Positions 1-64,000 of a stretch of DNA of 64,000 nt are shown here, piece by piece (position 1 is the first letter of the stretch; every line of letters starts with the position of its first letter). The notes under the pieces were generated by a model. That model searched no databases, was not told where the DNA came from, and was given only the letters and a program-made list of their open reading frames with translations. Source of the DNA: Streptococcus toyakuensis. GTDB lineage: Bacteria; Bacillota; Bacilli; Lactobacillales; Streptococcaceae. A program made the translations under genes and the position numbers. The stretch spans positions 1,559,001 through 1,623,000 of the forward strand of contig NZ_AP024523.1 in the NCBI RefSeq assembly GCF_024346585.1. The letters run 5' to 3'.

Positions 1-419
1 ATCTCTTCCAGCTCTGGCGATTGTACTTGGCAATCTTCTGCTGCCATTTCTTCCCAGGGCACCCACCAGACTGGGCCACGGCCATTAAGTCCGTGCCCCT
101 TCATATCACCTGCTCTTCGCGGAAAAAGATGCCAATGAGCGTGGGCATCGCCATTTCCTAGAAGTTCAATGTTCATCTTTTCAGCTTTAAACGTTTTGGC
201 AACAGCTTCTTGGACTAAACTCATTTCCTCTAGAAAATGAAGTTTTACAGAAGTCTCCATATGGTGGAGTTCTGTGACATGCTCCTTTGCTAAAAATAAG
301 GTATAGCCCTTGAAGTATTGGTGGTCTCCAATAACTACATATCCTGTTTCTAGTTCTTTGACAAAGTAGGGATTTTCTCCAGCTTTGATGAGTTCGATTC
401 TCTGACAGATTAAGCACAT
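1..419 (-). CDS. HIT family hydrolase (3' end outside window)
   Basis: Reading down from ATG at 417-419 gives at least 139 residues without a stop, so the gene runs off the window edge. It contains the HIT signature HAHWHLFPR, a histidine triad that in this family binds the phosphate of nucleotide conjugates. An N-terminal CxxC (MCLICQR) may bind metal. HIT proteins are nucleotide hydrolases or transferases; the substrate cannot be told. The start lies one base past the stop of the M42 peptidase gene upstream, so the two are probably co-transcribed. The longest ORF in another frame here (187-417) is a shadow. Confidence 0.85.
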   Translation of the reverse strand, partial: MCLICQRIELIKAGENPYFVKELETGYVVIGDHQYFKGYTLFLAKEHVTELHHMETSVKLHFLEEMSLVQEAVAKTFKAEKMNIELLGNGDAHAHWHLFPRRAGDMKGHGLNGRGPVWWVPWEEMAAEDCQVQSPELEE

Positions 420-420
420 T

Positions 421-1458
421 CTATGATACCTCCTCGCTCTTGAGATAGGCGTCAACCATACGCTCAGTCGCCACTACTGAATCAATGTGGGTGCGCTCAT
501 AAGAGTGACTGGACTCGATTCCCGCACCAAGGAGGGCATGCTTGACCTCTGCACCTGCTGACATGGCCGCTGAAGCGTCCGATCCATAAAATGGATAGAT
601 ATCCAACTTAAATGGAATATCTTGCTCTTTCGCCAAAGCCACCAAATGTTGACGGAAGTCATAGTGATAAGGTCCAGAAGCATCCTTGACACAGATAGAC
701 ACTGTATATTCGTCTGTTTGCTGGTCATCTCCCATTGCTCCCATATCCACAGCCAGATATTCGACTACCTGAGCAGGGATATTAGAGTTAGCTCCATGCC
801 CAACTTCTTCAAAAACTGAAAAAGCAAAATGGGTTGTTACGGGCAATTCAATCTTCTCTTCCTTATAAACACGAAGCAAATTAAGCAAAATCGCTGCGCT
901 GACCTTGTCATCCAAATGACGAGACTTGATAAAACCTGTCTCTGTCACGACAGTTCGTGGGTCAAAGCTAATAAAATCACCGACCTCAATCCCCAAGGCA
1001 CGAGTTTCTTTTTCATTGGTCACTTTTGCGTCCAAACGCACTTCCATATTGTCCTGCGTGCGTTCTGCAGTTCCTGCATCCTTGTAGACATGGCAAGAAG
1101 TTTGGTGGATGAGGATGGTTCCTGATACTTTTTCACCTGTGCTAGCCACATGCACTGTACAGTTTTCACCTTCAATCATATTCCAAGGAAAACCACCGAT
1201 ACGATCCAGTTTGAGACGGCCATCTGGTTTGACAGCACGGACAATGGCCCCCAGCGTATCCACATGGGCAGTCACATAGCGATGCTCTCCATCATTTTGA
1301 CCTTTAATGGTCACATTGACACCGCCCTTAGCTGTGCGAACCGGCTGGTAACCAAAACCTTCTAAAGTTTTGACTAAATAGTCCGCAATGTCCCGAGTGA
1401 AACCTGTTGGAGACGCAATAGCTGTCAGTTCTTTGATATATTCTACTGTTTGATTCAT
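421..1458 (-). CDS. M42 family metallopeptidase (aminopeptidase/endoglucanase-like)
   Basis: 345 residues, normal for M42 (FrvX/glutamyl-aminopeptidase-like) enzymes, which are cytoplasmic di-metal aminopeptidases forming large hollow oligomers. Visible metal and catalytic motifs are TAHVDTLGAIV near residue 65 (His and Asp ligands), HLDDK near 182 (bridging Asp), FEEVGHG near 217 (catalytic Glu and ligand Glu), VDMGAMGDD, and ESSHSYERTH near 317 (last His ligand). AGAGGTG precedes the ATG at good spacing. It is distinct from the streptococcal PepA proper. The specificity, acidic or broad, is not readable from sequence. The HIT gene follows directly. Confidence 0.85.
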   Translation of the reverse strand: MNQTVEYIKELTAIASPTGFTRDIADYLVKTLEGFGYQPVRTAKGGVNVTIKGQNDGEHRYVTAHVDTLGAIVRAVKPDGRLKLDRIGGFPWNMIEGENCTVHVASTGEKVSGTILIHQTSCHVYKDAGTAERTQDNMEVRLDAKVTNEKETRALGIEVGDFISFDPRTVVTETGFIKSRHLDDKVSAAILLNLLRVYKEEKIELPVTTHFAFSVFEEVGHGANSNIPAQVVEYLAVDMGAMGDDQQTDEYTVSICVKDASGPYHYDFRQHLVALAKEQDIPFKLDIYPFYGSDASAAMSAGAEVKHALLGAGIESSHSYERTHIDSVVATERMVDAYLKSEEVS

Positions 1459-1511
1459 TTCTTCACCTCTTTTGCTACCTATTATAACACATTTATCATC
1501 GGATAAAAAAG

Positions 1512-1549
1512 AAAATCACCCCTGTAGACTTAGCTACAAAAGTGATTTT
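1512..1549 (-). terminator. Rho-independent terminator of brnQ
   Basis: Arms AAAATCAC and GTGATTTT, with inner TGTAG/CTACA pairing. On the minus strand the stem is followed by TTCTTTTTT. It sits 6 bases after the brnQ stop. Confidence 0.8.
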
Positions 1550-1554
1550 AATGA

Positions 1555-2880
1555 TTATTCCATTTCAAAAACATCGCTTTCTTGCTTATTTGGTAGAACC
1601 AATGAGAGCAAGATTCCGACAACGGCTGGTACTAACCATGGGAGAGATGCCTTGGCAAAAGGAAGAGCCTTGACAAGATTTGCAAGAAACTCAACTTTAA
1701 ATGAGCTTCCTAGTACGCTTGCAATGGCAATAGCTGTAACAACAGCAATTGTCAACTGCATACCTGGTTTTGAAAGAGCCACAAATTTGTTGACAATGAC
1801 AATCATAACGATAGCAATCGTGATTGGGTACAAGATAACCAGTACTGGAATTGAGTACTTGATAATCGCATCAAGACCTAAATTAGCAATGGCAAATCCA
1901 ATCAAGGTAAAGGCTGTCGCATAAACCTTGTAGCTGATTTGTGGGAAGCGCTCATTAAAGAACTCAGCTGTTGACACAATCAAACCAACTGTTGTTGTGA
2001 AGCAGGTTACGGTAACCATAGCTGCAAGGAAGAGTTGAGCTGTTGAGCCAAAGATTTCTTGAGTCGCTTGTGACAAGATGTAAACACCTGGTGTTCCACC
2101 CTTCATCGCCTCAGCTGGTACCGGGAAATGATTTCCAAGGAAACCTAAACCGATGTAAAGAGCGCTGAAGGCAAGGGCTACAACGATACCAACAACCCAA
2201 ATAGTCGAAATGTATTCTTTCTTACTTGAAAATCCAAGTTGTTTTAAGGTTTGAACTGCGATTACACTAAAGGCAACTGAGGCAAGGGCATCCAAGGTAT
2301 TGTAACCTTCTAGGAAACCTGTACCAAAGGCAGAAGCTTGATAAGCAGCTGACGCAGCTTGAGGACTTGTTCCACCATATTTGATAGCTCCTAGAACAAC
2401 CAAGATAACAATCAAAATAGCAAAGACTGGTGTTAAAATACGGCCGATACGGTCTAAGATTTTTGATGGATTAAGCGAAATTAGATAGGCTGCTGCAAAG
2501 TAAAGAACCGTAAAGACAATCAAACCAAGACCTTTATTTGCATCCGACAAAAGGGGGCTAATCCCTACTTCGTAAGCTGTTGTAGCAGTACGTGGGATAG
2601 CAAAGAATGGACCGATTGACAAGTAAAGAACTGAGAGGTAAAGAGTCGCAAACCAAGGCGCTATCTTTGTTGAAATCTCGTAGATATATCCTTTAGGATT
2701 TAGCGTTCCAATAATAAGAGTCAATACGGCGATACCGACACCTGAAAAGACAAAACCTGCGATGGCAGGAAGAAAATGTTCTCCAGATAGAGCACCTAGA
2801 GAAGGCGGAAAAATCAAGTTCCCCGCACCAAAAAATATTCCAAACAGGAGTAAACCTGTTAGGGCACCTTTTTTAGCCAT
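1555..2880 (-). CDS. brnQ: Branched-chain amino acid transport carrier BrnQ
   Basis: 441 residues, highly hydrophobic with about 12 membrane segments; an LIVCS-family cation-coupled symporter for Leu, Ile and Val. The N-terminus MAKKGALTGLLLFGIFFGAG matches streptococcal BrnQ. An in-frame ATG five codons earlier (2895) is unlikely to be the start: the AAGGAG that would be the ribosome site lies between the two ATGs, at correct spacing for the one at 2880. The gene is monocistronic, with its own promoter and terminator. Confidence 0.92.
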   Translation of the reverse strand: MAKKGALTGLLLFGIFFGAGNLIFPPSLGALSGEHFLPAIAGFVFSGVGIAVLTLIIGTLNPKGYIYEISTKIAPWFATLYLSVLYLSIGPFFAIPRTATTAYEVGISPLLSDANKGLGLIVFTVLYFAAAYLISLNPSKILDRIGRILTPVFAILIVILVVLGAIKYGGTSPQAASAAYQASAFGTGFLEGYNTLDALASVAFSVIAVQTLKQLGFSSKKEYISTIWVVGIVVALAFSALYIGLGFLGNHFPVPAEAMKGGTPGVYILSQATQEIFGSTAQLFLAAMVTVTCFTTTVGLIVSTAEFFNERFPQISYKVYATAFTLIGFAIANLGLDAIIKYSIPVLVILYPITIAIVMIVIVNKFVALSKPGMQLTIAVVTAIAIASVLGSSFKVEFLANLVKALPFAKASLPWLVPAVVGILLSLVLPNKQESDVFEME

Positions 2881-2914
2881 GAAAATCTCCTTCATATTTA
2901 TAAAATACTGACCT

Positions 2915-2923
2915 AGTATATCA
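2915..2923 (-). promoter_or_regulatory. Extended -10 promoter for brnQ
   Basis: On the minus strand TGATATACT, a TGn-extended -10, lies about 35 bases before the brnQ start. The -35 region is weak, which is common for extended -10 promoters in streptococci. No T-box or other riboswitch-like leader fits between it and the gene. Confidence 0.55.
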
Positions 2924-3008
2924 TGAATAGGAGTATGAAAAAAGCTTCACGAAGTAAATATTGAATGTTTTCAAGATTCTTAAAAATGAGAATTGTCTAA
3001 AAATAAAA

Positions 3009-3040
3009 TTCTCCTACCCAGTCCACACCAAGTAGGAGAA
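3009..3040 (-). terminator. Terminator after rhodanese gene
   Basis: Perfect 9-bp arms (TTCTCCTAC/GTAGGAGAA) around a 14-base loop. On the minus strand the run TTTTATTTTT follows. Confidence 0.85.
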
Positions 3041-3051
3041 AATTGTACTGT

Positions 3052-3339
3052 TTACAGTTCTTCAAAGGCCATCATGCCACCTTGTACATTGATAACTTCA
3101 TAACCTTGTTCTGATAGGAATTGGCAAGCACGCGCCGATCTCATTCCAGATTTACAAATAACATAATGTAACTGGTCCTTGTTCAACTGATCATAGGTAT
3201 CAGCCAATTGACTAAGTGGCAGGTTGTGGGCGCCTTCTAAATGGAGTGCTTCAAACTCATCCACTTCTCTCACGTCCACTAGAGAAAGTTGATTGTTTTG
3301 ATAAAGCTGGTAAAATGCGTCAAAGGTTATTTCTTTCAT
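3052..3339 (-). CDS. Single-domain rhodanese-like protein
   Basis: 95 residues forming one rhodanese domain: VDVREVDEFEALHLEGAHNLPLSQL, then the active loop CKSGMRSA with the persulfide-forming cysteine near residue 70, then GYEVINVQGGM. Such proteins carry sulfur as a cysteine persulfide in the cytoplasm; the acceptor is unknown. The start was placed at 3339 because AGGAGAAAAAG precedes it. The ORF extends upstream to 3375, but that part runs into the BOX element. It ends in its own terminator. Confidence 0.85.
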   Translation of the reverse strand: MKEITFDAFYQLYQNNQLSLVDVREVDEFEALHLEGAHNLPLSQLADTYDQLNKDQLHYVICKSGMRSARACQFLSEQGYEVINVQGGMMAFEEL

Positions 3340-3352
3340 TCTTTTTCTCCTA

Positions 3353-3548
3353 ATACTCTTCGAAAATCTCTTCAAACCACGTCAGCATCGCCTTACCGTA
3401 GGTATGGTTACTGACTTCGTCAGTTCTATCCACAACCTCAAAACAGTGTTTTGAGCTGACTTCGTCAGTTTTATCCACAACCTCAAAGCCGTACTTTGAG
3501 TAGCCTGCGGCTAGCTTCCTAGTTTGCTCTTTGATTTTCATTGACTAT
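3353..3548 (+). repeat. BOX element, modules A-B-B-C
   Basis: This is the dispersed BOX repeat of pneumococci and relatives. boxA is about 3353-3410 and includes the complement of the classic BOX-PCR primer region (CTTACCGTAGGTATGG). Two boxB copies of about 45 bp follow, each with CTGACTTCGTCAG and ATCCACAACCTCAAA. boxC is about 3500-3548 (GCGGCTAGCTTCCTAG, ending TTTTCATTGACTATA). BOX elements are non-autonomous, structured when transcribed, and often sit in intergenic regions. A 63-codon ORF through it on the minus strand is a by-product of the repeat. Confidence 0.93.
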
Positions 3549-4123
3549 AAAATAGTTTTAATTCTTTTTTTCAAATCCGGCACCACTTCTGACTCAAACC
3601 AAGGATTTTTGGCCATCCAGATTTGATTTCGCGGTGAGGGGTGAACTAGTGGAAAATAGGTTGGCAAGTAGTTCTGGTAATGTTTTACCCGTTCTGTTAC
3701 CTTGCCACTGATTTTCTCCTGCAAATAGTAGGCTTGGGCATATTGGCCAATCAAGAGGGTTAACTGAATATCTGGTAATTCTTGCAAGAGCTGAGGATGC
3801 CATTTTTCAGCAAAGCCAGTTCTCGGTGGCAGGTCACCCGACTTGCCATGCCCTGGAAAGTAGAAATCCATAGGCAAAACAGCAAAATAACCTGAATTGT
3901 AAAAGGTATCTTCATCCACACCTAGCCAGTCTCTCAGGCGGTCACCACTCTTATCTTTCCAGTAAAGGCCTGCCTCCTGCGTTTTAAGACCAGGCGCTTG
4001 ACCGATGATATTGATGCGAGCAGTCTTTGGCGCTGCAAAGAGAGGTTCAATGCCACGCTCTGTATAGCTGACATTCTGCGGATCCGCCATAATAGCCTGC
4101 TTGATTCTTTCAATTTGAGACAT
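3545..4123 (-). CDS. Uracil-DNA glycosylase family protein
   Basis: 192 residues of the uracil-DNA glycosylase superfamily. The N-terminal motif IIGQAPG (near 39-45) matches the GQDPY/GEAPG water-activating loop, followed by a conserved Asp/Phe segment (VLPMDFYFPGHG). The C-terminal loop HPSPRNQ (near 163) matches the catalytic HPSP motif that enters the minor groove. It likely removes uracil or another damaged base. The stop codon TAG at 3545-3547 falls inside the end of the BOX element, so the repeat inserted at the very 3' end of the gene. Confidence 0.82.
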   Translation of the reverse strand: MSQIERIKQAIMADPQNVSYTERGIEPLFAAPKTARINIIGQAPGLKTQEAGLYWKDKSGDRLRDWLGVDEDTFYNSGYFAVLPMDFYFPGHGKSGDLPPRTGFAEKWHPQLLQELPDIQLTLLIGQYAQAYYLQEKISGKVTERVKHYQNYLPTYFPLVHPSPRNQIWMAKNPWFESEVVPDLKKRIKTIL

Positions 4124-4176
4124 CTACTTTCCCTCCAAAAAGAAGTCCAAGCATACAATCTCAGACTTCTATCGTT

Positions 4177-5577
4177 TTATTTGATCAATTCGTAAATTGC
4201 TTCGGCATAGATTGCTGCAGCTCGGAAGAGATCATCCAAGGCGATAAATTCATTGGCTTGGTGCATGGTGTCAATTGAGTCTGGGAACATGGCACCATAG
4301 GCAACACCTCGTTCTAGCAAGCGACCAAAGGTTCCACCACCGATAACTTGCTCGTGACCTTTAAGTCCAGTTTGTTTTTCATAGACATTCAACAAGGTTT
4401 GCACAAGTGGATCTTCCATTGGCACATAGTGAGGCGTGTGACCGTGCTCAGAAAGGCTAACAGAAGCAACTGGCAAGTTTTCAAGGATTGACTTGATTTG
4501 CTCTGGGTTGGTTCCTTTTGGATAGCGGATATTAAGGGCAATAGTATTGTCAGCACTTGTTTCATCGAAGCGGAAGACACCGGCATTCATAGAAAGGGCA
4601 CCCATCTTTTCATCCACATGGGCAATCTTGAGATTTTCACCCTCATGGTCGTTCAAGAGAATTTTACCAGCGATGTCAAGGTAGTCTTTGGCTGGAGCAG
4701 CAAAGTCAAACTGGCTAAGGAAGAGGGCTAGGTAAGTCGCACCATTGACACCTGAAGCAGGCATAGCACCGTGGGCTGATTTACCAATGATCGTCACCTT
4801 GTATTGGCCAGCTTCTTCTTGGAGTTCTCCTCTAAGTTTGTGTTCTGCAACAAAGGCATCTAGTTTAGCTTGCAAGTCAGCCAAATCACCTGAAACAACC
4901 GCTGTTGCTGATTCTGGTACCATGTTTTCACGCAAACCACCTGTAAAGCTGTGAAGACGGGCAGCACCCGCATTTTCACCTGCAAAGTGGAGGTATTCCG
5001 TGATATTTCCTTTTTCACCATTGATGATAGGGAACTCAGCATCTGGGGAGAAACCAAAGTCTGGCTTGGCAAGTCCTACGTGCTCGAAGTAGTAGTCCAT
5101 GTCTGCCCATCCTGATTCTTCATCTGTTCCAACGATGAAACGAACTTTCTTAGAAGTTGGAAGTCCCAATTCTTTGATGATTTTCAAACCATAGTAGCAA
5201 GCTGTTGTAGGTCCCTTGTCGTCCGAAGCTCCACGCGCATAAAGGCGACCGTCTTTGATAGTTGGTGTGTAAGGATCTGTATCCCAACCGCTACCAGCAG
5301 GCACCACATCCATATGGGCAAAGATTCCGAGAACTTCTTCTCCATCACCAAACTCAAAATGTCCTGCATAGTTATCAACATTTTTAGTTGGGTAGCCATC
5401 ACGGTCTGCAATTTCAAGGAATTTCTCCAAAGCTTTTACCGGCCCAGGTCCAAATGGATGCTCAGCATCAACCTTGCTGTCATCACGTTCTGAGTTGATT
5501 TCCAAAAGGCTAAACAAGTCAGCCAAGAGGTCTTCTTTGCGTTTTTCTACTTCTGCTGTAAAATCAATTACTGTCAT
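4177..5577 (-). CDS. pepV: Dipeptidase PepV (M20 family)
   Basis: 466 residues, the usual PepV length. A cytoplasmic zinc dipeptidase that completes breakdown of imported peptides. Visible are FAHMDVVPAG (His ligand and Asp), ASDDKGPT (bridging Asp), GTDEESGWAD (catalytic Glu-Glu), SPDAEFP, and a lid-domain insertion between about 185 and 400. The ORF extends 12 codons further upstream, but the start MTVIDFTAE at 5577 agrees with the family and follows an A-rich AGAAAGAAG. It lies 13 bases after the nitroreductase stop; the two form an operon. Confidence 0.92.
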   Translation of the reverse strand: MTVIDFTAEVEKRKEDLLADLFSLLEINSERDDSKVDAEHPFGPGPVKALEKFLEIADRDGYPTKNVDNYAGHFEFGDGEEVLGIFAHMDVVPAGSGWDTDPYTPTIKDGRLYARGASDDKGPTTACYYGLKIIKELGLPTSKKVRFIVGTDEESGWADMDYYFEHVGLAKPDFGFSPDAEFPIINGEKGNITEYLHFAGENAGAARLHSFTGGLRENMVPESATAVVSGDLADLQAKLDAFVAEHKLRGELQEEAGQYKVTIIGKSAHGAMPASGVNGATYLALFLSQFDFAAPAKDYLDIAGKILLNDHEGENLKIAHVDEKMGALSMNAGVFRFDETSADNTIALNIRYPKGTNPEQIKSILENLPVASVSLSEHGHTPHYVPMEDPLVQTLLNVYEKQTGLKGHEQVIGGGTFGRLLERGVAYGAMFPDSIDTMHQANEFIALDDLFRAAAIYAEAIYELIK

Positions 5578-5590
5578 TTTTTTCTTCTTT

Positions 5591-6196
5591 CTATCTTTTC
5601 TCAATGATTTCATCTACTGGCAAGCGGTAGCTTGGTTCCAATTTTTCGTCTGTATAACCCACTGTAATCAAAAGTTCTGGGCGGAAACGGTCTTCGATTT
5701 CTAAAACCTCATTGACTTTTGATTTGTCAAATCCAAGAATCAGATTTGATCCGATTCCTTGGTCTGTAAGAGCCAGAACTAAGTTCATGGCAACCAAACC
5801 TGCATTGAGGGCTAGGTAGTCGCTGACCTGTTGTTCATTGTAGCGGGCGAATTCAGCTGGTAAATTTTTCATGAAGTATTGAAGTTGTTCTTCTGAGAAA
5901 TTGTTAGCACCACCAACTCGGGCAATCTTACGAGCACGTTTAGCCAAATCTGTGTCTGTAAACAGGGCAATAGTTACAGGCGCTGATGATACCTGTTCAA
6001 AGTTCGAACCGTAAGCCAATTTTGCCAGTTCGGCATTTTTCTCACGTACTACCACAAATTTCCATGGCTGGCTGTTGTGGGCACTGGGTGCCAAGGTTGC
6101 AATTTCGATAGCCGTACGCACATCTTTTGGATCCACCGGCTTATCAGTGAAATGCTTAGTCGCATGACGTTTTTTATTTAATTCAAGAAATTTCAT
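5591..6196 (-). CDS. FMN-dependent nitroreductase family protein
   Basis: 201 residues. Family motifs are the N-terminal KKRHATKHF (FMN phosphate-binding Arg/His) and PSAHNSQPWKFVVV (FMN-binding Ser-x-x-Asn). The C-terminal EPSYRLPVDEII fits the NfnB/NfsB-like group. These are homodimeric NAD(P)H-linked flavoenzymes that reduce nitro compounds or quinones; the natural substrate is unknown. AGGAAA precedes the start. First gene of an operon with pepV. Confidence 0.87.
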   Translation of the reverse strand: MKFLELNKKRHATKHFTDKPVDPKDVRTAIEIATLAPSAHNSQPWKFVVVREKNAELAKLAYGSNFEQVSSAPVTIALFTDTDLAKRARKIARVGGANNFSEEQLQYFMKNLPAEFARYNEQQVSDYLALNAGLVAMNLVLALTDQGIGSNLILGFDKSKVNEVLEIEDRFRPELLITVGYTDEKLEPSYRLPVDEIIEKR

Positions 6197-6228
6197 AATC
6201 GATTTCCTTTTCTAATTCTACTGCTTCC

Positions 6229-6238
6229 ATTCTACCAT
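6229..6238 (-). promoter_or_regulatory. Extended -10 promoter for nitroreductase-pepV
   Basis: TGGTAGAAT on the minus strand (TGn plus TAGAAT), about 32 bases before the start. No good -35 is visible. Confidence 0.45.
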
Positions 6239-6305
6239 AATTTGAAAGAGCTTGCAGGGATTTTTCATGATTAAGTTTTTTTATCACAACCATAAAAAAT
6301 ATATA

Positions 6306-6335
6306 TTGGTTCATCAAGACAGTTTCTGATAAACT
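6306..6335 (+). promoter_or_regulatory. Probable promoter of the binding-lipoprotein gene
   Basis: TTGGTT at 6306-6311 and TGATAAACT at 6327-6335 give a -35 and an extended -10 with 18-base spacing, about 30 bases before the ATG. Confidence 0.4.
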
Positions 6336-6366
6336 AGCAAGTACCTTACATTTGAATGGAGATATT

Positions 6367-7167
6367 ATGAAAAAATTTAGCCTATTATTAGCCATCCTAC
6401 CATTTTTGGTTGCCTGTGGAAATCAAGCCACACCTAAAGAGACCAGCTCTCAAAAGACAATCGTCGTTGCTACAGCTGGCGATGTGCCACCATTTGACTA
6501 CGAAGACAAGGGAAATCTGACAGGCTTCGACATCGAAGTTCTAAAAGCAGTTGATGAAAAACTCAGCGACTACGAGATTCAATTCCAAAGAACTGCCTGG
6601 GAGAGTATCTTTCCAGGACTTGATTCTGGTCACTATCAGGCTGCAGCCAACAACCTGAGTTACACAAAAGAGCGTGCTGAAAAATACCTCTACTCACTTC
6701 CAATTTCGAACAACCCCCTCGTCCTCGTCAGCAACAAGAAAAATCCTTTGACTTCACTTGACCAAATTGCTGGTAAAACAACGCAAGAAGATACCGGAAC
6801 TTCAAACGCTCAATTCATCAATAACTGGAATCAAAAACACACTGACAATCCCGCTACGATCGATTTTTCTGGCGAGGATATCGGTAAGCGAATCCTAGAC
6901 CTTGCTAACGGAGAGTTTGATTTCCTCGTTTTTGACAAGGTATCCGTTCAAAAGATTATCAAGGACCGTGGCTTGGACCTTTCTGTGGTTGACTTGCCTT
7001 CTGCCGATAGCCCCAGCAACTATATCGTTTTCTCAAGCGACCAAAAAGAGTTTAAAGAGAAATTTGATAAAGCGCTCAAAGAACTCTATCAAGACGGAAC
7101 ACTCGAAAAACTCAGCAATACCTATCTAGGTGGCTCTTACCTCCCAGATCAATCTCAGTTACAATAA
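6367..7167 (+). CDS. Amino acid ABC transporter substrate-binding lipoprotein
   Basis: 266 residues of the family-3 solute-binding fold. The signal peptide MKKFSLLLAILPFLVAC ends in a lipobox (LVAC), so the mature protein is lipid-anchored outside the membrane. The mature part has the typical TAGDVPPFDYEDKGNLTGFDIEV (ligand-pocket start) and QEDTGTSNAQF. Substrate is a polar amino acid, cystine or similar, not resolvable here. No permease or ATPase gene adjoins it, so it is an orphan receptor in this window. The start at 6367 (not the in-frame ATG at 6352) follows TGGAGA. Confidence 0.87.
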   Translation: MKKFSLLLAILPFLVACGNQATPKETSSQKTIVVATAGDVPPFDYEDKGNLTGFDIEVLKAVDEKLSDYEIQFQRTAWESIFPGLDSGHYQAAANNLSYTKERAEKYLYSLPISNNPLVLVSNKKNPLTSLDQIAGKTTQEDTGTSNAQFINNWNQKHTDNPATIDFSGEDIGKRILDLANGEFDFLVFDKVSVQKIIKDRGLDLSVVDLPSADSPSNYIVFSSDQKEFKEKFDKALKELYQDGTLEKLSNTYLGGSYLPDQSQLQ

Positions 7168-7175
7168 GATATATT

Positions 7176-7204
7176 AAAAACGATTGGACCAGCCAATCGT
7201 TTTT
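7176..7204. terminator. Bidirectional terminator between convergent genes
   Basis: Perfect 12-bp arms AAAAACGATTGG/CCAATCGTTTTT around 5 bases. U-runs occur on both strands. It serves the lipoprotein gene (plus) and the phosphoesterase gene (minus, ending 7233). Confidence 0.85.
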
Positions 7205-7232
7205 AGTTTGCATTGGTTATTTTAGGAAACTC

Positions 7233-8066
7233 TTACAAAAAATCAAAAAAATTCTTCACATCCTCTACATACCCATGCTTTTCTATTAAGCTGGCTAAGA
7301 GTTCCAGATTGTGCCCCTGATAGTTATCTTCTCTTCGTAGTTCTTCATACATTTCGATAAAGGGAAGACCCTGAGACTTAGCCAATTCCAACTCCGCTTC
7401 GTAGTCATAAGCAACTTTACGAAATAGGATATTTACCAATTCCCCATCTTCAACTTCTATCACGGCATACTGGGCACGGTGATTTTTTAACGCCTCCCAA
7501 TTAAAATAGGGCATACCAATCGAACCTGGATTGATAATTTGTTGCCCTTGACTGCCATAACGAAGCAACTGCTTGTGAACATGACCATAGACTGCCACGT
7601 CCGTTTCCTCATCTAGTAGTTGGTCAAATTTCTCTGTATCATTCTCAACTAGCAAGTCACCACCATAGTTCTTATTTGGCAAATTATGAGAGATAGAAAA
7701 GCGCAAGCCGTCAATTTCTTTCTTTTCAAGCAAAGGCAAGTTTCGTAACCAGACAATCGTTGTAGAATCCATTCGCTCCATCAAAAACTGGGTCAATCGC
7801 ATGAGCTGGACTTCCTGTGGGTCTTCTAAGCCATATTGCACATCTAAAGCCTCAAGGACACAATCATCCCAATTGCCTCGAACACTTGCCGTGATAGGAA
7901 GATCCTTTAGCAGGGTTACCAAGTCATTTGCACCGGGACCGGGAAGAAAAATATCTCCCAGAAGCCAGTATTCACTGACTCCTTGGTTTTTAGCATCTGC
8001 AATCACTGCTTCTAGGGCAGTTGTATTGCCATGAATATCTGATAAAATTGCGATTTTATGGTTCAT
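7233..8066 (-). CDS. Calcineurin-like metallophosphoesterase (YfcE/MJ0936-like)
   Basis: 277 residues. Dinuclear-metal phosphoesterase motifs in order: [10 protein letters not shown] (D-x-H-G-N) at residue 9, GDIFLPGPG near 38, GNWDD near 66, SHNLP near 130, VYGHVHKQ near 161. NPGSIGMP follows. A cytoplasmic phosphodiesterase or phosphatase of unknown substrate. Its start overlaps the end of uvrC by 11 bases, so translation is probably coupled. Confidence 0.85.
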
Positions 8067-9903
8067 GATGGTCTCCTTCTGTTTGATAATCTACTCTTTC
8101 TTCCGCCACTTGAGCCAATTCCTCTTCTTCCTGCGGGTTCAACTTGTTTTGCACAGCCTCTGCAACAGCTCTAGGCACACCGACTTCGACAATCTCATCC
8201 ACACTTGCTTCCTTGATTTTAGTTAGAGACTTGAAATGCTTCATGAGATTTTGCTTGCGTTTAGATCCCAGGCCGTCAATGCCATCCAATTGTGATGAAA
8301 AGGAATTTTTGGAGCGCAGTTGGCGGTGGAAAGTAATGGCAAAGCGGTGGACCTCATCTTGAATACGTTGGAGCAGGAAAAATTCCTGAGAATTGCGAGA
8401 CAACTCCACCACCTCAAGCGGATCTCCAAAGAGCAATTCATGGGTTTGGTGCTTATCATTCTTTTGCAAACCTGCAATGGGGATATCCAAGCCTAGCTCC
8501 TCTTGGATGACTTGCTTGGCGATATTGACTTGACCTTGTCCCCCATCAATCACAATCAAATCTGGCGGAGTCAAACCGTCACGCTGTACTCGACCATAGC
8601 GTCTGCGAATGACTTCTCTCATACTGGCATAGTCGTCTGGCCCAACGACAGTCTTGATTTTATACTTACGATAATCCTTCTTACTTGGTTTGCCGTTGAC
8701 AAAGACCACCATGGCTGAAACAGGACTGGTCCCCATGATGTTGGAGTTATCGAAAGATTCGATACGAACTGGGGTTGGAATTTGAAGCAAGCGTCCTAGA
8801 TTTTCAATAGCCCCTTGGGTCTTTTCGACAGATTTCTCTAGCAGATTGAACTTCTGCTCTAGACTGACTCGAGCATTCTTTATAGCCAAATTGACCAGTT
8901 GCTTTTTCTCTCCACGCTGAGGCTTAAGAATCTTGGTGTCTACCAAAGCCTTGACAGCTTCTTCGTCAATATCCTGCGGAATCAGCACCTCATTAGGAAC
9001 TAGATGAGATTTTTCTTGATAAAATTGTCCTACATAGGTCAAGAAATCCTCATCCGGATCATTATAATAGGGAAAAAGATTGACATCGCGCTCAATGAGC
9101 TTGCCCTGACGGACAAAGAAAACCTGGACACACATCCATCCCTTGGCCACATAGTAGCCAAAGACATCACGGTTTTGGAGATCCTTGGCCATGACCCGTT
9201 GCTTGGTTCGAAGCGTTCCAATGGCCTGAATCAGGTCACGGTATTCCGCTGCACGTTCAAACTCCATACTTTGTGCTGCGGATGCCATCTTGCCCTTGAG
9301 GTCATCGATGATTTTGTCATCCTGTCCTTTTAAGAAGTCAGAAACCTCCTGAGCCATAGACTTGAAGTAGGCCTCATCCTTCTTACAGATAGTGTGGGCC
9401 ATACATTGACCGATATGGTAGTAAAAACAAACCTTAGACGGTGGATTCGTACACTTTCTAAAAGGGAAAATTCGATCCAGCAGCCGCTTGATTTCATTGG
9501 CTGCCCCCACATCTGGGTAAGGTCCAAAGTAGAGACCGCCGTCCTTCTTGACCTGACGGGTGATAATTAAACGAGGATAGCGCTCATTGGTGATTTTGAT
9601 GAAGGGATAGGACTTGTCATCCTTGAGCATGATATTGTATTTAGGCTTATTTTCCTTGATAAGATTGATTTCTAGGAGAAGTGCCTCAATATTGGACTCC
9701 GTAACGATAAATTCAAAATCTACAATTTCAGACACCAAGGCCTCTGTTTTGGTATCATGACTTCCACGGAAATAAGACCTCACGCGGTTACGCAGATTTT
9801 TAGCCTTTCCCACATAGATAATGGTGCCGTTTTTATCCTTGTGAATGTAGCAACCTGGGCTGGTCGGCAAGAGCTCTAGTTTTGATTTAATCAAGTTATT
9901 CAT
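8056..9903 (-). CDS. uvrC: Excinuclease ABC subunit C
   Basis: 615 residues, full length. UvrC makes both incisions in nucleotide excision repair together with UvrA and UvrB. Domains: N-terminal GIY-YIG nuclease ([19 protein letters not shown], about 17-35), a cysteine-containing segment [17 protein letters not shown] near 155, the UVR/UvrB-binding helix near 205, an RNase H-like nuclease ([14 protein letters not shown] near 385, [10 protein letters not shown] near 450), and C-terminal helix-hairpin-helix ([15 protein letters not shown]). The start ATG is only 6 bases from a TATAAT; see the promoter entry. The phosphoesterase overlaps its 3' end. Confidence 0.96.
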
Positions 9904-9909
9904 AGTTCC

Positions 9910-9918
9910 ATTATAGCA
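9910..9918 (-). promoter_or_regulatory. uvrC extended -10, predicting a leaderless mRNA
   Basis: TGCTATAAT on the minus strand, a perfect extended -10, ends 6 bases before the uvrC ATG. Transcription would start at or next to the A of the ATG, and no Shine-Dalgarno sequence is present. The U-run of the upstream terminator directly abuts the TG. Confidence 0.6.
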
Positions 9919-9923
9919 AAAAA

Positions 9924-9945
9924 GTAGGGAAAGATTGTTCCCTAC
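9924..9945 (-). terminator. Terminator after the zinc protease gene
   Basis: 8-bp perfect arms GTAGGGAA/TTCCCTAC with a 6-base loop, then TTTTTT on the minus strand. The upstream arm contains the stop codon of the protease gene. Confidence 0.85.
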
Positions 9946-10643
9946 TCACTAGTCTCATATATTTTTCGAAGGTTTGCAACATCCACTTCCTGAATACCAT
10001 AAAAGGAACCCGCAGGTTGCATGACAGACTTTTCATCTGTATGGTCCAAGCCAATCGCATGCCCCAACTCATGTTCTGCCGTATGGACAATGCGCTCATA
10101 GGAATAGCCATAGTCTGGATTGGACAGATAATAGTGATTCAACCGCACCGTGACAGACAAGAATTGCCCCGTCAAGAGATTGGTCTGACTTTCCGCTTCT
10201 CCTGCCACAGGAGTACCTCCGTCATTCATCTCCGTAGCCAAGATATCTGCCTTGCTGGACTCAGTCACAAGTTCAAAATGAAAGGCACCGGTTTGATTCC
10301 AGTTCTGAATTGCTTCTAAATATGCCTCTTGAAAGCGTGAATCCATCTGCGGATCCAAGTAAATACGAGCAGAAGCCTGTGGCCATCTTCCTTCAGAATG
10401 CTGGTGGTTATCTGTCTGGTTCAACTTAGGCAGTTGCCCTGTTCTTTCCCATTGGTCGATACTTTGTTGACCAATTTTTACTGACCGTTCTGCTTGCTTC
10501 AGCGCCCCTTGAAAATCCCCGTTCAGATACCAGAGAAATCCAAAAGCAAGAGTACATAAAAGCAAAACAATCCAAACCAGACGCCAAAACAAACGCCAAA
10601 TAAAATAAAAGAAAGCCCCTATCAAACGAAAAAGCCAACGCAT
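9942..10643 (-). CDS. Membrane-anchored matrixin-like zinc protease
   Basis: 233 residues. The first 45 are a positively charged start plus one strong membrane segment (aromatic, Trp/Phe/Leu-rich), so the catalytic part faces outside. The metzincin motif [11 protein letters not shown] supplies three zinc ligands and the catalytic Glu near residue 200; SVMQPAG downstream acts as a Met-turn. Short for a matrixin, and with no recognisable propeptide. The start at 10643 follows GGTGGAGAG; an upstream in-frame start at 10664 is less likely. Substrate unknown. It lies next to murM/murN, so a wall or surface role is possible but only inferred. Confidence 0.75.
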
Positions 10644-10721
10644 ATCTCTCCACCTTTCTAGCAAATAAAGTCTATTTTACTAAAACAAGCTGAAAGAAAG
10701 CTAAATACTGGCTTTTTCATC

Positions 10722-11954
10722 TTAACGTCCTACTATTTTTTTGAATAACTGAATAGCTTTGTATTTTAAAGGCGATGGATGATAACGGAAAGTTCCTGCT
10801 TTACGTACAATATAGCCATTAAAATTTTGTTTAAAACGCAAAACACCATCACTACCATCAAAAATCCCTTGAATGCCTAGGAAGTTGTATTTAGGTATTC
10901 CACGTTTTATGCTTTCCAACATAACATATTTTTGAAGCAGTGCAGGGGCATAAAACTTATTAAACTCAGTGTAAGAACCACTAAAGAGATAAGTCGTTTC
11001 CTGAGGCATATAAACAAATAAACTCCCGGCTAAAACAATATCTTCTTCTCCATATTTTTCAATCAAGTCTCGCGCTTCTGCTTTTCGAACTTCAAACGTT
11101 TCAAATTGACTAGAATATTCTCTCAGTTGATTTTGTTTTTTCTCAGAATGAGGATTTTTACTCAAATCAAGTCGCAACTTGCCCAAGATTTCTTCTAGTT
11201 TACTTTGTTCACCTTGCAATTTGCTCATATAGTCCGAAAAATTTAAGCTTGCTATGAGAAACTCAGCTTGTTCTCCAAAAACATCATAAAAATGCTCATA
11301 ATATTCTAAACTTTTATCACTATATTCTCTACGTTCAGAGGTTTCTTTTGTGATGTTCTTAAAAATCGATAGTTCTTCACGTTTTAACTTTTTCAACCGA
11401 ATGCCAAAGGTTTCAGCCTTTTTCACCAAGGGTTTCCCTTTTTTGCTAAAACTTTTAAGCAAATTCTTTTCAGTTAATTCAGTCAAATCTTTATAGTATA
11501 ACCAATCCGGCTCTCCACCTGGATAACCTGTCGTCAAGCCATCAAATTGATAACCTAAATCAGTTAAACCATGAATGATATTTTTTTTCTCAGCATCTAT
11601 TGGATTACCTTGGCTATCAAAAGTTTGATAAGTTTCATAAGGTTTTACAAACAACTCTAATACACCATTTTGCTTGGCATATTCTTTTAACTCCGCATAA
11701 AAAACTGGAAGAGCATCTTGTTGGGTATAAATCGGCCCCGAATTGATCTCCATATGCAGACCACCCAGCATGGGCAAGCTATAAACCAGAGCTGCAACTT
11801 GAATCTCTCCTTCTTGTTTCAAAGCAAGATAAACAATTCGAGCCCCTCTTTTTTCTAGCAAATCCCCCATCTGGACAGATTGCATAAAGGAACGAGAAGA
11901 AACCTGATCAGAATAAGCCTGAAACTCTTCTTTCGTGAGTGTAATTAGTGCCAT
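10722..11954 (-). CDS. murN: MurN, second-position aminoacyltransferase for peptidoglycan branching
   Basis: 410 residues, the pneumococcal MurN length. FemABX family: two GNAT-like subdomains plus a helical arm (about 230-300, rich in Glu, Lys and Leu). MurN adds the second residue (L-Ala) of the dipeptide branch on the stem-peptide lysine, using alanyl-tRNA at the inner membrane face. C-terminal motifs YNFLGIQGIFDGSDGVLRFKQNF are conserved in Fem proteins. It starts 4 bases after the murM stop. Branched muropeptides support beta-lactam resistance in this group. Confidence 0.93.
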   Translation of the reverse strand: MALITLTKEEFQAYSDQVSSRSFMQSVQMGDLLEKRGARIVYLALKQEGEIQVAALVYSLPMLGGLHMEINSGPIYTQQDALPVFYAELKEYAKQNGVLELFVKPYETYQTFDSQGNPIDAEKKNIIHGLTDLGYQFDGLTTGYPGGEPDWLYYKDLTELTEKNLLKSFSKKGKPLVKKAETFGIRLKKLKREELSIFKNITKETSERREYSDKSLEYYEHFYDVFGEQAEFLIASLNFSDYMSKLQGEQSKLEEILGKLRLDLSKNPHSEKKQNQLREYSSQFETFEVRKAEARDLIEKYGEEDIVLAGSLFVYMPQETTYLFSGSYTEFNKFYAPALLQKYVMLESIKRGIPKYNFLGIQGIFDGSDGVLRFKQNFNGYIVRKAGTFRYHPSPLKYKAIQLFKKIVGR

Positions 11955-11958
11955 ATAC

Positions 11959-13179
11959 TTACTTTCTATGTTTTTTTCTTAATGTTTTACGGAAATCAAG
12001 AGCAAGTCTTAACAGAGGATAGAGAGGATGGGTAGGTATTGTAAATTCACCCAAGTATTCTTCAATCGTTGGATTAAATTTTTCCTTAAAATGATAAAGT
12101 CCACCATTGAGAGAGTTTTCAACACCACCTAAATTTTGCCAGACCATACCTCGCTCAAAGGCATAGCGAGCCGTTTCATACCAAGTTAAAATCGGAGCAT
12201 TGTAACGTTTAAAAGCATCATCCATACCAGCATATAGATTGACAGAGGTAGTACCAAATTCCAAACTCAAAGTAGCCGCTAAGGGAACTCTCGCTTGACC
12301 TGCATCTATATATTCCTGCAGGAAAGTCAATTCCTCTAACAAACGTTCTTTTTCCTTCTTCTGCGCTTCTACTTTTGAAGTGCGAGTCGACTCAGTAAAG
12401 GTCTCTTCCAAGGCTCTATTTTTCGCCAACTGTTCTTCTAATTCTTGCGAACGTTTAGAGACATCCAAGGTTGCCAAGGTGATGTAGGCCTTGTCCTTAA
12501 AATTATCTAACAATTTTTTATAATAGGCTTCATTCCTCAAATGAATCTCTTTCCGCTTCTCGGTTTTTTTCATCAAAAAGGAAAAAGACTCCAATAATTC
12601 AGTTCCGCCAAATTGAATCTCTACCCCCTTATTCCGTGCTGTTCGAATAGCCTGTTTTGTTGATTTAGAAAGTTTATCTTCTTCAAAATTTTCTTTATAT
12701 ATTTTCGCCTGAATACGAGGCTGAATGGTGTCATCCATTTCGGTTGTCCGCCCAGACCACTTCACTCCTAATTGCCCTAAAATCTCAACAATAGAAAGTT
12801 TTTCAGGATATTCTGTTTTATCTTGATTAACCAAATGTTGAGATAGACAAATACTTGGATCGAAAGTCACAAAAACCGCTCTCTTACTGCGAGCATAAGA
12901 CTTAATGGACTGAATGACAAAACTCAAAAGTTCCGTATCCCCATAATCCAATATAGGTCCTCTTGGGATGTAAAACATTTTATAGCCTAGCGGAAGAGTT
13001 CTAATCAAAATACTAGCTGTCGCCAGTAATTTTTCTTCCCTGTAAACACCAAACTTCTCATGTTCCCAGTCAGACTTCACTTCTTCCCAAGCACTACTTT
13101 GTAATACATTGCCTAATTCATGGTCTTTGACAAACTGATCATATTCTAATGCGGGAATGCCAATTTGATAACGGTACAT
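11959..13179 (-). CDS. murM: MurM, first-position aminoacyltransferase for peptidoglycan branching
   Basis: 406 residues as in pneumococcus. It transfers Ser or Ala from tRNA to the epsilon-amine of lysine in lipid II, starting the branch. FemX fold: PRGPILDYGD near 85, SKSTKQAIRTARNKG near 162, a coiled-coil arm near 235-290 (RSQELEEQLAKNRALEE), and the Fem signature NLGGVENSLNGGLYHFKEKF near 355. Alleles of this gene are mosaic and exchanged between S. mitis and S. pneumoniae, but mosaicism cannot be judged from one copy. First gene of the murMN pair; GGAGG lies upstream. Confidence 0.93.
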   Translation of the reverse strand: MYRYQIGIPALEYDQFVKDHELGNVLQSSAWEEVKSDWEHEKFGVYREEKLLATASILIRTLPLGYKMFYIPRGPILDYGDTELLSFVIQSIKSYARSKRAVFVTFDPSICLSQHLVNQDKTEYPEKLSIVEILGQLGVKWSGRTTEMDDTIQPRIQAKIYKENFEEDKLSKSTKQAIRTARNKGVEIQFGGTELLESFSFLMKKTEKRKEIHLRNEAYYKKLLDNFKDKAYITLATLDVSKRSQELEEQLAKNRALEETFTESTRTSKVEAQKKEKERLLEELTFLQEYIDAGQARVPLAATLSLEFGTTSVNLYAGMDDAFKRYNAPILTWYETARYAFERGMVWQNLGGVENSLNGGLYHFKEKFNPTIEEYLGEFTIPTHPLYPLLRLALDFRKTLRKKHRK

Positions 13180-13290
13180 TTCCTACTCTCTTTCCTCCAG
13201 TATCTTATTACTATTCTACTACTTTCGTTTGAAAAGTCTAGTGAAAACATATTTTATTTTAGTCCTACTCCCCCTATGCTGAAGTTCAAA

Positions 13291-14070
13291 CTAAGTCAAT
13301 CTCTCTTCTAATTTGAAATCAATCGGTAGGGTTGCTAAAAAACGTTCCAATTGTTTTTCCCAATAATACCACTCGTGAGTTCCAGCGCTATGGCTATAGG
13401 TCACATCAAAACCTAGTTTTTTGAGATTTTTCACTGCGAGATTATTGGCTTCATACAAGAAATCCTGCTCGCCACACCAAGCCCAGAGCTTGGTCTTTTT
13501 ATCCGATTTTTTAGCCAGACTTTCAAGAGAATAGGGGCTAGCTGTCCAATCTTTAATCTCCCCAAACACACCTCTCCAATAAGCCGGTGTTCCCAAATCT
13601 TGGCTTTCAGGAGAAAAATCTTGAAAGCTAAGAGCACCTGAAAAACTAGCTGCATGAGAAAAACAATTTGTAGCAAGAGCCAATTTGAAACAGCCATAGC
13701 CTCCCATAGAGAGACCAGCGATAAAGGTCTTTTCACGCTTGCTAGTCATGTTAGGGAAGAAGCGTTTTAAAACCTCTGGCAATTCCTCTGCTAGAGCTGT
13801 GTAATAGTCAAAACCATATTGGGTATCGGTGTACCAACCGTTGCTGGTATTAGGCATGACAACGATGAGATTGGTTCCTCGAAGCAAGCGTTCTACATTG
13901 GTCCGCTTGAGCCAGCTATTATGGTTGCCAGACATCCCATGCAAGAGGTACAAGACGGGAATATCTTTACAATCTGGTTCTTCCACTCGATTGGCATCGG
14001 GGTAAAGAACATTCACTCCCCACTCCATATCCAAAACTTGTGAGTAATACTCGATTTTCATTACTGCCAT
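13291..14070 (-). CDS. estA: Tributyrin esterase EstA
   Basis: 259 residues, alpha/beta hydrolase. The nucleophile elbow GLSMGGYG is near residue 122, the oxyanion segment [12 protein letters not shown] near 44, the catalytic Asp probably near GEQDFLYEA, and His in [12 protein letters not shown] near 235. It matches the streptococcal EstA short-chain esterase, which acts on acyl esters and may deacetylate host glycans. No signal peptide. Separately transcribed downstream of the RNase J2 terminator. Confidence 0.92.
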
Positions 14071-14097
14071 AATTTTTCCTCTATTTTTCTATAAGAA

Positions 14098-14116
14098 AAA
14101 GCCGAAACTCGACTTT
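14098..14116 (-). terminator. Terminator after rnjB
   Basis: On the minus strand AAAGTCGA, a short loop, then TCGGCTTTTT (one G-U pair), running into TTTTTCTT. It lies 20 bases past the RNase J2 stop. Confidence 0.65.
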
Positions 14117-14136
14117 CTCCCTGTTTATTTCAACGA

Positions 14137-15798
14137 TTATTTTGCTTCCATGACTACTGGTAAAATAGCTGGACGACGTTTGGTTTGGTCAAAGAGATAC
14201 TTGGTAAGATTATCACGAACCTTCCCTTTAAGGTCTGCCCAGTCAAAGTCATCTCCTTGAAGATAGTCTTCTACCGTTTGATTAATCAATTCTGAACTTT
14301 CACGGAGAATATCGCGACTCTTCTTGAGATAAACAAATCCACGCGTGTGAACACGAGCCTTGGCCACAATTTTCTTCTCACGTCGGTTAACTGTAATTGC
14401 GACGATGAAAATGCCATCCTCTGACAAGACCTTACGATCACGAAGAACCACATTTCCAACATCACCGATAGCATTCCCGTCAATCAAGACATCCCCTGCT
14501 GAAACTGCGCCAGCCGGGACAAAGTCCCCATTCTCATAAGCCATGCTGGTTCCCTTTTTAGGGATGAAAATGCGTTCTGGCAACATACCTACTGCCATAG
14601 CAGCCTTAGCATGGGCATCCAACTCGCGGTATTCCCCTTGAATTGGGAAGAGATACTTAGGTTGCAAGAGATTGATCATCAACTGCAAATCACGCGCATT
14701 TCCGTGCCCTGATACATGTAAACTTTGGGTAATCAATTTGACAACCCCTCCTGCCTGATAAATCATATTTTCCACACGCGCAACGAAGGCTTCTTTAGCA
14801 ATAGACGGAGCCGTAGCAATATAGACCAGGTCCCCATCCTTGATTTCTACATAACGATGGCGACCAATCGACATCTTACGAAGTCCATTGATAGGTTCAC
14901 CCATACGACCTGTCTCAAGAATAATCAACTCATGGTCTTCAAAGCGAGACATATCTTTCGGCTTAATCAAGAGAATTTCGTTGGCTAAAGACAACTTCTT
15001 GAGACGAATCGCTGTGCGGACGATATTTTCAATATCAAATCCTGTCAAGACGATACGTCGACCTGTTTTATCCGCAGCGTCAAAAATCTGCTGGATACGA
15101 GAAAGGTTACTGGAAACAGCTGCAACGATGATACGACCTTCCCAGTCAGCAATGGTTTGGGTAATTTCATCTCTAACTTCACTTTCACTAGCCACCTGAA
15201 TATTGCTGTCCGCATTGGCCGAATCACTGAGGAGAGCCAGGACGCCGTCACGACCGATTTCTGCCAAACGAGCGAAGTCTGTCGCATAGGATTCACTAGC
15301 TGTCTGGTCAAATTTGAAGTCACCTGTATAAACGATGCTACCTTCAGCTGTCTTCAAGACAATTCCCAGGCTCTCTGGAACGGAGTAAGTCGTAGGGAAG
15401 AAGGAAACCACTGTCCCACCAAAATCAATCTCCGTATCTTCATCAATAACATGAAAATCATTAAATTTCTTGACTGCGTCATTTCCTTTGACAAAGAGTT
15501 TGGCCAACTCAATGGTCAACTCAGAGCCAAATACAGGTACCTTGGCTTCAGCCAAGAGATAAGGCAGAGCACCAATAGCATCTGCATGTCCGTGAGTTAA
15601 AAATACCCCAGCAATTCGATCTTTATTTTCAAAAAGGTAGTCCATCTTTGGAATCACCACATCGACCCCTAATTGTTCATTTTCGGGATATTTTAACCCT
15701 GCATTCAAAACAAAAATGGACTCTCCAATTTCAGCAATGTACATATTTTTCCCATTTTCACGTACACCACCAAGTGTTGTTAAACTAATATTACTCAT
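14137..15798 (-). CDS. rnjB: Ribonuclease J2
   Basis: 553 residues. Metallo-beta-lactamase/beta-CASP ribonuclease. The metal motif reads HGHADA near residue 72 instead of the canonical HxHxDH, so a metal-ligand His is replaced by Ala. This is typical of J2, the weak or non-catalytic partner of RNase J1. Other motifs present are YTGDFKFD near 178, the beta-CASP region, and HVSGHGNARD near 370. With J1 it takes part in mRNA decay and processing. A -35/-10 pair lies upstream and a terminator follows. Confidence 0.9.
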   Translation of the reverse strand: MSNISLTTLGGVRENGKNMYIAEIGESIFVLNAGLKYPENEQLGVDVVIPKMDYLFENKDRIAGVFLTHGHADAIGALPYLLAEAKVPVFGSELTIELAKLFVKGNDAVKKFNDFHVIDEDTEIDFGGTVVSFFPTTYSVPESLGIVLKTAEGSIVYTGDFKFDQTASESYATDFARLAEIGRDGVLALLSDSANADSNIQVASESEVRDEITQTIADWEGRIIVAAVSSNLSRIQQIFDAADKTGRRIVLTGFDIENIVRTAIRLKKLSLANEILLIKPKDMSRFEDHELIILETGRMGEPINGLRKMSIGRHRYVEIKDGDLVYIATAPSIAKEAFVARVENMIYQAGGVVKLITQSLHVSGHGNARDLQLMINLLQPKYLFPIQGEYRELDAHAKAAMAVGMLPERIFIPKKGTSMAYENGDFVPAGAVSAGDVLIDGNAIGDVGNVVLRDRKVLSEDGIFIVAITVNRREKKIVAKARVHTRGFVYLKKSRDILRESSELINQTVEDYLQGDDFDWADLKGKVRDNLTKYLFDQTKRRPAILPVVMEAK

Positions 15799-15891
15799 TT
15801 TTCCTCCAAAATCTTAGTTTATCTTGATTATAGGGTTGCTTACCCTCTTATTCTAAAAGCACTATTACTGTTAGCCGAATCTTTTCCTACC

Positions 15892-15919
15892 ATTATACCA
15901 TTTTTTTGATGATTTTCAA
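15892..15919 (-). promoter_or_regulatory. rnjB promoter
   Basis: On the minus strand TTGAAA, 16 bases, TATAAT, with TGG immediately before the -10. It lies about 95 bases upstream of the start. Confidence 0.65.
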
Positions 15920-15939
15920 AATGAAGATTTGTTTTCAAA

Positions 15940-15963
15940 AAAGAGCTGGTTGCCCAACTCTTT
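15940..15963 (-). terminator. recJ terminator
   Basis: On the minus strand AAAGAGTTGG, loop GCAA, CCAGCTCTTT, then a U-run. Confidence 0.75.
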
Positions 15964-15971
15964 CCTAACTT

Positions 15972-18206
15972 CTACTCTTTTTCCATCAAAAAATCATAAA
16001 TTTCTTGCACGGTACCCAGGGCCATCATTTCTTGGTCTTTGACAGTTTGTTTGAGATTTTGATAAATCTGACTTTCTCCTATCTCTCGCTTTGGCGCTTC
16101 TTTATTGACTGTCATGACCCCATCTTTGATGGTCACAAAGCCTAGTTCTTCAAATACTTGAATCATCTTGACCAGCAAGATTTGTTGAATATTGAGATAA
16201 GTAGCCAAATCCTTCAGTTTATAGCGAATATCAAACTCTGGGAACTGGTAGATGGTTTTGTACAATTTTGCAAACTGCTCTCTAGTCCCATAGCCTGTTA
16301 GATAGTAGACCTTATCAATATCATTCTTGAAATAGACAGCAGAGAAATTCTGTTCCTGAAAAATGGTCTTCAGCTGAGTAATATCCTCAGGAATGGTTTT
16401 TACGACAATAGCTTCACTAGCCGCAAGATTTGGTAGTTCTACAGCAAAATCCAAGACTGGAACTCCTTCTGGCAAGACTGCATTCTTCCCACGGATGTTA
16501 AAGAGTTGAACACCCTCCACACGCGCATCCACCATCATCAACTGCAGGGCAGTTTGGCCATTCCATTGGTTGACAGACAATTTGACTGCCAGCTCTAGAT
16601 TCTTGGTTTGAGAAAACTCTGTCGCCCATCTGCCTTGGCCGAAGGCCACCACTTCAAAACTCGCCTCACCTTTGGAAATTTTCAGCTTGAGATGGGCATT
16701 TCCTGCTCCCATAGTACGAGCACTTTCGACCTGAAAATCCTTGATATAAAAGATAGGTTTCTGATTGTCCATTCCAAAAGGTGCCAAGCGCTCAAAGTTC
16801 TTGACTGTTTCAAGACTCAAAGTCTCCAAATCCAACTCTTCATCTAGGTTTAACTTATTCTTGCCAGCAGCATCTGCACCTTTTTCACGGACATAGTCTT
16901 CCAAGACCTGAGATAAATCTGAGAGTTTCTCAACTTCCAGCGTCATACCCGCTGCACCAGCATGGCCACCAAAGGCGATGAAGAGGTCGCGATGGGGATC
17001 TAGGGCTTCAAAAATATCGACCGCTTCCACACTACGGGCACTACCCTTGGCACGACCGTCCTCTATATTGAGAACGATGACTGTCTGCCCTAGTTCTTCC
17101 AATAAACGACCAGCGACAATACCCAGAACCCCAGGATTCCAACCTTCCTTGGCCAAGACTTGGACCTTCTTCTCAGAATCCACCATAGTCTTAGCTTCTT
17201 CATAGATAGACTGAACGATTTCCTTGCGCTCTTCGTTTTTCTGATGAATCATGAGAGCAATCTCATGCGCTTCCTCATCATCAAACCCAGTCAACAAATC
17301 AATGGCAGGATTGGGATCATCCAAGCGACCCAAGGCATTCAAACGAGGGGCAATCTGGAAACCAACCGTTTCTTCTGTTACTTCGTCGGCGGCAATCCCA
17401 GCCATGTCTAGCATTTCTTGTAGACCAATGCGCTGAGTATGTCCCAACATTTCCAGACCATATTGAACTAGAATGCGGTTCTCATCTGTCAAACTCACCA
17501 TATCAGCAATGGTACCAATAGCGACCAAATCAAGCAATTCCACTTGTACTTCTTCTAACAGGGCACAAGCCAGCTTGAAAGCCACTCCACAACCAGCCAA
17601 ATATTTGAAAGGATAGTTCGCATCCGGATGTTCAGGATGGACAATGGCATAGGCATCAGGCAAGGTTTCAGGCATGGAATGGTGGTCAGTCACAATGACA
17701 TCTACTCCCATAGACTGGGCCAATTCAATAGCCTCATGACCAGCAACCCCATTGTCCACCGTCACAATCAAAGAAATCCCTTCTTGCTCGATAAAGTATT
17801 TATAGACACTAGCATTTGGACCATAGCCATCAGTAAAACGATTGGGCAAGTAAACACGGCACTCAGCGCCAAGCTGTTCCAAACTTTCCTTCACAATAGA
17901 AGCCGAAGTCATTCCATCCGCATCGTAATCTCCATAAATGAGGATATTTTCCCCTTCTTCAATGGCCTGACGAATCCGTCCCACTGCCTTGTCCATATCA
18001 TGGAGCAGATAAGGGTCGTGCAAGTCCTCCAAGGAAGGTTCTAAAAACTTCTTCAGACTTTCTTGGTCCTGAATCCCTCTCTCAAATAATAACCGAGCCA
18101 CCTCAGGAGCCAGTCCAGCCTTCTTGGCTATCTTTGTAAAATTCGCATCTTCAACCTGCGGGGCAAACTGCCATTCATAAGTAGGTGTTATCAAAAAGAC
18201 ATCCAC
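15972..18206 (-). CDS. recJ: Single-strand-specific 5'-3' exonuclease RecJ
   Basis: 744 codons. DHH-family nuclease for recombination and mismatch repair. Motifs: GDYDADGMTS near 91 (metal), TDHHSMPE near 158 (the DHH), a further Asp in VAIGTIADMVSL, and DHHA1 with GGHAGAAGMTLE near 415. The C-terminal ~220 residues are a Firmicute extension. The start codon is GTG at 18204-18206 with AGAAAG just upstream; there is no in-frame ATG nearby, and a TTG four codons in is an alternative start. Confidence 0.92.
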   Translation of the reverse strand: MDVFLITPTYEWQFAPQVEDANFTKIAKKAGLAPEVARLLFERGIQDQESLKKFLEPSLEDLHDPYLLHDMDKAVGRIRQAIEEGENILIYGDYDADGMTSASIVKESLEQLGAECRVYLPNRFTDGYGPNASVYKYFIEQEGISLIVTVDNGVAGHEAIELAQSMGVDVIVTDHHSMPETLPDAYAIVHPEHPDANYPFKYLAGCGVAFKLACALLEEVQVELLDLVAIGTIADMVSLTDENRILVQYGLEMLGHTQRIGLQEMLDMAGIAADEVTEETVGFQIAPRLNALGRLDDPNPAIDLLTGFDDEEAHEIALMIHQKNEERKEIVQSIYEEAKTMVDSEKKVQVLAKEGWNPGVLGIVAGRLLEELGQTVIVLNIEDGRAKGSARSVEAVDIFEALDPHRDLFIAFGGHAGAAGMTLEVEKLSDLSQVLEDYVREKGADAAGKNKLNLDEELDLETLSLETVKNFERLAPFGMDNQKPIFYIKDFQVESARTMGAGNAHLKLKISKGEASFEVVAFGQGRWATEFSQTKNLELAVKLSVNQWNGQTALQLMMVDARVEGVQLFNIRGKNAVLPEGVPVLDFAVELPNLAASEAIVVKTIPEDITQLKTIFQEQNFSAVYFKNDIDKVYYLTGYGTREQFAKLYKTIYQFPEFDIRYKLKDLATYLNIQQILLVKMIQVFEELGFVTIKDGVMTVNKEAPKREIGESQIYQNLKQTVKDQEMMALGTVQEIYDFLMEKE

Positions 18207-18230
18207 TCTTTCTAAGAATTCTATTGCTTC

Positions 18231-18239
18231 ATTATAACA
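18231..18239 (-). promoter_or_regulatory. recJ extended -10
   Basis: TGTTATAAT on the minus strand, about 25 bases before the recJ start, so the leader is short. Confidence 0.55.
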
Positions 18240-18307
18240 TGATTTAGACGTTTTCTCTATCCAGATTGCTTTTTTATAAAATTTTAGTGAATTTTTTCAG
18301 ATATGAT

Positions 18308-18336
18308 TTGACAAGGCAATTCTTTTGGTGTAGAAT
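18308..18336 (+). promoter_or_regulatory. Promoter of amino-acid ABC operon
   Basis: TTGACA at 18308-18313, 17 bases, TAGAAT at 18331-18336: near-consensus. AAAGGAG precedes the first ATG. Two short TCTAACAC/GTGTTATA-like arms follow the -10 but no clear operator is seen. Confidence 0.8.
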
Positions 18337-18370
18337 CGTGTTATAAAATCTAACACAAAGGAGATTCTTT

Positions 18371-19129
18371 ATGGCTTTAGTAGAATTTGAACACGTCGAA
18401 AAATATTACGGAGACTACCATGCACTCCGCGACATCAATCTCCGTTTTGAAAAAGGGCAAGTTGTTGTACTCCTAGGCCCTTCTGGTTCTGGGAAGTCCA
18501 CTCTTATCCGCACCATCAATGGTTTGGAGGCTGTTGATAAAGGAAGCCTTCTAGTAAATGGTCACCAGGTTGCTGGTGCCAGCCAGAAAGATTTGGTACC
18601 GCTTCGCAAGGAAGTCGGCATGGTTTTTCAGCATTTTAATCTCTATCCCCACAAAACAGTGTTAGAAAACGTAACACTAGCACCCATAAAAGTTCTAGGA
18701 ATTGATAAAAAAGAAGCTGAAAAAACAGCCCAAAAATATCTGGAATTTGTAAATATGTGGGACAAGAAAGATTCATATCCAGCCATGCTGTCTGGTGGAC
18801 AAAAGCAACGGATTGCCATTGCACGCGGACTCGCTATGCATCCGGAACTCCTCCTCTTTGATGAGCCAACATCTGCCCTTGACCCTGAAACCATCGGCGA
18901 TGTTCTGGCAGTTATGCAAAAATTAGCCCACGATGGTATGAATATGATTGTCGTTACCCATGAAATGGGCTTTGCCCGTGAAGTTGCGGATCGCATCATC
19001 TTTATGGCTGACGGAGAAGTTTTGGTGGATACGACCGATGTCGATGACTTTTTCGACAATCCAAGCGAACCTCGTGCCCAACAATTCCTCAGCAAGATCA
19101 TCAACCACGAAAGTGACAAAGTCAAATAA
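18371..19129 (+). CDS. Polar amino acid ABC transporter ATP-binding protein (GlnQ type)
   Basis: 252 residues. Walker A GPSGSGKST near 37, signature LSGGQKQR near 140, Walker B LLLFDEPTSALDP near 160, and the switch His in VVTHEMGFA. It powers import together with the next three genes; all four are contiguous and in one direction. GlnQ-type ATPases serve polar amino acids such as Gln, Glu, Arg or Cys. Confidence 0.93.
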   Translation: MALVEFEHVEKYYGDYHALRDINLRFEKGQVVVLLGPSGSGKSTLIRTINGLEAVDKGSLLVNGHQVAGASQKDLVPLRKEVGMVFQHFNLYPHKTVLENVTLAPIKVLGIDKKEAEKTAQKYLEFVNMWDKKDSYPAMLSGGQKQRIAIARGLAMHPELLLFDEPTSALDPETIGDVLAVMQKLAHDGMNMIVVTHEMGFAREVADRIIFMADGEVLVDTTDVDDFFDNPSEPRAQQFLSKIINHESDKVK

Positions 19130-19139
19130 GGAGGCACCT

Positions 19140-19934
19140 ATGAAAAAGAAATTCTTTTTATCAGCATTACTGATTAGCCTTTTGGGCCTTGCTGCTACAA
19201 AACCAGTTCAGGCTGATACTAGTATCGCAGACATTCAAAAGAGAGGCGAGCTGGTTGTCGGTGTCAAACAAGACGTTCCCAATTTCGGCTACAAGGATCC
19301 CAAGACAGGGACCTATTCTGGTATCGAAACCGACTTGGCCAAGATGGTCGCTGATGAGCTCAAGGTCAAGGTTCGCTATGTGCCTGTTACCGCGCAAACT
19401 CGTGGCCCCCTTCTAGACAACGAACAGGTCGATATGGATATCGCGACCTTTACCATCACAGACGAACGCAAAAAACTCTATAACTTCACCAGCCCTTACT
19501 ACACAGATGCTTCTGGCTTTTTGGTCAATAAGTCTGCCAAAATCAAAAAGATTGAGGACCTAAACGGCAAAACCATCGGAGTCGCCCAAGGTTCCATCAC
19601 CCAACGCTTGATTACCGAACTAGGTAAAAAGAAAGGTCTGAAGTTTAAATTCGTCGAACTTGGTTCCTACCCAGAATTGATTACTTCCCTACACGCCCAC
19701 CGTATTGATGCCTTTTCCGTTGACCGCTCGATTCTGTCTGGCTACATCAGCAAACGCACAGTACTACTAGATGATAGTTTCAAGCCATCTGACTACGGTA
19801 TCGTTACCAAGAAATCAAATACCGAACTCAACGACTATCTCGATAACTTGGTTACTAAATGGAGCAAGGATGGCAGTTTGCAAAAACTTTATGACCGTTA
19901 CAAGCTGAAACCATCCAGCCATACTGCAGATTAA
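19140..19934 (+). CDS. Amino acid ABC transporter substrate-binding protein without lipobox
   Basis: 264 residues. Start ATG at 19140-19142 behind AAGGAGG; a longer frame reading back to 18948 only shadows the ATPase gene. The signal peptide MKKKFFLSALLISLLGLAA is followed by TKPVQA, with no cysteine, so it looks like a signal-peptidase-I substrate rather than a lipoprotein. The mature part is family-3 binding protein: GVKQDVPNFGYKDPKTG, GIETDLAKMVADEL, IGVAQGSITQRL. Without a lipid anchor it would need permease affinity or another means of retention. Confidence 0.9.
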   Translation: MKKKFFLSALLISLLGLAATKPVQADTSIADIQKRGELVVGVKQDVPNFGYKDPKTGTYSGIETDLAKMVADELKVKVRYVPVTAQTRGPLLDNEQVDMDIATFTITDERKKLYNFTSPYYTDASGFLVNKSAKIKKIEDLNGKTIGVAQGSITQRLITELGKKKGLKFKFVELGSYPELITSLHAHRIDAFSVDRSILSGYISKRTVLLDDSFKPSDYGIVTKKSNTELNDYLDNLVTKWSKDGSLQKLYDRYKLKPSSHTAD

Positions 19935-19946
19935 GGAGGACACCCC

Positions 19947-20624
19947 ATGACAGATTTATCATCTTGGACAGCCTATTTTCAGGATTTTGGACAATTTTTC
20001 AATGGTTTCCTCTTCACCCTTGCCCTAGCGATTGGATCCTTTATCCTCGCCATGGTTTTGGGCATCTTCTTTGGAGCCATGTCAACCAGCAAACGTCCAA
20101 TTTTGCGCATTTTAGCTCGCATCTTTGTCGAGTTTTACCAAAACACTCCCCTCTTGGTGCAGTTTGTTATCGTTTTTTATGGTCTACCACTTATCAGTGA
20201 CCATATCATCATGATTCCGATTTATTGGACGGCTGTTCTCTGCGTGGGACTCTATCACGGCGCCTATATCGCCGAGGTTATTCGCTCAGGCATTCAGTCT
20301 ATTCCTAGCGGTCAAATGGAAGCCGCCTTGTCGCAAGGTTTTACTTATATCAGTGCTATGCGCTTGATTATCTTGCCTCAGGCCTTTCGTATCATTCTCC
20401 CTCCTTTGACCAACCAAATCGTCAACCTCATCAAAAACACCTCTACAGTCGCTATCATCTCTGGAGTGGACTTGATGTTTGTGACCAAGTCTTGGTCGGC
20501 ACTTAACGGAAACTACATTCCAGCCTTTCTAGGTGCTGCCCTGCTCTACTTTTCTCTTTGCTTCCCTGTTGCCCAGTTTGGTCGCAAGATGGAGCAAGCC
20601 AACAAAAAAGCCTATTCACTTTAG
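19947..20624 (+). CDS. Amino acid ABC transporter permease 1
   Basis: 225 residues, HisM/GlnP family, about 5 membrane segments. The EAA loop that docks with the ATPase is visible (GQMEAALSQGFTYISAMRLIILPQA, near 125). AAGGAGG precedes the ATG. It likely heterodimerises with the next gene product. Confidence 0.92.
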   Translation: MTDLSSWTAYFQDFGQFFNGFLFTLALAIGSFILAMVLGIFFGAMSTSKRPILRILARIFVEFYQNTPLLVQFVIVFYGLPLISDHIIMIPIYWTAVLCVGLYHGAYIAEVIRSGIQSIPSGQMEAALSQGFTYISAMRLIILPQAFRIILPPLTNQIVNLIKNTSTVAIISGVDLMFVTKSWSALNGNYIPAFLGAALLYFSLCFPVAQFGRKMEQANKKAYSL

Positions 20625-20633
20625 GAGGTTACT

Positions 20634-21293
20634 ATGGAATCCATTTTAGAAGTTTTGACCCCAGATAACCTAATCTTTATCTTTAAAGGATTTGGCTTGA
20701 CCCTCTACATTTCTCTGATTGCCATCGTCCTCTCTACCCTTATCGGTACAGTTCTAGCGGTCATGAGAAATGGAAAAAATCCAATCTTACGCATTATTTC
20801 CAGTATTTACATCGAATTTGTACGTAATGTTCCCAACCTCCTCTGGATTTTCACTATCTTTTTGGTGTTTAAGATGAAGTCCACACCAGCTGGTATTACT
20901 GCCTTTACCCTTTTTACCTCAGCAGCCTTGGCTGAGATTATCCGAGGCGGTCTCAATGCCGTAGACAAGGGGCAGTACGAAGCAGGAATGTCGCAAGGAT
21001 TTACCTCAGCCCAAATCCTCTACCACATCATTCTCCCGCAAGCCATTCGCAAAATGTTGCCAGCCATCATTTCTCAGTTTGTAACCGTAATTAAGGATAC
21101 CAGTCTTCTCTACTCTGTTATCGCCCTACAAGAACTCTTTGGAGCAAGCCAAATTCTCATGGGCCGTTATTTCGAACCAGAGCAGGTCTTCAGTCTTTAC
21201 ATCCTGATTGCCCTCATCTACTTCAGCTTTAACCTAGCCATTTCTAGCCTGTCTCATATGCTAGCAAAACGCTGGCAACAAGCTGCAGAATAA
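20634..21293 (+). CDS. Amino acid ABC transporter permease 2
   Basis: 219 residues, same family as the preceding gene. The EAA loop GQYEAGMSQGFTSAQILYHIILPQA is near 120. TAGGAGG precedes the start, 9 bases after the preceding stop. Last gene of the operon, followed at once by a terminator. Confidence 0.92.
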   Translation: MESILEVLTPDNLIFIFKGFGLTLYISLIAIVLSTLIGTVLAVMRNGKNPILRIISSIYIEFVRNVPNLLWIFTIFLVFKMKSTPAGITAFTLFTSAALAEIIRGGLNAVDKGQYEAGMSQGFTSAQILYHIILPQAIRKMLPAIISQFVTVIKDTSLLYSVIALQELFGASQILMGRYFEPEQVFSLYILIALIYFSFNLAISSLSHMLAKRWQQAAE

Positions 21294-21301
21294 TAAATTA
21301 G

Positions 21302-21327
21302 CTCTCCAGTTCAATTGGAGAGTTTTT
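21302..21327 (+). terminator. Terminator of the ABC operon
   Basis: CTCTCCA, loop GTTCAA, TTGGAGAG, then TTTTTT. Confidence 0.88.
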
Positions 21328-21357
21328 TGATGAGAGTAGATATTTATAGAACTCAAT

Positions 21358-21386
21358 TTGACACCATACTTTTTCTATGATAAAAT
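21358..21386 (+). promoter_or_regulatory. Strong promoter ahead of the NOX-like pseudogene
   Basis: TTGACA, 17 bases, TAAAAT at 21381-21386 with TGA before the -10 (extended). Close to consensus in all parts, so the broken gene probably still has an active promoter. Confidence 0.8.
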
Positions 21387-21425
21387 GTAACAATTTTATT
21401 TACAACAAATCAAAATCTAAATGAA

Positions 21426-22628
21426 ATGGAATTTTCTATGAAATCAATCAAAGGAATACTCTTTATCATAGCTAGTTTTATCTTGACTCTTTTTGCTTGG
21501 ATGAACACTTCTCCCCAATTCACTATTCCAGGACTAGCTTTAACAAGCCTATCTCTGACTTTTATCCTAGCCACTCGTCTCCCCCCTACTAGAAAGCTGG
21601 TTTCACGGTTTGGAGAAGCTCTACACTGTCCACAAATTCACAGCCTTTCTCTCCATCATCCTACTAATCTTTCATAACTTTAGTATGGGCGGTTTGTGGG
21701 GCTCTCGTTTAGCTGCTCAGTTTGGCAACCTTGCCATCTATATTTTGTCAGTATCATCCTTGTCGCCTATTTAGGCAAATACATCCAATACGAAGCTTGG
21801 AGATGGATTCACCGTCTGGTTTATCTAGCCTACATTTTCGGACTCTTTCACGTCTACATGATGATGGGCAATCGTCTCCTTACATTTAATCTTCTAAGTT
21901 TTCTTGTTGGTAACTATGCCCTTTTAGGTTTACTGGCTGGTTTTTATATCATCTTCCTTTATCAAAAGATTGGCTTCCCCTATCTAGGGAAAATTACCAA
22001 TCTCAAACGATTAAATCACGATACTAGAGAAATTCAAATCCATCTCAGCAGACCTTTCGACTATCAATCAGGACAATTTGCCTTCCTAAAGATTTTCCAA
22101 GAAGGCTTTGAAAGTGCTCCGCATCCCTTTTCTATCTCAGGAGGTCATGGTCAAACCCTTTACTTTACCGTCAAAAATTCAGGTGACCCTACCAAGAATA
22201 TCTATGACAATCTTCAAGTCGGTAGCAAAGTAACCGTTGACAGAGCTTACGGGCACATGATTATAGAAGAAGGACGAGAAAATCAGGTTTGGATTGCTGG
22301 AGGTATTGGGATTACCCCCTTCATCTCTTACATCCGTGAACATCCTATTTTAGATAAACGGGTTCACTTCTACTATAGCTTCCGTGGAGAGGAAAATGCA
22401 GTTTATATAGATTTGCTCCATGACTATGCTCAGAAAAATCCTAATTTTGAACTCCATCTAGTAGACAGTAGGAAAGACGCCTATCTTAATTTTGAACAAA
22501 AAGAAGTACCCGAACATGCGAGCGTCTATATGTGTGGTCCTCTTTCTATGATGAAGTCACTTGCCAAACAGATTAAGAAACAAAATCCAAAAACAGAGCT
22601 TATTTACGAAGGATTCAAGTTTAAATAA
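21426..22628 (+). pseudogene. Bacterial NADPH oxidase-like flavocytochrome (SpNOX-type), frameshifted twice
   Basis: The intact product would be about 400 residues: six membrane helices with two haem-binding His pairs, then FAD (HPFSISGGHG) and NAD(P)H (GGIGITPFISY, YMCGP) domains, like pneumococcal SpNOX. Here the first 52 codons run to a C6 run at 21581-21586, where one extra C shifts the frame and reaches TAA at 21675-21677. The original frame is regained by a missing T in the run at 21743-21746. Between them the right product is encoded one frame over (VHKF...LLIFHNF), including the first His pair, so a cytochrome cannot be made unless both runs are sequencing errors or slip. The downstream 310 codons are intact and include WIHR...LFHVY. 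Confidence 0.88.
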
Positions 22629-22639
22629 CCACTCATACT

Positions 22640-22664
22640 CTCCTCGAATTTCCCAGGAGTTTTT
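22640..22664 (+). terminator. Terminator after NOX-like gene
   Basis: CTCCT, 10-base loop, AGGAG, then TTTTT. Confidence 0.6.
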
Positions 22665-22678
22665 CTACGCAATCTCAA

Positions 22679-22708
22679 AAAACACTGCCAGATTTCTAGC
22701 AGTGTTTT
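22679..22708 (-). terminator. msmK terminator
   Basis: Perfect 10-bp arms AAAACACTGC/GCAGTGTTTT, with TTTTTT following on the minus strand. Confidence 0.85.
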
Positions 22709-22722
22709 GAGTTTTATTTATC

Positions 22723-23853
22723 TTAGTAAACTGTTTTTTCAGTTTCTACATCGAAGAAGTGTGCTTTGTTCAAGTCAAATCCAAGTTCAACTGTTGCACC
22801 TGTTTGCAAGTAGTCACGAGCGTCAACTTTGGCAACAAATTCATCTTTACCAACTTGGCAGTAAAGGTGAGATTCTGAACCAAGCAATTCTGATACAGAG
22901 ATAGTAGCTTTGACAACTGATTCTGGGAATGTTTCAAGGAAAGCAGGTTCTGCATTCACGTCTTCTGGACGGATACCGAAGATCAATTCTTTACCTTCGT
23001 AGCCTTTTTCACGAAGAACTTTCAATGCTCCTTCTGGAACTTTCAAACGGAAACCGTCAGAAACAATTTCGCTACCAACCAATTTCACGTTGATGAAGTT
23101 CATAGCTGGGCTTCCGATGAATCCTGCTACGAATTTGTTAACTGGGTTTTTGTATACTTCTTGAGGAGTACCGATTTGTTCTACACGTCCGATAGTACCT
23201 GTACCAGCAGGGTTCTTAGTTGCTGACATGATAACGATACGGTCTGCAAGTGTCATCGCTTCCGTTTGGTCGTGAGTTACGTAGATAGTTGTAGCTCCGA
23301 TACGACGGTGGATTTTAGCGATTTCAGCACGCATTGATACACGAAGTTTGGCATCCAAGTTTGACAAAGGTTCGTCCATCAAGAATACTTTTGCATCACG
23401 GACGATAGCACGACCCATGGCAACACGTTGACGTTGACCACCTGAAAGGTCAGCTGGTTTACGATCCAAGAATTCTTTCAAACCAAGGATTGCTGCTGCT
23501 TCTTGCACACGTTTGTCGATGTCTTCTTTGCTGTATTTACGCAATTTCAAACCGAAAGCCATGTTGTCATAAACAGTCATGTGTGGGTAAAGAGCATAGT
23601 TTTGGAATACCATGGCGATGTCACGGTCTTTTGGAGCAACGTCGTTGACAACCACGCCATCGATAGATGCAGTACCTTCTGTGATGTCTTCAAGACCAGC
23701 AATCATACGAAGAGTTGTTGATTTACCACATCCTGAAGGACCTACGAAAACGATAAACTCTTTGTCTTTGATGTCCAAGTTGAAGTCTTCAACTGAATAG
23801 TGTTCGCTGTTTGGATATTTTTTGTAAATGTTTTTAAGATTCAATTCTACCAT
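22723..23853 (-). CDS. msmK: Multiple-sugar ABC transporter ATPase MsmK
   Basis: 376 residues, MalK/UgpC subfamily. Walker [10 protein letters not shown] near 39, signature [14 protein letters not shown] near 135, Walker [14 protein letters not shown], and a C-terminal TOBE regulatory domain (about 240-376). In streptococci MsmK is a shared ATPase for several sugar importers (raffinose, maltodextrin, sialic acid), which fits its lone position with no permease genes nearby. A cre-like site overlaps its promoter. Confidence 0.92.
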
Positions 23854-23885
23854 GAGGTGAACTCCTTTTGTCTTTTGATAGTTTT

Positions 23886-23908
23886 ATTATAGATGAAAAC
23901 GCTTTACA
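23886..23908 (-). promoter_or_regulatory. msmK promoter -10 with cre-like site
   Basis: TATAAT on the minus strand (23886-23891). Immediately upstream, 23894-23908 reads TGAAAACGCTTTACA on the plus strand: the left half fits the CcpA consensus TGNAARCG, while the right half is off by one base. Repression by CcpA in glucose is plausible, not proven. Confidence 0.5.
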
Positions 23909-23965
23909 TTTCTATGGCAAGATGACCAAAAAAATAAAAAAGTTCTGTGCAACTTGCACAAAACT

Positions 23966-24835
23966 TTAGAGAATATCTGGTAAAATCAACTGATAGCACA
24001 AGGTCAGGTCAGTCAATTCCTTCAATTGAAGCCCTGTCAACTCTTCCCATTTATCAATCTTGTATTGGAGAGAATTGCGGTGCAGATAGAGTTGCTGGGC
24101 TGTTTTTGTTAGGACAGCACTATTTTCCCAAAGGGAGAGAATGATTTCCTGAATCTGGTCTTGATCCAAGATCATCTGGTGCAAGCATTCCTTGATTGCC
24201 TTCAAGTCCACAAGTCTTTCTCCCATACTCCAAAGATAGAGCTGAGAAAAAGTATGAACACCTTGGTGACCCTGACGCCACCAAGTCTTGAACAACTCGC
24301 GCTCAGCTTTGATTAAGTCTGATAGGGCTTGATTTCTCGTCTGAGACCAAACCTGGCCCAACATGATAGACAGACGAAGTCCAAAGTCATACTCTACCGC
24401 TTCAATCGTATCACTTAAAATAGCTCGTACAGAGGTGTATTTATCTTGCTGAAGCACGAAAACATAATCCTGAGCTCCGACCTGAAGCACTGTCTGACAG
24501 TTAGGAAATAGAGTCCGCATCATATCCAGCCAAGAAGCTAGATTTTCCTGCTGAAAATAGGAAAGATGACAATAGGCCAACTGAATCTTTTTAAAAGTTT
24601 GTGGTGTCTGTCCCTTCCCCTCAATCAAAAAAGAATACCAAGGATTGAGCGAACGAGCCTGCTCCTGCTGGGTCAAAAGTGAAATCAACTGCTTTTCACG
24701 CTCGCTGAGCCCAGCTTCCTCCAGCAAAATCCACTGTTGAGAAGCTAAAGGAAGAGTGAGATAACCCTCTTTCTCTACTGGTTGGTCTGAAATCTGAGCT
24801 TCAGGAAACCATTCTTGTAATTCTTTTGCCATCAT
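23966..24835 (-). CDS. PucR/CdaR-type helix-turn-helix regulator
   Basis: 289 residues. The C-terminal 60 residues fit the PucR-type HTH: LTKTAQQLYLHRNSLQYKIDKWEELTGL, a second HTH-like DNA-recognition unit used by sugar-diacid regulators. The central part resembles a degenerate GGDEF-like fold (VLQVGAQDYVFVLQ). Target and effector unknown; position between msmK and mrnC gives no proof of a sugar role. The first of two tandem ATGs (24835) is best spaced from GGAGG. It begins 3 bases beyond the mrnC stop, so it may be translated from that transcript. Confidence 0.75.
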   Translation of the reverse strand: MMAKELQEWFPEAQISDQPVEKEGYLTLPLASQQWILLEEAGLSEREKQLISLLTQQEQARSLNPWYSFLIEGKGQTPQTFKKIQLAYCHLSYFQQENLASWLDMMRTLFPNCQTVLQVGAQDYVFVLQQDKYTSVRAILSDTIEAVEYDFGLRLSIMLGQVWSQTRNQALSDLIKAERELFKTWWRQGHQGVHTFSQLYLWSMGERLVDLKAIKECLHQMILDQDQIQEIILSLWENSAVLTKTAQQLYLHRNSLQYKIDKWEELTGLQLKELTDLTLCYQLILPDIL

Positions 24836-24838
24836 GTC

Positions 24839-25225
24839 CTAGCCCTCCACTTTTTGGATGCACCACGAAATCAAGCTCTCAAGACGTTCCAGATTTTCAG
24901 TCATATGGAGATAACCCATGACTGCTTCAAAACCTGTGGACATACGGTAGGTCACCACATCGGCATTTTTAGCCTTGGTGTGGCTATTGGTATTGCGACC
25001 ACGTTTGTAGATTTCTTCTTCTTTTTCCGTCAGGACTTGCTCCTCTAACATAAGGGAAATCAGGCGAGCCTGAGCTTTGGCTGAGACATACTTGGTCGCT
25101 TCTTGATGGAGTTTATTGGGTTTGGTCATACCTTTTAAAATGAGGTGACGACGAATATACATAGAATACACCGCGTCCCCCTCAAAAGCTAACGCAATCC
25201 CATTAATGAGATTGACATCAATCAC
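24839..25225 (-). CDS. mrnC: Mini-ribonuclease III
   Basis: 128 residues: an RNase III catalytic domain without a dsRNA-binding domain. The signature ALAFEGDAVYSMYIR near 12 carries the catalytic acidic residues, and FEAVMGYLHM near 105 the second set. It matures the ends of 23S rRNA. It overlaps the cysS 3' end by 8 bases, a conserved pairing in Firmicutes. Confidence 0.93.
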   Translation of the reverse strand: MIDVNLINGIALAFEGDAVYSMYIRRHLILKGMTKPNKLHQEATKYVSAKAQARLISLMLEEQVLTEKEEEIYKRGRNTNSHTKAKNADVVTYRMSTGFEAVMGYLHMTENLERLESLISWCIQKVEG

Positions 25226-26561
25226 GTGTCCACCTCACTCCATCTTTGGTGTCAAGGAGCTTAATCCCTTGAGCAGCTAATTGGTCACGGATCTGGTCCG
25301 CTGTCGCAAAGTCACGATTAGCACGCGCTTCTTGGCGCTTTTGGATCAAGTCTTCAATCTCTGCATCCAAAACTTCCTCAATAAAGACAATTCCAAAGAC
25401 CTCTAACATAGCCGCAAGAGCTTCCTTAACACTTTCATCATAGTTGCCAGAATTAATCCACTTGGCCATTTCAAAAACAACTGTGATACCGTTGGCAGCG
25501 TTAAAATCTTCATCCATAGCTGCTACAAACTTATCTTTAAAGGCTTGTAACTCTTGAGCATCTACAGTTCCAGTAAATGGTTGCTCATAAGTGTTCTTCA
25601 TATACTTGAGATTGGTCTCCGCATCCCGCACTGCCTTTTCCGTAAAGTTGATAGGCTTGCGGTAGTGTTGAGTCGCAAAGAAGAAACGAAGCACTTGCCC
25701 ATCGAGGTTTTTAAGGGCATCGTGCACTGTGATAAAGTTCCCCAAAGACTTAGACATCTTGACATTATCGATATTGACAAAGCCATTGTGCATCCAGTAG
25801 TTGGCAAAGGTCTTGCCTGTTTTGGCTTCTGACTGGGCAATTTCATTGGTATGGTGAGGAAACTCTAGGTCAGCTCCACCACCGTGAATATCAATGGTGT
25901 CGCCCAAAATCTCTGTCGACATGACTGAACACTCGATGTGCCAGCCCGGGCGACCAGGTCCCCAAGGACTGTCCCAAGAAATCTCGCCTGATTTGGCAGA
26001 TTTCCAGAGGGCAAAGTCTACAGGATTTTCCTTACGAGCCGTTTCTTCATCGGTTCGACCTGAAGCACCTAGCTCCAAATCTTCCAAGGTTTTATTTGCT
26101 AATTTAGCATAGTTGTGGGATTTTTCCACACGGAAATAGACATCTCCTTGACTCTCGTAGGCAAAGCCTTTTTCAATCAAATCTTCCACAAAGCGGATGA
26201 TGTCAGCCATAAACTCCACCACACGCGGATGGCGGGTCGCAGGTTTGACGCCCAAGGCCGTCACATCCTCACGAAAGGCAGCGATGTACTTGTCCGCAAC
26301 CTCCTGAGGCGTAATACCTTCTTCCTTGGCACGGTTGATAATCTTATCATCCACATCCGTAAAATTGGAAATATAGGCAACCTCATACCCACGGTACTCA
26401 AAATAACGACGAATGGTATCAAAAGCCACCGTCGAACGGGCATTCCCCACGTGGATATAGTTATACACGGTTGGCCCACAAACATACATCTTGACTTTGC
26501 CGTCCTCAATCGGGACAAATTCTCGCAAATCACGAGACATAGTGTCATAGATTTTAATCAT
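25218..26561 (-). CDS. cysS: Cysteinyl-tRNA synthetase
   Basis: 447 residues, class I synthetase. HIGH-type motif HVGNARS near 37, zinc-binding Cys at CGPTVY (near 28), CSVMS, and His/Glu in the middle, and KMSKSLGNF near 267. It charges tRNA-Cys and sits with cysE, tying cysteine synthesis to its use in translation. No convincing Shine-Dalgarno precedes the ATG. Confidence 0.96.
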   Translation of the reverse strand: MIKIYDTMSRDLREFVPIEDGKVKMYVCGPTVYNYIHVGNARSTVAFDTIRRYFEYRGYEVAYISNFTDVDDKIINRAKEEGITPQEVADKYIAAFREDVTALGVKPATRHPRVVEFMADIIRFVEDLIEKGFAYESQGDVYFRVEKSHNYAKLANKTLEDLELGASGRTDEETARKENPVDFALWKSAKSGEISWDSPWGPGRPGWHIECSVMSTEILGDTIDIHGGGADLEFPHHTNEIAQSEAKTGKTFANYWMHNGFVNIDNVKMSKSLGNFITVHDALKNLDGQVLRFFFATQHYRKPINFTEKAVRDAETNLKYMKNTYEQPFTGTVDAQELQAFKDKFVAAMDEDFNAANGITVVFEMAKWINSGNYDESVKEALAAMLEVFGIVFIEEVLDAEIEDLIQKRQEARANRDFATADQIRDQLAAQGIKLLDTKDGVRWTRD

Positions 26562-26642
26562 AAATCATAGTCAGGAAATCCAAAATCCAAGAACAATTAG
26601 TTTCATCACTAAGAGTTCAATTGAATTTCAGTCCGAATGTCT

Positions 26643-27527
26643 CTACACTTCGGAATCCCTTGCTCCTTTCGCATTCAGATAAACCACTTGGGTTTGTTTG
26701 ACAAAGCCAATCTTTTCATATAAGCGCTTGGCACCTACATTGCTATCTTCCACTGCAATCTGAAATTCCTTATCATTTTGCTCAATTAGTTGGTTGACAA
26801 GGGATTTTGCTAAGTAGCTTCCATAGCCTTTCCCACGTTCAGGTTCAGATATTGCTAAACCGTAGAAGTAATTCGTATTAGTCGATAAATCTACCGTGCA
26901 AGTTCCAATAACCTGACCGTCTTTTAACAAAATATATAAGCGACTTTCTGGATCCTTCAGAGCTTCAGCGACATATCTATCAACAATCTCTCTAGACTCA
27001 TGTTCCTCTGAGAATGCCTGAAATTTTAACTGACTAATTTGCTCCTGATACGAACTATCTGCTAACAAAACTTCAAGATTAGAAAAATTTGCTAACTGAT
27101 AAGGTTTTCTATCCTTACCTAACCAAGTTTCTGTATCCTCGTCCTCGACCAATCCCCAGTTGCTGGCAAAATCAGGATGACGTTCTAGAAAAATACGTTC
27201 TGTCTGAAAAGTCACTGAACGAATAGAGAAAGAAGCCGTTTCTTTCTCAAAACTAGTAAACAATGCACGCGCAATTCCCTGATGGCGATGATCTGGATGA
27301 ACCAGTATCGTCACTTCCACATCTTGGTCATCAGCATAGACAGTTAAGAGACCAACAAGTTCGCCTTTTTCATAATAAAGGAAAAAGGCGGGCATGTTTG
27401 GGTCAAAATTAAGCATGTTAGAAAGATAGGGATCACGATAGGTACCGTCATAGTTTTGGCAATAGTTAATTAGTTTTTTCGCCTCAGATAGCTCCTCTTG
27501 GCTTAACTTGTTTCTTGCTTGAATCAT
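26643..27527 (-). CDS. GNAT-family N-acetyltransferase, tandem domains
   Basis: 294 residues with two GNAT domains. The first has VHPDHRHQGIARALF near 95 (acetyl-CoA pyrophosphate loop), the second SEPERGKGYGSYLAKSL near 228 followed by NVGAKRLYEKIGF. The double arrangement recalls mycothiol-synthase-like proteins, but the substrate is unknown. It lies between cysE and cysS in the pnp cluster; the cysE stop is 11 bases upstream. Confidence 0.8.
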   Translation of the reverse strand: MIQARNKLSQEELSEAKKLINYCQNYDGTYRDPYLSNMLNFDPNMPAFFLYYEKGELVGLLTVYADDQDVEVTILVHPDHRHQGIARALFTSFEKETASFSIRSVTFQTERIFLERHPDFASNWGLVEDEDTETWLGKDRKPYQLANFSNLEVLLADSSYQEQISQLKFQAFSEEHESREIVDRYVAEALKDPESRLYILLKDGQVIGTCTVDLSTNTNYFYGLAISEPERGKGYGSYLAKSLVNQLIEQNDKEFQIAVEDSNVGAKRLYEKIGFVKQTQVVYLNAKGARDSEV

Positions 27528-27538
27528 ATAGGTACCCT

Positions 27539-28156
27539 CTACAAACCAGACGATCTGTGACTGGCATCTTTAGATTGCTCGAGTTTATTGACGTAGTACT
27601 CTCGTTTTTCTTCGACTTCGTGGATCGTCGGTTCATCCTTCTGTCCATGAACTCGGACAATCTTAGCCGGAATACCGACAACCGTCACATCACTAGGTAC
27701 GTCTGCCACGACAACTGCTGCTGCACCGACCTTGGCATTTTCACCAATTTCCACTGGTCCAATGACTTGGGCATGAGCGGATATTAAAGCTCCTTTTCGC
27801 ACGGTTGGATGGCGTTTGCCACAGTCTTTTCCTGTCCCACCAAGAGTTACTCCGTGGTAAAGCATAACACCTTTTTCAACAATCGCAGTCTCTCCGATAA
27901 CCAGGCCTGAACCATGGTCAATAAAGACTCCAGAGTCGATTTGAGCACCTGGATGAATCTCAATCTGAGTCCAAAAGCGCCAAAACTGACTGTGCATACG
28001 AGCCAAGAGTTTGAAGCCATGCTTCCAGAGAAAATGCGAAAGACGGTGGGCCGCCAAGGCCTTGACACCTGGATAAGTCAGTAAAACCTCCAAAGTGGTG
28101 CGGGCCGCTGGATCATTTTCTTTTACGATATCAATGGTTTCGCGCCACCATCCCAT
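27539..28156 (-). CDS. cysE: Serine O-acetyltransferase
   Basis: 205 residues. N-terminal helices (DPAARTTLEVLLTYPG) followed by a left-handed beta-helix of hexapeptide repeats (from about 65) with the catalytic loop DHGSGLVIGETAIV and HGVTLGGTGKDCGKRHP. It makes O-acetylserine for cysteine synthesis. The C-terminus after GIPAKIVR holds the tail used for cysteine feedback and synthase binding in other species. It is 15 bases after pnp. Confidence 0.94.
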   Translation of the reverse strand: MGWWRETIDIVKENDPAARTTLEVLLTYPGVKALAAHRLSHFLWKHGFKLLARMHSQFWRFWTQIEIHPGAQIDSGVFIDHGSGLVIGETAIVEKGVMLYHGVTLGGTGKDCGKRHPTVRKGALISAHAQVIGPVEIGENAKVGAAAVVVADVPSDVTVVGIPAKIVRVHGQKDEPTIHEVEEKREYYVNKLEQSKDASHRSSGL

Positions 28157-28171
28157 ACATTTCTCCTTTTC

Positions 28172-30385
28172 TTATTCTGAATCTTTTGGTGTTTCTGTAA
28201 ATTCTTTCTTAGGTTTGTGGTCCTTGTGATGACGTGGGCGGTGAGGTCTCTCAGACTTTTCGCCTTTTTCATCACGTTCAGGTTTTGGAGGACGAGGAAG
28301 AAGGGCTTTCATAGAAGCATCCACACGTCCTTTTTCATCAATCTTGATAACCTTAACATCAACTTCATCCCCGATTGCTACCAAGTCTTCGACATTATTG
28401 GTACGCGTCCAAGCCATCTCAGAGATATGAACAAGGGCATCTGTCTTATCAAAGAGGTTAACAAAGGCACCAAATTTCTCGATACGAACGACTTTAGCAC
28501 GGTAAACTTCATCCACTTTGGCTTCACGGACCAAACCAGCAATAATTTCTTTAGCACGATTGATGGCATCTTGGTCGCTAGAGTAGATAGATACATTTCC
28601 TTCTTCATCGATATCAATCTTAACGCCTGTTTCAGCGATAATCTTGTCGATGGTTTCTCCACCCTTACCGATGACAATCTTAATCTTGTCCACATCAATC
28701 TTGATGGTATCAATTTTCGGAGCAGTTGGAGCCAATTCTGGACGAACTTCTGGAATGGTTGCTTCAATCACATCAAGGATTTCAAAACGGGCTTTCTTGG
28801 CTTGAGCAAGAGCCTCAGTCAAGATTTCTGCAGTAATCCCTTGAATCTTGATATCCATTTGAAGGGCTGTAATCCCGTCACGAGTACCCGCAACCTTGAA
28901 GTCCATGTCTCCAAAGTGGTCTTCCAAACCTTGGATATCTGTCAAGACAGTGTAGTTGTTTCCATCTGAGATAAGTCCCATGGCAATACCAGCTACTGGC
29001 GCCTTGATTGGCACACCACCAGCCATAAGGGCAAGAGTTCCAGCACAGATAGAAGCCTGAGAAGAAGAACCGTTTGATTCCAAGACTTCTGCTACCAAAC
29101 GGATAGCATATGGGAATTCTTCCAAACTTGGCAAGACTTGAGCAAGAGCACGCTCACCAAGAGCACCGTGACCGATTTCACGACGACCTGGTGCACCGTA
29201 ACGACCAGTTTCCCCAACAGAGTATTGTGGGAAGTTATAGTGGTGCATAAAGCGTTTCTTGTACTCTGGATCCAAACCATCAATGATTTGAGTTTCACCC
29301 ATCGGAGCCAAGGTCAAGACTGAAAGAGCCTGAGTTTGCCCACGAGTAAAGAGACCAGAGCCGTGCACACGAGGAAGGAAGTCAACAACCGCATCCAAAG
29401 GACGGATTTCATCGACCTTACGACCGTCAGGACGCACCTTGTCTTCTGTAATCAAACGGCGCACTTCAGCGTGTTCCATTTGTTCCAAGATTTCAGCCAC
29501 ATCACGCATGATGCGGTCAAATTCTTCGTGATCTGCATATTTTTCTTCATAAACAGCAGTGACTTGGTCTTTGACTGCTTGAGTTGCAGCTTCACGAGCC
29601 AATTTTTCTTCTACTTGAACTGCCTTTTGAAGGTCACTATTGTAGGCTGCGATGATTTCAGTCTGTAATTCAGCGTCTACATGAAGCAACTCTACTTCTG
29701 CTTTTTCCTTACCAACTGCGGCAACGATTTCTTCTTGGAAGGCAATCAATTCTTTAACAGCTTCATGCCCTTTAAGAAGGGCTTCCAGCATGATTTCTTC
29801 TGACAATTCTTTAGCACCAGACTCTACCATGTTGATGGCGTGCTTGGTACCAGCTACTGTCAATTCAAGGAGAGATTGTTCTGCTTGTTCTTGACTAGGG
29901 TTGATGATGATTTGGCCATCTACATAGCCCACCTGTACCCCAGCAATTGGGCCGTCAAATGGGATATCTGAAATAGAGAGTGCCAAGGATGAACCAAACA
30001 TAGCAGCCATTGGTGCAGATGCATTTTCATCATAAGAAAGCACGGTGTTGATGACTTGTACTTCATTACGGAAACCTTCCGCAAACATTGGTCGGATTGG
30101 ACGGTCAATCAAACGCGCTGTCAATGTCGCATCTGTTGAAGGACGTCCTTCACGTTTCATAAAGCCACCAGGAAACTTCCCAGCCGCATACATTTTTTCT
30201 TCATAGTTGACTTGAAGGGGGAAGAAATCCCCAGTTGCCATTTTCTTAGACATAACGGCAGCAGTCAAGACAGTTGACTCACCGTAACGCACGACAACAG
30301 AGCCATTTGCTTGCTTAGCAACCTGACCAGTCTCTACAATTAACTCACGACCCGCAAAAGTCGTTTGAAACACTTGTTTTGTCAT
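28172..30385 (-). CDS. pnp: Polyribonucleotide nucleotidyltransferase (PNPase)
   Basis: 737 residues, full length. Two RNase PH-like cores (N-terminal from [20 protein letters not shown]; second near 325-540 with the phosphorolytic RTRG-type segment [14 protein letters not shown]), then KH ([16 protein letters not shown] near 570) and S1 ([19 protein letters not shown] near 640), ending in a basic tail. It degrades and tails RNA 3'-5'. The start at 30385 follows AAGGGGA; the in-frame extension to 30436 lacks a ribosome site. First gene of pnp-cysE-GNAT-cysS-mrnC, behind a leader of about 400 bases. Confidence 0.96.
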
Positions 30386-30800
30386 TTTAATCCCCTTTGG
30401 ATTGATGAAATTATACGCCTTGCCTACAAAAATCAAGATACTAAGCCGTCAAGCAACTCAAAGGAAAATAGGAAATCGAACGACGGAGCAACTGCTCCTA
30501 GGCAGATTTATCTTTTTCCATAGAGTTGTAGGCGTGTTCAATTCTCAAGATACAAATCATTAGAAAGGTTTGATGCTAAAGCATCTAATCCTTTCACGCT
30601 ACTCGCTATCAGGCGATTAGCTAAATGCTTTACTAACTCTCTCGTCAAATAACATCGATTTGACTCGTTCGTGTCGCTCTTTCCTACCGTTAGTCATCAG
30701 AAAGTTTTGATGCTAAAACATCTAAGACTCTCAGTTTAAATGCATTATTTTTTTAATACCCTCATCTTTGTATCAAGTACGTACAGAGTCTATTTTATCA
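30386..30800 (-). promoter_or_regulatory. Long structured leader and promoter of pnp
   Basis: On the minus strand an extended -10 TGATAAAAT (30792-30800) starts a leader of about 400 bases. In transcript order: a six-codon ORF (30745-30765, ATG-Arg-Val-Leu-Lys-Lys-stop); hairpin 30700-30732; hairpin GTCAAAT/ATTTGAC (30644-30664); hairpin 30563-30595; and GGAGCA/TGCTCC (30485-30498). The hairpins at 30563 and 30700 are copies of each other (28 of 33 bases equal) with paired outer and inner stems. PNPase genes are known to autoregulate through leader hairpins in enterobacteria; such control here is inferred. Confidence 0.6.
30563..30732 (-). repeat. Pair of 33-base hairpin repeats in the pnp leader
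   Basis: Copies at 30563-30595 and 30700-30732, start-to-start 137 bases. Both share a GATGCTAAA core and outer arms GAAAGG/CCTTTC or GAAAGT/ACTCTC. The base changes keep the stems paired. Confidence 0.75.
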
Positions 30801-30839
30801 TATTTTTCTTAAAAAGTGCGGCCTTTACCATTAAAAAGG

Positions 30840-30869
30840 AACCATTCCCCTCAACTGAGAAGAATGGTT
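30840..30869 (-). terminator. metF terminator
   Basis: AACCATTC/GAATGGTT arms around a 14-base loop; CCTTTTT follows on the minus strand. It closes the metE-metF unit. Confidence 0.8.
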
Positions 30870-30878
30870 TGCTTTTTA

Positions 30879-31745
30879 TTATCCTAGAGACTGGTGATTA
30901 AACAAAGCATGAGTTGCTTGGTGGATGTATTTTGCTGTATCCGCATTGTTCATAGTGTAGAGATGCACACCGGCAACATCCTGAGTTACCAAGTCCACGA
31001 TTTGGTCCACTGCATAGGCAAGTCCTGCTGCTCTGAGCGACTCAGGGTCATGCTCATACTTGTCTAAGATGGCTTTAAATTTGCGTGGAAGATGGATATT
31101 CTCACAAGTCTTCAAGAGGCGGAGAGCTTGATTTCGATTTAGAATTGGCATAATCCCTGCATGAATAGGAACATCAATCCCAGCCAAGATGCACTTGTCT
31201 TGGAAATCATAGAAGCGCTCATTGTCAAAGAAAAGCTGAGTTACAAGACTCGAACAGCCTGCATCTACTTTCTTCTTGAGATTTTGGATATCTGAAATCT
31301 GATTTGGTGAATCTGGATGCCCTTCTGGGTAGCAAGCTCCGACAATATCAAAGTGAGGGGCTTGTTCCTTGATGAACTTGATCAAGTCCGTTGCATATCG
31401 GAAATCCTTTTGTGGCTCCACATCTGGAATAATATCCCCACGAAGAGCCAAAATTTTCTGCACCCCAACCTTATCCAAGTCAGCAATGGTTTCAGCCACC
31501 TTGTCCTTGGTCAAATAGATGGCTGGCAAGTGAGCAATAGTCGGAATCGCCAAGTCATTTTGGATAAAGTCAGCCAAACGAACAGTTGTTTCCTTGATAT
31601 TAAATTTATTATTGCTGGCAGTTACACTGATAAAGTGAGGGGCCAACTCCTGCATATTTTGAAGAGCTGCAATAATCTTATCGTTGCCTACTGCTGGGTT
31701 TGGAGGAAACACTTCAAATGAGAGTGACGGTGTTTGGCGTGACAT
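30879..31745 (-). CDS. metF: 5,10-methylenetetrahydrofolate reductase
   Basis: 288 residues, flavin-dependent TIM barrel. SFEVFPPNPAVGNDKI at the N-terminus holds the catalytic Glu; VTASNN, LALRGDIIPD (near 110), and GACYPEGHPDSPN follow. It supplies methyl-THF for the MetE reaction next door. AAGGATAAGGA precedes the start. Transcribed with metE, about 100 bases downstream. Confidence 0.94.
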   Translation of the reverse strand: MSRQTPSLSFEVFPPNPAVGNDKIIAALQNMQELAPHFISVTASNNKFNIKETTVRLADFIQNDLAIPTIAHLPAIYLTKDKVAETIADLDKVGVQKILALRGDIIPDVEPQKDFRYATDLIKFIKEQAPHFDIVGACYPEGHPDSPNQISDIQNLKKKVDAGCSSLVTQLFFDNERFYDFQDKCILAGIDVPIHAGIMPILNRNQALRLLKTCENIHLPRKFKAILDKYEHDPESLRAAGLAYAVDQIVDLVTQDVAGVHLYTMNNADTAKYIHQATHALFNHQSLG

Positions 31746-31846
31746 AGTCCTTATCCTTTTCTAGTTGATTTTTTTCCTTAGCTGGACTCTTAGAACCCAA
31801 GTGAAACAGGCAGATTGCCAAACAGCGCTTCTTGGGAAATCCTATC

Positions 31847-34096
31847 TTACAATTTCTCACGCGCAGCTTTAGCTGCTTCAACAAGGCGAATCAAGCTTTC
31901 TTTTGTTTCTGGAATACCACGTGTTTTCAAACCACAGTCAGGGTTGATCCAAACTTTCTTGCTTGGCACTTTAGCAAGGATGGCTTCGATTGTGTGGTCG
32001 ATTTCGCCTTCATTTGGCACACGAGGTGAGTGGATATCGTAAACCCCAGGTCCCACTTCTGTTTGGAAGTTTTTCGCTTTGAGTTCGTCCAAGATTTCAA
32101 GGTTTGAACGGCTAGCCTCAAATGAGATAACGTCTGCATCCATGTTGTCGATAGCTGGGATGATATCTGTAAATTCTGAGTAACACATGTGAGTGTGGAT
32201 TTGAGTATCTGGCGCTACTGTTGAGTGTACCAAGCGGAAGGCAGGAATTGCCCAGTCAAGGTAGTCTTCGTACCAGTCGCTACGACGGAGCGGCAATTTT
32301 TCACGAAGAGCAGCCTCATCGATTTGGATGATTTTCACACCAGCAGCTTCAAGGTCAAGCACTTCATCCTTGATAGCAAGGGCGATTTGAAGAGTAGAAT
32401 CCTTGATAGAGATGTCTTCACGTGGGAATGACCAGTTGAGGATGGTAACAGGTCCAGTCAACATACCTTTAACAGGTTTGTTTGTACGGCTTTGTGCATA
32501 GCTAGACCATTTAACAGTGATAGGGTTAAGACGAGTTACATCACCCCAGATGATTGGTGGTTTAACCCCACGCATACCGTATGACTGTACCCAACCATTT
32601 TTAGAGAAGAGGTAACCTGACAAGTTTTGACCGAAGTACTCAACCATGTCATTACGCTCAAATTCACCGTGAACAAGGACATCAAAGTCGATATCTTCTT
32701 GCCATTTGATCCATTCATCAATCGTTTCAGCAAGGAAAGCATCGTACTCTTCTTGAGACAATTCACCTTTACGGTAAGCCAAACGTTTAGCACGAACTTC
32801 TTTTGTTTGAGGGAATGAACCGATAGTTGTTGTTGGAAGAGCTGGAAGTTTGAAAGCTTCTTCTTGGATAGCTTCACGTTCTGCAAAGGCTGGCAAACGA
32901 GTGTAGTCTGCGTCCGTCAATCCAGCGATACGAGCACGAAGTTCCGCATTTTCACCCACACGCTCAGTCGCAAAGAGTTCTTTGTTAGCAGCAAGTGCTT
33001 CTGCACCTTGACCATTGCGGATAGCGTCCAAATCACGAATCTCATCCAATTTTTCAACTGCAAAGGCAAAGTGGTTCAAGATAGCTGGTTCAAATTCTTC
33101 ATTAGCAGTTGTAAATGGCACATGAAGAAGTGAGCATGAGCTTGTCAAGACAATGTTTTCAGCTGGGATTTGCTCAAGAATGGCCAAGCTCTTTTCGTAG
33201 TTGTTACGCCAGATGTTTTTACCATTGACGATACCTGCGTAGAGAGTTTTGTCAGCTGGGAAGCCACCTTTAACGAGTTCAAGAGTTTTCTTACCTTCAA
33301 CGAAATCAAGACCGATAGCATCTACTGGCAATTTCACAAGGTCAGCGTAGACGTCACGAACATCACCGAAGTAAGTTTGAAGCAAGACTTCAAGACCTTT
33401 TTTGTCAGCCAAGAGTTTGTTGTAAAGGTTCAAGAAGAGAGCTTTTTCTTCGGCTGTCAAGTCTTTGACAAGAGCCGCTTCATCCAATTGGATACGAGTC
33501 GCACCAAGTTCTGCCAATTTAGCAAAAACTTCTTGGTAAGCAGCCACTAAGCTGTCTACGAAGTCTTCTGCTTTCACGCCTTCTTCAAAGTCTGACAATT
33601 GAAGGAAAGTGAATGGACCTACAAGAACAGGACGAGTGTTGAGACCAAGTTCTTTTGCTTCTTGGAACTCATCAAAGATTTTGTGACCTGCAAGTTTGAC
33701 TTGAGTGTCTTTTTCAAATTTAGGAACGATGTAGTGGTAGTTGGTATTGAACCATTTCTTCATTGGAAGGGCGCGAACGTCCCCTTTTTCTCCTTGGTAA
33801 CCACGACCCAAAGCGAAGTAGCGCTCAAGGTCAGACAATTCCAAGTTTTGAACTGAAGCAGGTACCACGTTGAAAAGGAAAGCTGCATCTAGGAAGTTGT
33901 CATAGTGAGAAAAGTCATTTGATGGAATTTCAGTGATGCCTTTTTCTTTGACGATATTCCAGTGTTTAGCACGCAAGTCTTTTGCGGCTGCAAGGAGTTC
34001 TTCTTCTGAGATTTCTTTTCTAAAGTATTTTTCAGTTGTAAATTTTAATTCGCGGAATTCGCCCAAACGAGGGAAACCGATGATTGTAGTTGACAT
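31847..34096 (-). CDS. metE: Cobalamin-independent methionine synthase
   Basis: 749 residues. Two TIM barrels: the N-terminal one begins [17 protein letters not shown]; the C-terminal catalytic one carries the zinc ligands HMCYSEF (His and Cys, near 636) and NPDCGLKTR (Cys, near 718). It transfers methyl from methyl-THF-polyglutamate to homocysteine. Start set at 34096 behind GGAGGACAC; the frame extends 48 codons upstream across the promoter and is not coding. Regulated by the MET-box. Confidence 0.96.
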
Positions 34097-34151
34097 GATG
34101 TGTCCTCCAAAATTTGTTGTTGAAACTATCTTAACAGAAAAGAAATCATCT

Positions 34152-34198
34152 GTATAATTGTAAAAAATTAGGCTTTGATATAGTTTGAAACTATATCT
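34152..34198 (-). promoter_or_regulatory. MET-box (MtaR/MetR-type operator) and metE promoter
   Basis: 34178-34198 is a perfect palindrome, 10-bp arms GATATAGTTT and AAACTATATC around G. It matches the streptococcal MET-box TATAGTTTNAAACTATA bound by the LysR-type methionine regulator. On the minus strand TATACA (34152-34157) is the likely -10, with no good -35, as expected for an activated promoter. A half-site GAAACTATC lies near 34122 in the leader. Confidence 0.8.
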
Positions 34199-34222
34199 CC
34201 ATTTTAGACAAAAGAAAAAGAC

Positions 34223-34263
34223 TTGAAACAAATGCCTCAAATCCTTTGTGTAGCTTGTTTCAA
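34223..34263 (-). terminator. Terminator-like hairpin upstream of the MET-box
   Basis: TTGAAACAA/TTGTTTCAA arms with a 23-base loop. GTCTTTTTCTTTT follows on the minus strand. No gene ends here; it could stop a transcript starting near 34555. Confidence 0.5.
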
Positions 34264-34369
34264 AGCCGTATTCCAGTTAGAATACTCAAACGCGTTATTA
34301 GTAATTCTTATAAGCGACTATGGCTTGTTATTAGAAAAGACTATAGGTTGATTTTTCTTTTGTAATTCT

Positions 34370-34507
34370 GATATTTCCCTGAAAAGTGCGGACGGGAGCA
34401 ACTTACTTCGTAATTTCATCCCTAATTTTTGAGCCAGAATGTCTCAAAAATTCCGTTCTAGATAATAATAAATTATTATCTAGAATACCACTATAGCGGG
34501 AAATATC
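34370..34507. repeat. Nested inverted repeats, MITE-like or RNA element
   Basis: Outer arms GATATTTCCC (34370-34379) and GGGAAATATC (34498-34507). Inside are hairpin AATTTTTGAG/CTCAAAAATT (34424-34452) and a 14-bp-arm palindrome TTCTAGATAATAAT/ATTATTATCTAGAA (34456-34485, 2-base centre). All arms are perfect. Together with 34508-34620 this gene-free stretch has no credible ORF. It may be a dispersed non-autonomous repeat, but I cannot name its family. Confidence 0.7.
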
Positions 34508-34561
34508 TGCTAAAAGCTCACTTCGTTCGCACTTGATATAAATAAAGCATAATTTTTCTAT

Positions 34562-34591
34562 ATTATACACTTGAGGCACTATAACTGTTAA
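34562..34591 (-). promoter_or_regulatory. Orphan promoter facing the nested repeats
   Basis: On the minus strand TTAACA, 18 bases, TATAAT. No ORF of note follows before the metE control region, so it may drive a small RNA. Confidence 0.45.
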
Positions 34592-34620
34592 ATTTGTTAA
34601 AGTTTTCCAACCCCTTCCTA

Positions 34621-34914
34621 TCAACTTTTCCCCTGTTCAAGTGGGACGACTGCTAGTGTCTTTCCTAAACTGGCTAGGACTTTTAAGACTGTGTCCAACT
34701 GAGGGCTAGTCTTACCTGTTTCCATCCTAGCTATAACCGGCTGGCTTACTCCACTGAGTTCTTCTAGCTTTTTCTGACTGATTCCTTGCTCATGTCTAGC
34801 CTCAATCAACTCACTCATGATAGCTACTCGCATATCACTTTCAAGTATTTCCTCCTTGGTAAAGAGTTCTGACCGGACATCCTTCCAGTTACTCCCAATA
34901 GCACTATTCTTCAT
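34621..34914 (-). CDS. XRE/HigA-like antitoxin
   Basis: 97 residues with a helix-turn-helix at about 40-95 (ARHEQGISQKKLEELSGVSQPVIARMETG), the HigA-type DNA-binding fold. The N-terminal part would bind the toxin. ATG at 34912-34914 with AGGG upstream; GTG one codon earlier is possible. Its start overlaps the remains of a toxin gene, so it now appears to be an orphan. It could still repress its own or other promoters. Confidence 0.8.
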   Translation of the reverse strand: MKNSAIGSNWKDVRSELFTKEEILESDMRVAIMSELIEARHEQGISQKKLEELSGVSQPVIARMETGKTSPQLDTVLKVLASLGKTLAVVPLEQGKS

Positions 34915-34981
34915 CACTTAACCCTCTTTCTTTTAAGTCCTTTAGTTCACGCTTGGTTTTTTTAAAATTATAACTCAAAAG
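34904..34981 (-). pseudogene. C-terminal remnant of a RelE/HigB-type toxin
   Basis: 25 codons in frame to TAG at 34904-34906, reading NFKKTKRELKDLKERG then LSDEE. The end overlaps the antitoxin start (ATGAAGAATAG), the usual toxin-antitoxin junction. In-frame TAA TAA at 34982-34987 and the terminator of the next gene lie just upstream, so the body of the toxin is gone. The lysine-rich helix resembles RelE/HigB C-termini. The identification rests on position and composition. Confidence 0.5.
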
Positions 34982-35016
34982 TTATTAAAAGTAAATCTGA
35001 ACACTCATAAAAAGAC

Positions 35017-35040
35017 GACCTTAGAAAAACTCTAAAGGTC
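35017..35040 (-). terminator. Terminator after the endonuclease V-like gene
   Basis: GACCTTAGA/TCTAAAGGTC arms (one bulge), followed by GTCTTTTT on the minus strand. Confidence 0.75.
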
Positions 35041-35100
35041 TCATCTTTATTATTCGAAAAAATTACGAGAAGAGGTATAAAGTGCTGGTAATCCTTACGT

Positions 35101-35466
35101 TTACTCCAGCTCAATTCCCTTCTCTCGAAGATTAGCCAGACACTCCTCATAGTAGGCATCGTCATGTTCGCTGTATATAGGACTAGTCAATTTTTCCTCT
35201 GCTAAATCTTCATAAGGAGGGCAGGTCTTACCGCGGTAGTTCTTGTCCAGCCACTCTGGACTAACCTTGTAGCCACGACGAGCCATCTCCTTCATGATCA
35301 AATCATGGTAGGCAAATAGCTGGTAAGGCGAGTGAGTAAAGACATAGTCCACCGTCGCATGCTTTCTACCCCAGCCATTGCCACGTAGAGCGCAACACTC
35401 TCGATGCTGCCCCAAGAGTTGAGGACGGGGAAGTTGTGAAATCAAAGCCTCATGCCAAAGTCTCAT
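35101..35466 (-). CDS. Pyrimidine-dimer DNA glycosylase/endonuclease V-like protein (TIGR02328 type)
   Basis: 121 residues. The segment RPQLLGQHRECCALRG lines up with the T4 endonuclease V core, and Glu23 of HRE sits at the position of the T4 catalytic Glu23. The T4 N-terminal Thr nucleophile is absent: residue 2 is Arg. The chemistry is therefore uncertain; it may use another amine or have a different role. Also visible: GNGWGRKHATVDYVFTH and YHDLIMKEMARRGY. It overlaps the DUF1722 gene by 17 bases and is the last gene after hsdM. Confidence 0.65.
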   Translation of the reverse strand: MRLWHEALISQLPRPQLLGQHRECCALRGNGWGRKHATVDYVFTHSPYQLFAYHDLIMKEMARRGYKVSPEWLDKNYRGKTCPPYEDLAEEKLTSPIYSEHDDAYYEECLANLREKGIELE

Positions 35467-35854
35467 GGGAGTCTCCTTTCAGTAAAGTCGAATGTTGCAA
35501 GTATGTATTTGGGTAACGTTCAAGTAAATCTCTCGTCTTAGCAATTAAGTCTTCTTTGGTGGCATGACCAGAGTGATAACGCTCCAGTAAAAACATATAA
35601 TCCTTGCGTTCATTCTCCGTTGCTTTCTTCTTGAAATATCCCCAAATATGCTGAAAGGCATTGCAAACCTGACCCCTGTGTTCTGGGATTTGACAGGCAT
35701 GGTCAATCATCTCTTGAACCTGACTCACTTCCACCACTTCTTGCTTGAGATATTGACGAATCTCATTGTAAATATTGCTAGAATGGCTCAAGACAAGGTA
35801 TTTGTTTCTAGCCCAGAGTTGTTGGCAAAGGGCACGTTGGTTGTTGTTTCCCAT
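35450..35854 (-). CDS. DUF1722 (YbgA-like) protein
   Basis: 134 residues matching the DUF1722 pattern: LWARNKYLVLSHS near 14, then a central conserved helix AFQHIWGYFKKKATENERKDYM and RYHSGHATKEDLI. YbgA of E. coli adjoins the photolyase gene phr, and here the partner is an endonuclease V-like gene, so a link to UV-damage handling is suggested but unproven. AGGAG precedes the ATG. It starts about 100 bases after hsdM. Confidence 0.65.
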   Translation of the reverse strand: MGNNNQRALCQQLWARNKYLVLSHSSNIYNEIRQYLKQEVVEVSQVQEMIDHACQIPEHRGQVCNAFQHIWGYFKKKATENERKDYMFLLERYHSGHATKEDLIAKTRDLLERYPNTYLQHSTLLKGDSHETLA

Positions 35855-35915
35855 ATTTCTCCTAACTTTCTACTAGTTCCCAGGAAATATGGAAACAAAG
35901 TTGTATCTTAAAAAC

Positions 35916-35948
35916 GAGCGAATTATGAGCGGAATATGAGCGAATCAA
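35916..35948. repeat. Three tandem 11-bp repeats after hsdM
   Basis: GAGCGAATTAT, GAGCGGAATAT, GAGCGAATCAA in direct tandem, within the gap between hsdM and the DUF1722 gene. Confidence 0.6.
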
Positions 35949-35957
35949 TTACTCTCA

Positions 35958-37559
35958 TCACCCTTTAAACTCTTTCAAAAACTCTTTAAGCTCAGCATCG
36001 GCTTCTGGTGTGGTTCCGTGTAGTTGACCGAGCATTTCGAGTAGGGAAGCGGTTTGGTTTTGGATTGCTTGATTGGTTGTGTTAATCTTTCCAACGATAT
36101 CTGTCAGAGGCTCGACTTCTTCTTCCTCAAAGGTATCTACATAGCGAGGGATATTGAGGTTGTAGTCATTTTCAACGATTTCTTCATAACTTGCCAGATG
36201 GGCAAACTTGTCAATCTCCTCACGTGACTTGTAGGCTTCCAGAATCTTCTCGATATGCGCATCCGTCATGATATTCTGGTTTTTCCCCTTATCAAACTCC
36301 TTAGAAGCATCGATAAAGTAGACATCACGATTGGTACGGTTCTTTTTGAGAATGATGACCGTGGTCGGAATGCTGGTATTAAAGAAGATATTAGCAGGTA
36401 GACCGATAACCGTGTCAATGGCTCCTTCTTCTAACAAGGCCTTACGAATGGTTCCTTCCGCATTGCCACGGAAAAGAACCCCGTGAGGAAGGACGATAGC
36501 CATAACCCCATTATCCTGCTTGAGATGGTAGTAACCATGCAAAAGAAAGGCAAAGTCAGCCTTGGACTGGGGTGCCAGTTTCCCAAATGGAGAGAAACGA
36601 GGATCCGCCATAAAGCCAGAGCTTGCTGACCACTTGGCAGAGTAGGGCGGGTTCATGAGAACACCATCAAAGTTAGTCGGTTCTTGAGTCGGCCAGTCTT
36701 CATCTAGTGTATCGGCATTGTGGAGAAATTGATTTTCAACAGGAACACCGTGTAGAATCATGTTCATCCGAGCCAAATTATAGGTTGAGGTATTGAGCTC
36801 CTGACCAAAGTAGACCACCGTCTGCGGTTTATGAGAGTATTTCTTGGCATTGAGCAAGAGAGAGCCAGACCCCATAGTCGCATCATAGATGGTAAAGCCT
36901 AGCTGATCCTCACGACCCAAAAAGGCAATCTGAGTCATGAGTTTGGCAACAGGCTGAGGTGTATAGAACTCACCAGCCTTCTTACCCGAGTCAGTCGCAA
37001 ACTGACCAATCAGATACTCATAAGCATCTCCCAGCATATCACCAGCATGACCAGCCACATCTAGCACAGCCAACTCTTTCATGACCGCCGCCACCGTTTG
37101 GTTTTGCTTTTGCGGAGTTGCCCCTAGCTTTTTGGAATAGAGATCAATATCTTCAAAGAGATTTTCATAGAGTTCATCACTCTGCTCAATATCTCGAAAA
37201 CCCTGAGCCAAATCTTCCAACTGGAAAGTTCCCTCATTGACACGTGCTACAAGAGCCGTAAAGGTCAACTCAGGCTTGATACTATAGTTGAGTTCGTCCT
37301 TCATCACTGCAAGAAGATCCTCGTGGGTGTCCGCATCCTCATAGTAGTTGCGATAGACCTCAAGGGCAGTCTCTAGACTCTCACTCCCCTCCTCCATAGT
37401 CTCCGCCACGAAAAAGAGCATCTTATCTGACAGGTACTTATAAAAGACCATGCCCAAGAGATAGGACTTGTAGTCATTAGCATCCATCTTAGAGCGGAGA
37501 ACATCCGCTGAGTTCCACAGGGCTTGGTAGAGCGACTGGGACGTTTGTGTTGTTTCCAT
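35958..37559 (-). CDS. hsdM: Type I restriction-modification methylase subunit HsdM
   Basis: 533 residues. N-terminal helical domain (about 1-160), then an N6-adenine methyltransferase: GEFYTPQPVAKLM near 196, SAM-binding DATMGSGSLL near 226, catalytic NPPYSAKW at 303-310. With HsdS it forms the methylase and, with HsdR, the restriction complex. Unusually it is separated from hsdS by a 1.9-kb ATPase gene. An AGAAAG-type ribosome site precedes the start. Confidence 0.95.
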   Translation of the reverse strand: METTQTSQSLYQALWNSADVLRSKMDANDYKSYLLGMVFYKYLSDKMLFFVAETMEEGSESLETALEVYRNYYEDADTHEDLLAVMKDELNYSIKPELTFTALVARVNEGTFQLEDLAQGFRDIEQSDELYENLFEDIDLYSKKLGATPQKQNQTVAAVMKELAVLDVAGHAGDMLGDAYEYLIGQFATDSGKKAGEFYTPQPVAKLMTQIAFLGREDQLGFTIYDATMGSGSLLLNAKKYSHKPQTVVYFGQELNTSTYNLARMNMILHGVPVENQFLHNADTLDEDWPTQEPTNFDGVLMNPPYSAKWSASSGFMADPRFSPFGKLAPQSKADFAFLLHGYYHLKQDNGVMAIVLPHGVLFRGNAEGTIRKALLEEGAIDTVIGLPANIFFNTSIPTTVIILKKNRTNRDVYFIDASKEFDKGKNQNIMTDAHIEKILEAYKSREEIDKFAHLASYEEIVENDYNLNIPRYVDTFEEEEVEPLTDIVGKINTTNQAIQNQTASLLEMLGQLHGTTPEADAELKEFLKEFKG

Positions 37560-37583
37560 AGTGTTTCTTTCTTTTTTATAAAT

Positions 37584-39461
37584 TCAAAAATCTAACGATT
37601 TGTCCAATAGTTTCATTTCTAATTCTTCAAAATATTTATGACGTAATGTAATCTGTAAATCATTATTCATTGCAATACTATTTAAAGCTTTTTCTTTAAA
37701 GTTAGAAACTATTTCTTTAATTTCTTTGGAAGAAATTATTTCATTTTTCAAGTTACAAATCTTTAAAATTTTCGAAAAATCTGAAGAAGCTATGCTATCT
37801 TCCACCATTTTAGTTATATTTTCTAATGTTACAGTTATATCAAATTTTTCTGATAAATTTTCTAAAAATGTCCGTGCTTCATCCTCGGTTGGTTCTCTTG
37901 TTTCTATCAAATTCCCTTCCATAAATTCATCAAGTTTCTTTTTCAAGGCAATTCGTATTATCTTATCTTTATTTGTTGTACATAAACCAATAACAGTGTC
38001 TCGAAGCTTATTAATTTTTTGTTTTTTATCTTCCTCATCATCAGATAGAACAGAATTCACCATTTCTTCATCTACCAAAAGCATCTCTATCTCATTAAAA
38101 GGGAGCACAAAAATATTTTTCTTTTTATAGCTTTCAATTCTTGCCTCATCCATCCAGTCATAATCAATAATGCCGTATGCTTTATTACCATATGTTTCCT
38201 CTAATTTATTGTAAGCTTTTGTGTATTGAATAACTTGTTTATGCCCTTGAACTGGTTTGACAAAACAAAATTCACTGAATAATTTGGAATATATTTGATA
38301 GTCCAGACTATTTTTAGTTCCTTCGCAAAACAAAATTGGCTTTTTTGCACCAGATACTTCAGTTAATAATGGTAATGGTATTTCTTGTGATTCTTCCAAC
38401 ACCTGATAATCCAAATCATAAGGTGCTTCAAAATTCTTACACCATATATAGGTTGCATTTGTTCTAGATTGAACAAAGTCCATGTTATGTGAAGCAAAAA
38501 TAAATTGACAATCAGGTCGCTCTGATATGAGCAAATCCCATAATTCATTATAGACGGCAGCATTTAGAAATGTTTCTGGTTCGTCAACGACAATATAGCT
38601 ATTCTCTGGAGCTAGAAGAACACTGCCTATATAAAATAAAATACAACGTTCTCCATCACTAAGACCATTTATACTATATTTAGAGTGATTTTTTTCAACG
38701 TTTACAATTATCTTTATAGGATCAATTTCAAAACTAATTTCTGGTTTAATTTTATTCCATATTTTTTCTAATTTTTGCCACAAAGATAATGACGAATCGT
38801 TTTGTCCTCTGAATTTATAAGTAGCCACAACCATAACATCTTTTACTAATAGTGTTATTAAGTTAGTAAAAGTATTTGAAAAATTCTCTTCAATATTTGA
38901 TGGATACAAATTAATGGTATCGTATTTAATATTTGTCTTTTTCAAATCGAGAATGTAATTCTCTTGTTCAATATTATTACGATTATGAATATTAGACACA
39001 AAATATAATAGTTTCTGAGCAGGTAAAACATACATCTCATCAATACTATTCTTCCTTAATTCATTAATAAGACTTGATTTTCCCGCTCCATTAGCTCCTA
39101 TTATAACAGTTGTAGAATCAACTTTCGAAATAAATGAGAAAAGTTTAATTACTTTAAAATTCTCTAAAATTTGAGGTAAATTTGTTTCATACATATAAAC
39201 ATCACTACCATGACAACTAAATATATTTCCTAACCAATTCTCACGTAGTTTTTTATACTTTTCTGTCACATAACCAGATAAAAACTCATCATCTAGTTCG
39301 TTATTAACCAAATCAATAAGGGTAGAAAACCAATCATCTACTTGTTGGTAGCTAGTCTTATATGATTCTTGTTCATAATCAGCTAATTCACTAAAGATAT
39401 CTTGAAGTCTTTTCTTTTCAAATTTTAAATTTTCAATTAAATCTTTAATAGAGCTATACAT
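37584..39461 (-). CDS. AAA ATPase fused to DUF4435/Toprim-like domain (merged PARIS AriA-AriB-like)
   Basis: 625 residues. Residues 1-115 are helical; Walker A GANGAGKSS at 122-130; ABC-type signature LSDGE at 267-271; Walker B IVVDEPE at 290-296; switch SHNMD near 324. From about 373 a DUF4435 domain begins: FCEGTKNSLD (Glu380), IIDYDWMDE (Asp433-x-Asp435) and PFNEIEMLLVDEE near 454, giving the Glu plus DxD acidic set of Toprim nucleases. This order is that of PARIS fused to one chain, where the ATPase senses phage anti-restriction proteins and the Toprim part cuts tRNA. OLD-family or RloA-type proteins are alternatives. AAGGAGG precedes the start. It lies 9 bases after hsdS and 24 before hsdM. 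Markedly A+T-rich. Confidence 0.72.
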   Translation of the reverse strand: MYSSIKDLIENLKFEKKRLQDIFSELADYEQESYKTSYQQVDDWFSTLIDLVNNELDDEFLSGYVTEKYKKLRENWLGNIFSCHGSDVYMYETNLPQILENFKVIKLFSFISKVDSTTVIIGANGAGKSSLINELRKNSIDEMYVLPAQKLLYFVSNIHNRNNIEQENYILDLKKTNIKYDTINLYPSNIEENFSNTFTNLITLLVKDVMVVATYKFRGQNDSSLSLWQKLEKIWNKIKPEISFEIDPIKIIVNVEKNHSKYSINGLSDGERCILFYIGSVLLAPENSYIVVDEPETFLNAAVYNELWDLLISERPDCQFIFASHNMDFVQSRTNATYIWCKNFEAPYDLDYQVLEESQEIPLPLLTEVSGAKKPILFCEGTKNSLDYQIYSKLFSEFCFVKPVQGHKQVIQYTKAYNKLEETYGNKAYGIIDYDWMDEARIESYKKKNIFVLPFNEIEMLLVDEEMVNSVLSDDEEDKKQKINKLRDTVIGLCTTNKDKIIRIALKKKLDEFMEGNLIETREPTEDEARTFLENLSEKFDITVTLENITKMVEDSIASSDFSKILKICNLKNEIISSKEIKEIVSNFKEKALNSIAMNNDLQITLRHKYFEELEMKLLDKSLDF

Positions 39462-39470
39462 AATTCCTCC

Positions 39471-40715
39471 TTAAATAAACATATCCTGCAAGAGTTTCTT
39501 TTTCAGTGTTTCTAACTGAGAAATTTTTTCGTGGTGAGAATTGATAAGGTTATCGAGTGTGGAAAAATAGGCACCGATGGCTTGTTGTTCAGGGAGAGAT
39601 GGGATAAGTACTTTTTTCGATAGTAATTCCACTTTAGTAATACCCTTTATTGATGTCCCTTGAAGTTGGTTAACTTCCTTTTGAAGTAATCTATATAGCA
39701 AATATGCTGTGAATTCTATATTGGATTTAAGATTTGAGAGTGATAAAAAATCCTGACTTGTTGCGTATTCATGACGCATCACCGCTAACTTCCCAACTCC
39801 AACTCTCGTAACAACCGCAATTGAATCTTTTGGTATTATTTTGGCTGATGAACTTTCCAAACCTTTCTCAGAAATACTTTTTTGAACTTTAATCTCAAAT
39901 AGACAATTTATCCCTAAGTCAGATGACTGAATCCAAGGAATATCCCCATCCCAATATTCCTGAACATTTGTTTTTGGAGTGCCACCACTTTGAAAGTCAT
40001 CAGCTAAATCATTAATTTCACAAAGCTCCCACTCACCTTCGAATCCATCCAAACGAATCTCAGGGACTGTCTGTCCAGCTTTTGGAAACATCTTGGAGAG
40101 CATGGTCGCTTTAAGAGATTGGTAGTTGGTAAGATTATCTTTGTAGCTAGACAGAAGGTCGTCGAGGGTACGGAAAAGGGTACCGATGGCGGATTGTTCA
40201 GAGTAAGATGCGATTCCAATCTTCCAATCTCCATATTCTTTCCCATTAACGCCAGGTTGACCTGACCGTTGTGAAGTGATATCAATAAATTGCTTATACT
40301 TATCAGTAAGAGTCTGCTGAAAAACAAAATTTCCATCATATGAATCATGTAATCTCGCTCTAATTAAGAATCCAGCATAATAAACTTCACCATCTGATTC
40401 TCTGTAAAGATAGGTTTTCCCAACACTCGCACCAGTACGTGCGAATAGGAGATCGTTCTTCTGCAATTTATAGTTTTCATAATTTTCTTCAGAAAAATCA
40501 ACATCTGGAGAGCTAAGTTTCGCAGTTAAAAACAATCTAGAAGTATCGTCTATATCTGTGATTCTAAGATACTTATGAATACCATCAAAGTTCTTCGCAG
40601 GAGCATTTATACCATATTCGATAGCATTTGATATTTCATCAAGTGTTTTATAGTTCCACTTATCATTAAAATTAACAAATCTAATTTTTGGAATTCTTCT
40701 ATTCTGATTTTTCAT
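39471..40715 (-). CDS. hsdS: Type I restriction-modification specificity subunit HsdS
   Basis: 414 residues with two target-recognition domains. The first covers about 1-160, then a conserved spacer (SEQSAIGTLFRTLDDLLSSY...KATMLSKMFP), then a second domain from about 205 (EIRLDGFEGEWE) and a second spacer copy (PEQQAIGAYFSTLDNLINSH...KKKLLQDMF). The two spacers are internal repeats. The bipartite target cannot be read off. The start at 40715 (or GTG at 40721) overlaps the HNH gene end by 17 bases. No second hsdS or recombinase is seen, so no phase-variable shuffling is evident. Confidence 0.93.
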   Translation of the reverse strand: MKNQNRRIPKIRFVNFNDKWNYKTLDEISNAIEYGINAPAKNFDGIHKYLRITDIDDTSRLFLTAKLSSPDVDFSEENYENYKLQKNDLLFARTGASVGKTYLYRESDGEVYYAGFLIRARLHDSYDGNFVFQQTLTDKYKQFIDITSQRSGQPGVNGKEYGDWKIGIASYSEQSAIGTLFRTLDDLLSSYKDNLTNYQSLKATMLSKMFPKAGQTVPEIRLDGFEGEWELCEINDLADDFQSGGTPKTNVQEYWDGDIPWIQSSDLGINCLFEIKVQKSISEKGLESSSAKIIPKDSIAVVTRVGVGKLAVMRHEYATSQDFLSLSNLKSNIEFTAYLLYRLLQKEVNQLQGTSIKGITKVELLSKKVLIPSLPEQQAIGAYFSTLDNLINSHHEKISQLETLKKKLLQDMFI

Positions 40716-41334
40716 AATCACTTCTTTCTGACTGTTTTAACACGTTAGTTTCATTCTTTATTTTCAACACTTTTTCACAATAAGCATCAAAATGATTATT
40801 AATAATATCAACTAAATCATTTTTTAAATCACTTGATCTCTTATCAATATCAGATTTCTTAAAATTATTTCTTCTAAAAACTTCATTAATGTAAAACTTT
40901 GACTCATCTTCTTCATGTAAGACTTTCTTTTTTTCTTCAAAATTTTCGTTTGAAATTTCTACATTTGTATCTCTATGTAATAAAGTTAAATTCCCTAATT
41001 TATTCTTGTCAGAATCACCCAGTTCAAAATCACTTTGAGGTATAATATGTTCCAACTGCCAAATCAATTTACCTTTATGATCTAACTCTGTAAAATCGAT
41101 TGTTCTATCATTATTTTTAAACTTCTCAATACTAACAAGCAGAAAACGAGTGAAGTGAACGTGAGTCCCACGATAGTAATTTTCTCGTCTCCTATTCTCG
41201 TCATTCATAAAACTCAAGATTACTTCTTGGTAGTTCCCTGTTTGCAGATACCTATGCTTTTTATCCTGTTTCTCAAAATAATCTAAAAATTTAGTTCCAA
41301 ATACTTTTTTAAAACTACTTCGTAACTCCTGCAT
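40699..41334 (-). CDS. HNH endonuclease domain protein (DUF1524/GmrSD C-terminal type)
   Basis: 211 residues. Core motif WQLEHIIPQS near 92-101, then KNKLGNLTLLHRDTNVEISNENFEEKKKVL, which is the DUF1524 HNH fold (His-His/Asn) known as the C-terminal half of GmrSD-like type IV nucleases. Here it stands alone without the DUF262 half, so it is either a separate nuclease or a remnant. The start at 41334 follows AAGAGGA. First gene of the HNH-hsdS-ATPase-hsdM transcript; A+T-rich. Confidence 0.75.
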   Translation of the reverse strand: MQELRSSFKKVFGTKFLDYFEKQDKKHRYLQTGNYQEVILSFMNDENRRRENYYRGTHVHFTRFLLVSIEKFKNNDRTIDFTELDHKGKLIWQLEHIIPQSDFELGDSDKNKLGNLTLLHRDTNVEISNENFEEKKKVLHEEDESKFYINEVFRRNNFKKSDIDKRSSDLKNDLVDIINNHFDAYCEKVLKIKNETNVLKQSERSDYEKSE

Positions 41335-41438
41335 GTATTTCCTCTTTCTTAACTTCTGAATCAACCTATCATCGTGTCAAATGAAAATATAGTCTTTTGA
41401 CATTTTTCTATGAGATACTCTTGTTAAACTATACTAAA

Positions 41439-41447
41439 ATTATACCA
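41439..41447 (-). promoter_or_regulatory. Extended -10 promoter for HNH-hsdS-ATPase-hsdM
   Basis: TGGTATAAT on the minus strand, about 105 bases before the HNH start and just after a terminator, giving this block its own transcript separate from hsdR. Confidence 0.6.
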
Positions 41448-41463
41448 CGAAACCACAAAAATC

Positions 41464-41489
41464 CCCCTTAGAAATCCGCTTCTAAGGGG
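41464..41489 (-). terminator. Terminator after the 253-residue hypothetical gene
   Basis: Perfect 10-bp arms CCCCTTAGAA/TTCTAAGGGG; GATTTTTG follows on the minus strand. Confidence 0.85.
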
Positions 41490-41495
41490 TTGTCT

Positions 41496-42257
41496 TTATC
41501 CTGCTGCTTGGGCTGGTTCTGCTGGTTTGGTCTTTTTATCTTTCTTGCTACTAGTGATGAGACGGCGTTTGCTATCTCGGATGCCATTAAGTTCCTTGAG
41601 GAGTTGAGTCAGGTGTTCCTTTTCAGGATAGGCTTCTGCACTGGCTGCGGTATAGCGCATAAAGAGGTCGTAGCTGGTTGAAAGTTCGATACGGAGTTGT
41701 CTGGTCTTGCCAACTTCCTTGGCAGACTTAGAAGCACGCGCCTTACTTTCCACTTGGTCATATTCCTCTTGAGCATTGACCACCGCCGTCAGCATAGGGG
41801 TCAGTCCTAGACTGGTAACTGCCTCATGATAGGGTGTTTCACTAAGCGTTTTGAGCAGGCTCTTGATTTCTGCCGTCTCTACATCATTGCTGTGCTTAGT
41901 GATGTCCTTGTACTTGGCAAAGACTGGTTTCAGAGTTTCATGAGCTTCTTTGAGCTTAACATCCTTAATCTTAGCAAATCCTCTATGAAGGGTAAAGAGA
42001 CCGACCAAGGCACTATCACGATTGCGATCAACTTCTGTCAGATTACTAGACTCTTTCGTTTCCACCACTGCAAGTTGAGCTTGAAAATCATCCAGCTTGG
42101 TTTTGAAGGGTTCCAAATGTTTGGCATACATAGCTTCATCCTTGTTTGTCTTAGAGAAAGTGAGCAAAATTTGATGAGTATCCATCATCAGGCTTTCAAA
42201 CTCACGGTTGGTAAAGTTGCTGTAACTAAGAGGGCGAATAGCGTATGTTTTTGTCAT
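41496..42257 (-). CDS. Uncharacterised helical protein in the hsd locus
   Basis: 253 residues, not recognised with confidence. Almost entirely helical and charged, with coiled-coil-like stretches (DDFQAQLAVVETKE, EEYDQVESKARASKSAKEVG) and a basic, Ala/Pro-rich tail (SSKKDKKTKPAEPAQAAG). No membrane segment, signal peptide or nuclease motif. The start at 42257 follows AAAGGATATC; an in-frame start at 42305 would overlap the gene before. It lies between hsdR and the HNH gene and ends in its own terminator. DUF6261-like by general look only. Confidence 0.6.
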   Translation of the reverse strand: MTKTYAIRPLSYSNFTNREFESLMMDTHQILLTFSKTNKDEAMYAKHLEPFKTKLDDFQAQLAVVETKESSNLTEVDRNRDSALVGLFTLHRGFAKIKDVKLKEAHETLKPVFAKYKDITKHSNDVETAEIKSLLKTLSETPYHEAVTSLGLTPMLTAVVNAQEEYDQVESKARASKSAKEVGKTRQLRIELSTSYDLFMRYTAASAEAYPEKEHLTQLLKELNGIRDSKRRLITSSKKDKKTKPAEPAQAAG

Positions 42258-42282
42258 GATGATATCCTTTCTATTTAACGAA

Positions 42283-42498
42283 TCATTTATTATCTTCTCT
42301 ATCAAACCAAGACTGGATTAGTTCTGGAAGATAGACCTGTTTTTGATCTGTTTTTACAATGCTTCCTTGTCTAGGAGGTTGAACCAAAGGTCTATCCTTA
42401 AATACAAAGACTTGAAACAATGCACAGACCAAAAATAGAAGCCCCCATAAAGGAAGTGTCGATAGCATACTCTCCTCATCATCTTTAACTTTCTTCAT
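42283..42498 (-). CDS. Small single-pass membrane protein in the hsd locus
   Basis: 71 residues. An acidic/basic N-terminus (KKVKDDEESM), one membrane helix (LPLWGLLFLVCALFQVFVF, about 14-32), and an outer or inner tail of about 38 residues. AAAGGAG at good spacing supports the start at 42498. It is 25 bases ahead of the 253-residue gene and likely co-transcribed with it. Not recognised. Confidence 0.6.
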   Translation of the reverse strand: MKKVKDDEESMLSTLPLWGLLFLVCALFQVFVFKDRPLVQPPRQGSIVKTDQKQVYLPELIQSWFDREDNK

Positions 42499-42632
42499 CA
42501 ATTTTTCTCCTTTAAGTTGATACATTCATTCTAACAGTTTCCAAAACATTTTAACCCCCATCCGCTCAACTGTCATTATTTCCATTCAAAATGTACTTTT
42601 CAGGACAAATCAGACAGTTCCAAATTAAAAAA

Positions 42633-42674
42633 TCTCTATCTGACTAGACAAACATTCCGTCTGTTAGATAGAGA
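42633..42674 (-). terminator. hsdR terminator
   Basis: TCTCTATCT/AGATAGAGA arms with inner CAGAC/GTCTG-like pairing; TTTTTT follows on the minus strand. It lies 210 bases after the hsdR stop, beyond the tandem repeats. Confidence 0.85.
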
Positions 42675-42711
42675 CTCTTACTATTTTTGGAGTTTAACTT
42701 TTCTAGCTTTA

Positions 42712-42878
42712 GAATACATATAAACTTTAGGGAAGACGACTATTCGAAAGTTCGAAGACCTCAAAACTTTCGTAGATAAGCTATTCGAAACGAAGAATAC
42801 TTTTAAATTTATGGAATAACAATTGTTCTAAACATAGAATACATTTAAACTTTAGGATAGAGACCTATTCTAAGTCTA
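42712..42878. repeat. Four degenerate tandem 42-bp repeats after hsdR
   Basis: Units begin at 42712, 42754, 42795 and 42837 (lengths 42, 41, 42, 42), each opening GAATAC or GAAGAC and carrying an AAACTTT-like middle and a TATTC-like end. Units 1 and 4 agree at 19 of their first 20 bases. Several units hold a small inverted repeat in their second half (for example TTAGGATAG/CTATTCTAA). The array fills most of the gap between the hsdR stop and its terminator. Confidence 0.7.
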
Positions 42879-42884
42879 GAAGGA

Positions 42885-45875
42885 CTATCTCCCAACCCTC
42901 AACGGCTCAATGACTTCCTCTACTAGCTGGGTATAGGCTTCCTTGATTTGTTTTTTATAGAGGAGAGGATTGAGGGCATCTGCCACCTCTAGCTTATAGT
43001 CCTGATAGCGCTGGCTCTTAGTCAGTTGGCTTTCTCCTAGTTGTTTTTTAGCTCCCTTACGGTAATGTTCGGCATAGTAACGGAGTTCATCCTCGCCGAC
43101 ATACCAGCGCTTGCTAAAGACTTGGATATGTTGCTGGATGACAGCCTCTATCATCTGATCCAAGATATTGGCAATGGACTGACCACGATAGCTTTCTGGA
43201 TGTTCTTGAACTTCTCTCCAAAGTTCAGTGATAATCTGAGCAAGATTGGGATTGGTCTTCTCAAGACTCTGAATATAGTTATCCACGGCTTCCTTATCTT
43301 GAGAGCTTAGGTGCTTTTCTTGACTTTGACCTTGTTCAATCAGGCTTTGGATCAAGGTTAGGATATAGGCATAGTTGATTTCGTCCACTTGGATAGACTC
43401 CAGTTCATAGTGGATATCAAGTGGCTCTCCATCGTCATCATCCTCTACTCGACTTTTTAATTCTGCAAGGACATTTCGATAAAGGCCCAGATACCTTTCC
43501 AACTTCTCTCCATCAAGTCCCGTCTGACTGTAAACTTCTTCCTCATCATACTCTTTATACACTCGGATAGAGGCTAGGTACTTATCAAGAGCTTGATAGG
43601 TTTTAGCTAGTTTCCTCAACTCAGGCGTAGAGACTTGCTCGAAATCTAGACCATTCACATAGTCATCAGTAGCAAGATTTTTGAAATCACTGCAACTCCG
43701 TAAAAAGTTCCTCTTTTCCTCTTCCCAGCTTGGAGCTAGAACCTCGTTTTCACCACCATTTGAGTAGAGCTTGAGGGCATTATCTACTGCTTCCTTAAAG
43801 GCTAGAGGCTTTTGGAAGGTGATGATATGACCGTAGGTCTTACTGCTGTCAAAAATACGGTTGGTTCGGCTAAAAGCCTGAATCAAGTCCTGCGGTTGCA
43901 TGGGCTTGCGGTCGATAAAGAGAGTTGACAGACAAGGGGCATCAAACCCCGTTAGGAGACGATTGACTACGATGACTAAGTCCAACTGCTCATTGCGATA
44001 GAGGTATTTGTCCTGCTTTCGAGCTAGGCGGTTATTGACATCCGTATTAAAGCCACGCAGATCCGCCATGGTAAAATGGGTATCAAACTCTTGGTTATAG
44101 TCTTCTAAAACCTGCTTCATGTGGTCTTGATTGGCTCTTGAGTCTTCTTCATTTTCTGTGACCGAGTAAGTGATAGTCGCCTTTGGAAAGTCAGGAAGGA
44201 CCTGCTTGACCCTCTCCGATACCTTGACTCTCGTCTCCCCAGCCTTGACTCGTTTGAGGAGATCATAGCAGGCTTGAGCTTGAGGGATTGACTTGACGGT
44301 CAGGATAGCATTATAGGTCTTACCCACTCCTTTTTGGAAGCCTAGCTGTTGACGAGATTTATTGATAATGGCATCCAAGACTTCCAGCATATGCTCCTCA
44401 TCCTCGTAGACAGTATCTGGTATGTCATTTTCAGATTTATCCGTGATGAGGGTATTGCGATAATCTACCTTAAAGCCTAAAACTGCTCCATCATGGATGG
44501 CTTCCTTGACTGTATACTCATGGAGACGGTCTCCGTACTGTTGCTGGGTGGTTTGAGCTAGATCGCCGACTTGCTGGCGTTTATTTTCCTTAAAGATAGG
44601 TGTGCCTGTAAAGCCATACCAGAGAGACTGTGGGAAAAAGGTCTGAATGTCTTTTTGTGTTTGAGGTGTTACGGCACGGTGGCATTCATCCACGACAAAG
44701 GCCACTCGAAGGCCCCTGATTTTGTCCGCATCACGCTGGTAAAGTCCTTGCTCAAACTTACGCATCATGGTGGTGATTTTCTGGATAGTAGTTACCACCA
44801 CACGCTTATCGTTACTTCCTAGTCGCTTGACCAAATCATGAGTATTATCCGTCTCATCGATATCAATGACATCATTGGTCGCATAGGAGAGAAATGACGA
44901 AGTGGTCTGTTGATCCAAGTCCCTTCGGTCAACGACAAAAATCGTCTTTTGGATGGAAGGAATATGGAGGAGATTCCGAGCTACCTTATAAGAAGTCAGG
45001 GTCTTACCTGAACCTGTCGTGTGCCAGACATATCCTGATGCTTGCTGGCGAGAGGCTTCTTGCACTGCTTCGATTGCATGGATCTGGTAGGGACGCAGGA
45101 GGATAAGAGCCTTCTTGCTATCATCAAGGACAGAATACTGCATAACCATCTGGTGGGCACGAGGGATGGAAAGGACTTCGTGGGCAAAACTGGTCAAGCT
45201 CGTTATGGGTTGGTTGTCTTTATCCACCCACTTAGTTAGAAATTGCTTGTTGAGTTTATTTTCCCTAGCCGCAGCGATATAGCGTGTGTCTACTTTATTG
45301 GTCACAACAAACATCTGTAAGCTAGAGTAGATGCCACGGAACTTTCCTTCTCTATCATACTTCTTAATTTGATGAAAGGCATCTAGAAAAGCAACCCGGG
45401 GACTTTTAAGCTCGATCTGAATCATTGGAAGGCCATTGATCAAGAGGGTCACATCTAGCCTGCGGTCTTGATCCTGAGGATTTATCTTATCTCTCTCGAC
45501 TTGGTTGACAACCTCATAACTAGACTTACCAGCCGCGATATTATCTCGCCAAATGACAGATAAACGGATAGTCCCCAAACTAGCATCTTCTCTCTGGACC
45601 TCAACCTTGGCAATGCCATTTTCTCCGACCAACCACTTGGCCGCATCATAGTAGCTAACAAAGTTCAGTTGATTCTTTATCTGGCGTTTTTCCTGTTCTG
45701 TCAGGGGATGATCTGCCAATAGAGCCACATTGTTCTGGGCTAGCTTTTCAAAGAAATTTTCCCATAATTGCTCTTCTGTTTTGAGGTCTTCTCTGTAAGT
45801 CCATTGACTTTCCCCAGTCACCAGTTGGTTGATCAGTTGTTTTTCCATCTCCAGTTCTGGTTTTACCTGTATCAT
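42885..45875 (-). CDS. hsdR: Type I restriction enzyme subunit HsdR
   Basis: 996 residues. N-terminal PD-(D/E)xK nuclease ([22 protein letters not shown] near 138-160), then SF2 translocase: Walker [11 protein letters not shown] near 286, VVDECHRA (DECH box) near 390, GFTGTPIF motif III near 420, and [18 protein letters not shown] with [10 protein letters not shown] further on. A C-terminal helical domain binds the methylase. AAAGGAGAG precedes the ATG. It has its own promoter and terminator and is separated from hsdS/hsdM by two unrelated genes and a terminator. Confidence 0.95.
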
Positions 45876-45907
45876 ACTCTCTCCTTTGCTACTTGCCTGC
45901 TCCCTTT

Positions 45908-45916
45908 ATTATAGCA
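45908..45916 (-). promoter_or_regulatory. hsdR extended -10
   Basis: TGCTATAAT on the minus strand, about 33 bases before the hsdR start. Confidence 0.6.
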
Positions 45917-45984
45917 TGTTTAGCCTCAAAATCCATCACTCTTCCCATTGCAAAAGCAATCTTCCCCTTTCTCCTCCAAAATAT

Positions 45985-46002
45985 GGTATAGTAGAACTAT
46001 AC
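45985..46002 (+). promoter_or_regulatory. Promoter with palindrome ahead of the VTT protein gene
   Basis: TGGTATAGT gives an extended -10 (-10 at 45987-45992). The same bases form a perfect inverted repeat GTATAGT-AGA-ACTATAC (45986-46002), a possible operator for an unknown repressor. GAGGAG precedes the ATG. Confidence 0.45.
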
Positions 46003-46020
46003 TATCTATGAGGAGTTTAC

Positions 46021-46638
46021 ATGTCACAGGATAAACAAATGAAAGCTGTTTCTCCCCTTCTGCAGCAGGTTATCAATATCTCATCTATCGTCGGGGGAGT
46101 CGGCACCTTGATTTTCTGTATTTGGGCTTATCAGGCTGGGATTTTACAGTCTAAGGAAACTCTCTCTGCCTTTATCCAGCAGGCAGGTATCTGGGGGCCA
46201 CCTCTCTTTATCTTTTTACAGATTTTACAGACGGTCGTCCCTATCATTCCTGGGGCTTTGACCTCGGTGGCTGGGGTCTTTATCTACGGTCACATCATCG
46301 GGACTATCTACAACTATATCGGCATCGTGATTGGCTGTGCCATTATCTTTTATCTGGTGCGCCTCTATGGGGCTGCCTTTGTCCAGTCCGTCGTCAGCAA
46401 GCGCACCTATGACAAGTATATCGGTTGGTTGGATAAGGGCAATCGTTTTGACCGTTTCTTTATTATTATGATGATTTGGCCCATTAGTCCAGCTGACTTT
46501 CTCTGTATGCTGGCTGCCCTGACCAAGATGAGCTTCAAGCGCTACATGATCATCATCATTCTGACCAAGCCCTTTACCCTCGTGGTTTATACCTACGGTC
46601 TGACCTATATTATCGACTTTTTCTGGCAAATGCTTTGA
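46021..46638 (+). CDS. TVP38/TMEM64 (VTT-domain) membrane protein
   Basis: 205 residues with about 5-6 membrane segments. The DedA-like core is FLQILQTVVPIIPGALTSVAGVFIYGHIIG near 65-95 and RFFIIMMIWPISPADFLCMLAALTKM near 140. Family members are lipid scramblases or undecaprenyl-phosphate/phospholipid flippases; the exact cargo is unknown. Single gene with its own promoter and a shared bidirectional terminator. Confidence 0.82.
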   Translation: MSQDKQMKAVSPLLQQVINISSIVGGVGTLIFCIWAYQAGILQSKETLSAFIQQAGIWGPPLFIFLQILQTVVPIIPGALTSVAGVFIYGHIIGTIYNYIGIVIGCAIIFYLVRLYGAAFVQSVVSKRTYDKYIGWLDKGNRFDRFFIIMMIWPISPADFLCMLAALTKMSFKRYMIIIILTKPFTLVVYTYGLTYIIDFFWQML

Positions 46639-46645
46639 CATGTAA

Positions 46646-46675
46646 AAAATCCGTTTGGTTTCCCAAGCGGATTTT
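46646..46675. terminator. Bidirectional terminator between the VTT gene and scrK
   Basis: AAAATCCGTTTGG/CCAAGCGGATTTT arms (one G-U pair) with U-runs on both strands. Confidence 0.85.
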
Positions 46676-46680
46676 ATGCT

Positions 46681-47568
46681 TTATTTTGATACTTCTTTTG
46701 CAAGGACAAAGTTCCCAAGAGTGGCAGAACCATTTCCTGCGACTGCTGGCGTCACGATGTAATCACGCACATCTGGTACTGGTAGGTAACCATTGAGAAG
46801 AGATGTAAATTTCTCACGGACACGGTCCAACATGTGTTGTTGAGCCATGACCCCTCCACCAAAGACAATCACGTCTGGACGGAAAGTCACTGTCGCATTA
46901 ACCGCAGCTTGAGCGATATAGTAGGCTTGGACATCCCAGACAGGGTTGTTAAGTTCAATGTTTTCCCCACGAACACCTGTACGAGCTTCCAAACTTGGAC
47001 CAGCTGCATAGCCTTCCAGACATCCCTTATGGAAAGGACAAACACCCTTAAACTCTTTTTCAATATCCATTGGGTGTCTAGCCACATAATAATGGCCCAT
47101 CTCAGGGTGACCCACACCGCCGATAAACTCTCCACGTTGGATGACACCTGCACCGATACCTGTACCGATTGTGTAGTAAACCAAGTTTTCGATACGACCA
47201 CCAGCATTGTTACGGGCAACCACTTCACCATAAGCAGAGCTGTTTACGTCTGTCGTGAAGTACATTGGCACGTTGAGGGCACGACGAAGGGCACCAAGCA
47301 AGTCCACATTTGCCCAGTTTGGTTTTGGAGTCGTCGTGATAAAGCCATAAGTTTTTGAGTTTTTATCAATATCAATCGGACCAAATGAACCAACTGCAAG
47401 ACCAGCAAGGTTGTCGAATTTTGAGAAGAACTCAATGGTTTTATCGATTGTTTCGATTGGAGTTGTTGTTGGAAATTGTGTTTTTTCTACAACGTTAAAG
47501 TTTTCATCACCGACAGCACAGACAAACTTTGTACCGCCCGCTTCCAAGCTTCCATATAATTTTGTCAT
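46681..47568 (-). CDS. scrK: Fructokinase ScrK (ROK family)
   Basis: 295 residues. N-terminal phosphate loop LEAGGTKF, ROK signature region ending in HPMDIEKEFKGVCPFHKGCLEGYAAG, whose His and Cys residues form the zinc site, and GGGVMAQ near 245. It phosphorylates the fructose released by ScrB. Separate extended -10 promoter; downstream of scrA on the same strand. Confidence 0.94.
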   Translation of the reverse strand: MTKLYGSLEAGGTKFVCAVGDENFNVVEKTQFPTTTPIETIDKTIEFFSKFDNLAGLAVGSFGPIDIDKNSKTYGFITTTPKPNWANVDLLGALRRALNVPMYFTTDVNSSAYGEVVARNNAGGRIENLVYYTIGTGIGAGVIQRGEFIGGVGHPEMGHYYVARHPMDIEKEFKGVCPFHKGCLEGYAAGPSLEARTGVRGENIELNNPVWDVQAYYIAQAAVNATVTFRPDVIVFGGGVMAQQHMLDRVREKFTSLLNGYLPVPDVRDYIVTPAVAGNGSATLGNFVLAKEVSK

Positions 47569-47595
47569 GACAAACCTCTTGTTTTTATTTTCTTT

Positions 47596-47604
47596 ATTAT
47601 AGCA
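47596..47604 (-). promoter_or_regulatory. scrK extended -10
   Basis: TGCTATAAT on the minus strand, about 30 bases before the scrK start. Confidence 0.55.
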
Positions 47605-47668
47605 TATTTCGAAAGTCTAAATTTCTCTATTTTTTAGATTTTCCTCTGTAAATCTTACCATTCAAGCA

Positions 47669-47699
47669 AAAACGAACAAACATGTCATTTGTTCGTTTT
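47669..47699 (-). terminator. scrA terminator
   Basis: Perfect 12-bp arms AAAACGAACAAA/TTTGTTCGTTTT, 7-base loop, then a U-run on the minus strand. Confidence 0.88.
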
Positions 47700-47717
47700 C
47701 ACATTAGAGAGGATTGA

Positions 47718-49604
47718 TTAGATTTTCACTTCGATCACAGCATCCCCCTTCGCAACTGAACCTGTTGCGACTGGAGCTACTGAAGCGTAGTCAGCTGTAT
47801 TTGTAACGATAACCATTGTTGTATCATCAAGACCAGCTGCAGCGATTTTGTTTGAATCAAATGTTCCAAGAACATCGCCAGCTTTCACCTTGTCACCTTG
47901 AGCAACTTTTGCTTCAAAACCTTCACCGTTCATTGTTACAGTGTCGATACCAACGTGGATCAAAACTTCAGCACCATCAGTTGTTTTCAAGCCAAAAGCG
48001 TGTCCTGTTGCAAAGGCAATTGAAACTTCAGCATCAGCTGGTGCATATACCACACCTTGACTTGGTTTCACAGCGATACCTTGTCCCATAGCTCCACTTG
48101 AGAAGACTGGGTCATTAACATCAGCAAGAGCGACAACATCACCGACGATAGGAGTTACAAGTGTTTCATTTTGAAGAGTTGCTGGAATGTTACCAGTTGT
48201 TTCTTCTTGGACCAAACGTTCTGTCTCTACTTCAGTAGCAACTTCTTTTTCATCCTCGTAACCAAACATGTAAGTGAGGGCAAAACCAAGAACGAATGAT
48301 ACAGCTACCATAAGAAGGTATTGTGCAAGTTGTCCGTTACCGATGTAAAGCATTGTACCAGGGATGATGGTGATACCATTACCAGTACCTGCAAGTCCAA
48401 GGATAGAAGCCAATCCACCACCGATTGCACCAGCAATCAATGAAAGGAAGAATGGTTTACGGAAGCGCAAGTTAACCCCGAAAATAGCAGGCTCTGTAAT
48501 ACCTAGGAAGGCAGAAAGAGCAGCTGGGAAAGCAAGTGTTTTTAGTTTTGGATTTTTAGTTTTAACACCAACCGCAACAGTCGCAGCACCTTGAGCTGTC
48601 ATAGCAGCTGTGATGATCGCGTTGAATGGGTTAGCATGGTCAGCAGCAAGCAATTGAACTTCAAGCAAGTTGAAGATGTGGTGCACACCTGACACGACGA
48701 TCAATTGGTGAACCCCACCAATCAAGAAACCACCAAGACCAAATGGCAAGCCAAGAATTGCTTTTGTACCAATAAGGATGTAGTTTTCAACAACGTGGAA
48801 AACTGGTCCGATAACAAAGAGTCCAAGGATAGACATGATCAAAAGTGTCACGAATGGCGTTACCAAAAGATCAATGACATCTGGAACAACCTTGCGGACA
48901 GCTTTTTCAAATTTAGCTCCGACAACCCCAATGATGAAGGCTGGAAGAACGGAACCTTGCAACCCAACAACTGGGATGAAACCAAAGAAGTTCATAGCTG
49001 TTACTTCACCACCTGAAGCAACTGCCCAAGCGTTTGGAAGTGAGCCAGAAACAAGCATCATACCAAGAACGATACCAACGGCAGGATTTCCACCAAATAC
49101 ACGGAAGGTTGACCACACAACCAAACCTGGCAAGATGATGAAGGCTGTATCTGTCAAGATTTGAGTGTAAGTTGTCACGTCAGCTGGAAGTGTCATTCCA
49201 AGAGCAGTTAAGAGACCACGCACACCCATGAAGAGACCTGTCGCTACGATAACTGGGATGATTGGAACGAAAACATCACCGAAAGTACGGATAGCACGTT
49301 GGAACCAGTTCCCTTGTTTAGCAGCTTCTGCTTTCATGTCATCTTTAGATGATGTTGGCAAGCCAAGTGCAACAACTTCATCGTACATTTTGTTTACTGT
49401 ACCAGTACCAAAGATGATTTGGTATTGACCTGAGTTAAAGAAAGCACCTTGAACTTTTTCCAAGTTCTCAATCACTTCTTTATTGATTTTTCCTTCATCT
49501 TTGACCATTACACGAAGACGAGTCGCACAGTGAGCTACACTGTTGACATTTTCACGTCCGCCCAAGGCATCGATGACTTTTTTTGCAATTTCCTGATTGT
49601 TCAT
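47718..49604 (-). CDS. scrA: Sucrose-specific PTS transporter EIIBCA
   Basis: 628 residues. EIIB at the N-terminus with the phospho-cysteine in NSVAHCATRLRV (Cys near 26), EIIC with about 10 membrane segments (110-460), and a C-terminal EIIA with the active His in LIHVGIDTVTMNG near 555. It imports sucrose as sucrose-6-phosphate. The start ATG at 49604 is preferred to TTG at 49610, given AAGGAG upstream. Divergent from scrB across a shared control region. Confidence 0.95.
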   Translation of the reverse strand: MNNQEIAKKVIDALGGRENVNSVAHCATRLRVMVKDEGKINKEVIENLEKVQGAFFNSGQYQIIFGTGTVNKMYDEVVALGLPTSSKDDMKAEAAKQGNWFQRAIRTFGDVFVPIIPVIVATGLFMGVRGLLTALGMTLPADVTTYTQILTDTAFIILPGLVVWSTFRVFGGNPAVGIVLGMMLVSGSLPNAWAVASGGEVTAMNFFGFIPVVGLQGSVLPAFIIGVVGAKFEKAVRKVVPDVIDLLVTPFVTLLIMSILGLFVIGPVFHVVENYILIGTKAILGLPFGLGGFLIGGVHQLIVVSGVHHIFNLLEVQLLAADHANPFNAIITAAMTAQGAATVAVGVKTKNPKLKTLAFPAALSAFLGITEPAIFGVNLRFRKPFFLSLIAGAIGGGLASILGLAGTGNGITIIPGTMLYIGNGQLAQYLLMVAVSFVLGFALTYMFGYEDEKEVATEVETERLVQEETTGNIPATLQNETLVTPIVGDVVALADVNDPVFSSGAMGQGIAVKPSQGVVYAPADAEVSIAFATGHAFGLKTTDGAEVLIHVGIDTVTMNGEGFEAKVAQGDKVKAGDVLGTFDSNKIAAAGLDDTTMVIVTNTADYASVAPVATGSVAKGDAVIEVKI

Positions 49605-49641
49605 TTGCAAAAATCTCCTTATATAAAATTTTGTTCTTGTT

Positions 49642-49655
49642 TGAAAGCGATTTTA
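49642..49655 (-). promoter_or_regulatory. cre site in the scrA leader
   Basis: TGAAAGCGATTTTA (plus strand) matches the CcpA consensus TGNAARCGNWWWCA except at one base. It lies just downstream of the predicted scrA start of transcription, where CcpA binding would block elongation. Confidence 0.6.
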
Positions 49656-49672
49656 TTCGCCCTACGATTTTT

Positions 49673-49712
49673 ATTTTATCATGTTTCAAAAATATGTCAA
49701 GCGTTTTGCAGA
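49673..49712 (-). promoter_or_regulatory. scrA promoter with overlapping operator
   Basis: On the minus strand TTGACA (49695-49700), 16 bases, TAAAAT (49673-49678), with TG extension. A cre/LacI-like sequence TGCAAAACGCTTGACA covers the -35, a likely ScrR or CcpA contact. Confidence 0.65.
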
Positions 49713-49881
49713 AAAAATCTTTGTTTCTTAGAGCAAGGTCTTTTGTTTTGATAGATTGTGAGAGTTTTATGAAAGTATTCTTTAAAAAAATAGTTTAAAA
49801 TCTGAGTTAAAAAGGATTTTGTTTCACTTTCTTTCAATTTTCTGTAGATAGATGATTGATTTCCTGCTTTTATTTTATGAT

Positions 49882-49950
49882 AAACGTTTGACAGTTTTTT
49901 CTCTTTTTTAACATAAAAAGCTTGCATTTTTTACCGAAAACGGTTACTAT
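49882..49950 (+). promoter_or_regulatory. scrB promoter region with ScrR-type operators
   Basis: TTGCAT (49922-49927), 17 bases, TACTAT (49945-49950). The spacer holds ACCGAAAACGGT, a CG-containing palindrome typical of LacI-family operators. A second palindromic core AAACGTTT lies at 49882-49889 beside a TTGACA. Binding by ScrR, encoded two genes on, would occlude the promoter. Confidence 0.6.
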
Positions 49951-49983
49951 TAAAAGTGATAAGATTTTCGGAGGAATAAATGA

Positions 49984-51438
49984 ATGGAATGGACAACTGA
50001 GCGTCGTTACAGACTTTATCAAGATTGGACGCAAGAAGAAATTCAACATATAAAAGAAAATATGGCACAATCTCCATGGCATACTCATTACCATGTTGAG
50101 CCAAAAACAGGACTTCTCAACGACCCAAATGGCTTTTCTTATTTTGATGGCAAGTGGATTGTTTTTTATCAAAACTTCCCTTTTGGTGCAGCCCACGGCT
50201 TAAAATCTTGGGTGCAGCTTGAAAGTGATGATTTGGTTCACTTTAGAGAAACTGGAGTCAAAGTTTTGCCTGATACTCCATTAGATAGCCACGGTGCCTA
50301 CTCTGGTTCTGCCATGCAGTTTGGCGATAACTTGTTCCTATTTTATACAGGAAATGTCCGTGATGAAAACTGGATTCGTCACCCTTACCAGATTGGAGCT
50401 TTAATGGATAAAGATGGCAAGATTAGCAAGATTGACAAGATCTTGATTGACCAGCCAGCAGACTCTACTGATCACTTCCGCGATCCGCAAATTTTTAATT
50501 TCAAAGGTCAATACTATGCTATCGTAGGTGGACAGGACTTGGAGAAAAAAGGCTTCGTCCGTCTTTATAAGGCTGTAGACAACGACTACACAAACTGGCA
50601 AGAGGTTGGCGACCTTGACTTTGCTAACGACCGCACTGCCTACATGATGGAATGCCCAAATCTGGTCTTTGTCGGGGAGCAACCTGTTCTTCTCTACTGC
50701 CCACAAGGATTGGATAAGGATGTTCTAGACTACGATAATATCTATCCAAATATGTATAAGATTGGGGCTTCCTTTGACCCTGAAAATGCCAAAATGGTAG
50801 ATATATCTCAACTTCAAAATATGGATTATGGTTTCGAAGCATATGCAACTCAAGCCTTCAACGCTCCTGATGGGCGTGCTCTAGCAGTTAGCTGGCTTGG
50901 TTTACCAGATGTTTCTTACCCATCTGACCGTTTTGACCATCAAGGAACCTTCTCTTTGGTCAAAGAACTCACTATCAAAGACAGCAAACTCTACCAGTAC
51001 CCAGTTGCAGCTATCAAGAACCTTCGTGCTTCTGAAGAGGCCTTCTCAAATCGTGCTCAAACCAAGAACACGTACGAACTCGAACTCAACTTGGAAGCTA
51101 ATAGCCAGAGCGAGATTGTCTTACTTGCTGATAAAGAAGGCAAGGGACTTTCCATCAACTTTGACCTTGTAAATGGTCAAGTGACAGTGGATCGTAGCCA
51201 AGCTGGTGAACAGTACGCCCAAGAATTTGGGACAACTCGCTCTTGCCCTATCGACAATCAAGCTACTACTGCTACGATTTTCATCGATAACTCTGTCTTT
51301 GAAATTTTCATCAATAAAGGAGAAAAAGTATTTTCTGGTCGTGTTTTCCCACATGCGGACCAAAATGGTATCCTGATTAAATCTGGAAACCCAACTGGAA
51401 CTTACTATGAATTAGATTATGGTCGCAAAACTAACTGA
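49984..51438 (+). CDS. scrB: Sucrose-6-phosphate hydrolase
   Basis: 484 residues, GH32. Catalytic motifs: GLLNDPNGF near 50 (nucleophile Asp), FRDPQIF near 165 (transition-state Asp), and MMECPNL near 222 (acid/base Glu). A C-terminal beta-sandwich follows from about 330. It splits sucrose-6-phosphate to glucose-6-phosphate and fructose in the cytoplasm. CGGAGGA precedes the ATG. Its 3' end overlaps scrR by 20 bases. Confidence 0.95.
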   Translation: MEWTTERRYRLYQDWTQEEIQHIKENMAQSPWHTHYHVEPKTGLLNDPNGFSYFDGKWIVFYQNFPFGAAHGLKSWVQLESDDLVHFRETGVKVLPDTPLDSHGAYSGSAMQFGDNLFLFYTGNVRDENWIRHPYQIGALMDKDGKISKIDKILIDQPADSTDHFRDPQIFNFKGQYYAIVGGQDLEKKGFVRLYKAVDNDYTNWQEVGDLDFANDRTAYMMECPNLVFVGEQPVLLYCPQGLDKDVLDYDNIYPNMYKIGASFDPENAKMVDISQLQNMDYGFEAYATQAFNAPDGRALAVSWLGLPDVSYPSDRFDHQGTFSLVKELTIKDSKLYQYPVAAIKNLRASEEAFSNRAQTKNTYELELNLEANSQSEIVLLADKEGKGLSINFDLVNGQVTVDRSQAGEQYAQEFGTTRSCPIDNQATTATIFIDNSVFEIFINKGEKVFSGRVFPHADQNGILIKSGNPTGTYYELDYGRKTN

Positions 51439-52384
51439 TGTCGCCAAACTTGCAGGCGTCAGCCCTACTACCGTTTCTCGGGTTATCAACAAAAAAGGTT
51501 ATCTCTCTGAAAAAACCATTCAAAAGGTTAATGAAGCCATGCGGGAATTGGGCTATAAGCCCAACAACCTAGCTCGTAGTCTGCAAGGAAAATCAGCTAA
51601 GTTAATCGGCTTGATTTTCCCAAATATTTCCAACGTTTTCTATGCAGAATTGATTGATAAGCTAGAACACCAACTCTTCAAAAATGGTTATAAGACCATC
51701 ATCTGCAACAGTGAGCACGATTCTGAAAAGGAACGTGAATACATCGAAATGTTAGAAGCCAATCAGGTGGACGGCATCATTTCGGGTAGTCACAACTTGG
51801 GAATAGAAGACTACAATCGTGTGACAGCACCGATTATTTCCTTTGACCGAAACCTGTCTCCAGATATTCCCGTCGTCTCCTCTGACAACTATGCTGGCGG
51901 GGTCCTTGCTGCCCAGACCTTGCTTAAGACAGGCGCCCAGTCTATCATCATGATTACTGGGAATGACAATTCTAACTCACCAACCGGACTACGCCACGCT
52001 GGTTTTGCATCTGTACTCCCAAAAGCTCCTATTATCAATGTTTCCAGTGACTTTTCTCCTGTCAGAAAAGAAATGGAAATCAAGAATATCTTGACCCATC
52101 AAAAACCAGATGCCATCTTTGCTTCGGATGATTTGACCGCTATTCTAGTCATTAAAATTGCTCAGGAACTGGGAATTTCTGTACCAGAAGAGCTTAAAAT
52201 CATCGGCTATGATGGGACCTACTTTATCGAGAATTACTACCCTCAACTGGCTACTATTAAGCAACCCTTGGAAGAGATTGCCTGCCTCACTGTTGACCTC
52301 CTCTTACAAAAGATTGAAGGCAAGGAAGTCGCAACAACTGGTTACTTTTTACCAGTTACACTATTACCAGGAAAAAGTATTTAA
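51419..52384 (+). CDS. scrR: Sucrose operon repressor ScrR (LacI family)
   Basis: 321 residues. N-terminal HTH (TDVAKLAGVSPTTVSRVINKKG) and hinge helix (NNLARSLQG), then a periplasmic-binding-like effector domain (LIGLIFPNISNVFYAEL onward). It represses scrA and scrB until the sugar phosphate accumulates. Translationally coupled to scrB by overlap. Confidence 0.94.
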   Translation: MVAKLTDVAKLAGVSPTTVSRVINKKGYLSEKTIQKVNEAMRELGYKPNNLARSLQGKSAKLIGLIFPNISNVFYAELIDKLEHQLFKNGYKTIICNSEHDSEKEREYIEMLEANQVDGIISGSHNLGIEDYNRVTAPIISFDRNLSPDIPVVSSDNYAGGVLAAQTLLKTGAQSIIMITGNDNSNSPTGLRHAGFASVLPKAPIINVSSDFSPVRKEMEIKNILTHQKPDAIFASDDLTAILVIKIAQELGISVPEELKIIGYDGTYFIENYYPQLATIKQPLEEIACLTVDLLLQKIEGKEVATTGYFLPVTLLPGKSI

Positions 52385-52390
52385 GCACAA

Positions 52391-52420
52391 GAAAACTCAA
52401 ACCGATTCGTCTGAGTTTTT
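52391..52420. terminator. Bidirectional terminator between scrR and mvaA
   Basis: AAACTCA/TGAGTTT arms with a 12-base loop. TTTTTTT follows on the plus strand; on the minus strand GAGTTTTCTT follows the mvaA stop. Confidence 0.75.
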
Positions 52421-53695
52421 TTATGATCTTAAGTTTTCTAGATAACGCTGGGCAGTCTCTAAGTTAAAGGTTTTATCTGCGATGAGGCGCTCGACTAGGG
52501 GAGCTACCTCGGATTCACTAGCACCTGCGAAAAGTGCCAAGGATTTGGCCTGCAATTTCATGTGGCCTTGCTGAATCCCTGTACTCACCAAGGCTTTGAG
52601 GGCCGCAAAGTTTTGGGCAAGTCCGATAGACACGATAAGCTGGGCTAATTCTTTGGCAGAAGGATTTCCCAGCAGCTCATGACTGAGGGCTACACGAGGG
52701 TTAAGGCCGATAGAGCCACCCTTGGTCGCTACAGGCATGGGCAGGGTCATCTCACCGACCAATTCTTCTCTTTCAAGGTCCAGCGTCCATTGACTAAGAC
52801 CTTGGTAATGTCCATCTCGACTGGCAAAGGCATGGGCCCCGGCTTCGATGGCACGCCAGTCATTACCAGTGGCAATCAAAATTGCATCAATTCCATTAAA
52901 AATCCCTTTATTGTGGGTAGTGGCTCGATAAGGATCAGCTTGCGCAAATTGGCTAGCCAACGCAATTTTCTCCGCAATGTCTCGTCCTTGATCCTTTTGG
53001 CGGCTCAAGTAGCGAAAAGCGATGCGACAACTTGCCGTCACCAGAGAATCAGTTGCGTAGTTGGACAGAATACCCATGAGACTCTGTCCCTGACTGAGTT
53101 CTTCTAAGACTGGTTTCAAGGCTTCCAGCATGGTGTTGAGCATATTGGCTCCCATGGCTTCCTGGGTATCGACATGGAGATAAACAACGAGAAAGTCTGT
53201 TTCACCTTTGATCTGCTCTACATGCAAATCACGCGCCCCACCTCCACGTTTAACGATAGAAGGATAGGCTTGATTAGCAAGCTCCAAGAGTTCAGCCTTC
53301 TTGCTGGCAATCTTAGCTTGCGCTTGTTCAGGATCATCAACTTGATAAAGGGCTACCTGACCAATCATCCGGCGCTCATGAACCTGAGCAGCAAAGCCAC
53401 CTGCACGCTTGATGATTTTACTGGCATAGCTGGCCGCAGCAACCACGGACGGTTCTTCTGTCACATAGGGAACTGTGTATTCCTGACCGTTAACGAGAAC
53501 CTCTGGGACCAGCGAATAAGGCAGAGAAAAAGTTCCCACTACATTCTCACTCAGCTGGTCTGCCACAGTCACACTCATCTGTTCATCCTGCTCCAGACTC
53601 GCTTGTCTCTCAGGACTAAGGAGCGCCTGAGCTTTTAACAGCTCGAGGCGCTCTTGGTATGATTTTTTAGAAAATCCATTCCAACTTATCTTCAT
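52421..53695 (-). CDS. mvaA: Hydroxymethylglutaryl-CoA reductase (class II)
   Basis: 424 residues. The class II N-terminus SGFSKKSYQERLELL, substrate-binding EEPSVVAAASYASKIIKRAGG near 80, DTQEAMGANMLNTMLE near 180, NKGIFNGIDAI near 268, and a C-terminal catalytic His region. It makes mevalonate with NAD(P)H. Start and mvaS stop share bases in TAATG, so translation is coupled. Confidence 0.94.
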   Translation of the reverse strand: MKISWNGFSKKSYQERLELLKAQALLSPERQASLEQDEQMSVTVADQLSENVVGTFSLPYSLVPEVLVNGQEYTVPYVTEEPSVVAAASYASKIIKRAGGFAAQVHERRMIGQVALYQVDDPEQAQAKIASKKAELLELANQAYPSIVKRGGGARDLHVEQIKGETDFLVVYLHVDTQEAMGANMLNTMLEALKPVLEELSQGQSLMGILSNYATDSLVTASCRIAFRYLSRQKDQGRDIAEKIALASQFAQADPYRATTHNKGIFNGIDAILIATGNDWRAIEAGAHAFASRDGHYQGLSQWTLDLEREELVGEMTLPMPVATKGGSIGLNPRVALSHELLGNPSAKELAQLIVSIGLAQNFAALKALVSTGIQQGHMKLQAKSLALFAGASESEVAPLVERLIADKTFNLETAQRYLENLRS

Positions 53696-54867
53696 TATTT
53701 TTCAACCTTGCTATAACTGCGTTGGTGGTCAACAATTTCAACCAAGGCAAAATCTTGATTTTCATAGCCAGCAAACTGGGCAGAATTTGTTTCATCTAAG
53801 TCTACTTCCTCAAAGAAGACTTTTTCATAGTCTGCAACAGACAGGGCAGTTCGTTGGTTGAGCTTGTTCAAACGGTCTTTATCCAGATAAGCTTCATATC
53901 CTTCAACCAATTCACCACTGAAGAACTCAGCCACAGCACCACTTCCGTAACTATAAAGGGCAATTTTATCTCCAGCCTTCAGGCTATCTGTATTTTCTAA
54001 GAGAGACAAAAGTCCAAGGAAAAGTGAACCTGTATAGATATTCCCCACCTTTTGACTGTAGAGAATAGACTGGTCAAAATGCTTTTGCAAGAGGTCTTTT
54101 TTCTCTTGAGACAGGCTCTTATCCATGATTTTTTTCAAGCCTTTTAAGGCTAATTTAGGGTAAGGCAAATGGAAACAAACAGCTGCAAAATCATCCAAAG
54201 TAAGCTGGTAGCGTTTTTGATATTCGAGCCAAGTCGTTTTCAAACTATCTAGATATTGTTGGGTAGAATAAACACCATTTACATAAGGAGTTGTCGAGTA
54301 ATTTGGACGCCAGAAATCCATGATGTCACGGGTCTGAGCTACATTGTCATTATTAAAGGCCATAATGCGTGGATTTTGTGTAATCAACATAGCTACACTT
54401 CCAGCACCCTGAGTTGGTTCTCCTGGAGTTTCAATACCATATTTGGCAATATCGCTTGCGATGACCAAGACCTTGGACTCTGGAGAATTTTCCACATGCA
54501 ATTTGGCATAATGAAGGGCCGCTGTCGCTCCATAGCAGGCTTCTTTAATCTCGAAACTACGAGCAAAAGGCTGGATGCCCAGCAAACCATGCACAAAGAC
54601 GGCCGCAGCTTTACTCTGGTCAATTCCTGACTCGGTAGCAACAATGACCATGTCAATTTCTTCTCTTTCTTGCTCAGTTAAAATAGAATCACTTGCACTG
54701 GCCGCCAAGGTCACGATATCCTCAGTTAGGGGCGCAATACTCAATTCCTTGAGTAAGAGTCCTTTGCTTAATTTTTCAGGGTCAATTCCCCTCGCTTCTG
54801 CTAAGTCTTGTAATTTCAAGACATATTGACTGGTCGCAAAACCAATCTTATCAATACCGATTGTCAT
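53695..54867 (-). CDS. mvaS: Hydroxymethylglutaryl-CoA synthase
   Basis: 390 residues. Thiolase fold with the nucleophile Cys in KEACYGATAALHYAK near 110, His in CFHLPYPKLALKG near 232, and YGSGAVAEFF near 310. It condenses acetyl-CoA with acetoacetyl-CoA. Start set at 54867 behind AGAGGT; an upstream in-frame ATG at 54891 (MNDKTEVN) is possible. First gene of mvaS-mvaA. Confidence 0.94.
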   Translation of the reverse strand: MTIGIDKIGFATSQYVLKLQDLAEARGIDPEKLSKGLLLKELSIAPLTEDIVTLAASASDSILTEQEREEIDMVIVATESGIDQSKAAAVFVHGLLGIQPFARSFEIKEACYGATAALHYAKLHVENSPESKVLVIASDIAKYGIETPGEPTQGAGSVAMLITQNPRIMAFNNDNVAQTRDIMDFWRPNYSTTPYVNGVYSTQQYLDSLKTTWLEYQKRYQLTLDDFAAVCFHLPYPKLALKGLKKIMDKSLSQEKKDLLQKHFDQSILYSQKVGNIYTGSLFLGLLSLLENTDSLKAGDKIALYSYGSGAVAEFFSGELVEGYEAYLDKDRLNKLNQRTALSVADYEKVFFEEVDLDETNSAQFAGYENQDFALVEIVDHQRSYSKVEK

Positions 54868-54947
54868 ATTTACCTCTGTTTTATCATTCATTGTAAAAAA
54901 TCGTTCTATACTATTTTATCACAAATAGCAGTAAAAGAGAGAAAAAA

Positions 54948-54970
54948 GACTTGATTCACCAAATCAAGTC
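54948..54970 (-). terminator. Terminator of the ThrE-like pair
   Basis: GACTTGATT/AATCAAGTC arms, 5-base loop, then TTTTTT on the minus strand. Confidence 0.85.
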
Positions 54971-54980
54971 CCTTATTATT

Positions 54981-55430
54981 CTAACCATTATGCTGTTTTC
55001 TTAAGTAAGAATAAAGTCTAAGAATCACGGTTCCACTAGCCATTCCAATGGAAATCACCAAAGCCAGCATAACAACCAAGGTTGCACTAGCAATGGCATG
55101 ACTGTAATCTCCCGTCACAAAAAAGGCAGTTGTCCGATAAGAAAGGTATCCCGGAACCAGTGGTGCCAAGATGGCCAAGATAAAGACCACAGCAGGAGTC
55201 TTATAAAGAATACTTAAAATCTGGCTGACACAAGAACCAATAATAGCCGCAATAAAGGTAGCCACAATAACATTGGTCGGTTCCTTGAGCAAGAGATAGA
55301 TTAGCCAGACAGCCATGCCCAAAATCCCTCCTGGTAAGAGCATAGAACGTTGAACATTGAGTACGATTAAAAAAGTGATAATGGCAAGAAGACTTGCTAC
55401 TGCTTGTAATAAAAAGGTTGTTAGTGTCAT
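54981..55430 (-). CDS. Threonine/serine exporter, small subunit (DUF3815/YjjB type)
   Basis: 149 residues, about 4-5 membrane segments with the conserved LAPLVPGYLSYRTTAFF near 88. In many bacteria ThrE is split into this short part and the longer YjjP part encoded just upstream (one base apart). The cargo is probably threonine, serine or an organic acid; not shown here. Confidence 0.8.
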   Translation of the reverse strand: MTLTTFLLQAVASLLAIITFLIVLNVQRSMLLPGGILGMAVWLIYLLLKEPTNVIVATFIAAIIGSCVSQILSILYKTPAVVFILAILAPLVPGYLSYRTTAFFVTGDYSHAIASATLVVMLALVISIGMASGTVILRLYSYLRKQHNG

Positions 55431-55431
55431 A

Positions 55432-56190
55432 TTAATTCATCAATACCAAGGCGACAGAAGTTCCCGCCCCTAAAGCAAGGGTAATGAGCAGGGATTCAAA
55501 CATCTTACTCATACCAGAGTTTATGTGGTTGGTCATAATATCACGAACCGCATTGGTCAAGGCAATCCCTGGTACAAACGGCATGACCGCACCAGCTATA
55601 ATCAAATCTGCCGTTGAAGGAAAGCCTGTGTAGCGAGCCCAAAACTGGGCTATCATCCCAAAAACAAAGGCTCCAGCAAAGGATGTCACAAAGGGAATTC
55701 GGATAAACTTCTCTACATAGAGGGAAAAGGCAAAACCAAATAAGGTAGCCACTCCTGCCCCAAGTGCGTCGTAGATATTTCCACTAAACATAATCGAAAA
55801 GAAAGGAGCACTAAAGGTTGCAGCCAAAGTTACCTGCAACTTAGTATAAGGAAGGGGTTGGGCTTGCAAGGCCTTCAATTGCTTGAAGGCTGTCTTTAAA
55901 TCAAGATTTCCTCCTACCAACTGACGAGAAATTTGGTTCACATCACAGACTTTTTCGATGTTATAAGAAGATGAGGTCACGCGTTTCATTCGCGAAATAT
56001 TGGTATTTTCAATGGAGAAAAAGATGGCAGCAGGCATGGCAAGAACATTGCAATCCACAATCCCCTGCGAATGCGCAATCCGAATCATGGTATCTTCTAC
56101 ACGATGAATCTCTGAGCCACTTTTGAGAAGAATGGTTCCAGCTAACATAATCAGATCGATGACGGCATTTAATTCTCTTGATTCTTCCAT
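55432..56190 (-). CDS. Threonine/serine exporter, large subunit (DUF1212/YjjP type)
   Basis: 252 residues. A cytoplasmic N-terminal segment (SGSEIHRVEDTMIRIAHSQG) holds the ThrE signature, followed by about 5 membrane helices with GAVMPFVPGIALTNAVRDIM near 207. It forms the exporter with the preceding small subunit. Two-gene operon ending in a terminator. Confidence 0.82.
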   Translation of the reverse strand: MEESRELNAVIDLIMLAGTILLKSGSEIHRVEDTMIRIAHSQGIVDCNVLAMPAAIFFSIENTNISRMKRVTSSSYNIEKVCDVNQISRQLVGGNLDLKTAFKQLKALQAQPLPYTKLQVTLAATFSAPFFSIMFSGNIYDALGAGVATLFGFAFSLYVEKFIRIPFVTSFAGAFVFGMIAQFWARYTGFPSTADLIIAGAVMPFVPGIALTNAVRDIMTNHINSGMSKMFESLLITLALGAGTSVALVLMN

Positions 56191-56246
56191 ACTTTCCTCC
56201 TTTTATCAACTTCCTCTATTCTATCACAAATCTGGAGTCAAAAAAA

Positions 56247-56275
56247 ATCTTTGCCATGAAATCATGACAAAGATT
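56247..56275 (-). terminator. stkP terminator
   Basis: AATCTTTGCCATG/CATGACAAAGATT arms (one mismatch), then a U8 run on the minus strand. Confidence 0.88.
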
Positions 56276-56278
56276 CAT

Positions 56279-58180
56279 TTAATTACGTGAATTTTCGTGG
56301 CTTCCCTCACTACTTGATTGATTAGTAGAATGAGTATCTCCTCGTTGATTTCCTTGCTGGTTCCCCTGACTTGGTGTTGTAGTAGAACCTTGGTTTCCAC
56401 GTTGGGCTGGTGCTGATGATGATGTTGACGGCGGTGTTTTCGGTTTGTAAATTGAAATCTTGATGCGTGTCTTATTCAAATCTACCTTTTCACCCGCTCT
56501 TGGACTCTGTTCAACAACGGTACCTTCAGCAGTTCCGGAAGGAGCTGTGGTAACTTCTACAACTTCAATGTTGGCTTCTTTAATACCGACAATTTGAACG
56601 AGATTATTTTTAGTAAATTCAAGACTAGATCCTATATAACTTGGCATAGCAACGCTGGTTACTTTCTTAGCAATAGTTAAAGTGATTGTTGAGGCCTTAC
56701 TCAAATCATAAGTTGTTCCAGCTGACGGGCTCTGTCTAAGAACTGTTCCTTCTTCACTCTCGCTTGATTCTTCTTCCTCTATCTTGATGAGATTTTCAGG
56801 TACCTTCTTCTGCTTGAGTTCTGCGATAACATCGGTCGATTTACGGCCGATATAATTGCTCAATTGGAAAGATTGCTTACCTGATGAGACAACCAAATTG
56901 ATTTTCGTTCCTTCTTTTCGACCAGTTCCAGCGTCAGGATCTGTACGGATAATCCGCCCTTCTTCCACCTTTTCACTAGCCTCTGATTTCTCATCGCCAA
57001 TCTCAAAATTGGCTTTCTTGAGGGTTTCCTTGGCTTCCGCCACTGTCTGACCTGCCACATTTGGAATGGCAATGGTTGCAGGAGTTCTGGATAGTATCCA
57101 AATAAGAGAAGCTGCCACCAATACAATGCTGGCCAACAAAATCATATAGCGAACTCTAAATTTCCGTTTCTTAACAGGCTTGGTTGCGTAATTGTCCTCT
57201 GAAGCCTGTTGACTCGGCTTCGCAGTCTGTGGCTTTGGACTTTGTGTTTGCACCTTAGGAATCGAAGTCAAGGTACTTTGTGGAACTTTAGGAAGAGTCT
57301 TGGTGTCAGCCTTAGTGGTATCATTAAACACCAATTTAGGCTCATTGCGACGATTATAAGACAAACTACTAGACAAGTCCACATACATCTCTGCAACTGA
57401 CTGATAACGATCTGTCAATTTCTTGGCAGTTGCCTTGATGACAACATTCTCTAAAGCCTGAGGCACAGATGGATTCTCAGCTATAACCGATGGCAATGGT
57501 TTTTGGAAATGCTGGAGGGCGATGGTCACTGCACTATCCCCATCGTAAGGGATATGTCCTGTCAACATCTCATAAAAGATGATCCCCATGGCATAGATAT
57601 CACTCTGTACAGTCGCTTTAGAACCACGCGCCTGCTCTGGTGACAAGTAATGAACCGAGCCCAGCATAGAGTTGGTCTGAGTCAGACTCGTCTCAGCAAA
57701 GGCTACCGCAATCCCAAAATCTGTGACTTTGGCAGTCCCATCTGGTGTCAAGAGGATATTTTGAGGTTTCAAATCGCGGTGAACAATGCCTCTAGTATGG
57801 GCTAAGCGCATAGCCAAGAGGATTTGTCCCATGATTCGGACCGCTTCTTCATTTGAAAGAGGATGGTGTTCCTTGATATAGCGTTTGAGGTCAAGTCCTG
57901 CTACGTACTCCATAGCTAAGTACTGTTGACCGTCTTCCTCACCAATATCTGTAATCCGAACGATATGAGGATGGTCCAGATCTGCCATGGCTCTCGCTTC
58001 ACGCTGAAAACGAGCCACTGCAATGGGATCTGTTTGGTAGTTGGTCCTCAGGACCTTTACTGCCACTTCTTCCCCGTCTAGAATCAAATCCTTGGCCAAG
58101 TATACATCTGCCATGCCTCCTCGACCAATTTGTTTGATAATCCGATACCGCCCGGCAAAAATCTTGCCGATTTGGATCAT
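56279..58180 (-). CDS. stkP: Serine/threonine protein kinase StkP, three PASTA domains
   Basis: 633 residues. Kinase domain 12-270: GRGGMADVY, Lys42, HRDLKPQN at 134-141, DFGIA at 154-158. Juxtamembrane 271-342, one membrane helix at about 345-364, then PASTA units at about 367-434, 435-506 and 507-580. A low-complexity tail rich in Ser, Gln, Gly and Asn follows (581-633). It senses wall precursors and controls division. Pneumococcal StkP, from memory, has 659 residues and four PASTA units: one of its two near-identical middle units is absent here and the tail is extra. The start overlaps phpP by 4 bases (ATGA). Confidence 0.95.
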
Positions 58181-58917
58181 TCTTCATCCTCCTCGTTCAT
58201 AGAAACAAGGGCAACCGTAATATTGTCTAAACCTCCTGCATTGTTAGCAAAACGCACGAGCGTCGCTGTTTTATCTGCCAAAGGAATATCACTGGTTACA
58301 ATATCACAAATCTCACTGCCTGAAATCATGTTGGTCAAACCATCACTATTGAGCAAGAGATAGTCACCTAGCTCAAGGGTAATCATTCCGAAATCAGGCT
58401 GAACTTCATCTTTTTGACCAATTGACTGGGTAATAATATTTTTCTGTGGGTGGCTAGCTGCTTCTTCAGGTGTCAATTGACCAGCCTTGAGCAATTCATT
58501 GACCAAAGAATGGTCGCTTGTTAACTGGTGGTATTCTTCTCCACGAATCAAACCGATACGAGAATCCCCAATGTGGGCATAGATAGCCTGATTGCCAATA
58601 ATAGCAACAGCCTCGAGAGTTGTTCCCATTCCTTTATAGGCTTCATCTTGTCCCAATTGGTTAATCTTTTGATTTTCAATCTCAAGGTTGTTAGCAAACC
58701 ATTCACGCACTTCATTAACCGTATCGATTTGAGTATCTACCCAAGCTACACCTAGGTCTGTTACCGCCATTTCACTAGCGATATTCCCCGCGCGATGACC
58801 TCCCATCCCATCAGCTAGGATAATCATTGGACGTCCTGCACGATTAATAAAATGGTTGACATAGTCTTGGTTATTTGTTCGTTTCTGACCAACATCTGTT
58901 AATAATGAAATTTCCAT
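58177..58917 (-). CDS. phpP: PP2C-type protein phosphatase PhpP
   Basis: 246 residues. Metal-binding Asp residues in [23 protein letters not shown] near 36, SDGLTNMI near 191, and [10 protein letters not shown] near 228. It removes the phosphates added by StkP; the pair is encoded together across Firmicutes. Cytoplasmic. Confidence 0.95.
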
Positions 58918-58931
58918 GTGTTAGTTCCTTC

Positions 58932-60248
58932 CTAATCCGATATCTTGCGAAATTGACTGATGAAGAATCCATCACTTCCATACAATTCAGGTGTAATGAG
59001 GATACAGCCATCTTTCATGATATCCTTACATTCATGTTCTAGTGTTACCTGCTCAAATTCAGGATGACTTTCTAAAAATGCCTGTACGACTTGAAAGTTC
59101 TCCTCTGAGACAATAGTACAGGTACTATAAGTTATTATACCACCTTTGCGTAGTGTTTGACAAACACTACCTAATATTTCTAGCTGAATTTCCTGCAAGG
59201 ACGCGAAATCTGCCGTTTCTTTATTGTATTTGATGTCTGGTTTTCGGCGCAGAAGACCGATTCCTGAACAGGGAGCATCCACCAAAATCTTATCAAAAGA
59301 ATCCTGACCAAAAAACTCATGTACCTTTCTGGCATCCAATTTTTGCCTTTGAATCCGATCTGCAACCCCTAGACGTTGGGCGTTTTCTTGAATTAAGTCC
59401 AACTTATGGTCGTACAAGTCCAGAGCAGTAACCTGACCTGTCGTGAGATAAGAGGCTATATGGGCTGTTTTCCCACCCGGAGCCGCACAGGCATCTAGAA
59501 CCTGCTCATGCCCTTTTAAATCAAGCGTCGGAGCAACCAGCTGACTAGACTCGTCTTGGATAGTAATAGCCCCCTCTGAAAATAGGTCATGTCCCGCAAA
59601 GTGGCCTTGCTCCTTAACCAGACCAGAAACAGACAAAGGTGAAGCACTGGCCTCCAACAAGGCTTGGATTTCCTCTTTTCGTCCTAAGTCTGTTACACGA
59701 ATGCTGGCTTTGTTACGCACCAAAAGACTTTCAAAAATAGCTTGCGCTCGCTCCTCTCCGTATTCTTCCTTGAGCTTGGCAACTAGCCAAACTGGGAGAG
59801 AATAGGCAATGGAATCACGCTTGTTTTTTCGTTTGATGCTAGCAATATCTGGCCAGCCTTCACGCAAGATACGGCGAAGGACGGCGTTGACTAATTTTTC
59901 ACTGCCCTTTTTACGGACTTTGGCCAGTTCCACTGCTTCATTAACCACAGCATGGTCTGGAATCTTGTTCAAATAGCGGAGCTGGTAGGCACTCATGAGA
60001 AGAAGGACATAAAGCCAACTATCTAACTGGTCTCTGTCTTCGATAAAGTGGGATAGGTACCATTCCAGAGTCAGTTTACGGGCTACCGTTCCATAGACCA
60101 GCTCTGTCACCAAGCCCTTGTCTGCTGCCGAAAGTTGACTCCCTTTGAGATGCTTATTTAAGGCGATATTTGAGTATGCTTGATTGATAAAAACATCCAC
60201 TAATACCGCTAGAGCTAAACTTCTAGCCGTTTCTACTTTAGTCACCAA
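58932..60248 (-). CDS. rsmB: 16S rRNA (cytosine-967-C5) methyltransferase RsmB
   Basis: 438 residues. NusB-like RNA-binding N-terminus (1-140), then a SAM methyltransferase: [15 protein letters not shown] near 255, [17 protein letters not shown] near 320 and [11 protein letters not shown] near 370, giving the two cysteines of the mechanism. Its 5' end overlaps the fmt 3' end by 11 bases. Confidence 0.94.
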
Positions 60249-61173
60249 ATCGTTCTCCTACAGTCAATGTACGTCCAACTCCGTTGAGGAAGGAAGCGAT
60301 GTCCATCTTAGGTTTACCAGCTGGCTGCACTTGTTGGAGGGATAGAGCCCCTTCTGCCGTTGCGACAATCAATTCTTTCTTACCGATAGAGAGAATCTCA
60401 CCTGGATTTCCCTGACCTTCTACAGCTAGAGCTTTATAAATCTTAAAGCGGTCGCCCTTAAGGAAAGTATGGGCAACAGGCCAGGGGTTCATCCCACGGA
60501 TCTGGTTAAAGAGTTGACGATTGCTTTTAGTCCAATCTAGTTTTTCTTCTTCTGGCTTGATATTTGGCGAGAAAGTAACCTGACTTGGATCCTGTGGCTC
60601 AGGTTTGATGTCACCAGCAATGTAGGCAGGCAAAGTATCCAAAAGCAAATCACGACCAACTAGCGCCAATTTCTCAAACAAGGTGCCGACATTGTCCTCA
60701 TCTGTGATCGGAATACTGCGACGAGAAATCATATCTCCTGCATCCATTTCCTTCACCATTTCCATGATGGTCACACCAGCTTCCTCATCCCCTTGAATCA
60801 AGGCATAATGGATAGGCGCACCACCACGGTGTTTGGGAAGAAGGGAAGCGTGAACATTGACCGCAAAGTCCATGCTATCAAGGAGTTTACTTGGCAGAAA
60901 CTGCCCAAAAGCAGCAGTCACAATTCCATCTGCTCCTAGCTTCATAATAGCTTCCATCTCAGGACTTCCAGATAATTTTTCAGGTTGATAAATAGGAAGC
61001 CCTGCTTCCTTGGCAGCCTGCTTGACTGGGGTTTCTTGAATCACTTTTTTTCGCCCAACAGCACGGTCCGGCTGGGTCACAACGGCTAGAATCTCATAGC
61101 GGTCATCTGTCAAAAGCCCTTTTAAGACTGTTGCTGAAAAGTCGGGTGTTCCCATAAAGATTAATTTTGTCAT
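60238..61173 (-). CDS. fmt: Methionyl-tRNA formyltransferase
   Basis: 311 residues. Formyl-folate domain with [24 protein letters not shown] near 107 (catalytic Asn, His and Ser region) and a C-terminal tRNA-binding OB-like domain from about 208. It formylates initiator Met-tRNA. Sits 12 bases after priA. Confidence 0.96.
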
Positions 61174-61185
61174 ATCTTCTCCTTC

Positions 61186-63582
61186 TTATAAAAATTGCTG
61201 TGGCTCATGGTCAATGCTGAGACGGAGCTCACTATTTTCCCGTTCTTGTGTCAAGGCCAAGACCTGGTTAAGGGTTGGACCCAACTCATCTTCTAAACGG
61301 TATTTAATTAAAATCTGATAATGATAGAGGTTATGAGTCCGAGCGATAGGTTTTGGAGTCGGCCCAAGGATGTTACTGGTTTCAGACAAACCTGATCGCA
61401 AAATATTCATAACTTCATAGGCACGTTTGACCACCTCTTCTTCCTTCTTGTGAGAAAGGGTAATGCCAATAGTGAAATAGTAAGGTGGATAACCAAGTTG
61501 TCGTCTGATTCCCATTTCATAGGCATAAAAACCTTCGTAGTCCTGATCCTTGGCAAATCGAATAGCATAATGCTGCGGATTGTAGGACTGTATCAAGACC
61601 TGACCTGCTTTTTCAGCACGTCCTGCCCGACCTGCCACCTGAGTCAAAAGTTGGAAGGTTCTCTCAGAAGAACGGAAATCTGGTAGATTCAAGGCCGTAT
61701 CCGCATTGAGAACTCCGACCAAAGTCACATTGGGAAAATCCAAACCCTTAGCAATCATCTGAGTACCCAGTAAAATATCTGCTTTTCCTCTTCCAAACTG
61801 GTCAAGTAAAGCTTGGTGACTGCCTTTCTTGCGGGTCGTATCCACATCCATCCGCAGAATACGTGCCTGAGGAAAGAGTTCTGCCAGCTCGTCATAAGCC
61901 TTCTGTGTCCCCGTCCCGTAGTAACGAATACTGCGACTCTTACAGTTGGGGCAAACATGAGGAATGTCCTTTGAAAAACCACAATAATGGCAATTCATGG
62001 TCTTGGTATCCATGTGCAGGGTCAAAGAAATATCACAGTTGGGACACGTATCCACCGTCCCACACTCCCGACACATGACAAAGCTAGAATAGCCACGGCG
62101 ATTGAGCATGAGAACTACCTGCTCTTTTTTAGCAAGACGATCTTGGATAGCATCTAGCAAAGGAGGCGTAAAGTTTGACGTCTCATTTTGTCCGATATAG
62201 TCTCGAAAGTCTATCAATTGAACCTCGGGAATCGTAGCTAAAGGATTGGCACGTTGGGTCAGACGTAAGTGTTGATAGACGCCTTTTCCAGCTCGCGCAC
62301 GGCTCTCTAAGCTCGGCGTTGCAGACCCAAGCACCAGAGCCGCTTGATTATACTGGGCCCGTAAAATGGCCACCTCTCTGGCATGGTAACGGGGATTGCT
62401 GTCCTGCTTATAAGTCGCTTCATGCTCTTCATCGATAATCATGACACCCAGATTTTTTAGCGGAGCAAAGATGGCCGATCTGGCGCCAACCACAACTTGG
62501 GCATCTCCACGCTCAACCTTGCGCCATTCATCATACTTTTCACCATTGGACAGGCCTGAGTGAAGAATGGCCACTTTCTCACCAAAACGAGCGATAAAAC
62601 GCTCCGTCATCTGAGGAGTCAAGGAAATTTCAGGCACTAGCAAAATAGCTGTCTTGCCCTTGTCCAAAGCACCTTGTATAATCTGCAAGTAAACCTCGGT
62701 CTTCCCACTTCCTGTAATCCCTTGAAGGAGGAAGGGAGCCTGATGACTGCCAATCGCACTCACAACCGCATCACGCGCCTGTCTTTGCTCTGGATTCAAT
62801 TCCAAAGGCTGACTTGCTTCAATCCCTTCAAAATAAGCAGCCGAGCGTTGCACTTCCTTTTGGACTATGGAAACAGCACCTTGTTCCACAAAGAAGTTGA
62901 CTTGCTCCCGCGAATAGAACTCTAGCAAACTAGCCAAGGAAGCACTCTCAGGATGAGAAAGCAAATAGTCTCTCAGTTCTAACTTTTTCTTGGCGCGTGT
63001 AGAAATCTCTACATTTTCTAATTGAGCAAGGTCTACCTCATACCAAGACTGGGTCTTGACCTTCTTTTGATCGACTGCCTGATACTCCAGACCAAGCAGG
63101 CCTTTTCTAGTCAAACGCATCATTTCAGCTTGCTTAGCAAGGTCTAGAGAAGAAAAGGCAAGCGAATCCTCTGAACCAAACAAGCGCTCTCGATCTTCCT
63201 GACTCAGACCTGCCAGAGGATAGAGAATCTTGTCATAGCTGGAGTTCAGAAATCCTGGTAGCATAGCCTTGAGGATGGAAATTTTGTAGGAGAAGACGGA
63301 CTTGCGTAACTCCTCAGCAAGCCAGAGTTGTTCTTGCGTAAGAACAGGAGAAAAATCCAACACCTCGACAATATCTTTTAAATCTTGCTCTATCTCTTCT
63401 TCAGCTGATTGAGAATCTAAATCAAGAACAATCCCTTGAATCAGACGATTACCCTTACCAAAGGGCACATGTACCCGCATTCCAACTTCCAACATTCCCT
63501 CAAATTCCTCAGGAATTCTGTAACTATAGGGCTGGTCCGTCTGCATCAAGGGCACATCTACGATAATCTTAGCTAGGGTCAT
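61186..63582 (-). CDS. priA: Primosomal replication-restart helicase PriA
   Basis: 798 residues. DNA-binding 3'BD at the N-terminus (VDVPLMQTDQPYSYRIPEEF), Walker A GITGSGKTEV near 288, DEEH helicase box (MIIDEEHEATYKQD) near 380, and eight zinc-binding cysteines near 505-545 (CRECGTVDTCPNC, CHYCG, CPNC). It reloads the replisome at stalled forks. A strong GGAGGAGG ribosome site precedes it; rpoZ is 66 bases upstream. Confidence 0.96.
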   Translation of the reverse strand: MTLAKIIVDVPLMQTDQPYSYRIPEEFEGMLEVGMRVHVPFGKGNRLIQGIVLDLDSQSAEEEIEQDLKDIVEVLDFSPVLTQEQLWLAEELRKSVFSYKISILKAMLPGFLNSSYDKILYPLAGLSQEDRERLFGSEDSLAFSSLDLAKQAEMMRLTRKGLLGLEYQAVDQKKVKTQSWYEVDLAQLENVEISTRAKKKLELRDYLLSHPESASLASLLEFYSREQVNFFVEQGAVSIVQKEVQRSAAYFEGIEASQPLELNPEQRQARDAVVSAIGSHQAPFLLQGITGSGKTEVYLQIIQGALDKGKTAILLVPEISLTPQMTERFIARFGEKVAILHSGLSNGEKYDEWRKVERGDAQVVVGARSAIFAPLKNLGVMIIDEEHEATYKQDSNPRYHAREVAILRAQYNQAALVLGSATPSLESRARAGKGVYQHLRLTQRANPLATIPEVQLIDFRDYIGQNETSNFTPPLLDAIQDRLAKKEQVVLMLNRRGYSSFVMCRECGTVDTCPNCDISLTLHMDTKTMNCHYCGFSKDIPHVCPNCKSRSIRYYGTGTQKAYDELAELFPQARILRMDVDTTRKKGSHQALLDQFGRGKADILLGTQMIAKGLDFPNVTLVGVLNADTALNLPDFRSSERTFQLLTQVAGRAGRAEKAGQVLIQSYNPQHYAIRFAKDQDYEGFYAYEMGIRRQLGYPPYYFTIGITLSHKKEEEVVKRAYEVMNILRSGLSETSNILGPTPKPIARTHNLYHYQILIKYRLEDELGPTLNQVLALTQERENSELRLSIDHEPQQFL

Positions 63583-63648
63583 CTTCTCACCTCCTCCTTG
63601 TCAGTACATTCTTTCAAATAGAAAAAATAAGATTGAGTCCCCCCAACC

Positions 63649-63963
63649 TTAAATTTTTTCACCATCTTCTTTTTCTTTAGCGATTTGCTCTTTGATTTTC
63701 TTTTCTTCTTCTTCTTTGCGGCGTTTTTCTTCTTCGATACGGAGACGCACTGCTTCACGTTTACCTTCTGGATCTGGGTGAATTGTAACGTTTCCTGATT
63801 CGATTTCTTCTAAAGCGCGAAGAGTTGATTTTTCAGATTTGAAACCTTGAGTTGCTGGCGCACCTGCTTCCAATTCGTGAGCACGTTTTGCTTCCAAGAT
63901 TACGAGTGAATATTTTGAAGGAACCTTGTCGAGCAAGGTATCAATAGAGGGTTTTAACATCAT
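63649..63963 (-). CDS. rpoZ: RNA polymerase omega subunit
   Basis: 104 residues. Begins [28 protein letters not shown], the omega core that clamps beta-prime, with a Glu/Lys-rich helical tail ([15 protein letters not shown]). ATG at 63963 or one codon on. Head of the rpoZ-priA-fmt-rsmB-phpP-stkP cluster; what lies upstream is outside the window. Confidence 0.95.
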
Positions 63964-64000
63964 TTGCTTGTACCTATTTTCTAAATTTTATCGGGTAGTT

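Follow-up and report, generated by a model that had tools for sequence, protein, structure and literature searches.

A fused PARIS gene in a cargo slot, probably exchangeable, of a streptococcal type I restriction operon

Background

Here we describe a gene inside a type I restriction-modification (RM) operon of Streptococcus toyakuensis, found in a stretch of 64,000 nucleotides that was analysed as a whole (the window). The gene probably encodes a single-chain PARIS system, joining an AriA-type ATPase sensor to an AriB-type Toprim nuclease. It would be a cassette open to exchange, housed in slot B of a type I operon that has two cargo slots in streptococci. We define slot A as the interval from hsdR to hsdS and slot B as that from hsdS to hsdM. 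This reading builds on what we observe of the family identity of the product, the conservation of its motifs, the fold of its effector half, the position of the gene and the alternative occupants, empty alleles and scattered occupancy of that position. Because varied defence genes stand at the same place in relatives, the operon seems to serve as a docking frame for interchangeable cassettes and not as a place built specially for PARIS. Restriction and PARIS are here physically packaged in a modular way, one operon frame carrying differing second-line systems across streptococci.

PARIS is regarded as a second line of defence behind restriction. In the characterised system the AriA assembly keeps AriB inactive until a negatively charged anti-restriction protein frees it, whereupon AriB dimers cut tRNA-Lys and growth stops (PMC11455837; PMC12409363, excerpt). 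Single-gene PARIS fusions, which the first-pass annotation of this DNA had mentioned, are indeed reported in an excerpt of Rousset et al. 2022 (PMC9122126). PARIS has also been reported in S. suis using PADLOC, its location not being given in the excerpt (PMC12479173).

Genes embedded in type I operons are already known, namely prrC, rlo and mlo, TgvAB and DarTG2. The tRNA-Lys nuclease gene prrC lies inside a type I RM locus, its product being triggered by enzyme inhibition (PMC12707154, excerpt). In Campylobacter jejuni hsd loci, rlo genes are located between hsdR and hsdS and mlo genes between hsdS and hsdM (PMC5183652, excerpt), the same two positions as slots A and B; the excerpt concerns Campylobacter and is silent on PARIS and on defence repertoires particular to each slot. 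TgvAB of Vibrio cholerae (PMC12409362, excerpt) and DarTG2 of EPEC (PMC12255303, excerpt) are likewise embedded in type I RM operons, one module each between hsdS and hsdR, and two exchanging slots are not described in these excerpts. Among the best matches listed in our literature search, none places PARIS within an hsd operon of streptococci or describes such an operon with two slots whose repertoires are separate and exchanging.

Results and discussion

The product is a fused AriA-AriB protein by sequence

The first-pass annotation had placed a 625-residue product at positions 37584 to 39461. The frame exists, but on the minus strand: a single 625-aa frame runs from 39461 to 37584, while the plus-strand reading of the same interval is full of stops. 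Judged by its sequence, the product (AriAB) unites AriA and AriB of PARIS in a single protein whose catalytic motifs are conserved. An N-terminal helical region (residues about 1-107) is followed by an ABC-type ATPase (about 104-343) and a Toprim/DUF4435 tRNase-like domain (about 360-625). Pfam matches to AAA_21 (43.7 bits against a cut-off of 27) and to DUF4435 (residues 374-592, 40.0 bits against a cut-off of 27) provide the combination by which PARIS is recognised, an AAA_15/AAA_21 ATPase plus DUF4435, encoded by a single gene or by paired genes. Residues 113-615 are covered by AriAB PDLC02982, the PADLOC model for fused PARIS, at E 5.6e-107, and AriB is the top fold match when the predicted model of the C-terminal domain is searched alone, in agreement with the ATPase-Toprim fusion proposed at first pass. 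Searching PDB sequences with a profile of the Toprim half, by contrast with the fold search, returned nothing useful.

We aligned the window protein with 16 relatives that are 30 to 88% identical to it. Invariant in all 17 sequences are G122, N124, G125, G127 and K128 of Walker A, S268-E271 and D293-E296 of the ATPase, and the Toprim acids E380, D433 and D435. The ATPase motifs first proposed (Walker A 122-129, LSDGE 267-271, DEPE 293-296) therefore stand at these residues only, since A123, A126 and S129 vary and L267 is nearly invariant, whereas the proposed DUF4435 acids, Glu380 and Asp433-x-Asp435, hold throughout; their loss in homologues, named beforehand as evidence against the proposal, is not seen. 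E380 would be the counterpart of AriB E26, judging from aligned ranges rather than a residue alignment.

It is very unlikely that the protein is an OLD-, Gabija- or Septu-type ATPase-nuclease acting on DNA and called PARIS merely for its shared ATPase. Although chains of OLD, GajA and PtuA rank among the best hits of a fold search with the full-length model and the GajA profile matches at E 5.2e-07, the AriAB profile is better by about 100 orders of magnitude, DUF4435 scores above its cut-off, and the C-terminal domain alone resembles AriB first. A best match to OLD/RloA lacking DUF4435, which would have spoken against PARIS, is likewise absent. PF13166 (AAA_13), the Pfam family of PrrC, is not among the 15 Pfam matches of AriAB (up to E 0.1); the prrC gene of EcoprrI is similarly embedded in a type I RM locus, its protein being unrelated to AriAB by this measure.

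The fused PARIS protein resembles the AriA and AriB of E. coli P4 satellites in its ATPase and DUF4435/Toprim parts, its catalytic residues and its AriB-like fold. It differs in being one chain, chromosomal and inside a type I RM operon, whereas E. coli PARIS occupies a phage-satellite hotspot. Fusion also sets sensor to effector at one to one, against six to three in characterised PARIS.

The hsd operon of the window

On the minus strand the order is hsdS, ariAB, hsdM, with hsdR farther upstream and three genes between hsdR and hsdS. The first-pass placement of the gene between hsdM and hsdS is correct, both flanks lying on the minus strand. The type I methyltransferase gene hsdM (35958..37559; TIGR00497, 364 bits against a cut-off of 242.75; N6_Mtase, E 6.4e-107) forms the downstream edge of slot B, and the last codons of the specificity subunit gene hsdS (39471..40721; Methylase_S, E 1.2e-31) form the upstream edge. 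The restriction subunit gene hsdR is found at 42885..45875, also minus (TIGR00348, 325 bits against a cut-off of 284.55). The hsdS-ariAB junction (39462..39470, minus) is 9 nt long and consists of a Shine-Dalgarno only, GGAGGAATT; the ariAB-hsdM junction (37560..37583, minus) has 24 nt, with a recurrent AGAAAG before the hsdM start.

Slot A cargo of the window strain spans 40699..42525 on the minus strand and comprises an 80-aa ORF (42283-42525), a DUF6261 protein (41496-42305) and a 221-aa HNH/GmrSD_C protein (40699-41364). The gene for this last protein, which has no DUF262 match, overlaps hsdS by 23 nt, and its relatives recur in slot A. Between the DUF6261 and HNH genes, a consensus scan alone places a strong terminator-like hairpin of 11 pairs (41464..41489, minus), which may split the operon into one transcript with hsdR and another with the HNH-hsdS-ariAB-hsdM group. 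A promoter scan gave results at chance level, 27 found against 26.8 expected. Downstream of hsdM, a DUF1722 gene and a pyrimidine dimer glycosylase gene (35101-35854) overlap by 17 nt; this pair is 3' of hsdM in 9 of 19 loci, the window's own counted.

AriAB recurs at the same position in streptococci

Run at its default threshold, the AriAB model matched 6 of 14 control genomes as well; carriers were therefore called at E 1e-20, at which none of the 14 matched. By this cut 18 of 284 Streptococcus genomes carry AriAB, and in 16 of the 18 the gene lies between hsdS and hsdM, the exceptions being G258 and G037. Thus the hsdM-ATPase-hsdS order for which a survey had been proposed does recur, the random placement that would have counted against it is not observed, and the window AriAB and these 16 carriers show a placement of the rlo/mlo type (inside hsdR-hsdS or hsdS-hsdM). 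One locus (L007) has a toxin-antitoxin-like pair sharing slot B with AriAB.

An order-level sample of 395 genomes gave 16 AriAB matches, 7 of them outside Streptococcus. One of these seven (G404) is beside hsdM, before it and not between hsdS and hsdM. Two of the nine non-embedded carriers (two Streptococcus, seven other Lactobacillales) are without an N6_Mtase match at E 1e-20. In a phylum sample of 398 genomes AriAB was present in the window's own and in no other. We considered and set aside a mobile-element origin: the relatives on mobile elements are distant, comprising 26 plasmid records, each below 60% identity, and one Oenococcus phage (two records).

Two slots hold separate defence repertoires

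HsdM relatives were found in 100 of 284 Streptococcus genomes at E 1e-150, 74 of them at 76% identity or more. Among the 58 of these that are not slot-B AriAB carriers, 56 loci were fetched (G165 and G219, with partial hsdM, were not) and 54 parsed, L107 and L130 being left out of the slot parse as contig ends with no hsdS. Together with 17 AriAB loci this makes 71, or 70 after removal of L030, a near-copy of L008. ORFs below 70 aa were ignored and ORFs at contig edges taken as open; 8 of the 70 loci stop short of hsdR, so slot A is possibly cut there. Each tenant is named from a single representative of its cluster; the names are annotations and do not test function.

Slot B is occupied in 64 of 70 loci and empty in six, and across relatives it holds at least ten unrelated modules. 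Besides AriAB, its tenants are PDC-S34 HAD, PDC-S61, a KAP NTPase, Gp49-like plus HTH, DUF6119, a CBASS cyclase with a 2TM Nudix effector, DolA-DolB (Dodola), DUF4238, and a KwaA-like protein whose 275-aa partner has no KwaB model match. Slot A harbours SIR2 plus HerA, AbiH, Tmn, IetA plus IetS, AAA_13 PDC-S06, SIR2 ThsA-like, macro ThsA-like, HamB (Hachiman), Drt2, AbiP2, Schlafen-AlbA and the window's HNH/GmrSD_C protein. The profiled slot representatives include no integrase, and several match no Pfam or PADLOC family. As AriAB is one tenant among many, the position is a two-slot defence hotspot and not by itself a sign of guard and ward. In L002, AriAB (9126-10988) is in slot B of an operon whose slot A gene (5669-7870) belongs to a cluster whose representative, L092, matches PF13166 AAA_13.

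The 71 loci show 54 slot A contents (some cut by contig ends), 26 slot B contents and 66 combinations; AriAB is paired with 11 slot A contents among the 13 AriAB loci that reach hsdR. A total of 48 clusters are present in at least two loci, and one of them is found in both slots. When slot labels were swapped within loci, on average 35.5 clusters fell in both slots and never fewer than 21 in 5000 trials, in a permutation that ignores relatedness and keeps the near-duplicate L030.

Scattered occupancy and junctions point to probable cassette exchange

On an HsdM tree of 66 rows (L122, L125, L128 and L129, with short hsdM frames, omitted), 16 changes account for 16 AriAB carriers, and PDC-S61 requires 12, PDC-S34 10, KAP 8 and the KwaA-like pair 5; the tree is poorly resolved, with 29 of 62 inner branches weak, and the counts carry no shuffled control. 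AriAB is 99% identical between L003 and L004, whose HsdS proteins are 39% identical. Over 14 close loci AriAB has a median identity of 72% and HsdM one of 95%, and the divergences of the two correlate weakly (Mantel r 0.22, p 0.01); an r of 0.88 over 16 loci depends on L032 and L034.

The slot edges are conserved. In 61 of 70 loci the hsdS tail differs from CTCTTGCAGGATATGTTTAT by at most 3 mismatches, and in 62 of 70 AGAAAG lies no more than 25 nt before hsdM. Of 16 AriAB loci, 15 have an hsdS-ariAB spacer of exactly 9 nt, the other being L032 with 37 nt. Three empty slot B alleles (L075, L076 and L091) have hsdS-hsdM spacers of 52, 63 and 53 nt with common first bases; the slot is also empty in L126, L127 and L128, with spacers that differ from those three. 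L084 contains a near-copy of the L091 spacer with CBASS genes on its upstream side, the arrangement that entry of a cassette beside an old junction would give. These junction data fit recombination at conserved edges: the conserved tail of hsdS and head of hsdM may serve as the sites of homologous recombination by which cassettes are swapped. Mitis-group streptococci undergo natural transformation, which perhaps aids the swap.

As a comparison we used a sister type I family, with HsdM 67-73% identical to the window's, in 12 loci with hsdS upstream of hsdM, hand-picked from about 30 matches (L142, L143 and L150, of other gene order, were left out). Its slot B is empty in 10 of 12 loci and filled in two (L137, a KwaA-like pair; L152, a DUF6261 protein), against 64 of 70 filled in the window's family (Fisher p 2.1e-7), and the window genome's second type I system (L135) also has an empty slot B. 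Since the sister slot is mostly empty, heavy cargo is a property of the window's type I family and not of type I operons in these genomes. From the KwaA-like pair between hsdS and hsdM of L137, cargo may cross between the two families.

The operon might also be simply a safe, expressed insertion site whose tenants are passive passengers, functionally unlinked to restriction. The diversity of tenants, including CBASS, toxin-antitoxin and SIR2-HerA, favours such a site; slot-specific repertoires (1 of 48 clusters common) and the small number of empty slots (6 of 70) hint that insertion is not just by chance, although homology at the slot edges could also account for slot fidelity. On balance we find passive carriage unlikely, while giving it real weight.

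How AriAB may act, and whether it guards this complex

By analogy with characterised PARIS, the ATPase part would hold the Toprim part inactive and release it on encountering an anti-restriction protein of negative charge; the freed Toprim part would then cleave tRNA (tRNA-Lys in E. coli) and translation would stop. Restriction would act first, and its disabling by a phage protein would trigger AriAB; no direct contact with HsdM/HsdS would be needed for this. Location in the operon would let restriction, as first line, and a fallback suicide response be expressed and transferred together.

The first-pass annotation had instead read the position as tying a guard to its ward. PrrC is in direct contact with EcoprrI and is held by the RM enzyme. 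AriAB could similarly be a dedicated guard of this HsdM/HsdS complex, kept for co-inheritance and perhaps touching it, as slot B residence in 16 of 18 Streptococcus carriers would suggest, together with the embedding of the tRNA-Lys nuclease PrrC in a type IC locus and the recognition of the anti-restriction protein Ocr by PARIS (PMC12707154, excerpt). However, slot B accepts many unrelated systems, AriAB is scattered over the HsdM tree and follows HsdM divergence weakly among close loci, and one of seven carriers outside Streptococcus is beside hsdM. Characterised PARIS senses Ocr itself, since OcrF54V still blocks EcoKI yet escapes PARIS (PMC9122126, excerpt). Moreover, hsdM is broken beside an open ariAB frame in G089 and G153, and ariAB is broken in G206 and G108, in mostly draft assemblies. 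The position by itself thus gives no support to guardianship, and we regard a dedicated guard as improbable.

The window genome has a full-length ArdA-family anti-restriction gene outside the window (G000:C1:1817168-1817635). ArdA is present in 7 of 16 slot-B AriAB carriers, this genome among them, against 59 of 268 other genomes (Fisher p 0.064), a coexistence that also speaks against guarding by position; over all AriAB carriers there is an excess (8 of 18 against 58 of 266, p 0.041). We considered a resident ArdA as constitutive trigger, which predicts ArdA-free carriers, and rejected it: ArdA frequency among carriers is not reduced, so there is no avoidance.

A bolder and distinctly improbable extension makes the operon a two-slot immune chassis, in which slot B would select modules answering methyltransferase disabling and AriAB would be adapted to watch HsdM/HsdS itself, not only free DNA mimics. 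For the exchangeable PARIS cassette that we favour, matched empty and filled operons offer a natural set for testing the cooperation of restriction and fallback, cassette by cassette. Slot position is also a route to new defence genes. Representatives of clusters c30 (192 aa; L078, L080) and c10 (L079, L089 and others) match no Pfam or PADLOC family, making both candidates for unknown defence genes, and c10 is the sole cluster found in both slots.
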